Below are positions 1-64,000 of a DNA stretch of 64,000 bases, in pieces. This stretch comes from Ampullaceana balthica (Eukaryota; Mollusca; Gastropoda; Lymnaeidae), in assembly GCA_944989445.1 (NCBI GenBank), contig CALYLW010000169.1, positions 1,324,811-1,388,810 on the forward strand, written 5' to 3'. The notes under the pieces are model-generated. The model saw only the letters and a list, made by a program, of their open reading frames with translations. It ran no database searches and was not told the DNA's origin. A program made the position numbers and the translations under genes. Position 1 is the first letter of the stretch, and every line of letters starts with the position of its first letter.

Positions 1-623
1 CACTTCGTTTCTAAATGCGTTCATCTGTCTGTAGTGATGAGAACCACTTGATTAATGCGACGCGTTGATGGGCCCTATTAGATATTAGATTACAGGTGTG
101 GCGGTAGTGTAGAAAAGAACTGTGGGCTTTGACCTGACCTTGTGAAAATGGGCGGGAGGGGGTTCGTGGCTTTCATTGTGTCAACTACACACATGGGGCG
201 TTTGCTTATTGATGTACAAGTTTGACATAGTTTGACATAGTTTGACATATTTTAGCCAGTCACCATTTTAACCATATCATTTATGAATAAATCGATGTAA
301 GATGAGTTGGTTGTTTGGGCACAAAGGGGGGCGTATGTAAAATATGTATGTCGGTACAACTGGGATATATATTATCATACGTGTTAGTACAAGTTTGGAA
401 AATGTTAAATATTTATGGTGGAGCATATTGCACATGCGGTAAACATTTTTGATTTGGATTCTAAACTCGGATAAGGAATCTTGATTAGGGAAAATATTAA
501 ACTTCCTGAAAAGTCACAAAACATCAGAACGTTGGAATCAATGATTAAGGAAATATCTGTGTCACAGCAGGTTTTGGCCGCATTGAAATAAAAATAAAAC
601 TCTCAGATAACTAGGCTGACTTG
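1..623. other. non-coding DNA, no gene seen
   Basis: No convincing coding frame or RNA gene on either strand. A short three-copy run of an 11-bp unit (agtttgacata type) lies at about 222-250. The rest is unremarkable AT-rich sequence. Confidence 0.6.
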
Positions 624-750
624 TCAACACGTGACATCACTAGGCAACACATGACATCACTAGGCAACACATGACATCACCAGACAACACATGACATCAC
701 TAGGCAACACATGACATCACTAGGCAACACGTGACATCACTAGGCAACAC
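624..750. repeat. 20-bp minisatellite, about 6 copies
   Basis: Head-to-tail copies of a 20-bp unit of the type caacacatgacatcactagg, nearly identical to one another. The first and last full copies read cacgtg where the middle copies read cacatg, so each end of the array carries a palindromic E-box core. Confidence 0.9.
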
Positions 751-774
751 CAATGATTCCGCAACAGTTAAGAA

Positions 775-830
775 TTACCGCGGTGCCACTTTGGTAAAAT
801 ATTGCACAAAAATGGATGCTGTGCAACTTA
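775..830. repeat. dispersed repeat segment, copy 1
   Basis: The stretch around tggtaaaatattgcacaaaa followed by atggatgctgtgca recurs almost unchanged at about 1,945-1,985. The two copies are in the same orientation about 1.15 kb apart. They look like remnants of one dispersed family or a segmental duplication. No terminal inverted repeats were found. Confidence 0.55.
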
Positions 831-1342
831 TGTTAAAGTTTCAATTTTTTTGTTGTTCTTTCGCTAACCCACTCCATTGCTTTATATATGTATTACCATC
901 CGATGAGCTATCGGCATGTGTCTAAGTTAAAGTGTCTCTAATGTTCAGCAAAAACTTAATTAATTCAATGACCAAGATTCAGTATTGGCGTTTAATTCAC
1001 AAACGTGGCCATTTCGCCCCGCTTCCCCCAAACCTACGGTGAAATTTTCAGGTTAAAAGTTTATCATCAACAACAACAAAAAAATAATTAAAAAAAAATA
1101 ATAATTATAAAATAAATATTATTCAAAATTGTGATATAACTGAATCCCCGATTTCGGTCAAGAAGTAAAAATCCTCTGAAACTTATCTCGCATCTGCCTG
1201 GGGCCCAATTTCACAAGTCCAAGTGTTTGTTTTGTTTTGTCCTCACTGTCCGTCAAGTGACGCGGTTCCGTGTCAAGGGGGGATAAGAGCATGCAATGAG
1301 AGACAATTCAAAGTGGTAGCGTCTTCATTTTTGTGCCCGCTA

Positions 1343-1575
1343 AACGGGATGGGTTTCAACGGGATGGGTTTCAACGGGATGGGTTTCAACGGGATGGGTT
1401 TCAACGGGATGGGTTTCAACGGGATGGGTTTCAACGGGATGGGTTTCAACGGGATGGGTTTCAACGGGATGGGTTTCAACGGGATGGGTTTCAACTGGAT
1501 GGGTTTTCAACGGGATGTGTTTCAACGGGATGGGTTTCAACGGGATGGGTTTCAACGGGATGGGTTTCAACGGGA
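1343..1575. repeat. 15-bp minisatellite, about 15 copies
   Basis: Perfect to near-perfect copies of aacgggatgggtttc. The unit is a multiple of three, so open frames run through the array on both strands (five-residue peptide repeats). I regard these as by-products of the repeat and not as genes. Single-base insertions near 1,505 shift the register. Confidence 0.95.
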
Positions 1576-2199
1576 CCCCTAGTCGTGATAAGATCAGGGG
1601 GACACGTCGTTCGGTGAAGTGAGAATCGTCGGATCTCTGAGCGGTAAGGGGATGATCAACTGTGCGGTGTGAGAATCACAAAAAAAAGGGGTTCTCACAA
1701 TATAACTACCGCTGTTCAACCACAAAGAAGAATGGGCGCCACCAACACTAAATCCCTAAATCAAGACAAAGCTTGCTTACCGGATTGTACAGTTTTAAAA
1801 CACAACAGATGATCTCCCCCAGCCCTCATTAAATTGTGTGGTTCAAGAGCAAATACAGGTGTTCCTCAATGTCCCCTTTAAGCTGCGCGGCCGTGCATTT
1901 ATTTGAATGACGCGCGCAGCAGTCTAGAATAACCGCACATCAAATTTGGTAAAATATTGCACAAAAAATGGATGCTGTGCAGCTTTGCACACGCTGTTTT
2001 TTTATTTTTAATTTTTTACTTTGCACGCGGACCAACGAACCTTGAGGGAACATTTGTGTTCATCAAATATGAAGAGGTCAAAGATTGACGTGGCATGCAT
2101 AATTCCTGCATTAAGAAAAATCATATATAATTTAAAATCTAGCTATCATTAATAACGTTTCCCTCATAGAGGCTGTGTTGTAACGAATGTAAGAAATTG

Positions 2200-2353
2200 T
2201 TTGTAGCTTGCTGGCACTGCACTCAAGTAATGTGTCTAGTTTGTAGCTTGCTGGCACAGCACTCAAGTAATGTGTCTAGTTTGTAGCTTGCTGTCACTGC
2301 ACTCAAGTAATGTGTCTAGATTGTAGCTTGCTGGCACTGCACCCAAGTAATGT
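2200..2353. repeat. 40-bp minisatellite, 4 copies
   Basis: Four tandem copies of a 40-bp unit beginning tttgtagcttgctggcact and ending atgtgtctag, with one or two substitutions each. The last copy ends exactly at the target duplication of the hAT element that follows. Confidence 0.9.
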
Positions 2354-2360
2354 GTCTAGT

Positions 2361-2553
2361 TAGTGGTGGCCACCCTTTCTGGGGCCGCGTGGCCCAAAAC
2401 TCAACCAAAATCCCATCATTTATAGCAAAGTGCCCACACTCCAATGAAACCCGAAAATGGAGGTTTGGCGTAGCTGGTTTGATCAAGGAAGTAATATTTA
2501 AGCCGCGTGCCGCTGGATGATGAGGCACGCGTGCCACAGGTTCGCCATCACTG
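2361..2553. mobile_element. hAT-type MITE
   Basis: The element starts tagtggtggccacc and ends ggttcgccatcactg, which is a degenerate inverted terminal repeat of the cagtggtggcc type seen in hAT transposons. It is flanked by gtctagt at 2,354-2,360 and 2,554-2,560, seven matching bases of what is normally an 8-bp hAT target duplication. At 193 bp it has no coding capacity and is non-autonomous. The left copy of the target site is the end of the 40-bp minisatellite. Confidence 0.7.
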
Positions 2554-2574
2554 GTCTAGTGTCAGTCAGATGAC

Positions 2575-2690
2575 TCAGACGTGTATCGTATTCAGACGTG
2601 TATCGTAATCGTGGTTAATGATAGAGCTGGAGTCAGACGACTCAGACATGTATCGTAATCGTGGTTAATGATAGAGCTGGCTTTTACTAA
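2575..2690. repeat. 58-bp direct repeat, 2 copies
   Basis: Two near-identical tandem copies of a unit containing gtgtatcgtaatcgtggtta and atgatagagctgg, preceded by a short extra cagacgtgtatcgta. The stretch lies just beyond the hAT element. Confidence 0.75.
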
Positions 2691-2699
2691 ACTTGTGAC

Positions 2700-4800
2700 T
2701 ACCATTGGTTTGACCAGCAGCCACGCTTATTACTTCAATGATAGTGGACGGCGCGGACATCCTAAGGCCACTACGCTACGAACGTCCCATGGCAACTAAG
2801 CTACGAACGTTTCGTGCATGCATTGCATTAGCTACGACATCAATATTCATGGAACGAATTACAAATTCATGAAGGTTAAAAAACAAAACCCTCTTTTAGG
2901 AAAAAAATTTAAAAACATATTTTAAAAATTATGTTTAAAAATCATGAAAGTTACAAGGTGATGTTACAAATTCATTTCATAAATTCAGCAATCAGAAAAT
3001 TCGTGTCATAAATAAACTTTAATAAACGTTTTTAAATCTGAAAGAAAAACGAATGTGTTTATATCTATATATAGAGTACATATTTAACCTAGTTAGGATT
3101 CGTCATCACGCTGATGAATTTATTGTCATTATTTATCTCTTTAATCTTTCTCTGCGTTGTTTTGTTTCGTATCATAAACATCCGGTTTTTTTCGTCTGTG
3201 TATGTGTGTATGTCTGATTGTGTATGTATTTCCCCCGCCCCACTCAGGGTGCCACTTAATAACCCCCCACCTACCCGCGGAGATGAGTAGCCTCGCAGGT
3301 GATAGCTGCACCGACCGTTGCCCTTATCTAACAATGGAACAAAAACAAAGACCCGGGGTATTTAAACCATCGGGGTGTCCTCGGGTTTTTTCAGAGGATC
3401 CTTTCAGTTTGTTGACACGTTTTCTGGTCGTCTGACCGCCTCGTTGAATTGCTGTCTAGTTTATATATTGTCGTGGACGTACTGGTGTTTTTGTCTGGGG
3501 GACGGTGCTCGGGGGAAACAGGTGAGAATTCATTGTGACATTCCTGTTTAAGATTTTAGATCTTTTTCTACGGCAACGGTGACCATTACAGTATGTGTAA
3601 GAATTCGGTCAACATTTGCATGGTCGTGGGGGTGGTGGTGGGCGGAGTAACAGGATAAATTAGTAGAGAAGTGTGTGGGGGGGGGGTGAGTACAGGAAAA
3701 AAAAATCAACCCTTAAATTTTATTTAATCACCGATTGAGAAAATTTATTTTTTAAAACTTTTTTTTTAGTTGCGCTTACAGAAGATAATATTACTATTAA
3801 AAACTGACGAATTTAAAATTATTTGTTAAATCAAATTTAATTTTAGTTTTGAGTTTTTAGAAAAAGTAAAGTTGATTTGTTTATTTAAAAAAAATATTGT
3901 TGAAATTTGTAATGTTACAAAATGTGAACTTTGCCCTTTCTTTAAATTAGTTGGAGTAACGAATTAAACAAGTTTACAGATAAACTTACACTCGCAAATC
4001 AATAATTCATTAAAAGAAAAGAGCTTTTTTAGAATGTGAAATATCCATCTTATGAAATTGAAGAACTGTTTAGTTATTTTAAAACTGGCCGTTTATTTAC
4101 GACTCAATGAAAGAACTTTTGCTGCTGTTGAAACCAGTGGAAAGTTACAAATGTAACAAACAGGACAAAATTTTTACTTCTATACTTGTTTTAATACTTT
4201 TTTTCTTCTTCGTGATTATTTTACACCAATAATGATACAAAATGCAAGAAATTGCATTGATATTGATATTAAATTTCATACAAATTATCGTTCTTCCTGT
4301 CCGGAATTCGGACGTTGACGTAGTATGGGTTGCCTGCTGGCCTGCTGTAACCAGGAAAACCAACACTCTATCAATACTATCAACATTTAAAACTCTAATA
4401 AAAATGCAAGACTACACACAATGGATAAGTGAATTCGCATTAATCATATGTAATTTTAATTACACGATTTGATCCAGACAAACTGCAAAATTTTGACGTT
4501 AAAAAATTACAAAATTAAAAACCCACACAATAAAAGGATTTACTAAATACCAGTATCCTGGTTTTATTCCTGAATGCACAACGCTACAATGTCAGTACGA
4601 TGTATACTAGGGGTTTTAAACTTACATCGTTAAACTTTGAACAAGGTTTGGGGGGGGTATTATGGGCTATACGGATATGACGAAATATTCTGGTTTTAAT
4701 TGCACATACGTCTCAATAGTAAATTTAAAATATTAAAAAACCCCGTCAAACTGGAAAAGGTGGGGGGTGACGTAAGGCAAGGAGAGTCTATGTGGAGTAT
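2700..4800. other. non-coding DNA, no gene seen
   Basis: AT-rich sequence with only short open frames that show no family signature. A somewhat GC-richer patch lies at about 3,230-3,560. I see no splice-consistent coding exons, RNA gene or mobile element ends here. Confidence 0.5.
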
Positions 4801-4804
4801 TGCG

Positions 4805-5336
4805 GAGGGATAGAACAATTGTATGAGATGGATAGAACAATTATTTGAGATGGATAGAACAATTGTATGAGATGGACAGAGCAATTATTTGAGATGGATA
4901 GAACAATTGTATGAGATGGATAGAACAATTATTTGAGATGGATAGAACAATTGTATGAGATGGACAGAGCAATTATTTGAGATGGATAGAACAATTGTAT
5001 GAGATGGATAGAACAATTATTTGAGATGGATAGAACAATTGTATGAGATGGACAGAGCAATTATTTGAGATTGATAGAACAATTGTATGAGATGGATAGA
5101 ACAATTATTTGAGATGGATAGAGCAATTATTTGAGATGGATAGAACAATTATTTGAGATGGATAGAGCAATTATTTGAGATGGATAGAACGATTGTATGA
5201 GATGGATAGAGCAATTATTTGAGATGGATAGAACAATTATTTGAGATGGATAGAACAATTATTTGCGAGGGATAGAGCAATTATTTGAGATGGATAGAAC
5301 AATTATTTGAGATGGATCGAACAATTATTTGAGATG
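4805..5336. repeat. 22-bp minisatellite, about 24 copies
   Basis: Tandem 22-bp units of two subtypes, one with gaacaattgtatgagatggat and one with gaacaattatttgagatggat. The subtypes alternate in part of the array (gtatgag, then atttgag), which points to a higher-order 44-bp unit in the first two thirds. A change of aga to gag (gagcaatt) is the commonest variant. Confidence 0.95.
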
Positions 5337-5471
5337 GGACAAAGACATGTTTAAATATATTTTAAAAAGCCTAAGATAAATGAAGAGCGTGGCTGAACGA
5401 ATAGACTTGGCAGTATGGACGGATCAGCGCCGCATTATTTGAAGGAGTGAACATCGGAGCATGCATCTCTA

Positions 5472-5608
5472 AAGGGCTGCGTTCCTCTACACTCTACACC
5501 CGGAGTAGATAGACACAGGAGGACGTCCTTTAGCGTGCGCTCCTTTGAATACGCAGCAACAAAATTGTGGAACAGTGTTCCGAAATTTTATAAATTGTGT
5601 GACAAGAT
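5472..5608 (+). pseudogene. fragment of a non-LTR retrotransposon reverse transcriptase C-terminus
   Basis: The frame from 5,472 reads VPLHSTPGVDRHRRTSFSVR and continues SFEYAATKLWNSVP. It resembles the conserved tail that follows the reverse transcriptase domain in many LINEs (R-SF-xAAPxLWNSLP). Only about 45 codons remain before stops. It is sandwiched between two large minisatellites, so the rest of the element may have been lost by array expansion. The LINE clade cannot be decided from this piece. Confidence 0.6.
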
Positions 5609-5623
5609 AATTTAAAGAAAAAT

Positions 5624-6783
5624 TTGATAGTGTTAGCACAACGAGCAGCTAGTCTAGCATGGATAGTGTTAGCACAACGAGCAGCTAGTCAAGCATGGAT
5701 TGTGTTAGCACAACGAGCAGCTAGTCTAGCATGGATAGTGTTAGCACAACGAGCAGCTAGTCAACCATGGATAGTGTTAGCACAACGAGCAATTAGTCTA
5801 GCATGGATAGTGTTAGCACAACGAGCAGCTAGTCAAGCATGGATAGTGTTAGCACAACGAGAAGCTAGTCTAGCATGGATAGTGTTAGCACAACGAGCAG
5901 CTAGTCTAGCATGGATGGTGTTAGCACAACGAGCAGCTAGTCTCGCATGGATAGTGTTAGCACAACGAGCAGCTAGTCTAGCATGGATAGTGTTAGCACA
6001 ACGAGCATGTAGGTCTAGCATGGATAGTGTTAGCACAACGAGCATGTTTGTGTAGCATGGATAGTGTTAGCACAACGAGCATGTGAGTCTAGCATGGATA
6101 GTGTTAGCAAACGAGCATGTTTGTGTAGCATGGATAATGTTAGCACAACGAGCAGCTAGTCTAGTATGGATGGTGTTAGTACAACGAGCAGCTAGTCTAG
6201 CATGGATGGTGTTAGCACAACGAGCAGCTAGTCTAGCATGGTTAGTGTTAGCACAACGAGCAGCTAGTCTAGCATGGATGGTGTTAGTACAACGAGCAGC
6301 TAGTCTAGCATGGATGGTGTTAGTACAACGAGCAGCTAGTCTAGCATGGATGGTGTTAGCACAACGAGCAGCTAGTCTAGCATGGTAGTGTTAGCACAAC
6401 GAGCAGCTAGTCTAGCATGGATGGTGTTAGTACAACGAGCAGCTAGTCTAGCATGGATAGTGTTAGCACAACGAGCAGCTAGTCTAGTATGGATGTGTTA
6501 GCACAATGAGCATGTGAGTCTAGCATGGATGGTGTTAGCACAACGAGCAGCTAGTCTAGCATGGATAGTGTTAGCACAACGAGCAGCTAGTCTAGCATGG
6601 ATGGTGTTAGCACAACGAGCAGCTAGTCTAGCATGGATAGTGTTAGCACAACGACCAGCTAGTCTAGCATGGATAGTGTTAGCACAACGAGCAGCTAGTC
6701 TAGTATGGATAGTGTTTGCACAACGAGCATGTGAGTCTAGCATGGATAGTGTTAGAACAACGAGCATGTTAGTCTGGCATGGA
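5624..6783. repeat. 36-bp minisatellite, about 32 copies
   Basis: Copies of a 36-bp unit (gatagtgttagcacaacgag followed by cagctagtctagcatg) run for almost 1.2 kb. Because 36 is a multiple of three, long frames are open on both strands, giving 12-residue repeats such as IVLAQRAASLAW. Several 1-2 bp indels (near 6,010, 6,110, 6,385, 6,495) break these frames, and there is no coding context, so I do not call a protein. A variant with gagcatgt in place of gagcagcta is concentrated at 6,000-6,130 and again at 6,500-6,780. Confidence 0.95.
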
Positions 6784-6789
6784 TATAGA

Positions 6790-7590
6790 AGAGAGCCATC
6801 ATCGTTGTCATTACCACTTCAATTCAATTCATTAATTGCATACAGTTCTTGTTATTTGCACACAACACAATATTCTACACACAAGAATGAACTATTCGCA
6901 CACAGCGCGTCAGTTAACAGGCCGTTAGGTGATAGGACAGGGTTGGAGTGTGTCATGTCACATTATTCATTAGTCCTATTGACAGCAGGAGTCAAATGTT
7001 GGTAACACATTGTCTGCGTGTAGATGGAAGGGGAGGCGATGGTGGTGGCGATATTGAAATGGGGGGTGGGGGTGCTGGGGATGGTCCGAAACATGCCGCC
7101 CGATGATCTGAGAGATTCGTGATGGTTGGTGATACCAAGATTTTTGGATTCCCGTGGCCCGTATAACAATGGCAATGGAATGTGTTCTGCCAAAGTTATG
7201 GAATGCATATACTGAACAAATTCTGTTCGTGTTTGATGTTGTTATTAGGTCATATCGTATTTCCGTTGTTGGTATTATCTATTTTATCTTATCTTATCGT
7301 ATCTTATCTTATCAATTACAGACACTCCTTCTATAGTAAACCTTGTAACTTATAATTTATTTTGTTACTGTATTAGTATTGCGTATAAGTAATATTAAAA
7401 AATAAATTTTAACTACATTAATCATAATTACTTATTTTAATATTAATTTATAATATTTAATTTTCATTGTCGTAAGTGCGAGAAGTCCATAGCCATCTGG
7501 TAGTAGTAGCCTAAGTATCGCGGGGTTGCCAACAGTTAATACTTTAAAAAATTTTTTTTTGGTGGTCGGATAAAAAACAAGTACCGATAT
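6790..7590. other. non-coding DNA with a short atctt simple repeat
   Basis: No gene recognised. A short (tatct)n run lies at about 7,270-7,312, and the stretch after 7,340 is strongly AT-rich. Confidence 0.5.
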
Positions 7591-7593
7591 TAG

Positions 7594-8030
7594 TGCCATG
7601 TATTATGTCTGCTCTTGATATTAGTGCCATGTATTATGTCTGCTGTTGATATTAGTGCCATGTATTATGTCTGCTGTTGATATTAGCGCCATGTATTATG
7701 TCCGCTGTTGATATTAGTGCCATGTATTATGTCTGCTGTTATTAGTGCCATGTATTATGCCTGCTGTTGATATTAGTGCCATGTATTATGTCTGCTGTGG
7801 ATATTGGTGCCATGTATTATGTCTGCTGTTGATATTGGTGCCATGTATTATGTCTGCTGTTGATATTAGTGCCATGTATTATGTCTGCTGTCTATAGGTT
7901 TGCCATGTATTTTGTCTGCTGTCTATAGGTTTGCCACGCATTATGTCTGCTGTCTATAGGTTTGCCATGTATTATGTCTGCTGTTTATAGGTTTGCCATG
8001 TATTATGTCTGCTGTTTATAGGTTTGCCAT
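7594..8030. repeat. 31-bp minisatellite with two subtypes
   Basis: About 14 copies. The first ten carry gatattagtgccatgtattatgtctgctgtt-type units. From about 7,880 the unit changes to a form with tataggtttgccatg in place of tattagtgccatg. The clean switch from one subtype block to another indicates local homogenisation rather than random mutation. Confidence 0.93.
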
Positions 8031-8034
8031 GTCG

Positions 8035-9825
8035 AAACTTCTCTTCAATTCTTCCATTTGTCTCTATCACCTGAAACGCACGACTGAGCCAATTTATTTA
8101 CTCAAAGTGTCGGCAATTTGTTTCCCGGTCGGATATGCTTGATCGGATTTGAATTATTAAATCCATCTTTACTCTTAGATATTGGCTATTGAGGACACAT
8201 TAAGACATACATGGCTCAGATTTAAGAAACTGCATTTTGACTTAATTATGTAAATTAGAAAATCGTTACCCAGAAATGGTCCCGACCCCCCCCCCGCTAC
8301 CATGCTGACGTCCACTACCAGATCACTCCTACATAATGTTAAGAGAATACGTTTAAAGGAAATTGTGAGGTCTTATTTAGCTGTCTCGAGTACCGGATCG
8401 ATATCGTCTACCCACCAATATACCCCACCACGCAGTTTGTTTCCACTTACTGAATGAAAGACACGCCAATGTTTCAATTGGTGAAGTTCTGTTTTGTTAT
8501 TGAAAACACTGCGTCGTCACAAAGATCGCAATACTATCAACCACATAGGACCATAGTGTTATACTCCCTTTAATAAATATACAAACAACAGCATGGTACA
8601 TTTGCATTAAATGCCGGATCTCATATTCTTGTAATACGACATAGTTCTATATTGACTTCGAGGGGTGTGGCATTGAAGCCCGCCCCATTAGTCTACCCTG
8701 TGAAGGTAAGTTTGATATATCCAGGGCCAAGGCATTGGTGCAGAAAGTCCCCGAGGTGTTGGGCACAGCACGGCGAAATTCCGGGCCAAAGTAGCAGCTG
8801 TTAAGATTAAAACAGTAACCGAATAAACATGTACGGACACACCTCCTTTAGACACACAATACTTGAACGGACTCACTCGTCCTAAAAAAAAAGCAATTAC
8901 ACAACAGTCACTGTATAAATGTAGGGACAGAACTCTCGGTAGTAACCGAATGATATGTGGGAATACTTCCCAGAGGCACTACATTAATGCAGTGACGAAA
9001 CTTTTCAAAACCAACTGGTTAAATATAATGCACACATTTTTTTTGTCAATAGCAATCACATCATTTTAAGACCCACCCCTACATACCCTGTTACTGATAC
9101 TGTTGTCTGTTGTTCTACTCTTTGTTGTTCTTTCTTGTTATAAAATTTTAAGAAGTTCCATCTACGATCTAATTCATCACATTTCTGTGTCTAAATTGTC
9201 TCGCTTCTCACATGTTTGTATCAAATTATATAATAATATAAATAAATATTCATAATATATATTTTTCTCTAATAATAAAATAATAGTAATAGAGCCATTT
9301 CTCCTAATTCTATACCTGTGCACTGAAACCTACGTCTACGTTTATAAAATTAGTTCCGACATTTAGATACAGGTAATCACACAATCCATTCCCCCCCCCC
9401 TCCACACGCTTTTCTGCCTTTAAAAAAAATCAGACACATACGTTTAGTGCAAGTAACGATGGACCAAATGAAAAAGGAAAGGTCACCAGGAACCTCTGTT
9501 TACATTGGATACGAACTAATTCCTCAGCAAATCACATGCTCTCTGACGCACTACACACCGCGACGTCGACAGTGTCAACACATTTTATAGCACAATGATA
9601 GGGCGCTTAGGGTTTGGGGGTAGGGTTTGATTTATATTTATTACAAATGACGACAATACCATCCACGATACTAAATAGTTGTACTTATAAATGATCGACC
9701 GATGCCGACTATTAATGTCAAGATAAGTTTTAAATGCATATTTATTTTCATAACTCTGAAATAATTTGAAAAATAAATCAAACCAAAGTTTCACAGAATA
9801 TGAATAAAACTAGGTTGCGCTGGGG
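8035..9825. other. non-coding DNA, no gene seen
   Basis: Short open frames only, none with a recognisable domain or supporting splice sites. A run of C occurs at 8,287-8,295 and another at 9,392-9,401. Confidence 0.5.
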
Positions 9826-9826
9826 T

Positions 9827-10740
9827 GCCTAAGGCGCCCTCTTTTTTCAAAAGCCCAACTAACTTATCCTTGTTTGATAAATACTTAATATTAAAGTTAT
9901 TGAAATGTACACAAAGTATTTTATAATAGGGGTTGTAGGGCGCCTACGACGCCTACTGCAGCTGTAGGGCGCCTACTTTTTTTTTGGCCAAAAGCCCAAG
10001 TAACTTATCCTTGTTTGATAAATACGAAATATTAAACTTGCTGAAATGTACACAAAGTATTTCATAATTATAAATCCTCAAATCCTATTTTTACATCGTT
10101 CCCTTTTCAAAAAATAGAATATAAGCTAAAACAATGACGTCATATAATATTTTTTTTACAGCGCGTCTTTAATTTATAATTATTTCGCACACCTTTTTGC
10201 GCGCCTTCCGATGCACGCCTTGTATTGAAATATAAGCTCAAACAATGACGTCATAGCGTTACGGATCCATCTAGCCAGCCAGTGACTTGGGCTATTATAT
10301 TATAGACTAGCGTATCACCCGTCAAAAATGACGGAAGTTTTCAGCTGAAATCTATTTATTTTATTAAAAAATGCACTTTTTAGGGCGCCTACGGCGCCGA
10401 CCTTTTCAAAAGCCCAACTAACTTGTCCTTATTTGATAAATAAGAAATATTAAACTTTCTGAAATGTACACAAGGTATTTTATAATAGGGGTTGTAGGGC
10501 GCCTACGGTGCCCACGTGGGCGCCCCCTTTGTTTTTTTATTTTATAATTAACCATCATCAAATTCTCTTTTTGCATTGATCCCTTTTCCAAAATTAAAAT
10601 ACATGTATGAGCGAAAACAATGACGTCATAACATATTTTTTTACAGCGCATCTTTAATTTGCACACCTTTTGATGCATTGGTGCAGTAATTTGGTTTTCC
10701 CTGCTTTCTAAAATTAGTAGCGTCACGGACAGACATGGCA
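9827..10740. repeat. compound dispersed repeat with three copies each of two modules
   Basis: Module A (aaaagcccaactaacttatc then cttgtttgataaata, with gtacacaaagtattttataa and gtagggcgcctac) occurs at about 9,850-9,955, 9,985-10,065 and 10,410-10,510. Module B (caatgacgtcata followed by a T-run and cagcgcgtctttaattt) occurs at about 10,130, 10,243 and 10,618. The order suggests nested or partly duplicated copies of one short mobile repeat. No clear terminal inverted repeats or target duplication were found, so its class is open. Confidence 0.65.
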
Positions 10741-11302
10741 AATTATATATTAATATTATAGATGTTAATGTTATGTGATATGTTTTCTCGGTATAGCTTT
10801 ATAATTTATTATTTGTAAAAGAAAAAAAAAGCAACGCAACAAAAACAATAAAATAATCTATCATCCCGACCTACAAAAGATCACTTTTCCTATCAGTTGA
10901 CCAACCTTCACCTGCAACGAATTATGCGAAACCCCTATATGTGACTGTGTTACCACGTAATTCTAAATGTAACATTAGATCTTAACTCATAGATGTTAAG
11001 AAAATTGGACCACAAAATTAATTGAATATGAAACCTAAAGTCATCGAATAAAAGGACATGGCGTTTGAGAAATTGGTACGTATATCTTTTTCTCTGGGAA
11101 AAAAAAACAAACCCTCATACGTTGTTGATGTATATTTTGTACTAGAAAATTGTTGGTGAAATGCGTTCTTGCAATCTCCTCTCTATCTCCGTTTATGCAA
11201 AGTAATTTTGAAAAGAAAGACTTGAACCTGTAGCCCCAAGGCTGTGGCGTTGTGTCGTTTAACTACATTGGGTTCATGCCCCCACTTCTTCCGGTCGTGA
11301 TT

Positions 11303-11942
11303 AGCGTTCAGTTCGTCAAGGGTTAAGTCTGTGGGTGCTGGCAGCGTTCAGTTCGTCAAGTGTTAAATCTGTGGGTGCTGGCAGCGTTCAGTTCGTCAAG
11401 TGTTAAGTCTGTGGGTGCTGGCAGCGTTCAGTTCGTCAAGTGTTAAATCTGTGGGTGCTGGCAGCGTTCAGTTCGTCAAGTGTTAAATCTGTGGGTGCTG
11501 GCAGCGTTCAGTTCGTCAAGTGTTAAATCTGTGGGTGCTGGCAGCGTTCAGTTCGTCAAGTGTTAAATCTGTGGGTGCTGGCAGCGTTCAGTTCGTCAAG
11601 GGTTAAATCTGTGGGTGCTGGCAGCGTTCAGTTCGTCAAGGGTTAAATCTGTGGGTGCTGGCAGCGTTCAGTTCGTCAAGGGTTAAATCTGTGGGTGCTG
11701 GCAGCGTTCAGTTCGTCAAGTGTTAAATCTGTGGGTGCTGGCAGCGTTCAGTTCGTCAAGTGTTAAATCTGTGGGTGCTGGCAGCGTTCAGTTCGTCAAG
11801 GGTTAAATCTGTGGGTGCTGGCAGCGTTCAGTTCGTCAAGGGTTAAATCTGTGGGTGCTGGCAGCGTTCAGTTCGTCAAGTGTTAAATCTTTGGGTGCTG
11901 GCAGCGTTCAGTTCGTCAAGTGTTAAATCTGTGGGTGCTGGC
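11303..11942. repeat. 40-bp minisatellite, 16 copies
   Basis: Sixteen very similar copies of the unit gcagcgttcagttcgtcaag + tgttaaatctgtgggtgctg. Variation is almost limited to two sites, t/g in caagtgtt or caagggtt and a/g in taaatct or taagtct. The high identity implies recent expansion or continuing homogenisation. Confidence 0.97.
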
Positions 11943-12262
11943 ATCCCCGGCAAGGGTTTGAGACTCATCTATCGGGCTTGACCAAACTATTGAATTGTGA
12001 TAGCTGGTTAAAGATGGGTAAGGCTGACGTCGTGTGTTGTGACGGCCCCGTGACGAGGAAGTGACGTAGAGGCTTGGGGTTCCTCACACGCGTGTTGTGG
12101 GAGATTTTAAAAAGATGCGGAGTTAAGTTTGCCTGTTACACTGCCCAAAGTTTACTGCTCAAAGTGCCCGCCTAATCTGTGCGACCAAATCGGACGATCT
12201 CCACATGAAGATGGGAGTACAGGACCATGAACGATGGGTCCACGACTTTGCATTTCATTTCA

Positions 12263-12690
12263 CAGCCAGGGTGGTATAGTCACTTTATGCCAGGGTGGCT
12301 AAGTCAGGTCAGAGCCAGGGTGGCTAAGTCAGGGTGGCTAAGTCAGGTCAAAGTCGGGGTGGCTAAGTCAGGTCAAAGCCAGGGTGGCTAAGTCAGGTCA
12401 AAGTCAGGGTGGCTAAGTCAGGTCAAAGTCAGGGTGGCTAAGTCAGGTCAAAGTCGGGGTGGCTAAGTCAGGTCAAAGTCAGGGTGGCTAAGTCAGGTCA
12501 AAGTCGGGGTGGCTAAGTCAGGTCAAAGTCAGGATGGCTAAGTCAGGTCAAAGTCAGAGTTGCTAAGTCAGGTCAAAGTCAGGGTGGCTAAGCCAGGTCA
12601 AAGTCAAGTTGGCTAAGTCAGGTCAAAGTTAGGGTGGCTAAGCCAGGTCAAAGTCAGGGTGGCTAAGTCTGATCAAAGGCAGTGGAGGTG
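12263..12690. repeat. 25-bp minisatellite, about 16 copies
   Basis: Units of gggtggctaagtcaggtcaa followed by agtca. Copies degenerate toward the right end. Nearly every unit contains aggtcaaagtca, which resembles a nuclear-receptor direct repeat (see findings). Confidence 0.93.
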
Positions 12691-14000
12691 GGAGGTAAGT
12701 CATATCAAAGTCAGTGTGGGAAAGTGTTGGAAATGAGCACCGTATAGTACTACTTAATAGTACAATATGTCGAAGCTTCCAATAGTGACCATGTCAGTCT
12801 TTGAGGCGCAGTGTAAGCAGGTTTAAGGTTCAAACTCTGGACTGTGCCAAATTTTCTACACTAAACTTGAAAAACATCGCCAACCACAAACAGCGTGCAC
12901 TCTTAACCAGCCGAGGTTAGTCATCGGGAAGTCCCGAATTAAAACAACAAAAAAAAACAACTGCAAGAAGATATAATTTTAAACAAGAGATCGGGTAGAA
13001 GGGGGTTTAAGAAAGTGGTGGAATAAGCTTGCATGGGGCCCCTGGATGCAATGCCGCCTGGGGCCCGGTCCAGCCACTTTATTATACAATATAATAAGTT
13101 TTGGGCCCTTAATTTACCCTTAAATCATTGGCTTTAGCCTAATCACCCCCCCCCCTTTAATCTGCCCCTTGTTTAAGAATAAAACATCCTAGCAGAAGTT
13201 TAATTATTGATTTTTACGTTGCCTTTAGTTGGTGTTTTATTTTTCCGTTTAAAATTATTTTTTTTTAAAGTGAGTCATTAAATTCAACCACGCTAACGTC
13301 TGACAACAATGGTAGTGTAGAATTGATAAGTTGGGCAAAAGGGTGAAATAATTCTTTAAAAAATGTGTGCTACTGCGACATCATTAATTTTGTCCGATTT
13401 TTTTTTCATTGCCTGAGTCTTTGCCCTACAAATTTCATGGTTTCAATTGTTCACCCCATCCCACCACCATCATGGCTGAAACAATAAACAATTTTTGAGT
13501 TAACAATCTTCATATGTTGACACCTGAATCTATGATAGACGGTCTTATAAAGGTTCTCATTTGTGTGTGTGTGTGTGTGTGTGTGCGCGTGTTTGTGTTA
13601 ATTGTGTGTTCGTTTGAATTCCGTAAATGGCTTTGGATTTTTTTTAAAAGAAAAAACAACAAAATTGTTTGTATTATCCATACAAACTAGTCGAAAGTTC
13701 ATCGGAACATTGAATTGAAACAAATTAAAATAATAACGTAGAGCCTAAGATAAGTGTTTTATCTGAAACAGATTGTGATCTCGATCTAGGGCCGGGTACC
13801 TTGACTTTAACTTAGGACACTAAAAATGTTGGACTGGGTACTTAAACTTATTACTGAATACTGTGGTGATTTAAGGCAAACCAATAAATATTCGTCGAAA
13901 TTCGGAGGCAATAAAGAGGCACGACAAGGGTGTTTACCGAGTCTTTCCACCTTGTCGGCTCTTGGCCCGACTTCCTGAATCGTTTGCTTGCACAGTCTTC
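12691..14000. other. non-coding DNA with a (GT)n microsatellite
   Basis: No gene recognised. A (gt)n run sits at about 13,562-13,595. The sequence near 13,040-13,080 (ggggcccctgg, ggggcccggtcc) is a GC-rich patch in AT-rich surroundings and could be an old transposon end, but no partner was found. Confidence 0.5.
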
Positions 14001-14393
14001 ACCTAGACCCGTGATTCCCAAAGTGGGCGCTACCGCCCCCTTGTGGGCGCTGAAGCGATTCAAGGGGGGCGGTGAAGGCCACAGGTCCATTTGGGGGGCG
14101 GTGAATAACTGTAAGGGGGCGGTGAAAGCATAAACAAAAGGAAGAGAAGATTTAGAAAAAAAATTGATTTATGTGTTCCGCTCATAAGGCTTAATTTTTC
14201 TTTAAAAAAACTTTTTGGGAGTTGGTTTAGTCCCTGCATACTCCTTCACTTGCATTTAGTTTTGTTTTTCTTAGATATGTGCAATTGCACACTTCCACAC
14301 TGCAAAAACCTTTGACTAAAATTAATCGTGATAAAAAGATAGAATTTATCTAATTTTCAAACACTAAAATACAAATTTATCAAACAACTGACA

Positions 14394-14588
14394 TTGACAA
14401 AACTCTTTTCAACAGCAATCGCTCAAGACGGCAATGGTTTGCTAGCTTCTTACAATATTTCGTTATTGATTGCCAAATCGGGTAAACCTCATACTATTGC
14501 TGAAGAACACATTTTACCGGCTATAAGTGAATTAATTTGGACTGTGATACATAAGCAAGCATCTGATATTATCAAGAAAAATAGTTGA
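14394..14588 (+). pseudogene. hAT transposase fragment, N-terminal/central part
   Basis: An open stretch of 64 codons. Its core (ASYNISLLIAKSGKPHTIAE, then LPAISELIW) aligns by eye with the 'A-Y-x-V-S-x-x-I-A-K-x-x-K-P-H-T-I-x-E' region found after the zinc-finger part of SCAND3/ZBED5-type hAT transposases. It lacks the BED finger upstream and ends at a stop, so it is a relic of the transposon at 14,009-17,292. Confidence 0.7.
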
Positions 14589-15039
14589 GCATAATACAGT
14601 GTAAATAAGAATAAATGAAAAGGCTCAAGGTGTTGAAGATTCATTGTATGATTATTTAAAAACATCTATTTTTTTACAAGCTTTTTTACAAGCTTTTATT
14701 TAACTCACACTGTTTGTATGTTGTATGCGTCAAATCTTGTAACGTAAAATTAAACCACTTCTGATGGTCCTAGAGATCTCAAAATTTTACCAAAGATAGA
14801 TCTTGGATGACAATACATTGTATCAAAATTTCAGATCGATCGAATGTACCGTAATTAAATAAATGCATTTTTACGTTTATCTTTGTATATAATCTGTATC
14901 CGTGCTATTCTTGACTTTCACGTGAATGTCACCGGAGTTCACAACCAGCCATGGATGACGACATTCCAGGCGTTAAACAGCTCAGTAATTCGAAACTAAA
15001 TCTAAATTGACATGATAATACAAGAGGAACAACTGGTAT

Positions 15040-15250
15040 TTGTGTAGCCTAGTTGGCCCAATTGTTAGCTTAATGGATTTTCGACCTGGAGGTACTGGGT
15101 TCAATTTTCAGTTGGGGAAACTGTTATTTTTTAAATACATAAATTTGTAATTAATAATCTATCTTTTTACCACTATCACATTTAAGTTATAGACAACTCG
15201 CAATCATGTACAAAGCTGCGAAACATAAATACAAATTTATATGAATATTA
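15040..15250 (+). mobile_element. tRNA-derived SINE inside the hAT element
   Basis: A tRNA-like head is visible: tagcctagttggcc works as a box A-like motif and actgggttcaattttca as a box B-like motif, spaced as in a tRNA gene. The body after it is AT-rich. The insert interrupts the transposase remnant between 14,588 and about 15,490. The left boundary may be nearer 14,700; neither target duplication was found. Confidence 0.5.
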
Positions 15251-15489
15251 ATAAACATTTAAAGTTTCACAACTTTGATCATATACATGCTACTATCATA
15301 TTAATTAGAAAAATGTATCTATATGCAAAAGAGTAGTTGCAATAAGAAATGAGTTGTGATGGGCGCCCCACGCTTTTATGTGCAGTCGATAGGTTCACGG
15401 ATTGAAAATTTTTATTTTCTTCTTTTTAGTGCACTTTCTATATGTAAATAAAAGCGTGTCCTTTTAAAAAAAGATTTTTTAAATATTTT

Positions 15490-16075
<586 letters not shown>

Positions 16076-16139
16076 ATTTAGATTATTTCGAATTTTTTAA
16101 ATATTTTTTTTAAATTAAATTTTTTTAAAATATTTTTTG

Positions 16140-17207
16140 TTGTTGTTCTTTTATCGTTGAACTATTCTTGAATTATGGAACCAGGCTACTGGTTATGATT
16201 CGCATGAATGCATTCAAATTGCAGTCAGTCAACATCGATCTGTTATTTAGACTTATTTATTTTCGTACAAGAAAAAGCTTGCTCACAGATGTAAATACCA
16301 ACAATTCTGATGTTCCTGTGCATTGGTACATTGATCTAACGCCAGCGAGTACCACAAACAGTATTTTCTTGTATCTCGAAGTTGGTGCATCAAATTGTCA
16401 CTTATTTTTTCAAAACGCCTGGCTAAAGATCCCTTGATAAAGAAACGGTGTCAAATTTTGTACTCTGTTCATGACACATAATGCTTGCTGCATCTGTCAA
16501 GCATTTCTTGATGAACTCACTGTCAGAAAAAGGCTTGTTTCGTTTTACGATCTTATGGGACATCTCCAAACTGGCTTCAGTTGCAGCATCTTGTATTCAT
16601 GACTGTTTGGTGACAACATGTTGCTGCTTTTTAAAATTATTAACCAACTTCTTGCATTTCCTTTCTCTCTTCGTTCGTTAAATTGTTTCAGAAATACAAA
16701 TGTTTTGTTTGGTGGTATCTTTTTAATTTGTACTCCTTAAAGACGCTCACACACTCACGGCACAGCAAACAGGCTGCTGTTCTCCCAACGTTCGTAAAGC
16801 AGTAGTTAACAGTTAATTCGTCATTTAAAAAACCGACATTCGTTCTCAACCTTTCTTTCTTTGGCAGCGCTCATTGTTAAATCGACGTCTATTTGCTTTT
16901 AAGTTACAATTTTTCAAAACTGGTCAAAATGTAAATCGTAAACAAAAGCCAATTCCGGTTGAGCTGAAATGTAGCTTCCAATAGGTATGTTAACAATTAA
17001 TGACTAATGTTCTGGAGCATAAAACCGATTATAATATATCTCTAGATTCGAATCAAATAATCAGAATAAAATTTTAAAAATCGATAAGAATTTCTAAGCA
17101 AAGAAAATTAAAATGAAATAAGATCGCCACATGTAAATGCCTACGGGCCCCATAACACACTTTGACTGGCCGCATGTGGCCCGCGGCCCGTAGTTTGCTC
17201 ATCCCTG
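16140..17207 (-). mobile_element. second hAT element (ZBED5/GTF2IRD2-like), minus strand, nested
   Basis: On the minus strand the terminus cagggatgagcaaactacgg begins at 17,207 and continues with gggccgcgggccacatgcgg-type sequence, a well-known hAT end. Minus-strand coding remnants include ASLEMSHKIVKRNKPFSDSE and FIKKCLTDAAS at about 16,610-16,485, and IYICEQAFSCTKINKS at about 16,300-16,245, which match the start and the C-terminal dimerisation region of ZBED5-type transposases. The two regions are only about 200 bp apart, so the middle of the gene has been deleted. The left terminus was not located; 16,140 is an estimate. Confidence 0.7.
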
Positions 17208-17849
17208 TGTTAGAATATGAAAAAAGAATTCGCACTGAGTAATAATTTTCCTAGAAAGTGGGCGGTAGGCCAAAAAAGTTTGGGAACCACTGACCTAGAC
17301 AGTCAACTGCATAGACTTAATGTGTCCATTTTTTTCCCCGTTCAAAGTTTTTTGCCTAACACTTTTCCCTTTCCGAAAACGTTATCCAACTCTCCGACCA
17401 GCATATGTAAATGTACGTACACATGTATGAATGTGTGAGTGTTTTTAGTTATATTAATCCAACTTCCTGATTAGCTGGAGACCTGAAACTTGGTAGCATA
17501 CACTAAGTCATCTTTGATGACACATGACCGCGCATAAATAGCAACACCAAAAAAGTATATTTTAGAATGAAATATTTATTAGAACAATAGTCTGACTTCT
17601 ACACGGTTTGAACCAATGGCCTTTTGAACCTATATTTCCTGTTTTCCCTTTCTGTATTCGTTATCTTTGTGTTTTTATATTTTGTTTAAATTTCCCCAAG
17701 GAAAGTACTTAGACTGCTGCACGAATAAATGTGGAAATGTAAAGGAACCATTTTATTCTTTTTGATTTTTTGTTGTTTTTCCGGTATCTTAGGAGTTTTC
17801 TCTAATCGGATTTTTCTCTGGCAGGTAAATAATTTGTTCTCTTAAAGAT

Positions 17850-18237
17850 TAGATGAACAACTTGAATACTTCCAAGAGAGACTACTTGAATACTTTCAGG
17901 ATAGAGTACTGGAATACTTACTTCCAAGACAGACTACAGGAATATTTAATTCCAAGGAAGACTACTTGAATACTTCCAAGAGAGACTACTTTAATACTTC
18001 GAAGTCAGACTACTTGAATACTTTTTAGACTGACTACTTGAATACTCCCAAGACAGACTACTTGAATACTTCCAAGACAGACTACTTGAATACTTTTTAG
18101 ACTGACTACTTGAATACTTCCAAGACAGACTACTTGAATACTTCCAAGACAGACTACTTGAATAGTTCCAAGACAGACTACTTGAATACTTCCAAGACAG
18201 ACTACTTGAATACTTCCAAGACAAACTACAGGAATAG
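17850..18237. repeat. 24-bp minisatellite, about 16 copies
   Basis: Units of gactacttgaatacttccaa + gaca. Copies at the left edge are the most divergent and those at 18,050-18,225 the most uniform. The multiple-of-three unit gives open frames in both directions, which I treat as by-products. Confidence 0.93.
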
Positions 18238-18365
18238 TTTTAATACAGACTGCCGTGTGTATCAAATGTGTAATGATATTTATATACGGACACATATTGC
18301 TATTTTTAGAAAGGGGTGGGGGCGTATGTAACATATTATGGCCTGGAAGTTTTACAACTTACTTC

Positions 18366-18935
18366 TGACTTAAGTGTACATCTTATCATTGACTTAAGTG
18401 TACATCTTATCATTGACTTAAGTGTACATCTTATCATTGACTTAAGTGTACATCTTATCATTGACTTAAGTGTACATCTTATCATTGACTTAAGTGTACG
18501 TCATATCATTGACTTTAGTGTACATGTTATTATTGACTTTAGTGTACATCTTATCAAGGACTTAAGTGTACATGCGCAGCTTATCAATGACTTAAGTGTA
18601 CATCTTATCATTGACTTAAGTGTACATGCGCAGCTTATCATTGACTTAAGTGTACATGCACAGCTTATCATTGACTTAAGTGTACATGCGCAGCTTATCA
18701 ATGACTTAAGTGTACATCTTATCATTGACTTAAGTGTACATCTTATGATTGACTTTAGTGTAAATCTTATTGACTTCAGTGCACATCTTATCATTGACTT
18801 TAGGGAACATGCGCAGCTTATCATTGACACTTAAGTGCACATCTTATCATTGACTTTAGGGAACATGCGCAGCTTATCATTGACACTTAAGTGTACATCT
18901 TATCATTGACGTAAGTCTTAAGTGTACGGCTTATT
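18366..18935. repeat. 24/30-bp minisatellite with CTTAAGTG core, about 22 copies
   Basis: Basic unit gacttaagtgtacatcttat + catt. A longer form inserts gcgcag (acatgcgcagcttatcatt), giving a 30-bp unit. The two forms alternate between 18,550 and 18,720. Almost every unit keeps cttaagtg intact, while other positions vary more. Confidence 0.93.
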
Positions 18936-19147
18936 ACTTGTACCTTAATCCTGTTGAAACCATTTATTTACGGACATATCACAGTGAGTATGAGATCAGG
19001 ATTAATCCGGCCGGAGCCTGCCTGTCATGGCAGTCAACGTGTCCCACATCTCCCCTTGATTATTGAAAGGCAGACTGGGCATTAGCACATGTATTTATGC
19101 ATCTTGACGGTGTGGTATGGGGGATGAGGTATAGCGTTCGTGGAACC

Positions 19148-19337
19148 AGAGGCGTCACTAGTGTTGGTATCACCCAGTGCGGTAGCTCATGGTGTCACTC
19201 CCTCACGACTTACCCCATAGACCTCCCTCGAGTCTGCCAGTGCCAAATAAGAGGAACACACAGAATTTTGCGTTTTGGTGTCACCCCTTGTGGTGGTGTC
19301 ACCCGGTGCGGTCCGCACCTCCATAGTGGCGCCTCTG
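19148..19337. mobile_element. TIR MITE, copy A (hAT-like)
   Basis: Starts cagaggcgtcactagt and ends agtggcgcctctg, giving a terminal inverted repeat. Internal ggtgtcacc and ggtatcaccc motifs are repeated. The same family occurs in opposite orientation at 60,090-60,242. No target duplication is visible for this copy. Confidence 0.7.
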
Positions 19338-19872
19338 CATGTAAGTAATAAATCCATCCTCTGCCAGTGCTAGTGTGTCCAGAAATTTGGAACTTTCTTA
19401 AATAGTTTAGAAATTACCCCCCCTCCCCTAATTGAACCCGTGACCGAGGACCCCTGATCCATTAATGAGCGGTCCTCAGAATGTAGTTTTAGTTGATGAT
19501 CATGTTATATTTAATTTACTAACAATGCCACTAGTTGCTTGTTATTAAATCAAAAAAATCTGATCTATTATTGACAAACCACGTCTTGACTCCATTAATT
19601 GTGCTGTGTGGTGCTACAGAAAAGTACTCAACTTTTCGAGGGGAGGGGTTCATAGTCAACTTTTAGAACCGCTGCTGTGCTTATAATTGGTGCACATTCA
19701 ATTAATAACACGCGCGTGCTTGTGTGTATAAGGTTGCTTTTTAATGATGAGTCGCTATTTAGAAGGGGAAAAAAACCTCTAAGAATGTTTAGAAAAGTTC
19801 AAAGTTCAGTGAAGGAGATGGGAGGGATGTAAAAAAGCTAAAGAGGCAAACACTGTCAATTTAACTGTGTAT

Positions 19873-20045
19873 CTGTCAGTGGATCTGGTCAGTGGATGTG
19901 GTCAGTGGATGTGGTCAGTCGATGTGGTCAGTGGATGGGGTCAGTGGATGTGGTCACTGGTCAGTGGATCTGGTCAGTGGATGTGGTCAGTGGATCTGGT
20001 TGGTGGATGTGGTCTGTCGATCTGGTCGGTGGATCTGTTCGGTGA
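19873..20045. repeat. 12-bp minisatellite (agtggatgtggtc type)
   Basis: About 13 short units of tcagtggatgtgg/tcagtggatctgg type with drift at the right-hand end. It lies about 260 bp upstream of the first recognised ATPase coding exon. Confidence 0.85.
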
Positions 20046-20347
20046 ACTGCTCCGGGAATTTGTTAATTAATTAATTTTTTTATCTTGTCAAAGTCAAAGA
20101 TCAAACGTAAAATTGGTAAACATGAAGGAGTGAACAGAGATATAAACTAAATTTATTATTGTAACACTGATGGGTTGTAATGTCAACTATTTTAGTGATA
20201 ATGTGATGTTAATGTTATGACAACTACTTTCATGTCCAGTGATTGATCTGTCACTTAATTGTTGTGACATTCATTGTCAAATTTATTTATCATCCATTCT
20301 CAGGTCCAGGGAGTCGTCTAAAGACTGCAGTGACCAAAGGTCAGAAC

Positions 20348-23300
20348 ATGAAGTTTGGTCGTCACTACATCAACATAGGGGAGGATGACCAAATGGTCAG
20401 TACAGTTTCGCTATTTGTTTATTAAAAGGATTTATTTACTGTATTTAAATCACATTTTAGTCACATTTAAGTCACATTTTCGTCACACTAGTTTTGAAAG
20501 GAGTTTAGGAATAGTTTTCTCTCTCATTGGGCAACGTTTTTATTTAAAGTCTTTAATGCTTGAACATTTATCCCCGCAGTTTAGCTTAAGGCTGGGTCAG
20601 TAGGTATCCAACAGAAGAGGAAAAAAAACTTCAACAACTGAAGTTGGAAGTCTGTTAAAAATTATAATTTGTAAATCTGCAATGGATCAAAATATTTGCA
20701 CATTAAATCCTTCCTTATAATTTATCACATTAATTATCTATTTATCTAAATCTGTGTTTCTCAAGATTAATTTCTTAAAACTCTAAATACATTTTTTTCC
20801 AAATGCATTATAATAATTAAATTATTTATAAAATAGTGTCGATCATTCGACTAGATAACCATGTTTTTATTAACACAATTATAATATGAGATAAAGTATT
20901 GTGACTTAACATGTCAACAATTACAATTAATGAGAACTTTGGCCACTCAGGTTACAGGACTATTTATTTAAACAATTATTGTTGGTAAATATTGGATTGA
21001 GCACTTCAAGTCTTTCTTATAGTTTTTAATATTAATTATCCTTTAATCTAATATCTAACTGAGGTTCTCTAAAATACTTCAGAGTGTAATATTTCTCTCT
21101 ACTATCTATCCCAAAGGAGATCCATTCCTACAAATTGAGCAAACTGAAGCTCTATACGACCTACTTTGGCTACTTCATCACTGTGGGCCTGTTAAGGTTG
21201 GTCTTCTACTGGCTACCTCACCTCATGCTGTGGTCCACACATTCCAAGTGTAACTTGGCAGATGCAGAGAAAGTTTTACTCAAGGTAAGAAATAACCATG
21301 AAAATACCTTGACCAAAAAAATATTGAAAAAAATACAAAAAAACTTTACTGAAAAAAAACCTGGCCCAAAAACCAAAAGATAATCTCATTCAACGGTTTT
21401 GAAATGTGTTAACTGCACTACAAACCAAGTGATGATCACCTGATACCAAAGTTGAATAATTGGTTATCTAAATAACAATACATTGTAAGAGTGCATCAAA
21501 GTTACTATGTCTGCACTTTTAGATCTGAAAGGTGATATCTAAATGGTTACATCTGAAAGCTAAATATGGGATGTATAATTTTCTATAAATAATCATGTGT
21601 CTTTTTTTTTGCTTCATTGTTATAAGATACATTCATTTTGAGTTTATTAAAACTAACATACTTTCTTATTATAGTAATTAAAATGAAAACAAGTATTGTA
21701 CACTTATTTTATAATTATAGGACCAATATCAGGAGTACCATGTTTCTACTGTACGGACCATCACAAGGGAGGGAACTGGGTAAGTTTTGTACAATTTTAT
21801 TCTGAATTAACTAAAGGCAATTCTGCTATGTGTCTGCTATGTGAAAATTTATTTCAATGCCATTGACAGTTATCTCTTTAAATTTATACTTTTATTTTTG
21901 AAATTACTTTATACTTTTAAATTGGCACTGTACATGAAAATGTACAGCACTGTACATGAGCACTGTACATGAAAATGTACAATCACATTTTCCAGGAAAT
22001 TACATGTATTAACATTTATTCTGTTTTTGATGCTAAAGAAAAAGAAATGAAGATAGTAAAAATATTTATTTTCAAGCTGTCAAATAAATAATTTAAATAA
22101 TTGCTGACAATAAATATTTTTGTAATTTTCCATTTTAAACATATAAGTAAAGTCATTGTGCCATCTAGAAATGTTTGTTCTTTGATCCCTTTCAGGGTTA
22201 AAATCAGACGACCAAAGCGACTCATTTTCAGAAAGCGACAACAAGATGAATCTAATTTTGCTGCACATGTCAGTTGGTTTTAATAACTGTACAGAAATTA
22301 TCATAATGAAAAAGTCATTAATGGAGTATAAATTTAACAGAGCATTTCAAATAAGATTTAATAGAGAATTCTTTTACATGTATTAAAATGTATAAATAAA
22401 TGTTTTCCTTGTTGTTTATGAGCTTAAAAAGTTTATTAATTTTTTTTCTTCACTTAATTATAAATGCAGTAAAATGTATTTTTATTGGTTACTTGTTCAG
22501 AATGATGAAACACTTATTCGCTACTTCCTTTGTAAGAGAGTTAAGTATATTTGGGATCCTCAACTTTCCAGATACATTCCGCTCAAGTAAGTTGAATAAA
22601 AACACGCAAAGAAATTGTACAGCTATATTAGTCGTATAAATGTTGCCATAATGTCAAGTAGGCATAAATGTAATAATGTCAAATTTATGTGATCTCTGCA
22701 AATTATGTTCATGTCAAAAATGTCTCTTTTAAATGTAAAGTGGTAAAATTGATAATAATTCCTGCACAGTTATCAGTTTTGCTTATTATTTCTCTTAACA
22801 GTTTTCAAACTTAAATTTGAAGTTCACATTATGTGCATGTATTTAAAAAAGCAATGGTACAAATATTTGTGTCCACATATTCAGGGGTCTTGATGAAGGC
22901 TACAAACAGTCATATTTCCACAACACCAAGGGTCTCACACAGACTGAACAAAACAAAAGGTTCGTTTCACAATTTAAAAAACAACATTCTTAAAATTTTC
23001 TACACTGTTTGCAATAGTATTTCAATCTTTGATATAAATCCAAACATTTCATCAAATTGTATTTTTATTGAAGCATTCTACTTAAGAATTACAAATTTAA
23101 AACCATGAGGGAAAAATGAGGCAGTAAGTGAAAATATAATGGAGCATTATAAATAATTCCAAAAGGGATAGGTCTTTCAATTGTAACAAACTTGGCCAAA
23201 CTTTCCATGTCAATAGCTAAGTTTAAGGTATCCCTTTGTTGTAGATCTTTTCTCCTAAACACCAAATAAAATTTACCGCCATGTAAAGAAATAAATCAAC

Positions 23301-26300
23301 CCATTTACTAGAGTTCAGATGGTTCTGGCGGTTAAAAGCAAAGTCAATAGTACGCTCGCCTTAAAAGCTGAGAGGCGTGGGATCTAGCCCACGTTAAAGC
23401 CACTATAAAAATGTTGATGAATGACTAACGCTAAGAAAGTCGTCCGCTGACCTGGAGAGGGAGGGGCGCCGCCAAGGTCTACTAAGCCTGAGAATGCTCT
23501 AATGGAAACATTAGAACCCCCTATGACCTCGAAAAAAAAAGTTATGAGACACAAAAGAAAGATGGTGAAAAAATGGAGCTCACTGCTTAACAGATTTTAT
23601 TTCACATAGCTGTTAATATAAAAACTCATGGAGATGGTGGCATGGGATGCTTTATACAACAAAGGAAACAATATTTGACCTTGACTCTAGAAGCAGAATC
23701 TATATATTATATATTACATATAGGTAACATCTTGTCTAAAGTAATATTTTTAAAACTGTGAAATATTTACTTTCTTTAGACGAGTACTGTACAGCATCAA
23801 CTCTATAGGTGTCCATGTCACACCGATTCCTGTTCTTTTTTTCAAAGAGGTAATTATAGTCTATGTTTAACTTATATATTATCAAAGAAACTTGCATCCT
23901 TTTTTTTAATTTCTAAAAATTTTATCAATCAAGAGAAATATCAACTATTTTTGTTAAAACCAGTTTTCCAGGGATTTTTAGTCGTTTCAAATGTTAAATT
24001 TTCATCAAATCTATTAGATATAATTTTTTAATAGATAGTTTTTTTAAACACTTAATGTTCTTCCAAACTCCATTCCAGGTTCTCTCACCCTTCTACATAT
24101 TCCAAGTGTTTTCAATGTCTGTGTGGTACTCTGATGACTACTGGATCTATGCCACATGCATTGCTGTCATGACAAGTTTCTCAATTGCCATTCAGATCTA
24201 TCAGACCAGACAGGTGAAAAGTTCACATAAATGATGCTCTGACTGTAAAGATTTTAAACAAAGAAATGTCACATAACTTAATGTTTAACAGGTTAAGTCT
24301 GTCGGTCATCTTAATGACCTTGGTTATATTTTCTTTATCTTTCAGTTTGAGAGAGCTCTGAGAAATACAATAACTTCAACAACTATCACCTCAGTGCTGC
24401 GTGGCAATGGCAGTGAGTTCAGTTATAACTGTAAAGTAATTTTTATCTCATAGTTAGAAGGACCCAGCCTAACAGTGGTGATAGCCTGAACTTCCTAACT
24501 AAACTTTAATGATTACACATTATTCAAATAATTAGTAGGAAATTCAAATATTGTATGAATCCCAATAAATTCTGTTTCTTTAATTTGAACTGTGCTTACT
24601 GAACATCTTACATACTGTTATTATTAGTGGTTAACAGGGTTTTGCACAACAATGTTATTTCTACTAGTGCAGTGAATGGTACAGACAGATTATTGTGTAT
24701 TGAACACATTCTCAGTAATGATGCAGGGATAAGTCTATATGTTTTGGTTTTAAAGTAGGAACAGATTTTTAACATAGAGTAATTATTGGGAGTGACTTGT
24801 GATTAAGAGTTTATACATTGTTTAGAATTTAATGACCATCCAATTCAATAAACCAGAATGTAATACATATTCTATTATTAGAATATGAAATTTTGGATCA
24901 GCCGGGGAACCACTTTCATTCCTCGAAATAATAGTAAAAAATTATTTAAAAGAAAGAAGAAGACAAAAATGCACTGAAAGAGTAGTTCACTTAGAGACAA
25001 GTGAGATTTTAATTATAAATTGATAATTTATATAGCGGCTCATATTAAAAATAATTACACACATATAAGTATCATCACGTTAAATAAACATTCATATCCC
25101 AACAACCACACAAATGAAAGTACGGTACACATAAGCTACGTTAATCGTTAAAAGAAATGTTGGTTAGTTAATTTTGAAACTAAATTTTAATGCTGATATT
25201 CACTCAAGATTTTCTACAACAAACTATGAATTCCAGTCCAACAATGTGTTATACAAAATATGTTAAATGTAAATGTCAAATTTCCTTTTTCAAAATTAAA
25301 ACTTTTCAATATCATCAACCTTAAAGTAACCTGTTAATCACCACTGTTGAAGCTAATATTATATGTCAATTAGATGAAGAGCCATGCTCTGACTCAATTT
25401 GTAATCCAATCCAGATTTTGAAGACATTCCGTCTGAAGATCTTGTACCAGGTGATGTCATTGAGATCCCACGTCATGGCTGTGATATGCAATGTGACGCT
25501 GTCCTTATCACGGGAAACTGCATTGTCAATGAGAGCATGTTGACTGGTAATATAACAAAATTCTTTGACTCTAGAATAGTTCGTCTTTGGTTATTCTTTA
25601 GTGCGCAAATTTTTTCAATTTGATATCCTTATAAATTATAATCCTGGCTAATTTTAAAAAAAAGAAGTTAGCTTTTTGAGGTTTATTAAAAGCAAACCAA
25701 TATCCTAATTTCAAGTATTGTCTTATGTTTTTTGGAAAAGAATTATTATAATAATTTGGTAAATTTTTCATGAAGTAAGCAACACAATTTTTCCTCTTAT
25801 TTCCTCCTGGTTTATTTCCCTTATTACATAACCAATCCTATTGTTGGTTTATTTCTTTATGAAATCCATTTATTTTGTTGGTTTATTTCCTCATGAGATC
25901 CCATGCAGTTGTTGGTTTTCAACCCTCCATAGGTGAGAGTGTCCCTGTAACAAAGATCCCCCTGCCTAACACAACTGGCATGAAAGAAATAAATGATCCA
26001 GAAGTCAACATGAAGAACCATTCAAGGCACATTCTTTTTTGTGGGACTCATATCATACAGACCCGCTTCTATGGTAATCAACGGGTCAAAGCTGTAGTGC
26101 TAAGAACAGGTAACCTTCATTTAATTAATGACTTACCCTCATTATTTTTTCTTTGTATTTTAAAAAAAAATATATATTAATTTTTTATTTTAGTATTTAA
26201 ACCTAGCATTTTACCTTTTAACTATTATACAATTAAGAAATAATTTTATCAATTTTCTAATAGTCTTTTAAACATAACTTTTCATTTTATGTGGGACATT

Positions 26301-29300
26301 TCATCAAAATGGTCTTTACAAATTTAAAAAAAAGTTATAATTATACCTTTTAAAGAAATTAAAATTTTCTTTGGAAGTGACAATAAAAAAAATTATGTGT
26401 TTGGGTGAGATATTAAATTCTTTTCTCTATTTATTATAACTGATCACTTATTTTATAAAAACACTTTTCATTCTCATATTCAGGTTTTTCCACCTCTAAG
26501 GGAGAGCTTGTCAGGTCAATCATGTTTCCCAAACCAGTGGACTTTAAATTTCAGAGACATTCTTACTACTTTGTCTTGGTGTTGGCAGGCATTGCATTGC
26601 TGGGATTTATATACACTATAATTTTGATGGTAAGCATAAGAAAGTTATCTTTGCTCCACAAATTTTACTTAAATAAAGACTTGTCCCATCCGTTTAAACT
26701 ATGATCCAACTAAAAAATTGGTTTTATAAAATGGTATGTGTGAGTCTTACGAGACGCCACAATACAAACAAACAAAAAGGTACGTGTGAGTCTTATGAGA
26801 CGCCACAATACAAACAAACAAACAAGCCTTCATCAGCAAACAAATAAAAGCAAAAACTAAAGTACAAAAATAAAACAAAACTTAGCTGCAGTCTTTAATC
26901 ATAGAAAACATCAACTCCCATGCTTCTTTAAAAAATAATTTTTTTTTAAAATTGACTAAACAAGCAACATGATTTTTAATTTTTAAAAATAGGCTAAAGA
27001 AATCAAATTTTTTCAATGTAAAAATAATAGATGTTCAGCTAAAAAATACAAAGATACTTACATTTTTGAAGCTAAATAAAAGAATTAAGTAGTTAGCAAT
27101 AATTTATAAGATTAGTGTTTAAAGTCTAGGTACTAATTTCATTCAGGAAAAAAGTTTGTTAAATAAAATAAAAGCAAAATATTTATATTAATTTTAACAT
27201 GATAGGTAAATGTTATTTCCACTGAAAAATGTCAGTGATTGATTGAAAGTAATAATAATTTTAATTCTTGGTATAGCTAATCTATTTATACATAAAATGC
27301 ATTAAAATTTTTAATATATATAAAGCACGTTAGGGGCCGTCCATAAAGTACGTCACGCTCCAGAGGGGGGGAAGGGATGTAAGGAAGTGTGACAGTTTGT
27401 GACAGGGGGGGGGTCCGGCCATGTGTGACGTCACGCTGTTTTATATTAAATTTTGATTATTTTGTTAATAAAAACAACATTTTTGTTCAAAAGTGTTACA
27501 TACTTTAGGGGGGGGGGTCTGAGATGTGTGACAGTTTTGTGACAGGGGGGGGAGTTAAAAATGGTAAAATAGCGTGACATACTTTATGGACGGCCCCTTA
27601 GCTCAAAAAACAGGAACCAAACAAATTCATACAGCAACTAACAGTACTAACTTTTATTTGAAATCTCCCTTAACCCAAGCATTGGATTTAGCTACGATAT
27701 CACGAGGATGTTAAACATTTCCAATTCATATCAAACAATTATGACCTTTTTATTTGACAGGTTCAGAACAATGATCACGTTAGTGACATCATCATCAGGT
27801 CTCTTGATCTCATTACCATAGCTGTACCGCCTGCCCTGCCTGCTGCCCTGGCCATTGGAGTTGTCTTCTCCCAGAGGAGGCTCAAGTTAAAGAATGTTTA
27901 CTGCATTAGTCCTCGAGGGGATCAATGTCTGTGGCACGATAGACACTGTCTGCTTTGATAAGGTTATTAAATTACATGTATTCAGCATTGCACAAATTTT
28001 GTAAGAAAGAAAGTTGTTTCTAGCTCTCATTGGATTAAAATATAGCTGACTATCTTTTGGCCACTACTTTCTGTCAACATATTAAAAAGAAGATATGTTT
28101 ATGAATTTGAGTTTGTCAAATTGAATATTTTCTGGAACCATAAACAAATTTTTTTTTAAATTTAAAAATACAGATACCTGAAGGTTCTGAGATTTTTTTA
28201 GAACTCTAACTTTGTGTTCCTGCTCATAATTAAAAGATTAAAGTGATTAAACATTTCACGGAGAGGCATTTGTCCCTTCTTGTTATCAAGAACTATGTTC
28301 GGCTATATATTTCTCTCTTATATCTAGTTGTCTCAGTTGGGCCACAGTAAGTTCCAGCGATGACTTGTATTTTAACAATTATTTCTTTTTATCAGCATGG
28401 TCAACAAAGCATGATGGCACGTGGATGTTTTTACCAAACAAAGGTTTTTAGTTTAACATATCAGTGCTCACCAAAATTTTACCCTGGAGGTACACCTAAA
28501 CCTTTGGGAGATTTCTTTAACACACTCGATACGAGCGGGAAAGAGAAAAACATGATTTATATTTATTTATTCTTAAAAAATCATTTAATAATTTTTTTTG
28601 TCTTATGGACCCAAAATTAACACCAGTCGGTAGCTTTTTTATAACCTATAATAAATAATGAACTGCTTTAATTACCATATTAGCTCTTAAAAAGGAGTTT
28701 GAGGAGTAAAGCATCATTTTAAAAAATAATCTTTTGAACAATAAACAAGTTTTAAACAAAGTACAAAATTCTTATTAAATATTTTATGCACCCTCTGTGT
28801 ACAACTGAGGTCTTCACTTGTGTGTTTAGAAAATTGAGATGATGACTTTAATTTAAACACGCCATTGTCTTGTGCTAATTGACTACAAATTATTGAAGCT
28901 TGCTATTTCTTTGAAATCTTTGAAAGCTTGTAATCAGCAAATTATTTTCCTTTTTGTTTCAATAAATTAAAATGGTCTTGAGGAATTGCAGCTGGGAAGC
29001 TCTTGATGTGGTCTCAAGCTTAATTGGAAAAAAAATGAATAAGACCTATAATGCCTTTATCTATCAAATCTGATATGCAGTTTTTTTTTAATAATGTGGG
29101 ATCTTAAACTAGTAGAACCTTAAAGCAAACGGCTGAAATATTAATTAATGTCTGTAACAGATAAGATAAAATAAGATAAGATAAAATAAGATAAGATAAC
29201 ATGAAAGATGTTTCAAATTTCTCAATATATGTGTAAATATTTGTTTAAACTGTCTATTTTCACATTTAGACTACTTTTATTTCTAAATTTTAAAGTAATT

Positions 29301-32300
29301 TTCAATAGAAAGAGGATTTTCATTAACCAAACTTTAAACAATTACTCTTCAATCTTAAATGAGAAAAATATGCAACAAAAAATACGAAATTTTTTATAGG
29401 ATTTTATGGAAAATTTGTTTAAAATTGATGACAAGAAATTTTAACTTCTCATGATAGATTGGCTTTGGTATTTGCAATACTATAATTAATGGGTTGTGAT
29501 TTAAATACACTCAAATTAAAGTTTGTCTTCTTACCCCATTGAAAGCTTAATGTAGTTTAAAAAATCTTATAATTAAAATAAAAATCAACTTCTTTAAGAT
29601 AATTCGTAATGAATTTTAAAAGTAGTTGTTTCTGTAAGGGGCCGTCCATGATTGTGGCCGATTTTTGACCCCCTCCACCCCCCTTCGTCACGCGTCATCA
29701 CAAAAAGTTAGATCCCCCCCTCTAAAAATACGTCACAAAGCTCTGACCCCCCCCCACCTAAAAAATATTTGAAAATAAGTATGTTTCAAATCACTTTTAT
29801 TGTCATTTAAGTATTTATAATTTATTTAGTGAAGGTCTACATCTACATTGTAATATCGTAACCCGCGTGAAGCATTTAAAATTTTTTTTACCCGGCCTTC
29901 AGAAAACGAACTGTGTTAACATCCTTAGATTATATTTTATCATCATGGTTAACGTCTTTGTATTTATAAAAAATATTATTTAAAAATAATATTTTTTAAA
30001 TGTATTTTTAAAAGATCCCTCAATTGACTGACGGGCATCCCGAAAGAAAGAGGTCAGCGAACAGGGGTAAATAACCTCATCTGGGGTCAAAAGGGAATTC
30101 TTGGGGGTAATGCAGACTTATTTGGGACATATAATATAATATCCACTACAATCCACTATACATATTAAAATACGTCATGTGTACGTGTACGCTTGGAACA
30201 TATGCCCATTATTGAACCAGTTCCTTTCAGAAAATGCATTTTTTAAAATTTGACAACTATGTAGATTTCTTACCTATATACTATACGAATACACGTAAAT
30301 CCACCCTACTTTCATTTATATTGACACAAGTGCCAATAATCTTAATCCACATGACTTGACTGTATCAAGTATCCTTCTGTGATATTTAAAATTAATGCCT
30401 TAAAAACTGAGCTATGAAGAAAAGTTGTTTTGTGCTCCTCTCGAAATGCGATGTCAAGAATTTGATGCATTAAATAAAGTAAAAGAATACTTGCATAATT
30501 TTAAATGGGCTCATTTATCATTATATCTAGAATGGCCAGGGGCGTTGGACCAAAAACCAATCAAACAATTATATCAAAAACGTTTATTATTCTATCAATA
30601 GATCCCCCCCCCTTTAAAGAAAAAGGATATTCCGTGTTGTTTTGACTTAAAATACCTACACATAATCCTATTCAGATCATTTTTAGACACTTGTCATGCT
30701 TGTAAAACTCACTAGTAGCATTTTCTGGGAGGGGGGGGGGCTAACGACGCCCCCCTTAAATCCCCGAGTCATGTGAGCAGGACCTAGATTTTTGGGTTGG
30801 GGGGGGGGTGTAACGCACACATAAACTTGTATATTTTGGGGTAACGGGCAAAAATGTTTGCTGACTCCATCCGTAATAGCACCAACCAAACGGAGCTGCG
30901 GTTACATCACAAATGCTTTGATGTCAACATCAAACGACGCAATTTCATACGTTATCTTGTGGGTTCTCAAACTTAAGGATTATAATTGGATTTAATTTTC
31001 GTGTCTTGATAGCTTACGCCAACCAGCGTCTGATGGCCTACGGACTGGCACATTGAGAAGCACTGATTTAAAAAAATAAAATTTTAAAAATAAAATTTTA
31101 AAAAAAGTCATTAAATAAATTGTAAGCGACCAATATTTCAGTGGAAGTTTTATTTAAAGTTACCCTTTTGATGTGACGTCACATTTCTTCAACCCCCCTC
31201 CCTCCCCCTCGTCACGCATCATCACAAAAGTGTGACCCCCCTCCCCCCTAGGTGCGTGACGTCATTTATGGACGGCCCCTAAATCCTATTAAAAAACTTT
31301 AATTTAAAAAACTGAAGAAATTAGAAACTAATAGTGCGATAATATAAATATTTGGATGATGTATTTGGGTCTTATTCCTGTTTTATATCTATAAATTACC
31401 TCTAAATAATCACATGGTAGTACTTCATTAAAATGTACTTCATTAATATCAGCAGAATTATTAATTATAATATATCTACATATACTTATTAAATTTATTA
31501 AAACTAAAATGTTAACGGTTTGAAAACTATAAATAATATTAAAAGTAAAAATACAACTGTACTAGGTGATTATTTTTCTGATGTTCCTTTAACAACCCTT
31601 TTTTTATGCTACAATTTTGTTTTTGAAAGATGTATAAGATGTGCATTTAAAAAAAAACTGGATGAAATATTTAATCTTGTAAATGTTTGCAAACATTTTT
31701 TTGGGCTATGAATATCAAGCAGTTCTATGAATGTGAAGCTGTTCTATGAATGTGAAGCTGTTCTATGAATGTGAAGCTGTTCTATGAATATGAAGCAGTT
31801 CTAAGAATACGAAGCAGTTCTATGAATACGAAGCTGTTCTATGAATATGAAGCAGTTCTATGAATATGAAGCAGTTCTTCACTTTGTTAATAATAGTTAA
31901 AACTAAACCTTTAATCTATTCTTTGTGTTCTATTTGTGTTTTTTTTCTATTTGTGTTCCATCTTTTTAATGTCTCTGGTTTTTACATTATACTTAGATGT
32001 TCTTAGTACATTTTTTATCATGGTATTAAAAATTATAACCTGATTTTATGTGGATGTCATCTATCATAGTAAAAGTTACCCTGATAAAATAGTTTTATTA
32101 TGTGTTTAAAATGTATTTCTGCCTTTCATTTAAACTTTTAGACTGGAACGCTTACTGAAGATGGCCTTGACATGCATGGCATTGTTAAAGTGGAAAAGGC
32201 AAAGTAAGTCTTAAATATAAAGACAGTAAAACCCTTTTTTTTACTAGTTCCACCTAGTTACAAAACAGATGTAATTTAAGACATTTTTAATATAGCTTTA

Positions 32301-35300
32301 CTTGTATGTTGTGGTTGTAAATTTTGTTTATAATTATATTTGTTAGAACTCATTCTTATTTGTCATTGTTTCTTATAATTTTACATGGTTATTGTTATGC
32401 CAAGATTTACTATAGTTAAACTCATCTTTGCTACAACTTTTTATTTTATAATGTTTGTTATTGATTGTTTTGTTTTACTTATTTTTCCTTTTTACCATTT
32501 TCCAGGTTTGATCCTTTAATAAAAGACATGAGCCAATTGCCAAATGGCCCATTTCTAACTGCCATGGCATGTTGTCATTCCCTGACCATAATAGAGAAAG
32601 AAATCATGGGAGACCCTCTGGATCTCATAATGTTCAATGCAACAAATTGGGTAACTAGTAGTTTTACTTTGCTATGTTGAGCTGTTATATATTTTATGCT
32701 ACAATGTTGGGGAATCACCATAAATAATTTTATTTTACAAAAATGTTTTATAAAAAGGGAGCCTGACAGGATGCCACTAAACAATGAATGTGCAGGCAAA
32801 AAGCCTTCATGAGCCAACTAACAAAACTAATAGCAGTACGAACAAAACAATTAGCTCCACTGTTATGTCAAGGAATCCATCAATTTTTAGTATATCATAT
32901 AGAATGGGGCTGCAATAAATCCTTTGCAAGAGGTGTAATAAAATTTACGTGAGTGAGACTGGTGGTCGTCTTGGAGATCGGTTTAGAGAACACCTGTATA
33001 ATATAAATAAACAGGCTGAATGGCCTGTGTCTAAACATTTTAACAGTGTTGACCATAACGGCATATAAGATATTGCAGTGACTGGTATTTTATATGCAAG
33101 CAATACCCATGATAGAATCCACATGGCAAATAGACTCATAAAAAGATTTGGTACGTTGGCTCCTTATGGAATTAACCAAATTCATAATTTTACTTAACTG
33201 CAGAATCTTGTTCCCTGTTGTGGTTTTTACTGTAACTTTGGATACTTCCCCATTTTTCCTATATCCTGTGTCCATGTTTGTTTTTGTTTTTCCTTTCTTT
33301 TTATTTAGCATAAATATTTTAAAATTACAATATGTTTTCAAGAATGTTATTATTACTTATGTAAGTATTGTAAGAATGTAATTTATGTTGTACTGATGAA
33401 GGCATTAACCGAAACGTTTACTGTCATTATGTCTAAAAATAAAGCTCAAATTTATTGTTTTCATTGCACAATCATTTTTTAGGGATGGCTTATATTCCAA
33501 TCGACTTATATACAAGTACTCATGGTATCTATTTTATAACATTACGTAGAGTATTTTATATTTAACACTTCTATTTTTGATAATTATTTATTGTACTCAA
33601 CTATGAATAAAAAAACTGATCTCCTTCAGTCAACAACTTCTTTATCATTCATGTTTTGAGCATCATCTTGGTCCAAATACTTGTGTTGATCCTTTGTCTC
33701 ATTTTCTAAGGATGAATGTAGCTTAGTAAAGAGAGTAGAGTAGCCCTATAACCCAACTGTATTACCTGCCAGCCCCCATAGATCTGCAGGTTTCTTGAAA
33801 AAAAAATGCCCATTTAAATGTTATTTTAGTCTTTTTTGGTCTGTTTTTCTATTTTTCTATAGCATTTCACTTATCAAAGAAATCTTGTTCAAAAGAATTT
33901 ATTGTGGTGCAAAACCAGTAAACAGAAATACCCAAATGGTTAATATTTCATAAATAATTACTGATTAAAATGATTTATTAAAATGATGTGTGAACTATGA
34001 TTTTTTTCTTCTTCCAAAAATGGATTTAGCAATTGGAAGAACCTGGTCCGGATGAGACCAGATTTGACATGATGACCCCTACTGTTGTCCGCCCCAAAGT
34101 CCCTGCATCTGATAAACGTTTATCAACCGATGATGCTGTAAGTTTCCATAGAAGTATTTTTATGATTCTTCTTGTTCATGATAAAAAAAAACAGTCATCA
34201 GTAGCTACATAAGAAATAAAAATATTTTAAACTACATAGCTTAACATCATGATTTATTATTTTGAATATCTGGTGAAAAGCAAATAAAAATTTTGGTGAT
34301 AATTTATCATTTTGAAGTATTTTTATGTGTGTAAAACTAAAATATTAGGAGTAAAAAAATATTAGGAGTAAAAAAATATTTAAAGGAAATGTATTTCTTA
34401 TGTAATGACTGGTTTTTTTTAACATGAAGAAGAAGAAACATTATCATTAATTCATTTAAAAAATATATTTAAATCTCATCCAGCTCATAAGGGCCTTTGT
34501 CCAAACATATTTTATATAATTTCATTAATAAATATACCACTATTCTGTGGGTTGGATTTCAAGGGAGCATAAACAGGGACTGGTCATTAAATAATGGTTT
34601 CTTGTATTTGTTATTATCTGTCTTATTTATTGAAGCCTTTACATTTCACATGAATACATTTCTTGTTTACTTGACCACTGCCATTGCCAGTCTTTTGTAG
34701 AAGTGATAGTTGGGAATGATTACGGTAGTAATGGTGTGTAAATATTAATCATAGTAATTTATTATTCCCTAAAATAAAATAATCTCAACTGAGAAAATAT
34801 ATCTTGTGATCTTGTTTATTTTTTTTTAAATGACTAATGACAGGGTTTTAGTTTATGTTAACATCTTCCTTTGTTTTATCAAGTACTACAATATTTTCAC
34901 CAGTTGAAGATATTTATAAAATTTCTTTACATCAATTCTGATATGGGTGATCTTGTGTAAGCTCAATTTTTCTTTTGTTTTGCCTATGGAAGTGGAAGGG
35001 TAAATTCATGCTTTCTGTTGGTGTACTTTCTCTCATTAGGAACATAGACATACACACATATTTTTATTTATATATATATATATACACACACAAAGTTCCT
35101 TCATCATCATAGGGATATAACTTATGTAATTTCCAAGTGTATGTTCTTGAGAATTTTCAAACATACTTTCTCAATAAATCCTTTCTCTTTAACACAATCT
35201 GCATGTTCAATTTCTAAAATACTGAAATACTGTATATACTCGTTCTATAGCCTGTTCGTTCCTAAGCCGACCCCCCCTCTTTTGGAAGAGAAAATTATTA

Positions 35301-38300
35301 AAAGAGTGTAACCTGCTCGTAAGCCGACCCCCCAAAAATAAAAGGACAGCGTAAACAAAATGGTACACAGTTTTTTAAAACTAAAAGCTAAATCGGTCAT
35401 TATGATTGTTTACTTTGTACTAGTACTACCTATCTTTGTCCTTGTGTTCTTTGTTAGGCAAGAGTTACCGGTATTTAAAAAAAAATTCTTTGGTAAACAG
35501 TGGCGAAAGCAGGTACATTAAAATTTGTTGTTGAAAACAAAATTTGTAAAACAATTTATTAAAACATTCACTAAAAAAAAATTTAAAAAGAAAAGAAAAG
35601 AAAAAAGGTAAGTGCAGATGTTTAATAATATTTTATAGCTTCTGGTAGAGCAATAGAATCTTTTAGAATGTAGAAATGGACCTTGATGATCTACATTACC
35701 AACACCGATTATCGATGTACATGCAGAAATCACCTATGATCCGCTCGTAAGCCGACCCCCCTACCTTTTCCCCTAGATTTTGTTCAAAAAAAGGTCGGCT
35801 TTAGAACAATTTTTATTTGATTACTTTTTCCATATGAGGGGCTAGGTGCAAGTCTAGGTAAGAGCATCTGTCTTAAAATTGTGGAAGCTGCTTATTTCTT
35901 GAAATTATTATTTTTCTCACTCTCTTCTTGATTATAACTTTTGGGGACAGAGATGGTGTATTTTATTTGCCTGCTTTGTGGAGGTAATTCTATTGTTTTA
36001 TGCAATGTTGAATTTCATTCTTGCAGTTGTCTTTAAAAATGTGGATCTTTTCTATAATACAAAAACATATCTCTCTTGTTGCTTCATTTAAGTCTTGACC
36101 AAAATTACATAAAATACTCTGACTGTCCTTCAATCTCATATAAAAATGTATTTATATATTCTTCCCTTTTTTGCAACTTCCACAACAATCAAAATATACA
36201 TTGGAAGTATTAAGTACTTAGCAACAAGCAGAATACCGGTACCTGAAAAAAAAAGTGAGCAATCATTATTTTAAAAATAAACATTTCTTCACAGCTGACA
36301 GGAGGAGATGTTGGCATTGTCCGTCAGTTCCCATTTTCCTCAAGTCTGCAGAGGATGTCTGTTATAACCCGACGTCTTGGAGTCAACAACTTTGACCTGT
36401 ATGTGAAAGGTTCACCCGAGATGATATCAAGCCTGAGTAGACCTGATACTAGTGAGTAAATAAACAAAACAACTTTTTTTAGGGATTTGACGTAATGAAT
36501 AAACCTCTCACTGTTACAAATGTGTTACATGAAGTGATGAGTTGTAGAAATCCTTAGCGGAATGTTCATTTTTATATGTAGCCTACTGTATAATAATAAT
36601 CATAATGAATATAATTCTCCTTTCTTTTTCTCTAGTATCCATTCATGGAAAATATCCAATAACCATGTGGGCATAAAATTAATTACAACTGTTTTCTTGA
36701 TGACATTTCAATTTGTAATACATGTCATCTGTTGAAAGTAACAAGATGGGTTTAATTAGTGAAGCTAGTTGGGTCTGGCTTAAGAGAAAGAACATTTTTA
36801 TTGACACCAGCATCACCAAAAGTTCTGAGAGTGGACTGAGTCTCAATACTCAGATGAGATTAGTTATGTTGAATTCATTTCTGATTTTCAGTTCCCTTTG
36901 ACTTTCATCAAGTCCTGCAGACCTACACACAACACGGCTACAGAGTGATTGCCCTTGCATGGAAACCATTGCCTGACAAATTGAAATTTGTCAAAGTACA
37001 AAGGGTCAGCAGGTGAGAATTATTTATCAGTGCTGTCTGTGTCAATGAAATCTTGTCCGTCTCAAAGTGTCAATAATCATTGTCAGTATTTCTCATTGTG
37101 CCAAAGAGTTCTAGTCGTTCTGTATCAATGTGGATCAAATCTTGTCAGTCTCTCTCATGTTGTCAATGAATTCTTATCAGTCTGTCTTATTGAACACTTT
37201 GGAAAGCAAAGCCTATATTTAAAAGTATTTAAAAGGAATAATATTTTGTTGTTTTTAAGAATCAAGATGATTAATATTACTTATAAAATATATAAGACCC
37301 CCTTTCCAGTCCATGACGGACTATGGGGCAAGTGATGTAGCGTTCACAAGTTTTTAGCCACCACTAACGAGCAGGGGAATGTGTGGCCAGCACAATGCCC
37401 CAGGGGCCTTGCCAGTACCTGGGCTCGAACCCGGGACTCGGGATCTGCCTCGGATCGATAGTCCAGTGCGCTACCACTTAGACCATCGCGCCCCTATAAC
37501 ACATATACGATTTTTTTTGTTGTTGAAAAATGCTAACAATGCTCAAAGGAGTCTAATATAAAATTTTAGGGAACAAGTTGAGAATGAACTTATCTTCCTT
37601 GGCCTTATTGTCATGGAGAACAGACTTAAGCCACAGTCTGCACCTGTCATATGTGAATTAAATGAAGCTGACATTAGAACCATCATGGTGACAGGTAAAC
37701 CCTTACCATTAAAAAACTCTTACCATCACAAACTCTTACCATCACGTACTCTTACCCTTACAATGGAATATAGAAGAAAAAAGATAATAAAATATACTAA
37801 GCCATATTTTTTCCATTTTTTTATCCTTTGTTTTAGTCTTCGTTGAATTTGCCATTTTTGAAATTACTATGCAGCTTTTATTTTTCTTCAAAAATATGGA
37901 ATTTAGCAAAAACTATTTTTAACATCATTTTTATTTATTTATTGCCTTTCCAGGAGATAATATGTTGACAGCTCTCAGTGTTGCCAGAGAGTGCAAGATG
38001 GTGGACAAGACTGACCGTATTATCCTAGTCCAAGCTTACCCACCAACCACTGGACAGTCCGAGGTGACTTTGGAGTTTGTTTATGCCGATGACAGTAATG
38101 CTAAAGTGGAAGAGGTTTTCGCAATGGTATGTAAAATCAAATGTCGAAATATAAAGCTGCATTTAAAAAGACATAAGTTCTTAAGAGATACTCATAATAA
38201 GAATAGAATGTCACATTAGCAAATTTTTATTAAGCTGGATGCTAATGTCACATAGCCGAGTGGGCGTGACCTTATTAACTCTGTCTCACAATAAATCTAT

Positions 38301-41300
38301 CAGGCACTGTTTGAATAATATAACTTTTAATCACAACTTCTATTTACATTAATTTACATCCAGTATATCTCACGTCCGTAAAATAGAACCACACACTCAG
38401 TCGCCATGTTTTATTCTCCCTCGTCATGTGATCACTAACAATTTCCTCTCTCACGTGACATTACCCCCATGCAAACAAAAAAAAATGTTTATGCAATATA
38501 ACATTTTTTATCTTACTACAATTCCTTTAAGCTGTATGTCAATCTGACATATGTAACTTCCTTATAATAGATATTAAAAATTATCTAATAATCCACTCAT
38601 GGTCTTTTTAAAAACTGAAAAATGTCATCACACATGATGATCCTGAAAATAGATTAACATATAAGCCATCAATAAGAAATCTTTATACAATATAATCAAT
38701 GATGCTTATGTCTCTTTGCCAACTATGTTGTATACTCTGGTACAACACATAATACCTGTTAGATAATCAATTTGCTATCAATATTCATAATCATAATAAT
38801 ATGAGTTCAGCATAATCTGAAATAACAATCTGTGCGAAGACATCACCAGTCTGCTTGCACTGAAATAATAAATATGAACTTTTAATATAATTGTAATATT
38901 GTTACATTGAAATTAAATTGAAATGCATTTTATTAGTCATAATATTTACTATTAGGTATATCCTCCAGTGGAATTTATAAATCACTTCTTGTCCTGTATC
39001 TTGTACATAATAATGTTGTTAAAATTAAAACAGTTTTTAATTCAATTATTTTTGAATTCACATAATGTCCGTGTTTGAAATCATTCTGCTTAAAATGTCT
39101 GCAAGCACATTGTCTTTTCCTTTGACAGATTTGATATCGAATTTGTAATCCGCTAATAGCATTGTATTGTTCAAAAATAGTTATTCTTCATCTGACGAGT
39201 ATGAATTCAAATAGATGGGCTTTCAATGCTTCTTCAGACTAATAAATGTTGAATAGTTCACCAACTACGATCACGATTATGTCCATTCACAATATTAATT
39301 GTAGCATCTTGAATAAGTCGCTTAGCTTTTGAAATGTTATTTCTGTTTCCTGATAATTCAATAGAATTTCGATCAGATGAGTCACCATCACGAGACACCT
39401 TTCTTCGAAATCCACTGTCTGCTTCAATGTCTCTGATTCTGCTTCCTCTATGACCAATGATTCTTCCCACTTCATGTGATTTCACACAAATGATTTCAGA
39501 CTCTATAGTACCATCTTTATGTCTGCTACTATGGTCTTCATCCTTTTTATCATATATTTGATTGTCAATAGTGGCTATAGTGTCACAAGTTCTTAATTCT
39601 TCTTGATTCATATTTCTTCTATTTCTATAATTCATGTCTTGGTTTACATTCCTTCTCCATGGTTGATCAAAATTTCTTATTTTGGAAACAAAATTATATT
39701 TTCTTCTCCATGTTCTTCTGTCTTGATTATAATCTCTATGTCTGGAATTATAATTATATTTGTCTCTCCATGATTTTCTTTCTTGATTATAACTGCCTCT
39801 CCATGGTTGTCTATCTTGAACATTATCTCTATATCTGTTTCTCCATAATTTCTCTGCTGCATCTCCATGCAATGGATTTTTATTTTCTAGTTTTGATGGA
39901 AATTTTATTTGCTTGAGGCGTTTTGACCATTCTCCAATTTCTTCATCACTCTCTTCGTCTTCATCCATCAAGCCAAACATTTCCTCCTCTTCCTCATCTT
40001 TATTTTTGTTGTAATCACCCAGATCAATTTTATTTCTTGAATCGGTAAATTCACTAATCACATTTGTAAAAATCTCCCCAACATCTTCTTGAGATTCATC
40101 TTCCAAATTATTTTCAGCCTTGTTACTCTCATTGTAATCTTTCCTTTCACTTCGTTTTAACTTCATATCTCTCAAATATATTTGTAATTTTAAATTATCA
40201 TTTTTCAGTTGTTCGAGTTCTCTTCTTTCACTTCTTTCTTCAGCTCTTTGTTCTCTTTCAATGATTTGTTTTCGATGTTGATCTTCTTTTTCCTCAGCTT
40301 TTCTTAGCTTATCTTTTTCTTCAGCAATTCTTTCTTTTTCTTCAGTAATTCTCACTTTGTCTTCTACAAATTCTCGTAAGTCTGTGCCACTCAAACCAAA
40401 TTCTTTTGCTATGGCCGTGAATTTTTCGTAGTGATCCATTCTTGATTCAATTATATGTGTTCTTTAATCTTTTATTTCCTTTATCATTTTATTCACACTG
40501 CTGCTTAGTGTTTTTCTCTAACTAGTTCACGCTTGTTTCTATACAGTTTTGTTTTGAATCAACACACTAGGCTTGTACCACTTGACCTGGATATCAGTGT
40601 GTCACTGCACCTGAACCAAATTGTTTCACTGCTGTAATGTTTCGTGACCTTGACTTTGACCTGGATGCGTTGACCTCGACTTGTTATTTAAATTAATTCT
40701 GTGCACGTTTTTACTTGTCCACCATATTGGAAAAAATGATACTTGATGTCAAATTTTCTCTATTTGTATTGAATCAGACAAGAAATTTCTTTTTAATGTT
40801 TCACAAACCTCCTTTTAATAGAATAAACAGTCTCCTCCTGAAACACGGGGTATTTCTCAAACTCAAACTGGCACTATCTTCAAAAAATTGAGTTTATTTC
40901 GAATGTTTTCAATTTCACAATCACAATGTCAATGTTAACTCCTTCTATTTCTATTTTCCTCTGACACCATATACTATATGTTTAACTTCTGACACCATAT
41001 ATCTCACATAGCCGAGTGGGCGTGACCTTATTAACTCTGTCTCACAATAAATCTATGAGGCACTGTTTGAATAATATAACTTTTAATCACAACTTCTATT
41101 TACATTAATTTACATCCAGTATATCTCACGTCCGTAAAATAGAACCACACACTCAGTCGCCATGTTTTATTCTCCCTCGTCATGTGACCACTAACAATTT
41201 CCTCTCTCACGTGACAGCTAAGACAATGGTGTTATGACAAGCAGGAAATTGAAAAATTAGAGAACAAATACAAAATATATGTGGTTGTTGATGAAGAAAA

Positions 41301-44300
41301 AAAAATTAAAGTTTAAAAAAATAACAAAAAATGTTTATTGCTAGCTTCCAGTCATTTCTGATGGATTGAAATGGATTTAGCACAGGTGCATAGACAAAAA
41401 AGTTACAATCACTTACAAAATCCTGTTTTAAAATTATCAATCCAAACACAGCATCACAAATCATTTGTTAAATAGAATTTGATAACATCAATAATTACAA
41501 ACTGATGATGTGAAATACATTTTCATTCACTTTAGGAAAATCAGAGAATCCAAATAGATGAGGACAGCCAAAGATTTCACTTTGCACTGACAGGAAAAAC
41601 CTGGGCAGTCATCCGCCAACACTGCCCGGATGTTCTCAACAAGATTGTTGTCAAAGGAGTCGTCTTTGCTCGAATGGGACCTGACCAGAAAGGACAGCTG
41701 GTTGAAGTCTTACAAGATATTGGGTAAGTTAAAATTTAATTTTTATTTGACATATGATTTAGTTTCCAGGGAGAATTTAAAAAAATTGTATCCTAAGCCT
41801 TAAATATGTGAAATTTAAACTTTATCTTATTGAAAATGCTGTTATAATTTTTGTTCCCTTCCGTCACCTCATTGTAGATACTATGTGGGAATGTGTGGCG
41901 ATGGTGCTAACGACTGTGGAGCCCTCAAGACTGCCCATATGGGAATTTCCCTGTCTGAGGCAGAGGCGTCAGTTGCTTCCCCTTTCACGTCCAAAACTCC
42001 TACCATTGAATGTGTTCCAAGTGTCATCAAGTAAGCACACCCACCCACCGACCCCCCCCACCCCACTTTGTTATAGGTGTAGAAAAATATGTTTCAGCCT
42101 AACCGTCGGTGATTATAATTCTGCAGATTAAATTTGGGGTGTGCAGATGATGGTCACTGATGTTTGGTGATTAATGGGTTTAAGACAAAAAAGTTTGATT
42201 CAAGAAAAAAAAAGAAATCTTAATCAATGACCATGAATATTCACATAGATTTAAATATCATCAGTGATGGTTTTCCAAGATGCTATTTGATCTAAGAAAG
42301 TTATAAATTATCCTTCCTCAGAGAGGGGAGAGCTGCTCTAGTGACTTCCTTTGGTGTGTTCAAGTACATTGCTTGCTACAGTCTCACTCAATTTACATCT
42401 GTGCTTCTTTTATACTGGGTAAGTAAGTTGTGTTTACACTGTTGGGCATACGTTAATACTTGGTCAATAATATAGAAAACATTGGGTGATTTTAGTTAAA
42501 GCTATAAATTTGACTAATCTATCTCACTGTCAGGAAAAATCTTAAAGGAAGAGAGGAAAGGAATCAATTGAAAATTTGTATTTTGATTTGTTTTCAAGTC
42601 TAAAAAGAATGAAAATGTTATAGTTAAAAGTGACTGAATTTAATAAAGTTTTGGAAGTCAAGATAGAATATGAAAATTATTAACTTTGATTACTTGATCT
42701 AAAAAATGGTTAAATATGGTGGTTTTGTCACAGTTTTGTCACTCATTTATATGAGTATATGTAAAAAAAAACAACCAACTTTTAATACAGTTAATTTTTA
42801 AACTAGAACAATGAAAATGGTTTTTCTTATTTCCAACCCTCAACAAATTAAAAAAATCCAGATTGGTGCCAATATTACTGATGTTGAGTTCCTGTATGTT
42901 GATTTCTTCATCATTACCACTTTCAGCATTACATGTAAGTTTGATAGGAGCACATCTATTAATCAGTGTTTATCTGTTGTAGTGTTTACCAAAATCTTTG
43001 TCTTTCTACTGTTGTCAGTCAGATTTCTAACAATACAACTTGCTAAAAGCAATTAGTATATTTGAAATAGATAATAGGAGATTGTGAAGTATATTTGAAA
43101 TAGATAATAGGAGATTGTGAAGTATATTTGAAATAGATAATAGGAGATTGTGAAGTATATTTGAAATAGATAATAGGAGATTGTGAAGTATATTTGAAAT
43201 AGATAATAGGAGATTGTGAAGCATATTTGAAATAGATAATAGGAGATTGTGAAGCATATTTGAAATAGATAATAGGAGATTGTGAAATATATTTGAAATA
43301 GATAATAGGAGATTGTGAAGTATATTACTTGGTTTAGAAGGGCTATGCCATCAAAGTTATTTTAATTATTGCAGTTATTTCCAAGTTATAATTTAATAAC
43401 TTTTGTAATTTTACTACTTTGCTCTTCTTCCTCGAACCGTTTCCATATATGAATTATATGATACCAATGTGTTATGCAATTAAAATTTGATTTAAAAAAA
43501 AAGATGAACAATTATCTATTTAAATTTAGTCAGCAGAACCGGTCCTTACGATGAACTGGTCAGAGACAGACCTTTGGTCAGTCTTCTCAGTCCCAGCCCC
43601 ATTTTTGGAATAATTGCTCAGTTGATTCTCGTCATCTCTGCCCAGACATTCATGTTTCTTCATGTCAGGCAACAACCATGGTAAGCAATATATTGAATCA
43701 TGATTGCTGTTGGTCTGTTTATTATTAATTTTAAACAACTTCTGGATCTGATTTTTTTTCATTGTGTAAATTAATTTATTTGATACTTTTAATAACCTTT
43801 TTTTTCCTTCTAAAATGCCTAACTGTATGTCTCATATTTGAACAAGGTTTGTCCCATTTCTGGAGAATGATGATGATGATTACACATGTCATGAGAATGC
43901 AGCTGTGTTCCTGATGTCTGCATACCAGTACATCATATTGGCTGTCACATTTGCGAAAGGAGCACCATTCAGGAAATCTATATTCACCAATTGTAAGTAA
44001 TCCCTCAAGCTCTGAAGCTCATGGTTCTGTTACATAGAAAGTTGGGGGGATGTATATTTACAATACACAGGGTTCCTTTTTTTTTAGTGTCCGATAGCTA
44101 AAAGCAGGCACTGCCAGTTGGAATAACATTTAGTATAAATGAAGACCAATTTATAAGATTAAATGAGTCTTGAATCAACTTCAACTGTTGTACTCCCTGA
44201 TTTTGTTCCTTTGAGAGAAATTTCTGCTTATTCAAGATGTAATAAGCCAGATTTTCACAGCAACAACATTTTTGGGTGTTAGATACCTTTTAAAGAATAC

Positions 44301-47300
44301 CCCCCACCCCCCCACCACCCACAAACATTTATGTTAAGGTAAGTGTTGAAAACCAATCTGATACAACAGGAAGGTAGACAAAATCTGTAGCTATCAGATT
44401 TATGACAAGTCTATTTACAAAAATTAAGTATCAGAAACAGATTTAATGCCAATGAGATGTCTGTGTGCAGTGAGCTGAACAAAACAAAACCAACAGGTAG
44501 GTCAGGTATAACATGGAGCCATGTTTCAAATGTATAATTATGGAGACAATGATCAAGTTTTTTTTGTTTAGCTTGTGTTAAATTGGAAATTCGGAGAATA
44601 CCATAAACTTGAAAAGAAGCACTGGGGTTGGCGCAGGGCTTCTAATATTATGAAGTTACAATTAGGGTTGAATTATTACTTTTTATTGATAGTTACCTTT
44701 AGTGAATGTTTGATAAAAGAAGATATTACAAATCCCCCCACCACCATTACCACACAGATTCCAGTTGTTCACTGATGTCTCTCCTGCTCATTCCATACAT
44801 AATTTACCATATGCAGTATGTATAGAACATTCTTGTTGGTAAGCCGGCCAGTAAAATAAAATCCGAATAAATTTATAAAACCAGTTCTTTTATAAGCCTG
44901 TCCCTTACTATATTCATGACAGTCAAAGCAATAGGAAATTAAAGAAAATATATTTTTGTGTAAAATATTATCTTAAATTATTAAGAGTTTGTAACAAGAC
45001 TAAAAAATAACTACTTCATGCTATTATATGTATATGTGAAACAGGTCTTGATTCACTTATCAACTGGTATTAAAAAATAAGGACAAGACACCCAATTTGG
45101 CAATTTTTTATAAGAATCACTTGTAAAAGTAATCACACCTCTTATTTCCCTGTAAGTTTTTTTAAAAGCTGGCTTATAAATAATGATAGAAACAGTTGCT
45201 GTACTTTTTGAGTGTATGAGAGTACATAGAAGTCATTACATTTTTTTAACTAAATAAAAGCAAATTTGAAAAAATCAAAATTATCATGAAGTTTTTGAAA
45301 TTTCTTTTGTTGGAGATGTTTAAAGTTTTCAGTTCAATAACTTGTATCAAAAAAATATTGCTGCGAGCTGAATTTAACACGGAAGCCATGTTGGGCGGAT
45401 GCCATGTTGGGCGGCTTCTCCTATCACAAAAAGATTGACAACAAATTTCCTTGCAACTTTTTGTTGGACAAGTGTTGTTTCTTTTTTTTGTGCCATTCTC
45501 AAGCTTTCAAGAAAAACTTGTCTCTGTAATTATATATGCACATTACCCACACTGTAGAAGCATATAGTTTATGAGCATGTGAGAAAGTCAGTTCATGTTT
45601 GTATGCTTTATACATAGTGCAATATTTGGACTGTCCATTTTTAGGCTTTATATAGGGTGTTGATGTTACCTACGTGGACAATTTTTAGTAGTGCAAATGA
45701 CAATTCTAGGGAGCAGAGCCCAAGAGGCTGTGCTGTCCAGCTATCGAAAGGTGCCGTCCGTCAATGTCAGAGATGCCTGGCACCCCCTGGGTCTAACTGT
45801 CGGCAGCTAACGGATGTGTAAAGTCGCTAAGCACAAGTGATCCAAAAGATAAAGCCACCACCACCACCACCACCTCCTCCTCGTTGGCGACCCCACAAAA
45901 AAACCTCAGTGGTCTTTAGCCCCAAAATGACAAGTAATAAAAAGCTGTTTGTGACACTAAAGAGGCAGCAACCGCTAAGAAAATTTTGCTGCCTGCCCGC
46001 CTGGTTCCAGACCAACAATTGTAGGTACTCCGTAACAACGTGTAAGTGTGACTTGACTGCAAGCATGGCTTATCTGAGCAAATGGCTTTACTGTGACTGA
46101 ATGGATTTTATTTAATAAAAGATTAAAATATGTTTTATTAACCAATACTGACTTTTTTTCTGAGTGTTATAAGAACACTTAAAATTAGTGTGAATGTTGC
46201 TTTTTAAATTTTACTGTTATTAATTTTTTTGTTTATTAATTATTATTTTTTTAATTAATTTTTTTTCTTAGAAAGAAATATATATATTTTTAAATTTTTT
46301 TATTTATTATATAGCAGAGAGAAAGAGGGAAAAAAAAGAGCAACTGGTGGTTTTTAAAGCAAAACAAATAACAAAGATTTTGTACTTGTAGCCATATTTT
46401 CAAAGAAAAGAAGGGTCTATGCCATGTACTTAATTATAAAAACAACAAAAGACAGTTATTTTCTTTTCTCTCAATTCCAGGGTGGCTACTGCTAAACTTT
46501 GCCGTGGCTCTTGGTATAACAATGTGGATCAACATGTCTCCACCAGCCCCAATAGCTGACTTGCTGGATGTAAGAATTTTTAGCTTATCTGTTACAGACA
46601 CTCTTTCTATACAGAAGATTATTGGAAGGGTTTAGAGAGATGGGCTGTGTGTCTTAATATTTTTTGCCTTGTTTTAAAATTTAGGTAATCTAAATCACTT
46701 TTTCATTAAATTTTTGCTTCAAAATAGAAACAGCTATCAATACAATAAACATTTAAGTTGAATAAGATGCAACTTGAAATAAAAAAGGTATTCAGCTTAT
46801 AAATGTTTGTTGTATTCATAGCTGTGTCCATTTTGCAGCGAAAAATATCATGTTTTGCCATCTTTTTTTACTTTCACTTTGCTTAAATGAAATTAAAGTT
46901 TGGAGCAATGGTTTAATATTAAATGCATATTTGGCAGGTGCTTCAAGTTTATGTACTTTTTAGCTTTAAACTTTAAAGTAATGCCGCGTTATAGGAATTC
47001 AGATCAGAAACTGTTATAGTTGCAATCAAGAAATAAACTTAAAACTAAATCTGACAATAAGAAAAAGTAAGCTGAATGTCATCATAGTTACACTTACACT
47101 TAGTATGATTATTATTATTTAAAAAAATTGGCTACTTTTGATTGATGAATGTAGTGTTGAAAAATTAACATTTAAGAACGATCCAAAGATGTTTTTTCTT
47201 CAGAGTCTAGAACATCAGTGCCCATTGATCATGCTAGACTTGCACCGACTTAAGCACTATGAAAAAATCCCCACCAAAAAACATCAGCATGATGAAATCT

Positions 47301-50300
47301 TTAATTCTGTCAATCTGTCCACAGCTTGCAATCCTCCCATCCATCAAGTACAGAGCATTTTTCATTGGAATTGCATTCATTCAGTTTGTCCTCTCATATG
47401 TTTTAGAGGTATTTTTTAAAATTTCTTTTACAAATTTTTCTGCTATTATGCTCTGAAAAAAACAAACATTTCTAACTTAACATTTAAACAAATTTTTTAT
47501 TGTGTATCACTCTGTTCATTAACTCTCAAATGTTCTTGAGTTTTGCCCCTTTTTTCCACCTGATTTAGGTAGTTACAGGAATTAATTTTTTTTTAAATGA
47601 ATAAAACCACAAATAATGGCATGTTATACATTTTTGTGTTCACAATTGACTTATCTATCTATTGATAGCAAATTTAACTCTATTGTGGTAATGTAGCTTG
47701 AAAATTAATTTTTTTAATGAATTTTTTTCATTTAAATTTTATACAGAAAATCACAATATGTCACAAACTGTATGAAGGAAAAAAATAAGTGATTGGAGCA
47801 AGCATAAAATCTTTATTATAGCCATCAACAGTGTCCATTTCTACATGGCATATCAAAAATTCAAAGCATTTTGCTCATATTTAAAAAATTTAGACTATTT
47901 TTAAATGAGCATCCTTAAATTCATAAAATAGAGCTATTTTTTCCTTTATATTACAAAGATTATAAATTTTAGCATGGAATAATTCTATAACTAAGCCTTT
48001 ATTGTCAGAACATAACAAAATATTTTTATAATCATTATTAGCCTTAAAAATCATTTTCCATTTGATAAAAAATGTTGAAAACTATTAATTATGATATAAA
48101 ATAAGACAATTTATCTGCAAATGATAACAAGAACAAATTTAATTTAAAAACACACTTTAGTGAACATTTCTTTCTTAGTTCATATTCTTAAAACAAGTTA
48201 ATAATAGTAATATATTTAAGTCTTATTTTGTAAAATTTTATTCGGTTATGAGTGTTATAGGGTTACGAGTGGTCGGCCGAATATATTTTACTAATTATAT
48301 CTTTCTTCTTTCTTACCGTTGTCATTCTTTCCTCAGTTGAAATGTTGGGTCTAGAAAGATATAGTTTCATTCACTTTCATCTACAACCATTGGAACATAT
48401 ATATCACTTCCATGATTTTTTGTTCACCTCAATATTCCTTTTTGAACATTTCAGAAATATAAAATTTAAAGCAAAGTTTAAAATTTGAACTGTCTTGCAC
48501 ATAATCCTTTGAATAATAATAGTTCATTCCATTATCTAAATGCACTAGTCCCATGTTCCTTAGCATTAGCATGTCCATGATAAGATGAAATGAGTTTCTG
48601 AACATTGTTGACTTAGGGAGGTGCATGGTAGCAACAATTATATAGGCATAGCTTCGAAGAGTCTCCAGCAGTAAGTCTGCGAATCCGAATAGCAACTTGA
48701 AACATGAAAGAGAAGTCCATATTTCTTTCCATCATTTCTGATGGTTGATTCAGCAAAAGGCACACCATAAGTTGACTCAGGGACATAGACAATGGGTGGT
48801 TGTTTAGACCTGTAATCAGGAACATGCTTGGGATGGTCTGAGGTCCCAATCTACAGAGCCATAACTGTACCTGTGAAATAAAAATATTAGGAAAAACATT
48901 AGAAATAGGCTTGTAAAAAGCAGTTATAAAATTTAACACATTTTATTAAAGTACACTATTCATGACTATTCAATTCTGAAGATAATCTAGAATGATTATA
49001 AGCTTATTACCAAGCAGAATGTGAGGTAAATTGTAAAATACTGATGCCACCTTACAGTGTAACCAGGGTAAACAAAGTCAAATGTAATTTTATTATGGAC
49101 TTGGGGAAAAAATAATAATAAAATACATACTGCATATAAAATAAAAAGAAAGACAAATATACGTGCTAAAATGAATTTCCTTTATTTATAGATGTCTCAT
49201 AGCTACTTAATATATCAATAGATTTAGTAAAATCAATTTTTTTTGTTAAAAAATTGGCGATGTGGATAACTTTGTAACAAAGGAAAAATACATACCTTCG
49301 ATAGTCAACTTGTCCATCGATGAAAATAAATAAATTCTCAGTACTAATACTTTGATTTTTATTCCATTGAATAGAAATAACTTGTCAGCTACGAATATAA
49401 GCGATTTCTTCGCTAAATGATGAATCGTTCGCTATAATTGTAAAAAATTGCGGCCGACTTGTCTCAGTAAAATTAACAAGAATTTCACAATGGCGAACGA
49501 AAATAGCGTTCCGGTAAATCAAAAACACGAGGGTCGGGCAAAATTTTTTTTAAATTTTAATTAAAAATTAATGTCTGAAATTGTATTTTTTCCTAATTTT
49601 ATTCAATTATTTAGGGATACATTTTAAAAATAACATTAGAATGTAAAAAGGTGAAGAAAATATAAAAAATTAAACTGTCGACCACCAGTGACAGAAAAGT
49701 CAAGGTTACGTCCTTTGAGAGTTAAGTTTTAAAAACTTTGCCACCTTAAAACCTAGATGTGTATCTGGGCACGAATAATAGTACTTTAACTGGATTTTTT
49801 AATGCAGAAGTTCATTATCGACAACGAAGCCCTGCGACGCAGAATATCTACCAGCATTAAAGGCTGCTGGCCCGACTCTGACTTGGCATATCATAAAATT
49901 GAATCTGAAATTGAGAAAGATCCTAACTGGCCACCTGTATCTGATAAAAAGGTAAAGTTTTTTCTCAACTTTTCTTATTATTTTGTGGCTATTGTGGATA
50001 ATATAATATAATTTGAATCATTTCTTTAAATTTTTTCAACTACTGTAATATTCTCATGTATGAAAAAATTATAGATGTTAGTGCACAATTGGATTCCAAT
50101 CCATGACATTTCTGTAAACTTACTTTTCTTTCCTTTTTTGAAAAAAAAACGTTGAAATCCTTTTTATACACAGGTTGACCTGGCTGAAATATTTCAACGT
50201 TTAGAAAATCTGAACCAGGGGCCACAAAACTTGGAGGAGATGAAAAGTTCATTGGAAGATGTTTTAGATTCAGACTTGGAAGATGAAAATATTGACCAGG

Positions 50301-50783
50301 TATTGATGTTCAACAAGTTACCATTAACTAGAACATCCTAAGTGTTGTTCATCATTCTGATTATGTTTGGTTTCATGATTTTTTATGAAAGATTTTTACA
50401 ATTTTTTTCTTAATTGATGACATAAAATACTATAACAGCCATGCCATACTACAAGTTTCCTGTTATGTTAAATGCTTTAGCCTCATTGCTGATTCATAAA
50501 AGTTAAAGTCAAACAAGCATTCACTTTTTTTATTAGCTTTTCATTAAGGGTGGGAACAACTTGTTTACTTTGGGAAATAACACATAAGCTAAGAGTAAAA
50601 TTATTGCAAATTAAACATTAAACTATTAATCTTTACCCCATTCAGGAGGTCAGTCGTCCACTCAGGGAAACATCATTCACAGACAATGCCTCCATGTCTG
50701 GGAAAGGTTCCATAAAATACAGATCAAATTCAGCCTCGGAGACCTACGAGGATCACAATGGAGGTTTAAACACAACTCTATGA
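20348..50783 (+). CDS. ATP13A3: P5B-type P-type ATPase (ATP13A2/ATP13A3 family), 31 coding exons
   Basis: The family exports polyamines from late endosomes and lysosomes by ATP-driven transport. Exons read by eye: 20348-20395, 21117-21284, 21721-21779, 22196-22268, 22501-22586, 22885-22959, 23780-23849, 24079-24213, 24346-24412, 25415-25546, 25933-26109, 26484-26629, 27761-27962, 32142-32203, 32506-32650, 34030-34137, 36295-36451, 36892-37012, 37570-37694, 37954-38126, 41536-41723, 41878-42030, 42322-42418, 42862-42934, 43530-43680, 43847-43992, 46481-46569, 47325-47408, 49808-49951, 50174-50299, 50646-50783. All introns are GT-AG and phases match. Total is about 1,238 residues, normal for P5B. 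Signatures: TGES (304-307), PPALPAA (435-441, the P5B mark; P5A has PPELP), DKTGT (478-482), KGSPE (622-626), GDGAND (846-851). One extra G in exon 13 breaks the frame. The frame is also open upstream of the chosen ATG to an acceptor at 20,303, so an earlier start is possible. ATP13A2 versus ATP13A3 is not settled; the N-terminus looks more like ATP13A3. Confidence 0.95.
21117..21284 (+). CDS. ATP13A3: ATP13A exon 2: N-terminal membrane-inserted region
   Basis: Encodes [20 protein letters not shown] and onward through a hydrophobic stretch ending in YWLPHLM. P5B pumps carry such an N-terminal hydrophobic segment before M1, and the preceding acidic GEDDQM followed by E-I-x-x-Y-x-L-S resembles ATP13A3/4. 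Both flanking introns are phase 0. The end of the exon (DAEKVLLK) corresponds to the conserved 'C-x-L-x-x-A-x-x-V-L-L' region. Confidence 0.9.
22501..22586 (+). CDS. ATP13A3: ATP13A exon 5: KYIWD motif
   Basis: Contains [17 protein letters not shown]. The K-Y-I-W-D box is a hallmark of the cytosolic N-terminal part of P5B pumps. The next exon (22,885-22,959) continues [18 protein letters not shown], matching the expected RGLDE-x-x-GLT-x-x-E sequence before M1. Confidence 0.9.
23311..23540 (+). mobile_element. tRNA-derived SINE in ATP13A intron 6
   Basis: Begins gagttcagatggttctggcg with a tRNA-like head (box A-like tggcggttaaaag), followed at 23,376-23,391 by gtgggatctagcccac, a degenerate box B flanked by an inverted arm as in a T stem. 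A unique body and a short A-rich tail (gaaaaaaaaag) end near 23,540. It is orientated with the host gene. Confidence 0.6.
25415..26109 (+). CDS. ATP13A3: ATP13A exons 10-11: actuator domain with TGES loop
   Basis: Exon 10 (25,415-25,546) gives the [11 protein letters not shown] actuator core and the [19 protein letters not shown] run. Exon 11 (25,933-26,109) completes the TGES loop ([12 protein letters not shown]) and continues to [14 protein letters not shown]. The conserved glycine codon of TGES is split by the intron. The TGES glutamate is the residue that positions water for dephosphorylation in P-type ATPases. No missing key residue is seen. Confidence 0.92.
26733..26825. repeat. 45-bp direct repeat in ATP13A intron 12
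   Basis: Two copies of gtgtgagtcttatgagacgc + cacaatacaaacaaaca, one substitution apart. The tgagacg core and A/C-rich tail resemble the 3' end of a non-LTR element, and tgagacgacgg recurs near 51,665. This suggests a retroelement tail duplicated in tandem. Confidence 0.55.
27333..27597. mobile_element. PIF/Harbinger-type MITE in intron 13
   Basis: Terminal inverted repeat ggggccgtccataaagtacg on the left and its complement (tactttatggacggcccc) on the right. Flanked by the trinucleotide TTA on both sides (27,330-27,332 and 27,598-27,600), matching the TWA target preference of PIF/Harbinger transposons. 265 bp with no coding capacity. Subterminal tgacg and G-runs (gacaggggggg) are repeated inside. 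Confidence 0.8.
27761..27962 (+). CDS. ATP13A3: ATP13A exon 13: M4 PPALPAA and phosphorylation site, with a +1 frameshift
   Basis: Reads through [20 protein letters not shown] to CISPRG, then a GGGG run at 27,917-27,920 places the rest out of frame and gives TGA about 14 codons later. In the shifted frame the next bases give [14 protein letters not shown], exactly the conserved sequence leading to the phosphorylated Asp (residue about 478). The exon is 202 bp; 201 bp would restore agreement with the phase-0 introns on both sides. So one G is in excess, either a real disabling mutation or a homopolymer assembly error. The donor (aag|gttatt) is weaker than usual. Confidence 0.9.
29638..31279. 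mobile_element. longer PIF/Harbinger-type non-autonomous element in intron 13
   Basis: Same terminus as the 27,333 element (ggggccgtccat at the left, atggacggcccc at the right) and a TAA duplication at 29,635-29,637 and 31,280-31,282. At 1,642 bp it is too short for the two Harbinger genes, and I see no transposase remnant. Within it, ggttctcaaacttaagg at about 30,962 and cattgagaagcactg ending at 31,065 look like the two ends of a small nested hAT MITE, without a clear target duplication. C-rich subterminal blocks (ccccctccacccccc) occur at both ends. Confidence 0.75.
31718..31877. repeat. 20-bp minisatellite in intron 13
   Basis: About eight copies of ttctatgaatgtgaagctg/ttctatgaatatgaagcag, with the gct/gca change splitting the array into two subtypes. 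Confidence 0.85.
32142..32650 (+). CDS. ATP13A3: ATP13A exons 14-15: [10 protein letters not shown] and start of nucleotide-binding domain
   Basis: Exon 14 (32,142-32,203) begins [13 protein letters not shown], which completes the D-K-T-G-T motif begun 4.2 kb upstream. Exon 15 (32,506-32,650) gives [11 protein letters not shown] and [14 protein letters not shown], the conserved CHSL and GDPLD-x-x-M-F elements of the P5B N-domain. Both ends of the pair are phase 0. Confidence 0.92.
32870..33470 (+). mobile_element. Penelope-like retroelement relic with GIY-YIG endonuclease domain
   Basis: From 32,950 the plus strand reads [15 protein letters not shown], then [14 protein letters not shown], a stop, and [11 protein letters not shown] and [14 protein letters not shown]. 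This is the order of conserved blocks in the GIY-YIG endonuclease of Penelope-like elements (GETGRRLxDRFxEH, HFN-x-x-H, LGTLxPxGxN). The GIY-YIG signature itself is decayed (vs IYIGETG). Downstream, actgatgaaggcattaaccg followed by aaacgttt is the motif usual after the endonuclease in these elements. It lies in ATP13A intron 15, same strand, truncated at the 5' side (no reverse transcriptase found). Confidence 0.75.
35232..35815. repeat. dispersed repeat with cgtaagccgaccccc blocks, intron 16
   Basis: The segment starts near tactcgttctatagcctg and ends aggtcggctttagaacaa, so its ends are loosely inverted (ttctatagcc / ggctttagaa). Inside, cgtaagccgacccccc appears twice. It resembles known non-autonomous DNA transposons with 'ctgtatatac...aagccgaccccc' ends, but I cannot assign a superfamily. 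A similar short piece lies near 44,815-44,890. Confidence 0.45.
36295..36451 (+). CDS. ATP13A3: ATP13A exon 17: ATP-binding KGSPE
   Basis: Encodes [20 protein letters not shown] and later [10 protein letters not shown]. FPFSSxLQRMSV and KG(A/S)PE are the adenosine-binding elements of the family. Ser in place of the commoner Ala in KGAPE is a conservative change. Phase 0 in, phase 1 out. Confidence 0.92.
37293..37496 (-). mobile_element. tRNA-derived SINE, minus strand, in intron 18
   Basis: On the minus strand the head begins taggggcgcgatggtctaag with box A tggtctaagtgg (37,485-37,474) and a perfect box B ggttcgagcc (37,431-37,422), correctly spaced for a tRNA-derived RNA polymerase III promoter. 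The body runs to about 37,293. No CCA end, and the sequence after the T arm is not tRNA, so it is a SINE and not a tRNA gene. The intact boxes suggest a fairly recent copy. Confidence 0.8.
38246..38460 (-). repeat. LTR (3' LTR in element orientation)
   Basis: 215-bp terminal repeat ending in tcacgtgaca on the plus strand, preceded by the GCTAA duplication. Carries tcacgtgaca at one edge and aataaa (38,291-38,296 on the plus strand). Compared with the other LTR there is a c/g change in ctatcagg/ctatgagg and an a/g-type change near gtgatcac/gtgaccac. Confidence 0.9.
38940..39160 (-). pseudogene. RNase H C-terminal remnant of a Gypsy-type pol
   Basis: On the minus strand, about 100 bp after the stop of the Gag-like frame, the sequence reads [20 protein letters not shown] then DILSRMI and a stop. 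This is the conserved end of the reverse transcriptase/RNase H module of Gypsy-type elements (Y-x-x-x-I-x-x-x-K-G-K-x-N-x-x-A-D-x-L-S-R). Everything between Gag and this point (protease, reverse transcriptase) and after it (integrase) is missing, so the element arose by internal deletion from an autonomous parent. Confidence 0.75.
39258..40439 (-). CDS. Gag-like protein with C-terminal KH domain (LTR element ORF)
   Basis: 393 codons, uninterrupted. Residues 1-27 ([27 protein letters not shown]) resemble the start of Gag in Mag-like elements. Residues 28-95 are a Glu/Lys/Arg-rich coiled coil. Residues 143-170 are acidic ([20 protein letters not shown]). Residues 197-278 are a basic Arg/Trp/Tyr/Asn region of imperfect 15-17-residue repeats ([19 protein letters not shown] type). 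Residues about 313-384 form a KH domain: [20 protein letters not shown], with the GxxG loop GHRG at 329-332, then [17 protein letters not shown] and [13 protein letters not shown]. The KH unit most resembles that of DDX43-type helicases. There is no CCHC zinc knuckle. Likely role: RNA packaging or RNA binding in place of nucleocapsid (inference). Confidence 0.85.
   Translation of the reverse strand: MDHYEKFTAIAKEFGLSGTDLREFVEDKVRITEEKERIAEEKDKLRKAEEKEDQHRKQIIEREQRAEERSERRELEQLKNDNLKLQIYLRDMKLKRSERKDYNESNKAENNLEDESQEDVGEIFTNVISEFTDSRNKIDLGDYNKNKDEEEEEMFGLMDEDEESDEEIGEWSKRLKQIKFPSKLENKNPLHGDAAEKLWRNRYRDNVQDRQPWRGSYNQERKSWRDKYNYNSRHRDYNQDRRTWRRKYNFVSKIRNFDQPWRRNVNQDMNYRNRRNMNQEELRTCDTIATIDNQIYDKKDEDHSSRHKDGTIESEIICVKSHEVGRIIGHRGSRIRDIEADSGFRRKVSRDGDSSDRNSIELSGNRNNISKAKRLIQDATINIVNGHNRDRSW
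41002..41216 (-). repeat. LTR (5' LTR in element orientation)
   Basis: Near-identical to 38,246-38,460. In element orientation it starts tgtcacgtgagagagg and contains the likely promoter. Just inside it, ctgacaccatata occurs twice (about 40,960-40,975 and 40,989-41,001), so the primer-binding-site sequence is duplicated. Confidence 0.9.
41536..42030 (+). CDS. ATP13A3: ATP13A exons 21-22: P-domain hinge [11 protein letters not shown]
   Basis: Exon 21 (41,536-41,723) carries [20 protein letters not shown] and [15 protein letters not shown]. Exon 22 (41,878-42,030) carries [20 protein letters not shown] and [11 protein letters not shown], the Mg-binding hinge of P-type ATPases in its P5B form. 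Immediately upstream, intron 20 holds the antisense LTR element, about 320 bp before the acceptor. Confidence 0.93.
42322..47408 (+). CDS. ATP13A3: ATP13A exons 23-28: C-terminal membrane segments M5-M10
   Basis: Exons at 42,322-42,418, 42,862-42,934, 43,530-43,680, 43,847-43,992, 46,481-46,569 and 47,325-47,408. They encode [87 protein letters not shown] and [19 protein letters not shown], matching M5 to M10 in order. The loop [18 protein letters not shown] is acidic and shorter than in vertebrate ATP13A3. Confidence 0.9.
43056..43325. repeat. 33-bp minisatellite in intron 24
   Basis: About eight nearly identical copies of gtatatttgaaatagataat + aggagattgtgaa. The 33-bp unit keeps one minus-strand frame open ([11 protein letters not shown] repeats), a by-product. 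Confidence 0.93.
43993..46480. other. ATP13A intron 26, non-coding, with a GC-richer block
   Basis: Mostly AT-rich. A GC-richer block at about 45,700-45,960 (agcagagcccaagaggctgt, cctggcaccccctgggtc, then a (cca)n run at 45,855-45,880) stands out from its surroundings. It looks like an inserted repeat, but I found neither ends nor coding similarity. A short duplicated gccatgttgggcgg lies at 45,386-45,413. Confidence 0.5.
48638..49317 (-). pseudogene. antisense two-exon reading frame inside ATP13A intron 28, unrecognised
   Basis: On the minus strand, ATG at 49,317 opens MDKLTIE, reaching a good donor (gaag|gtatgt) at 49,296/49,295. A consensus acceptor (tttatttcacag) lies at 48,871, and splicing joins in phase. 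Exon 2 (48,870-48,638) reads TVMAL, TAG at 48,853-48,851, then 70 open codons including [40 protein letters not shown] and [20 protein letters not shown], ending TAA. In another frame, [20 protein letters not shown] is also open across the same junction and would fuse to the long frame after loss of one C near 48,830. Both observations suggest a formerly longer protein broken by one mutation. I do not recognise the family. Confidence 0.45.
49808..50783 (+). CDS. ATP13A3: ATP13A exons 29-31: cytosolic C-terminal tail
   Basis: Exon 29 (49,808-49,951) continues directly in phase 0 from M10 ([15 protein letters not shown]) and contains [16 protein letters not shown], corresponding to the conserved D-P-x-W-P-P end motif of ATP13A proteins. 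Exons 30 (50,174-50,299) and 31 (50,646-50,783) add an acidic region and a Ser-rich tail ending GGLNTTL and TGA at 50,781. The tail beyond WPP is about 100 residues, longer than in vertebrate members. Confidence 0.88.
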
Positions 50784-51650
50784 CAACTTCCTGCATCAGT
50801 TATTTTTTATTGTGAACATTATTTGTATTACATATTCTATATTCAGTCCTGAATAATCTTTTAAAATCATAAACTTAAGAGATCAAAGTATTCATCATCA
50901 GTTCTTAATAGAATGAATCTTGCTGCTATAATACTGCCCTTTACAAATCATGAAAGCAAGAAATGATGTGGACAGTAAACCAAATTGAAATTTGTGTACA
51001 GGACTTTAAAACATTCTTCTTTACTTTGGCCAGCCTTCACATTTATGCCTGAATAGTATTAGTTGAACAGATGATGGTCCTGAGTCTCCTTGTCTATGCA
51101 ATACTTTTATCAACAACAGTTGATCTCTGAACATTGATGATTTTCAATGGAAAAAACTGTCCATGCAAAATTGAAACATGAAATCTAAAGCTCATTTTTA
51201 CTTGGTATTGTTTTTGCCTTGGTGATAATAAAATTGAAGAGAGTAATAAGATTGTTACTTTCATTCTCATTCCAAGATATTGTATGTAAACCTCATTAAT
51301 TTATGATTACCATTCTGCAATATTGTGTCTGACACAGCTCACTAGAATGTCTGAATGTTGTATATACTTTCATCATTTCAAGTTTACATCATTTTCCTCA
51401 GCATGGCTTCTGCTGGTCTTAGCGGCCATCAGTAGTTTGTCCATTCACTTCATGACTCTCATCATTTTCATATTTCTTTAACGCTGTTTCACCTGTCAAC
51501 TCCCTGCATTTTAAAGAAAGAGAAAGAGTCACAGAATCGGCACTACTTGGGATATTTTAAAATGTTTAATTTTTCTTAACCTCAATTTAAAAATTGTTTC
51601 AACAAATAACTGTGTTAATTAATTCTAAATATTGGTTGGTGGTTGGCTTT
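50784..51650. other. probable 3' untranslated region of the ATPase gene
   Basis: Follows the stop at 50,783 on the plus strand. Contains aataaa-like signals (aataaaattg at 51,227-51,236). No other gene seen. Exact cleavage site not determinable by eye. Confidence 0.5.
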
Positions 51651-51652
51651 CC

Positions 51653-51781
51653 TTATGTCTCATGAGACGACGGAAACTTATGTGCTCCTGTGGGATCCTC
51701 GCGCATGGCCCTGCAGCTTCTGCTGTGGCTGTACAAGCCCACTCGCGAATGGCAGCCTTTGCCACACTTCTGGCACTGAAA
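51653..51781 (-). pseudogene. zinc-finger-like tail of a retroelement ORF
   Basis: Minus strand reads FQCQKCGKGCHSRVGLYSHS then RSCRAMREDPTGAHK and a stop. The C-x2-C-G-x-x-C-x-S-R-x-G-L-x-x-H-x-x-x-C pattern is the short finger found at the C-terminus of some invertebrate non-LTR retrotransposon proteins (CxxCGRxCxSRIGLxSHxRxH). It is the only coding remnant here and is GC-rich relative to its surroundings. Confidence 0.6.
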
Positions 51782-51789
51782 ATTCTAAA

Positions 51790-54700
51790 TAAAAATAGGT
51801 GCAAGATCTGTGAACAAAGCGGCTGAATTTTTTTTTACACTCTGTCTGGAATTTAATTTATTCTTTTAAACTCATTAATATTAACCACAATATTTTGTAC
51901 CCAAAGTTAAAACATTATGTTGGTCGTCATAATGCAGTTTAAAAAATTAAAAAAAAACAAACCATTTCTGTCATTGCAATAAGATACACCTCAAGTAAAA
52001 ATAATTATTGTGACAGCTTTGTGAGTTTCCTTGTGTTTTAACGCTGACACCATCTTCTCATCATCATCAACCTCATTGGTAAATATATCATCAATTGCTT
52101 ATGTTGTGAATTATTCATTTCTTAATGAGGGTAAATGAGACAGAGAAGTCCCTTGTGTAGATATGGCCTTAACATCTCACATGCTTTTCCCCTGAATGAC
52201 TTTGTAAGTCTCAGCATCTGTATCAATATGCTCTTTATTTTTCATGTGTGTCCATTTGCATGTGATTCATTTCAATATCATGTTGAGAGAAGATTTTAAA
52301 ATCAAACTCTTATTAATTTCAGATTAATAAAACACTTTTCTAAACTGTTTGTGTATAAATGAGCTTACTATGTCCCTGCATAAATGAACTTACTATGTCC
52401 TTGCATAAATGAACTTACTATGTCCTTTTATTAATCAACCAAACTTCCCAGCTGTTTCTTTAAGACTCTGCCATTTATGATAAATAAGACGACTTTCAAT
52501 TTGTTTCTATATTTATTCTTGTAACAATTATTTTGATTTGAATTTTTTTAAAAATATATTTCAAGTGATTGAAAATTTTTCCCAGGTAAAAGATAATATG
52601 ATATATTTTAGCTGTTTTTTTTAAAAATTATCTGTCAATGTTTTCCCTAGTCCTTGGTACTCTGTTAATAATTTGCTGCTTCAAAATATATATCTATATA
52701 TTTTGGCAGGTATCTGTCTTTTGTTTCAAATGGAATAACAGCAAATATTTGGTGATTGATAATGAAAACCAAGTAGCAGCAAATTCCATCTTGTGTGTTT
52801 ATTTAAAAATGTAACAAGGCAAGGAATGACAATAAAATAAAACCCAACTGGGAAAGAGAAAGTTAAGACGCTGTGGCATCATTTATTAATATACATATCA
52901 TGCCGACTAGTTTTATTCATTGAGCACTGAGAGAGGAAGTCGCTTTAAGTGCTGATAATTGGGGTTATGCTAAGTCACGAGAGCTAATGGATGTTGGGAA
53001 TTAACAGATAAAGTTATAAACTGAGTGGCTGGTTAACAGAAAAAGTTATAACTGATTGGCTGGTTAACAGCAAAGTTGCTGGTCTCACTAAAGATGGTTT
53101 TGGTGTTGACATTAAACTAAGACTCTGTAATGAGGGTGACAAGTTGTGTAAACTTGTGCTGTTATTTAAATGACTTTAATAAATCATGAGGAAATAATTA
53201 CATTTTATTTAGAATTTAGATCAGGTATTCCTTGATTTATATATTATAATGTCACTTTGGTCGTATAAGATTTGATATTCATGGTAGGAATTTGATGAGG
53301 TGAATAAGATGGTTCATTTGATTTTGGGTAGATTTAATTTAAGATACTATTACTGTACTAAATTTTCGGTCTTTGACATTTCTAACAAAATTTGTAGACA
53401 TGAAATTTATAACAGTGTCAAGAAATTTTTTAAAAATATCCGCTACCTTTTTTCTTTTCTATTTCAATCTCAACATGTATTACATATGTTATATAAGCCA
53501 TTTACAGGCAGTGCTCGACTGGCTGACTGAGTATTTAAATGTATGTGTGAGAAATTTACAAAGCTGTGAACTTGAGATATTATGATACGTCTGCTGAGTG
53601 TTGTCAAATGTCTGCTGAGTGCTGTCAAGTGTCTGCTGAGTGCTGTCAAGTGTCTGAATTTTTATGTACTACAGCTGTATATATTGGTGCTGAGAAGCAG
53701 ATTTTTATCTAATTTTTTTTTAGTATATGAATATTTTTATTGGAGCTATTTTCAAAAAAATAATGTCATTAACGTATCTGTACATGAATTGGATTATAAT
53801 AATGCAATCTTTTTACTTATTGTTCCAGTCTGTCAGGGGTCTATAGTTATGTCAAGTTAAATACAAATTAGTTTATGATAATTAGTATATATTTATGATA
53901 TCAATGTAGTTTTGAATTCATCTCAGACAAGCAACTTATAAGTGCAAATATATCAATTTACATATATATATATATAGCTTAAATAGAAAAATTAAAATTT
54001 TGTAACAATTCATATTTGTTATTGTAGGGAAATTTGTTTGTTTTGTAAATCTGTTTTTATGAGTCAAATTCTTTTTAAAAAGTTAATATAATTTAAGTGG
54101 TTACTTGTTTGAATCTTAATAAAAATCTTTATTATAGTTCTGAAATTTATTCTAAATTTAGTTTTAGTTTGACATGTTTTGGGAGACTTTCTACATGTAC
54201 AAGCAACAGAGAAGTGTTATCATTTGTTGTGGCTCAAAGTCTGTCGTAAATTTCAACAATATGTTGAATGGGGCTGAAAGAAATGGTGAAAAAGTAACAA
54301 TTGACCTATTCGTCTTTGGTAACTGAATGGTTAGAACTTCATGAACATGATTAATCTCCAATTCTCTCTGTCATCTCCTGAAAACTAAACAATATATGAC
54401 CTTCTGGTGGTTTGAAAATTGATCCAAGGAATTTTGAAATTAACATTATTAGACTAGTTGTGAGTTATAAATTTAAGCTAATGTTCCTGCTTAGGTTAAC
54501 AGCTGCTTCTCCTAATCTCCAGAAAGGCTTTTTGCTTGTGATGGTTTAAGAAAAATGAAATTGCTAAACATGATGATGCAATCATGAATCATTTCTAATA
54601 ATCAAGTGTACATTTTTTTCTCATGTTTGTTTAGATATAATTATTATGGTTTTAAGTGTCAGGGAGAAAACCTTTGTCTCTGAAATATATTACTGAAAAT

Positions 54701-55859
54701 AGGTTTACCCAAATGAAACATTTTCTACCAGATTGAAATGTGGGTTGCTCAAGTTAAATACTGAGTGAAACTAATGCGTTATACAAGTGACATAAAGATA
54801 ACATACAGAAAATGTTGTCAACACAAGGGTCAAGGAAGGTCGTATATTGTCAAGTAAGAACATTCCAGTCATGATCCAAAAGTGCCTCTCATCCTCATTT
54901 CAAACGACTACAACAATGTAATGGTGATATTATTTTTTATGCTCTTCACTTACAAATTTTATGCATTCGAAGATTGTAGAAAATATGTATTAGAATAATT
55001 TTTTAGAAAATATTGGTTTGCTTATTTGTAGAAAATATTTGTTTTTGATTTTCTCTGTAATCTTCTATAACTTATTCTGATCAACAGTTTTTATTTAATA
55101 ATGTATTTATTTAGGAAGAGCTCCATTCACCAGCCTGACAAATGATTCATGCTTCACAGTTTTAAATTAATTTTGATGGAAACATCATACTACCTTCTCA
55201 CAATTTTTTAAGCATTTAATTTTTTAACAAATTTAAAAGTCCTTAAAAGAAATTTTACTTTTTTTAAAGCAGAAATAATTGTTACAGCATTTCAATTTAT
55301 TTCACAAATATTAAAGTATAATTTCTCGAAATGTTTAAAATTAATTTCTTGTCTCTTTTGTGTGTGTGATCTTTAACTATATTTCTATTATGTATTCAGA
55401 ATTTTGTGATGTTCAGTTTAATAATATGTACAATTAAATTTTTAAGTCTATGTGTCTCAATTTGTGTGTCATAAATTTATAGGTGATTTCTTTTTTTTGT
55501 TTTTTCTTAAGGGATTCAGTTCTAAAATAATGTACTAAGTTTATTGATTTCTATGGTTTAGTAAGTAATTCAAAATAATTTTTACATGATAATGACATCT
55601 TTAGTGTATATTCCTTTCCTTTGGTTCTAAAACAAAATGGTGTAATTAATATTTATTTATTTACTACAGATGTTTAAATTATGTAGTGCGTAGTTAATGT
55701 TATGGCCTGTCATTAAAAGTTTCATATTTTGATGGTAATTTAAAATGCATAAAAATTTGCAATGCGTTAGCAAAATATTTGAGAAATTCTTAAATAAAAA
55801 TATATTTCTTTGAATTTTTAGATAGTCACATTTATATAACAAATCTTCTTTTCTTTTAG
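51790..55859. other. intergenic or alternative-intron DNA
   Basis: AT-rich with no coding exon I can support. Small satellites: a 27-bp unit in three copies at about 52,355-52,430 (gaacttactatgtccttgca type) and a 20-bp unit (gtctgctgagtgctgtcaa) in three to four copies at 53,587-53,655. Confidence 0.5.
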
Positions 55860-55960
55860 CTTATAAACCAAAGGAGGAAAATGCTTTTGGGAAAAAGTAC
55901 AAATGGTCACACAGGTTGAACGCATGTAAAGTGATTTATAGAAAAGTTAAGCAGAAATAA
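55860..55960 (+). CDS. possible alternative last coding exon of the ATPase
   Basis: A strong acceptor (cttctttttcttttag-like, ending at 55,859) is followed by 33 open codons in one phase: YKPKEENAFGKKYKWSHRLN then ACKVIYRKVKQK and TAA. The phase matches a possible donor in exon 31 (ggag|gtttaaac at 50,763/50,764), which would replace the last six residues with a basic 33-residue tail. The donor is weak and the intron would be 5.1 kb. The reading is inference; it could also be chance. Confidence 0.35.
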
Positions 55961-58290
55961 CATAAATTCAATATTAAAATGCCTTCTAACATTTCACTAA
56001 TTTTTTAGTCTTATATTACTTTGAGAATTTTCATCACTCAATCTTTATTATTGATGCTTTAATAAAAAAAAGTACACAGAAAATAAAAAGTAGAATTTAA
56101 AAATTCCATTTTAAGAGATGAATTTAGAGATGAGAGAGCCCTATCATTTTTACTTATGTAGTCATTTTGCAAACAAGCCAATCTTCTGTAGTCTTCCAAT
56201 ATAAGTCATGTCTAAGTTTCTGTCAAATTACTGTGTACAAATTTCTGAATAAATAATACAGACATTTAAAATCTACACTGTAAACAGGCCAAGAATTAAG
56301 ACAATCTATGTTTGCTAATATTTAAAAATTAAATTTATTTTTGTATGTATATATTTATATATATTTATATCTATAATAAATGCCCAATGCACCAGTTTGT
56401 CTGATGTTATAGCCCCTATAAGTTTACATTGGACATTAATAATTTTTAAATTCTTTCATTATTTTAAGTGTGACCTTAATTTTTTTATAATAGAAAATTC
56501 TGAATGTAAGACAGTAAAGTTTTATTTTTAATATTTTCTTCTAAAGCTGGTTCTCATTTAAAAACATTTCAGATTTTAAAATGAAACATTGGTTGTATAA
56601 GGAGCCTGCCCATGCATTGTTCAATATAAGTGGAGGGTATTGGTATATCATGGGATCAATATTTTTGTCTGGTCATAGGTTAATATTTCTATCTCAGTTA
56701 CAGAAGAACTAGTAACTGATTATCACTCTCAAGTGAGCCATAGTGGTATTTTTATTTGTGCAGCTTCAGGTATTTTTTTTGTATGTACACCTCTTTAACA
56801 ATAATACACGATTAGTTGACAGAAAAAGCAATCTACAACTAAATTTTTAAAAAAATATGTATATTTAATAGCTATATTTTAAAATATCTTTTGTGTGTTA
56901 AACAGAAGTTAACATTTTCACTAAAATTTTAAACTTGGTTGGTCTTCTCTGGTGACATGAATTGAACTGTAACTCTGAAATATCACCAGGTAATTATCAC
57001 CAGGTAAATATCACCAGGCTGCGCGTGGCAATTGTTAATTTAAAATCTTCACAATTCCATAACTGAAATAGTAAATCCAATAACGTGTTAATGGGCTCAA
57101 AGCAAAATCACCAATGCAATTATGTGTGCATATTAATTATCACTGATTTATCAATCAGCAATCTATAATATATATGTATACATTAACATCTATATATATA
57201 TATATATATATATATAAATTTCTGGTATATGATTTCATCACTTACACTCAGAGAGGTCTATTGTCTACAGCTCAACTTAACTGTGCTTTTTAAAACTTAT
57301 TTCATTTATTCTTTATTGTCGCCTCAGATGACAAATTCTGTACCTCTTGAACCATAATTTTTCTTAGCTTAAATTTAGAGAAAAAAATAAAAATTGTCCA
57401 AATATGTGTACAGCTCTCATAGAGTGCAATTTGATTGCAACTGTGAAAACCAAGGTTTCCTCAAGTTTTTCTAAGCATGAGTTTTAATATGAATAAATGC
57501 AGAGCATAACATTTTTTAGAAATTATGGATTTTTTTTAAATTGACTATTTAATCCTCATCTTGAGTTAAAACTGATCTACTATGCATCATTTGATGCTCC
57601 ACTGTATTAACATTTCTGCAAGTCTTGATGAAATCAGTTGTAAAATTAAAGCAAAAAATTAATGCATTGTTTCATGTCTGCTGAGTTGACTTTGGAAATT
57701 TTAAATTACTATTTCAATATTCAATCTAATTTAAAGTTCTACCCACTTTATATATTGTTGTGTTGTGTGTGCATTGTAGGTGATGTAATCAACACACATG
57801 AACACAGTTAAATGGGAATATTGGATCTAAGTTTTGTTGTGTCTTAACTTTTAATGGAAATCTTTTGTATAACACCAAGTATATAGTAACACAAAGTATA
57901 TAGGCATAGGGCATGCTACTTATAACAGTAGTATTAGTTACATTATACCAATAATAGCTTGAAGTATCTATTATTGCATGAACTAAACTCACATTTTTTT
58001 AAAATGAAAAATTGATCGAACCTATTCTTGAAAATTTTATTGCCTGAGCAAACTTGAATTTTTTTTTACAATTACATTTATTTGAAAAATAGTACAGCAA
58101 ATTTCAAAGGAAAAATGTTAATTTCTCGTGTATGAAAATATTGATTGAAATGGAAATCATTTCTGTTCTTTGTTTTTTTAAAAAATCTGGTACATAACTC
58201 ACCATTATTTTGTAGTAAAGTTACAATTACAATATGCTATCTGTATAGATAATTTGGAGTTGGGAGGAGCTACGCCTGGTCAATGAGCAG
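55961..58290. other. non-coding DNA
   Basis: No gene seen. A (TA)n tract lies at about 57,190-57,216. Three copies of atcaccaggtaa occur at 56,983-57,018. Confidence 0.5.
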
Positions 58291-58294
58291 AGAA

Positions 58295-58470
58295 CTTGTC
58301 CCTGGGGTATGGGGGGAAGTATAAGCCTGATTGCACTGATGCCTTGTCCCTGGGGGTATGGGGGACGAGTAAGCCATGAGTCTGATTGCACTGATGCCTT
58401 GTCCCTGCGGGTATGGGGGACGAGTAAGCCATGAGCCTGCTTGCACTGGACAGACTGATGCCTTGAGCCT
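58295..58470. repeat. about 60-bp minisatellite, 3 copies
   Basis: Units containing tgccttgtccctgggggtat and gggggacgagtaagccatga, with the third copy degenerate. Confidence 0.8.
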
Positions 58471-58555
58471 GGAATGTACTTTTTAAAAATTTGCTGAACT
58501 CTGAACTTGCTATTATTGATTATCAATAGAAATAAACATGAATGTTAACGAAAAG

Positions 58556-58795
58556 CTATTCACTGTGTGTTGTCTGTGTTTAATTCTATTCACTGTGCGT
58601 TGTCTGTGTTTAAGTCTATTCACTGTGCGTTGTTTGTTTAATTCTATTCACTGTGTGTTGTCTGTGTTTAATTCTATTCACTGTGTGTTGTCTGTGTTTA
58701 ATGCTATTCACTGTGTGTTGTCTGTGTTTAATTCTATACACTGTGTGTTGTCTGTTTAATTCTATACACTGTGTGTTGTCTATGTTCAATTCTTG
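58556..58795. repeat. 30-bp minisatellite, about 8 copies
   Basis: Units of ttcactgtgtgttgtctgtg + tttaattcta. One or two units have lost 4 bp (ttgtttgttta), which shifts the frame and shows the array is not coding. Confidence 0.92.
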
Positions 58796-58889
58796 TCACA
58801 TATTTAACGCGTTAGAGTTGTGTACACAAATCAGCAAGGTCATCCCTCCCTCTATCTCAATCAAACCCTCCATCACTTAATTACACGCC

Positions 58890-58962
58890 CCAGACCTCAT
58901 TCAACTCCCCACTTCCACTTCATTCAACTCCTCACTTCCACTTCATTCAACTCCCCACGCCC
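58890..58962. repeat. 22-bp minisatellite, 3 copies
   Basis: cattcaactccccacttcca-type units in three copies. Confidence 0.75.
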
Positions 58963-59514
58963 GCTTTCACCTCATCGGTCACATGCTGTAGGTTTCATAA
59001 TGTTGAACAAGTTGACGAGAACAGGAAAGGTGTCTTCATTAGAGGTGCTCAAAATACATACGCTTGGCATAGAAGAGAACACACCTGGTACACACTTCCG
59101 GCGCACACACCAGTCACACATACCCGGTACACACACCTGGGTACTCATGAGTTTAGAGTTGTGGGAGGTGATCACTTACATCATTTTGAGATTTCTAAGA
59201 CACCCCATTCTTGAAGAATCCCTTGTGATGTCATTCAAGTTGTGAAAGATTATGACCCGACAAAAAGTTGGACATCATTCGTAGTTTGTTTGCCCGCTGT
59301 AAAATACGCTCTCGAGTTCAAGGCTCAATTTATTAACCAGCGAGCTTTTTTTTTAGCTGTGTCCCAATACGAGGAAGAGATTGACGAACGTCAAAATAAC
59401 GGCGTGAGCTTGAACATAGTCTACAAAATACAACACACACGACATAAATGAAATGTGAAACAAATGCCCATTTATTTAAGGAAATAATGTATTTCTACTG
59501 TACGAGTTCATTTG

Positions 59515-59820
59515 ACAGGGTATGGCCATCAGCATGACATGTAAACATATACTCGAACTGGTATGGTCATCAGCATGACATGTAAACATATAGGCTACTC
59601 GAACTGGTATGGTCATCAGCATGACATGAATTTATTGACATGTAAACATATACTCGAACTGGTATGGTCATCAGCATGACATGTAAACATATACTCGAAC
59701 TGGTATGGTCATCAGCATGACATGAATTTATTGACATGTAAACATATACTCGAACTGGTATGGTCATCAGCATGACATGTAAACATATACTCGAACTGGT
59801 GTGGTCATCAGCATGACATA
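59515..59820. repeat. 41-bp minisatellite with 57-bp variants
   Basis: Copies of tatggtcatcagcatgacat + gtaaacatatactcgaactgg. Some units have an extra tgaatttattgacat, making a longer form that alternates with the short one. Confidence 0.9.
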
Positions 59821-60089
59821 TAAAAATTCTAATCGTATCTATTGAAGCTAAACCAAAGTACTATCGAAGGAACAGTTCATCAGTTGAATGGTTCCTCACA
59901 CACGAGTCTAAATAATTGTTCCATTGAGTCTCATTGAGGTTATGACTGGTTCACATTTTTTAAGTCACTGGTTGTGACGGCTTTCAAAAGTGACTTAGTG
60001 CCTTTCTTGTCAAACTTCTGCTGCTGACGAGATGATGACGTTGTGATCCATATATTCGCGTCTAAAAGATACCTCAGATGCTTTGGGGT

Positions 60090-60242
60090 CAGGTGCGTCA
60101 CTAGGTGGGTGCGGACCGCACTGGGTGACACCATCACAAAGGGTGTCACCAAAATGTAAAATTCTATATCCCGTTATTTGGTCTGAAAGGGTGACAACAT
60201 GAGCTACCGCACTCGGTGACACCAAAACTAGTGACGCCTCTG
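60090..60242. mobile_element. hAT-type MITE, copy B of the 19,148 family
   Basis: Ends caggtgcgtcactagg and actagtgacgcctctg form inverted repeats. Flanks tttggggt (60,082-60,089) and tttgtggt (60,243-60,250) are an 8-bp duplication with one mismatch, supporting hAT. Reverse complement of this copy matches 19,148-19,337 over ggtgtcacc-rich internal sequence. 153 bp, non-coding. Confidence 0.75.
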
Positions 60243-60528
60243 TTTGTGGTCTCATTTTTGTGTGTGTTTTGTCAAAGATGACAAGACAGTCTGACCCTGT
60301 AATACGTGAAAGTTTGTTGTCACACATGGCCTGGGGGAAGGGGGGAGGCAGCGAGATTAGAACAATCAATGGGACCTTTTAATATTTAAACATTTTTGTG
60401 TTACTTTATGGGTAAAGTATTTTTAACGGAATCCACTTTCCCTTGAAATTATTTTAACTGGGCAAGTTCAAATGATATATACTCCAAATCGGCCCGAATA
60501 CTGCAGTAGACATATTTCGTTTGTAACA

Positions 60529-60754
60529 CAGTGCTGTTAACTCCTGGGAAATTACCCAAGTCGTGGGAATTTTTTTAAAAGCTAAATTAGGCAAATTTAT
60601 AGAAATGGGAATTTATGAGGATTATGCCTTAAATATGGGAATATTTGAGATTGCTTCGCCAACAGAATTTAATGCATTTGGGGATTTTAAGTCTAATTTG
60701 GGAATTTTTTTACTCCTGCCTGGGAAAAGTTGGCACGTTGAGTTAACAGGTCTG
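60529..60754. mobile_element. hAT-type MITE with exact 8-bp duplication
   Basis: Ends cagtgctgttaactcc and gagttaacaggtctg are inverted repeats with two mismatches. The flanks ttgtaaca at 60,521-60,528 and 60,755-60,762 are identical, the 8-bp duplication expected of hAT. 226 bp, AT-rich interior with no coding remnant. Confidence 0.85.
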
Positions 60755-61479
60755 TTGTAACATCTGCTCAAGGTGCTAAGTAAAGAAGATTTTAAAAATT
60801 TTGTTTGCTAAGGTAGTTGTGGAATTTTGCATGATCTCATTGTTTTATTACGGCATACAAATGAAAAATTAATGTACATACGATGCACACACAGCCTCAC
60901 AAACATTTAGAAAGTTCATAGGGAGTGGCGGTAGGGGTTGCCATTGGATTATAATTTTATGGATCAGCCAACAATAGAGTTCGACAACCGACAACCTAAG
61001 GCACGCGTGTCCGACATGACCCGCAGAGCGCTTGTCAAAGGCACACTGATTGCCAAATGGTTACATGACACCACATATGACCCTGCTCAACGATTGGCTG
61101 CGATCCTGCAACACGGATGGCTATTGGCTAGAACCATCATCTTTATCCCTCGATTTCGTCAATGGTTGGTTATCGTAAGTCTTTCGAAAATAGTTTTAAT
61201 TTTTAAAAAAACCAACACAAAAAAACAACAACATTAGATGATAATTAATATAGCATGAATGATTTGGCACTTTGCAATCGTCATGTGTGTTATCTTTCAT
61301 TATTAGTCTCTTAAATCACTTGACAAATTATTTTTTAGTACATCTGAAATCTTATCATTTAAAACGCTGACAACGGCGTTCGATTTGGCACTACTCAAGA
61401 CCTGCTATTTTCAACGTTGCTGCCAAAAATCTTTTATAATGAGAAGCGACCATTGAAGCACTATAATAGGCGCTCTCAT

Positions 61480-61592
61480 GGGCGGCCCTTGATGTGTGTC
61501 ATGGGTGGCCTTTGATGTGTGTCATGGGCGGCCCTTGATGTGTGCCATGTGCGGCCCTTGATGTGTGTCATGTGCGGCCCTTGATGTGTGTC
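61480..61592. repeat. 24-bp minisatellite, about 5 copies
   Basis: Units of ggcccttgatgtgtgtcatg + ggcg/tgcg. Confidence 0.85.
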
Positions 61593-61674
61593 GATGATCA
61601 TGCAGAATTATTGTCAAGCGTTTTAGTCGTGGTTTAAATATGCGACCTAAGTGACACTGATGTTGATGTGGAGT

Positions 61675-61795
61675 AAATGTCACATGCTCGAGTAGTCGCA
61701 TGGTTGAACTGTCACATGGTCAAGTAGTCACGTGGGTTAGCTGTCACGTGGTCGAGATGTCACGTGATTGAGGTGTCACGTGGTCGAGTAGTCCT
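61675..61795. repeat. gtcacgtggtcgag-type short repeats
   Basis: Degenerate 13- to 20-bp units with repeated tcacgtgg or tcacatgg cores, directly downstream (in the sense of transcription) of the receptor stop codon at 61,776 and overlapping its last codons. cacgtg occurs at least four times. Confidence 0.7.
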
Positions 61796-62662
61796 TGGTC
61801 GTGACGATGAGGGTGGCGTGCGACTTCTGACTTCTGTCGAAAACAGTCGCCGTCGGTCTGTAGAAGGTCGTGGTGATCTTCCCTGGGACTCTGCTGGCAC
61901 TGGTCAATGACGACTTCATCATGTCCAACAGAGCTGTCCGGAAATCCCTGGACATGATGCAGTACAGAAGGAAGTTGATGCCGTTGTTGATCAGGGCGAC
62001 AACATCCATGATGTCCCCCAGCGGCAAGTAGACGTCCTGGAAAAAGTTGGGTATGGTCGCCGACAGAACTATGAGAACCGCTTGCGGGAACTCGGTGACG
62101 AGGAACAGTGTGATGACCACCAGCAGCATCCGAGTGGTTCTCGAGTTGTCCTGGTGGCGGCTCTGCTGTCTTCGAACACCAGCGGTCGGCTTGGCGGCGG
62201 TTCGCTTGGCGGGCGGGGTAACGGGTGGCACGTTGAGTTTTACGGTCGGCGAGGGAGGGTGGCGCTGCTTCTTGCAGTTTGCGCACAGAAGTAAGTCTTC
62301 GCTCTCAGAGCCACCGTGTCTGCTGCTGCTGTTGTCCTTGCTGCGGTCAGCGTCGTCCTCGCTGACCCTTGGGGTCAGGGGGTTGCTCTCGTGGTGTTGG
62401 GACGAGTGCTCGGGCGAGGCGTCCAGCTGAGTCTGACCGCACAGGGAGTCGGACGCCCGGCTCTTCTCGTGCCTGGCCAGCATGCGGATGTTGGTCCTGA
62501 GCGTCTTGACCAGCAGGCCGACGTAGACCACCATGAGGATGCATGGCAGGAACTTGGCCAGAGCGCTGTGCACCCACAGGTTCAGCTGTGTGACAAGGCG
62601 GACCTTGGGCGTCCCAAGATACAGCTCTGTGGTCACAAAGTACAGGATGGTCACGTTGGTTT
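61776..62662 (-). CDS. FMRFamide/myosuppressin-type peptide GPCR, last exon (TM5-TM7)
   Basis: Open minus-strand exon of about 295 codons. An acceptor (aaccacacag) at 62,663 gives an entry in mid-codon before ETNVTILYFV. TM5: LNLWVHSALAKFLPCILMVV. TM6: TRMLLVVITLFLVTEFPQAV. TM7: GDIMDVVALINNGINFLLYC, followed by IMSRDFRTALLDM (helix 8). The TEFPQ in TM6 and NNGINFLLYC-MSRDFR in place of NPxxY are features of the FMRFamide/myosuppressin (DMSR) and sex-peptide receptor group of rhodopsin-like receptors. The loop between TM5 and TM6 is about 110 residues, long for this group and Ser/Pro-rich. TM1-TM4 exons are beyond the window on the high-coordinate side. Expected to sit in the plasma membrane and couple to G proteins. 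Confidence 0.88.
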
Positions 62663-64000
62663 CTGTGTGGTTAGATGAATACAAAAATAGATTTAAAGAG
62701 GATTCCGTTTGTTTTTTAGTTTTTGTTTTTAAAAGCAAAAAAGAATGAAAAATACAAAAGTGTCACTTGTTTTGTATTCAAATTAATGCCGGATTTTAAG
62801 TTGAATTTTTAATAGAGCCAAAGTTTAGTTATTTACAGTAAGTTATTTCTAGTTAAAATGACGAAGTTTGGGGAAAGATACCTATCTCATCTATCTATAA
62901 CAGAAGCTCCTTCTTGACAGAAGATTGTTGCGTCCTATGCTTATCCATGTTTTTTCCCTAGTCTTGCATTTTTAATTAAAGTTGTGAATTTTGATAGCGA
63001 GTTGGTTTTCCTGGTTTGATCAGACAACACATACCACGCTCGAATTCCAGACGGGAAGAATGAGAATTCCCAATGTCTTTGCTGTTACGTACGGAATAAG
63101 AAAAGTGTTTTTATCCCTATGTCTATCTGATGGTTGTATTAAGTAATCAGCAGCTAGTAGCTAGACTAAATAAACGTTGAGCCTGAATGCGCGTTAACGA
63201 AGAATGGTGTATAAAATTGACCAATGGTACCAAACACAAGCAGTTTTCTGAGTCCGCTATGTATGGAGACCAAATATAGGCCTGTTGTCAGAAGTGTGGC
63301 GCGCAAAAAAAAGAAAATTTGAGCAGTACTTAAGGGATATAAGAGCTTTGTTGAAGATCATGGTTTAGTTAAGCCCGATATTTTTTCAACAATTTATAAG
63401 AGATGTTTGTGTGCCTTCGTAGCTATGTGATCCTGTTGTATTTAAAAACCACCTTCTGTAAAATGTATATTTACATAAAAGTCCGTAATTACCAGTACCC
63501 CTTATGTTCTCTCGGGTGATTGCTAAATGTTTTTCACAGTGGTCTTTTAATTCACCCCATTATAATTATATCAATAAATGTAATAATATATTTATATGCT
63601 ACAATTAAATAATAATAATACCACCCTTTAAATGGGACTGAAAATCCTTTAAACTAATCAGGATCTATATCTTTGTGTGCCTATACACATATTTGAACAC
63701 GTTTGCTTAGAATCATACTTGTTGGAATATGATTATGTCTCATTTTTCATTTAAAGATAATACAAGAGTATAATTTTAAGGTCCTCTCTTATCTATCGTA
63801 ATATTTAATTTGGATTTTTTTCCTTCTTGCTCCCTCTGAGCCGCACATTATAAAAACGAAAAACGTGTAACTAGGTTCATTATTATTATGTGGGCACGTC
63901 TGCTCGGCTCCCAGTGAGAAGCAAGGGAGGTAATGGAGTGGACATTTTCTACTTCCTCCCCAGGAGTCACCCCTGTTGGTTGTGATTGAAAAGGGATATT
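62663..64000. other. intron of the receptor gene, no other gene seen
   Basis: Between the receptor's last exon and the window edge I find no exon for TM1-TM4 on the minus strand and no other coding frame on either strand. Confidence 0.5.

Follow-up and report, generated by a model that had tools for sequence, protein, structure and literature searches.

Gag-SAS10 elements of Ampullaceana balthica: an LTR retroelement family probably arisen by capture of a host mRNA inside a KH-bearing Gag

In the Gag-onc fusions of acutely transforming retroviruses, host mRNA sequence stands in frame with Gag and helper functions move the product in trans. The element that we describe here resembles them as an in-frame fusion of host mRNA and Gag that would likewise be moved in trans; it differs in that its family gives no sign of a gain of function, has no env and is known from sequence alone.

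Host-gene capture by LTR elements is already known. Maize Bs1 is an LTR retroelement with transduced host gene segments (PMC13317346, PMC5408686). In LTR-mediated retroposition, which PMC5408686 attributes for animals to Tan and coworkers, an mRNA packaged by chance is copied through template switching at microsimilarities, leaving a partial copy between LTRs. TR-GAG elements are LTR elements whose one ORF encodes GAG (PMC8704663). As far as the accessible portions of these sources describe their systems, the present element is like Bs1 in being an LTR element with host-gene segments in a hybrid ORF, and unlike it in being from an animal, in the host gene concerned, in a capture that replaces capsid and knuckle inside Gag, and in a Gag that carries a KH domain. 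With LTR-mediated retroposition, as outlined in that account, it shares an mRNA piece placed between LTRs via switching at short similarities, whereas the chimera here is a repeat family, found in nine places, and the capture lies in frame inside Gag. The LTR-gag-LTR build without pol genes, which is found in relatives in this genome, is that of TR-GAG elements in the available part of their description; the differences are the animal host, the SCAN/Gypsy-type capsid family, the presence of KH and, in the copy studied here, the loss of capsid and knuckle. The case is thus an unusual and very readable form of a known process, in a KH-bearing Gag family. In the open-licence literature we found no description of a Gag-SAS10 family, nor of a Gag in which capsid, knuckle and KH occur together; absence from that literature is weak evidence in both cases, and the latter combination seems to be undescribed.

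The window element and its reading frame

The window, a stretch of 64,000 nucleotides from A. balthica to whose numbering all coordinates below refer unless a contig is named, holds on its minus strand a short, complete LTR element (38246-41216) flanked by a GCTAA duplication. Its features, in the direction of transcription, are as follows.

41217..41221, no strand: target-site duplication GCTAA, second side (sequence)
41002..41216, minus: 5' LTR, 215 bp, beginning TGTCACG and differing from the 3' LTR at 3 sites
40986..40997, minus: primer-binding-site-like TGGTGTCAGAAG, immediately internal to the 5' LTR (sequence)
39258..40439, minus: Gag-SAS10-Gag/KH fusion ORF, 393 codons, ATG start, intact
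40176..40439, minus: N-terminal coiled coil of Gag, aa 1-88, homologous to P0001, P0002 and P0014
40167..40178, minus: 5' junction of Gag with the SAS10 5' leader, at a common GATTT(G)A-like stretch
39837..40166, minus: captured SAS10/UTP3 N-terminus, aa 92-201, from the SAS10 start codon onwards; exons 1 to 5, spliced
39833..39848, minus: 3' junction, SAS10 TCATGGGGAAACA with Gag repeat TCATGGAGAGACAGA (sequence comparison)
39540..39836, minus: Gag repeats rich in Arg/Trp/Tyr/Asn, aa 202-300; swapping of Gag modules has its boundary here
39288..39506, minus: KH domain of type I, aa 312-384, its loop reading GHRG (profile, structure model)
39061..39224, minus: possible pol remnant (RNase H end), in a stop-interrupted frame
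38461..38472, minus: polypurine-tract-like GCATGGGGGTAA, bordering the 3' LTR (sequence)
38246..38460, minus: 3' LTR, 215 bp
38241..38245, no strand: target-site duplication GCTAA, first side (sequence)

The LTR length of 216 in the repeat-finder output is 215 plus one base of the target duplication. Immediately internal to the 5' LTR (about 40950-41000), the primer-site-like TGGTGTCAGA is present twice within ~40 bases.

A first-pass annotation made from the letters of the window had recognised the paired 215-bp LTRs, the GCTAA duplication and an intact 393-codon frame, and all three were confirmed, with 3 differences between the LTRs and an ATG start. The N-terminal coiled coil and the Arg/Trp/Tyr/Asn repeats that it described are likewise present, and the zinc knuckle that it reported as lacking is indeed absent from the ORF, which has 2 Cys in total and no zf-CCHC match in Pfam. 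Its overall description, an LTR retroelement with a Gag-like protein ending in KH, is right, and it survives the refutation that the annotation set for it, lack of a KH match or of the KH segment in other copies: the KH matches, and the C-terminal part recurs in many genome copies. What it overlooked is the SAS10 segment at residues ~92-201, where the protein is not Gag.

The 393-codon frame is the sole long frame of the element, and the N-terminus of its product is charged and coiled-coil-like. No RT was found in the element. It consists of an LTR pair and a single long ORF without pol genes, the gag-only arrangement of TR-GAG elements, followed by a broken possible RNase H remnant; the complete GAG domain of that class is missing from the window copy, which has SAS10 in place of capsid and knuckle, and is found in relatives, which have both. 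The broken stretch 3' of the Gag stop is seen in the window element and four relatives and resembles the terminal part of a Gypsy RNase H, by what we take to be an RNase H motif. A 40-residue piece of it from the window had no Pfam match, and the corresponding piece of the related locus L021 had one weak unrelated match. Among PDB entries, the 40-residue piece gave one weak match, to residues 551-575 of the 577-residue 'enzymatic polyprotein' 8r0s (E=0.065). By its sequence, the stretch is possibly a pol remnant, the end of RNase H.

The SAS10 segment, its donor gene and its copies

A protein search with the window protein returned 14 relatives, five of them Gag-like (P0001-P0004, P0014) and nine of them SAS10/UTP3 proteins with 51-66% identity; the seven named SAS10 proteins are all from gastropods (Arion, Bulinus, Physella, Elysia and Plakobranchus). 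Arion SAS10 aligns to window residues 116-202 at 66% identity, and the host SAS10 start codon corresponds to window residue 92. The Gag relatives carry capsid and CCHC knuckle at this position. Residues ~92-201 are, on these alignments, the N-terminus of host SAS10/UTP3 and not Gag. The captured piece has no Pfam match, and the Sas10 C-terminal domain (PF09368) is absent, only the N-terminal ~110 residues having been taken up.

The window's own assembly (1.097 Gb, 3363 contigs) was then searched with Physella SAS10 (P0007). Sixteen matches resulted: 7 ordered exon matches on contig C121, where the exons of the donor SAS10 gene lie, and 9 intronless N-terminal places. Eight of these nine also match the Gag-fusion ORF, and the ninth, on C1921, has Gag frames. 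Between window and host, 70 of 82 bases are identical in exon 1, 5' leader included, 67 of 73 in exon 2, 124 of 129 in exon 4 and 26 of 29 at the start of exon 5; exon 3 is likewise aligned, and the alignments stop at splice sites. The host exons, when joined, form one open SAS10 start, from which the window copy differs by 24 bases over 110 codons. Because four host introns (about 6 kb, 207 bp, 230 bp and 717 bp, lengths from coordinates) are missing from the element, it was a host mRNA that appears to have been captured; from the exon alignments, a spliced host mRNA is the plain source of the SAS10 piece. Intronless host exons between two LTRs, with the donor gene in the same genome, are Bs1-like features of this element.

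The fusion recurs in the genome. The SAS10-bearing places number nine, on nine contigs, which makes a single assembly artefact unlikely, and they represent at most eight insertions, since C1835 and C1921 share flanks and are counted as one. These two contigs hold one fusion insertion within the same flanking minisatellite, as haplotype copies or through duplication. Six fusion insertions combine an LTR pair with 5-bp duplications that differ from one another (GCTAA, CGATC, GTGGG, ATGGC, ATTAC and, in C50, an imperfect ATGCG/ATGCA); that multiple insertions each have a target duplication is a further Bs1-like feature. LTR identities range from 92.8 to 99.1% across seven fusion places. Where the 5' part is present, in seven copies, the full frame is kept solely in the window copy: C50 is open over 380 codons with its end lost, and the remaining 5'-complete copies have stops or frame breaks. 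The copies on C976 and C423 are 5'-truncated, at different points. Given this single full frame and these truncations, the fusion family may be dying.

The junctions carry the argument for a common origin. GATTTRA is common to Gag (CTACAAATTGATTTAGAG) and to the leader of SAS10 (AAAGTAGATTTGATAAATATG) where they meet at the 5' junction; at the 3' junction, the Gag repeat TCATGGAGAGACAGA is nearly identical to TCATGGGGAAACAAA in SAS10 exon 5, over the stretch TCATGGRGARACA. To judge from this comparison, each junction falls within a short stretch of similarity, the pattern expected from template switching. The 3' junction is identical in all nine copies and the 5' junction in all seven that reach that point, and the same junctions in nine places argue for one capture followed by spread. 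Three differences from the host are common to all 9 copies and four more to all 7 covering them; since the host gene may itself have changed after the capture, the case for one capture rests more strongly on the junctions. In the same copy pairs, synonymous divergence is much higher in the coil than in the SAS10, repeat and KH segments, which indicates that the copies recombined, so that 'one capture' applies to the SAS10 segment only.

We therefore regard the element as very probably a non-autonomous LTR retrotransposon that arose by host mRNA transduction, with capsid and knuckle exchanged for a SAS10 piece. Legible in the aligned sequences are a fusion from which four introns are missing, junctions that agree among all copies reaching them, and multiple insertions, each with its own duplication. 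The parent would have been an LTR element of this genome without intact pol whose Gag comprised coiled coil, capsid, CCHC knuckle, Arg/Trp/Tyr/Asn repeats and KH. In a particle that also contained SAS10 mRNA, minus-strand synthesis would have switched from the Gag repeat to the similar stretch of SAS10 exon 5, and the spliced mRNA would have been copied up to about 15 bases upstream of its start codon. A second switch would have returned synthesis into gag, leaving ~110 SAS10 residues, in frame, where capsid and knuckle had been. We infer this order of jumps, and also that the fusion was mobilised in trans, packaged by the Gag of its relatives and reverse-transcribed by their Pol. The capture of a host mRNA in an animal can thus be read here almost to the base, with the donor, four missing introns, both switch regions and the spread all in one genome.

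What the SAS10 piece does in the fusion was assessed from its substitutions. From host to window it has 1 synonymous change and 23 amino-acid changes, where about 18% synonymous would be expected (p=0.11). Across nine copies, 66 distinct changes comprise 7 synonymous, 57 nonsynonymous and 2 stops, which fits neutrality under a substitution spectrum derived from the same data (p=0.15). In these nine copies no purifying selection is visible in the SAS10 part and positive selection is not shown; most simply, the part would be a passenger that evolves as if unconstrained. A functional fusion, in which the acidic SAS10 N-terminus directs the coil to the nucleolus or the SSU processome, or in which the fusion protein hinders its relatives, has in its favour an uninterrupted frame spanning both junctions in the window copy, indels of 3 and 9 bases within the SAS10 part elsewhere in the family, and retention of the fusion by a family that has multiplied. 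Mpp10 also binds Utp3/Sas10 (PMC5558966), at a site that the accessible text of that study maps on Mpp10 and not on Utp3. Both substitution counts speak against such a role, and we consider it improbable.

Relative to the window copy, dN/dS of the coil is 0.05-0.48 in 11 of the 13 copies with a coil and above 1 in C1921 and C510; for fusion copies, the values are 0.05-0.31 in five of six and 1.21 in C1921 (29 codons). The distinct changes in the SAS10 part include 25 G>A and 4 C>T. With 93 G against 34 C in this stretch, the G>A excess is modest, and strand-biased G-to-A editing was set aside.

The parent Gag family and the KH domain

Matches in the snail's own genome number at least 131 for the window protein and at least 168 for P0002, some copies giving several; these are lower bounds, with 105 of 6339 and 77 of 13261 candidates scored, respectively. 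Five gag copies with both LTRs (C566, C2852, C376, C510 and C2036) measure 3.2-3.9 kb; in C566, C2852, C376 and C2036, gag is present between the LTRs and no pol was seen among the listed frames of at least 130 codons. Genome copies with capsid, CCHC and KH exist, and P0001-P0004 have zf-CCHC and KH_1 matches within one protein, every one of these matches being below Pfam cut-offs. P0016 has a SCAN match (E=1.5e-8) and is related to P0002 (E=9.8e-33); in Pfam, SCAN is below cut-off in P0001 and not listed in P0002. With a model of P0002 (mean pLDDT 63), Foldseek found the PNMA2 capsid (E=1.3e-4) and, more weakly, dArc1 (E about 0.01), and the model shows KH strands and helices at its C-terminal end. 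A SCAN-type capsid as in Gypsy/Metaviridae (Mag- or Gmr1-like) is present in the relatives only.

Comparison of group A with group B copies points to exchange of Gag modules. In six A-B pairs, the third-position difference is 0.35-0.59 over P0002 residues 100-340, 0.23-0.47 at 340-380, 0.00-0.13 at 395-440 and 0.05-0.27 from 440 to the end, and group A 3' UTRs are 79-81% identical to that of the window element. The drop in third-position difference indicates that Gag 5' halves were exchanged on a common 3' half, and places the boundary within the repeats or close to them, the region to which SAS10 was joined as well. Over the first 36 residues the difference is 0.47-0.53 in four A-B pairs and only 0.15 and 0.22 in two pairs with C510, a sign of further mixing. 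The sequence pattern suggests that the Arg/Trp/Tyr/Asn repeats may favour template switching.

In the relatives L020 (on C2852) and L022 (on C376), the capsid was lost by a different deletion, which joins the coiled coil directly to the stretch preceding the knuckle; taken with the SAS10 capture, this means that the capsid was lost at least twice in the family. An element can lose its capsid and its RNA-binding knuckle and yet spread, presumably on borrowed particles, so that what a non-autonomous LTR element minimally requires becomes testable. Elsewhere in the genome, three gag copies follow one another head to tail at 3680 bp spacing (G000 C2152:88686-97773), which suggests a tandem LTR-gag-LTR-gag array. 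At locus L019, a LINE-like element with endonuclease and RVT_1 matches (6291-9633, minus strand) lies ~2.3 kb downstream of a gag-only copy.

The KH domain with its GHRG loop, reported in the first-pass annotation, proved genuine. Pfam KH_1 matches residues 316-378 of the window protein (E=2.2e-11; 43.8 bits vs a cut-off of 21.5), and the KHSRP KH domain matches the protein in phmmer (E=5e-5). An AlphaFold2 model of the KH piece, with a mean pLDDT of only 67, has the order strand-helix-helix-strand-strand-helix, and its top Foldseek matches are KH domains of FUBP1, hnRNP K and PCBP (E about 1e-4, prob 1.0). A KH_1 match above cut-off, a GXXG loop and the beta-alpha-alpha-beta-beta-alpha order identify a type I KH. 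The fold and loop are those of FUBP1, hnRNP K and PCBP; the window KH differs from them in being single, in its place at the C-terminus of Gag and in its near-neutral sequence change.

That change was measured in 16 copies, skipping codons with stops, gaps or frame breaks and excluding copies with half a domain or less aligned. For the KH, dN/dS comes to 0.73 among the 5 copies of group A, 0.82 among the 11 of group B and 0.87 between the groups. The corresponding values, in the same order, are 0.09, 0.25 and 0.11 for the capsid (3+3 copies), which is also present in 6 of the 16 copies used for KH; 0.26, 0.24 and 0.14 for the first 36 Gag residues (5+7 copies); and 0.57, 0.45 and 0.38 for the knuckle region (5+5 copies). 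The GXXG loop is lost in all five group A copies (GCVL or GCLL); of 10 window-type copies with the loop in their alignment, 8 retain it, the exceptions being C60 and C155. The KH is a real fold inherited across the family, with a sequence that is weakly constrained at best.

The annotation had gone on to propose that the element captured a host KH module, which may have taken over RNA packaging from a lost zinc knuckle. The KH is real, the knuckle is absent from the window copy, most window-type loops retain GXXG, and the alignment of one related Gag, P0015, ends before the KH. The C-terminal part, however, recurs in many genome copies, and the KH parts of P0001-P0004 are 62-66% identical to that of the window, so that a KH private to this element, captured by the window copy itself, was rejected. 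Relatives combine knuckle-like and KH-like matches, albeit below Pfam cut-offs, and by their sequences the KH did not replace the knuckle, which left along with the capsid when a piece of SAS10 mRNA would have taken the place of both. Packaging by the KH is unsupported, given dN/dS values far above those of the capsid and the loss of GXXG throughout group A. We hold this proposal to be very doubtful.

Where the KH itself came from is a separate matter. P0015, a Gag 66% identical to P0002, matches the family through the repeats to 'TIDS', diverges ~20 residues before the KH and has no KH match. By this alignment, the KH may have been added in the gag-only line, or an altered copy may have given rise to P0015; since P0015 stops matching at this point, a host origin of the KH is possible. 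A protein search for a donor with region 305-393 matched P0003 and P0001 only, among candidates ~216-688 residues long.

A processed SAS10 pseudogene put into a gag element by LINE machinery, without a template switch, is scarcely credible: a LINE-like element does lie near one related locus, but the piece has no poly(A) and no 3' half of SAS10, stops within exon 5 at a Gag-like stretch, and replaces rather than interrupts capsid and knuckle, in frame at both ends.

For mRNA transduction by template switching, the reading that we prefer, a broader version can be offered tentatively, as a possibility that we would not yet call probable. The family would have taken up host modules serially, first a KH exon after the Gag repeats and then SAS10 for capsid and knuckle, with the repeats acting as a built-in template-switch hotspot both for trading Gag halves and for picking up host mRNA. 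The KH would have joined where P0015 ends differently and where pol may once have followed.

Elsewhere in the window, part of a 7TM receptor gene lies at 61776-62738 on the minus strand (Pfam 7TM_GPCR_Srw, E=2.9e-11; 7tm_1, E=7e-7, just below cut-off). Minisatellite arrays are many (4808-8020, 11303-12682, 17860-20044, 43055-43326 and 58295-59824), among them a 36-bp unit repeated 32 times at 5626-6785 and a 40-bp unit repeated 16 times at 11303-11943.
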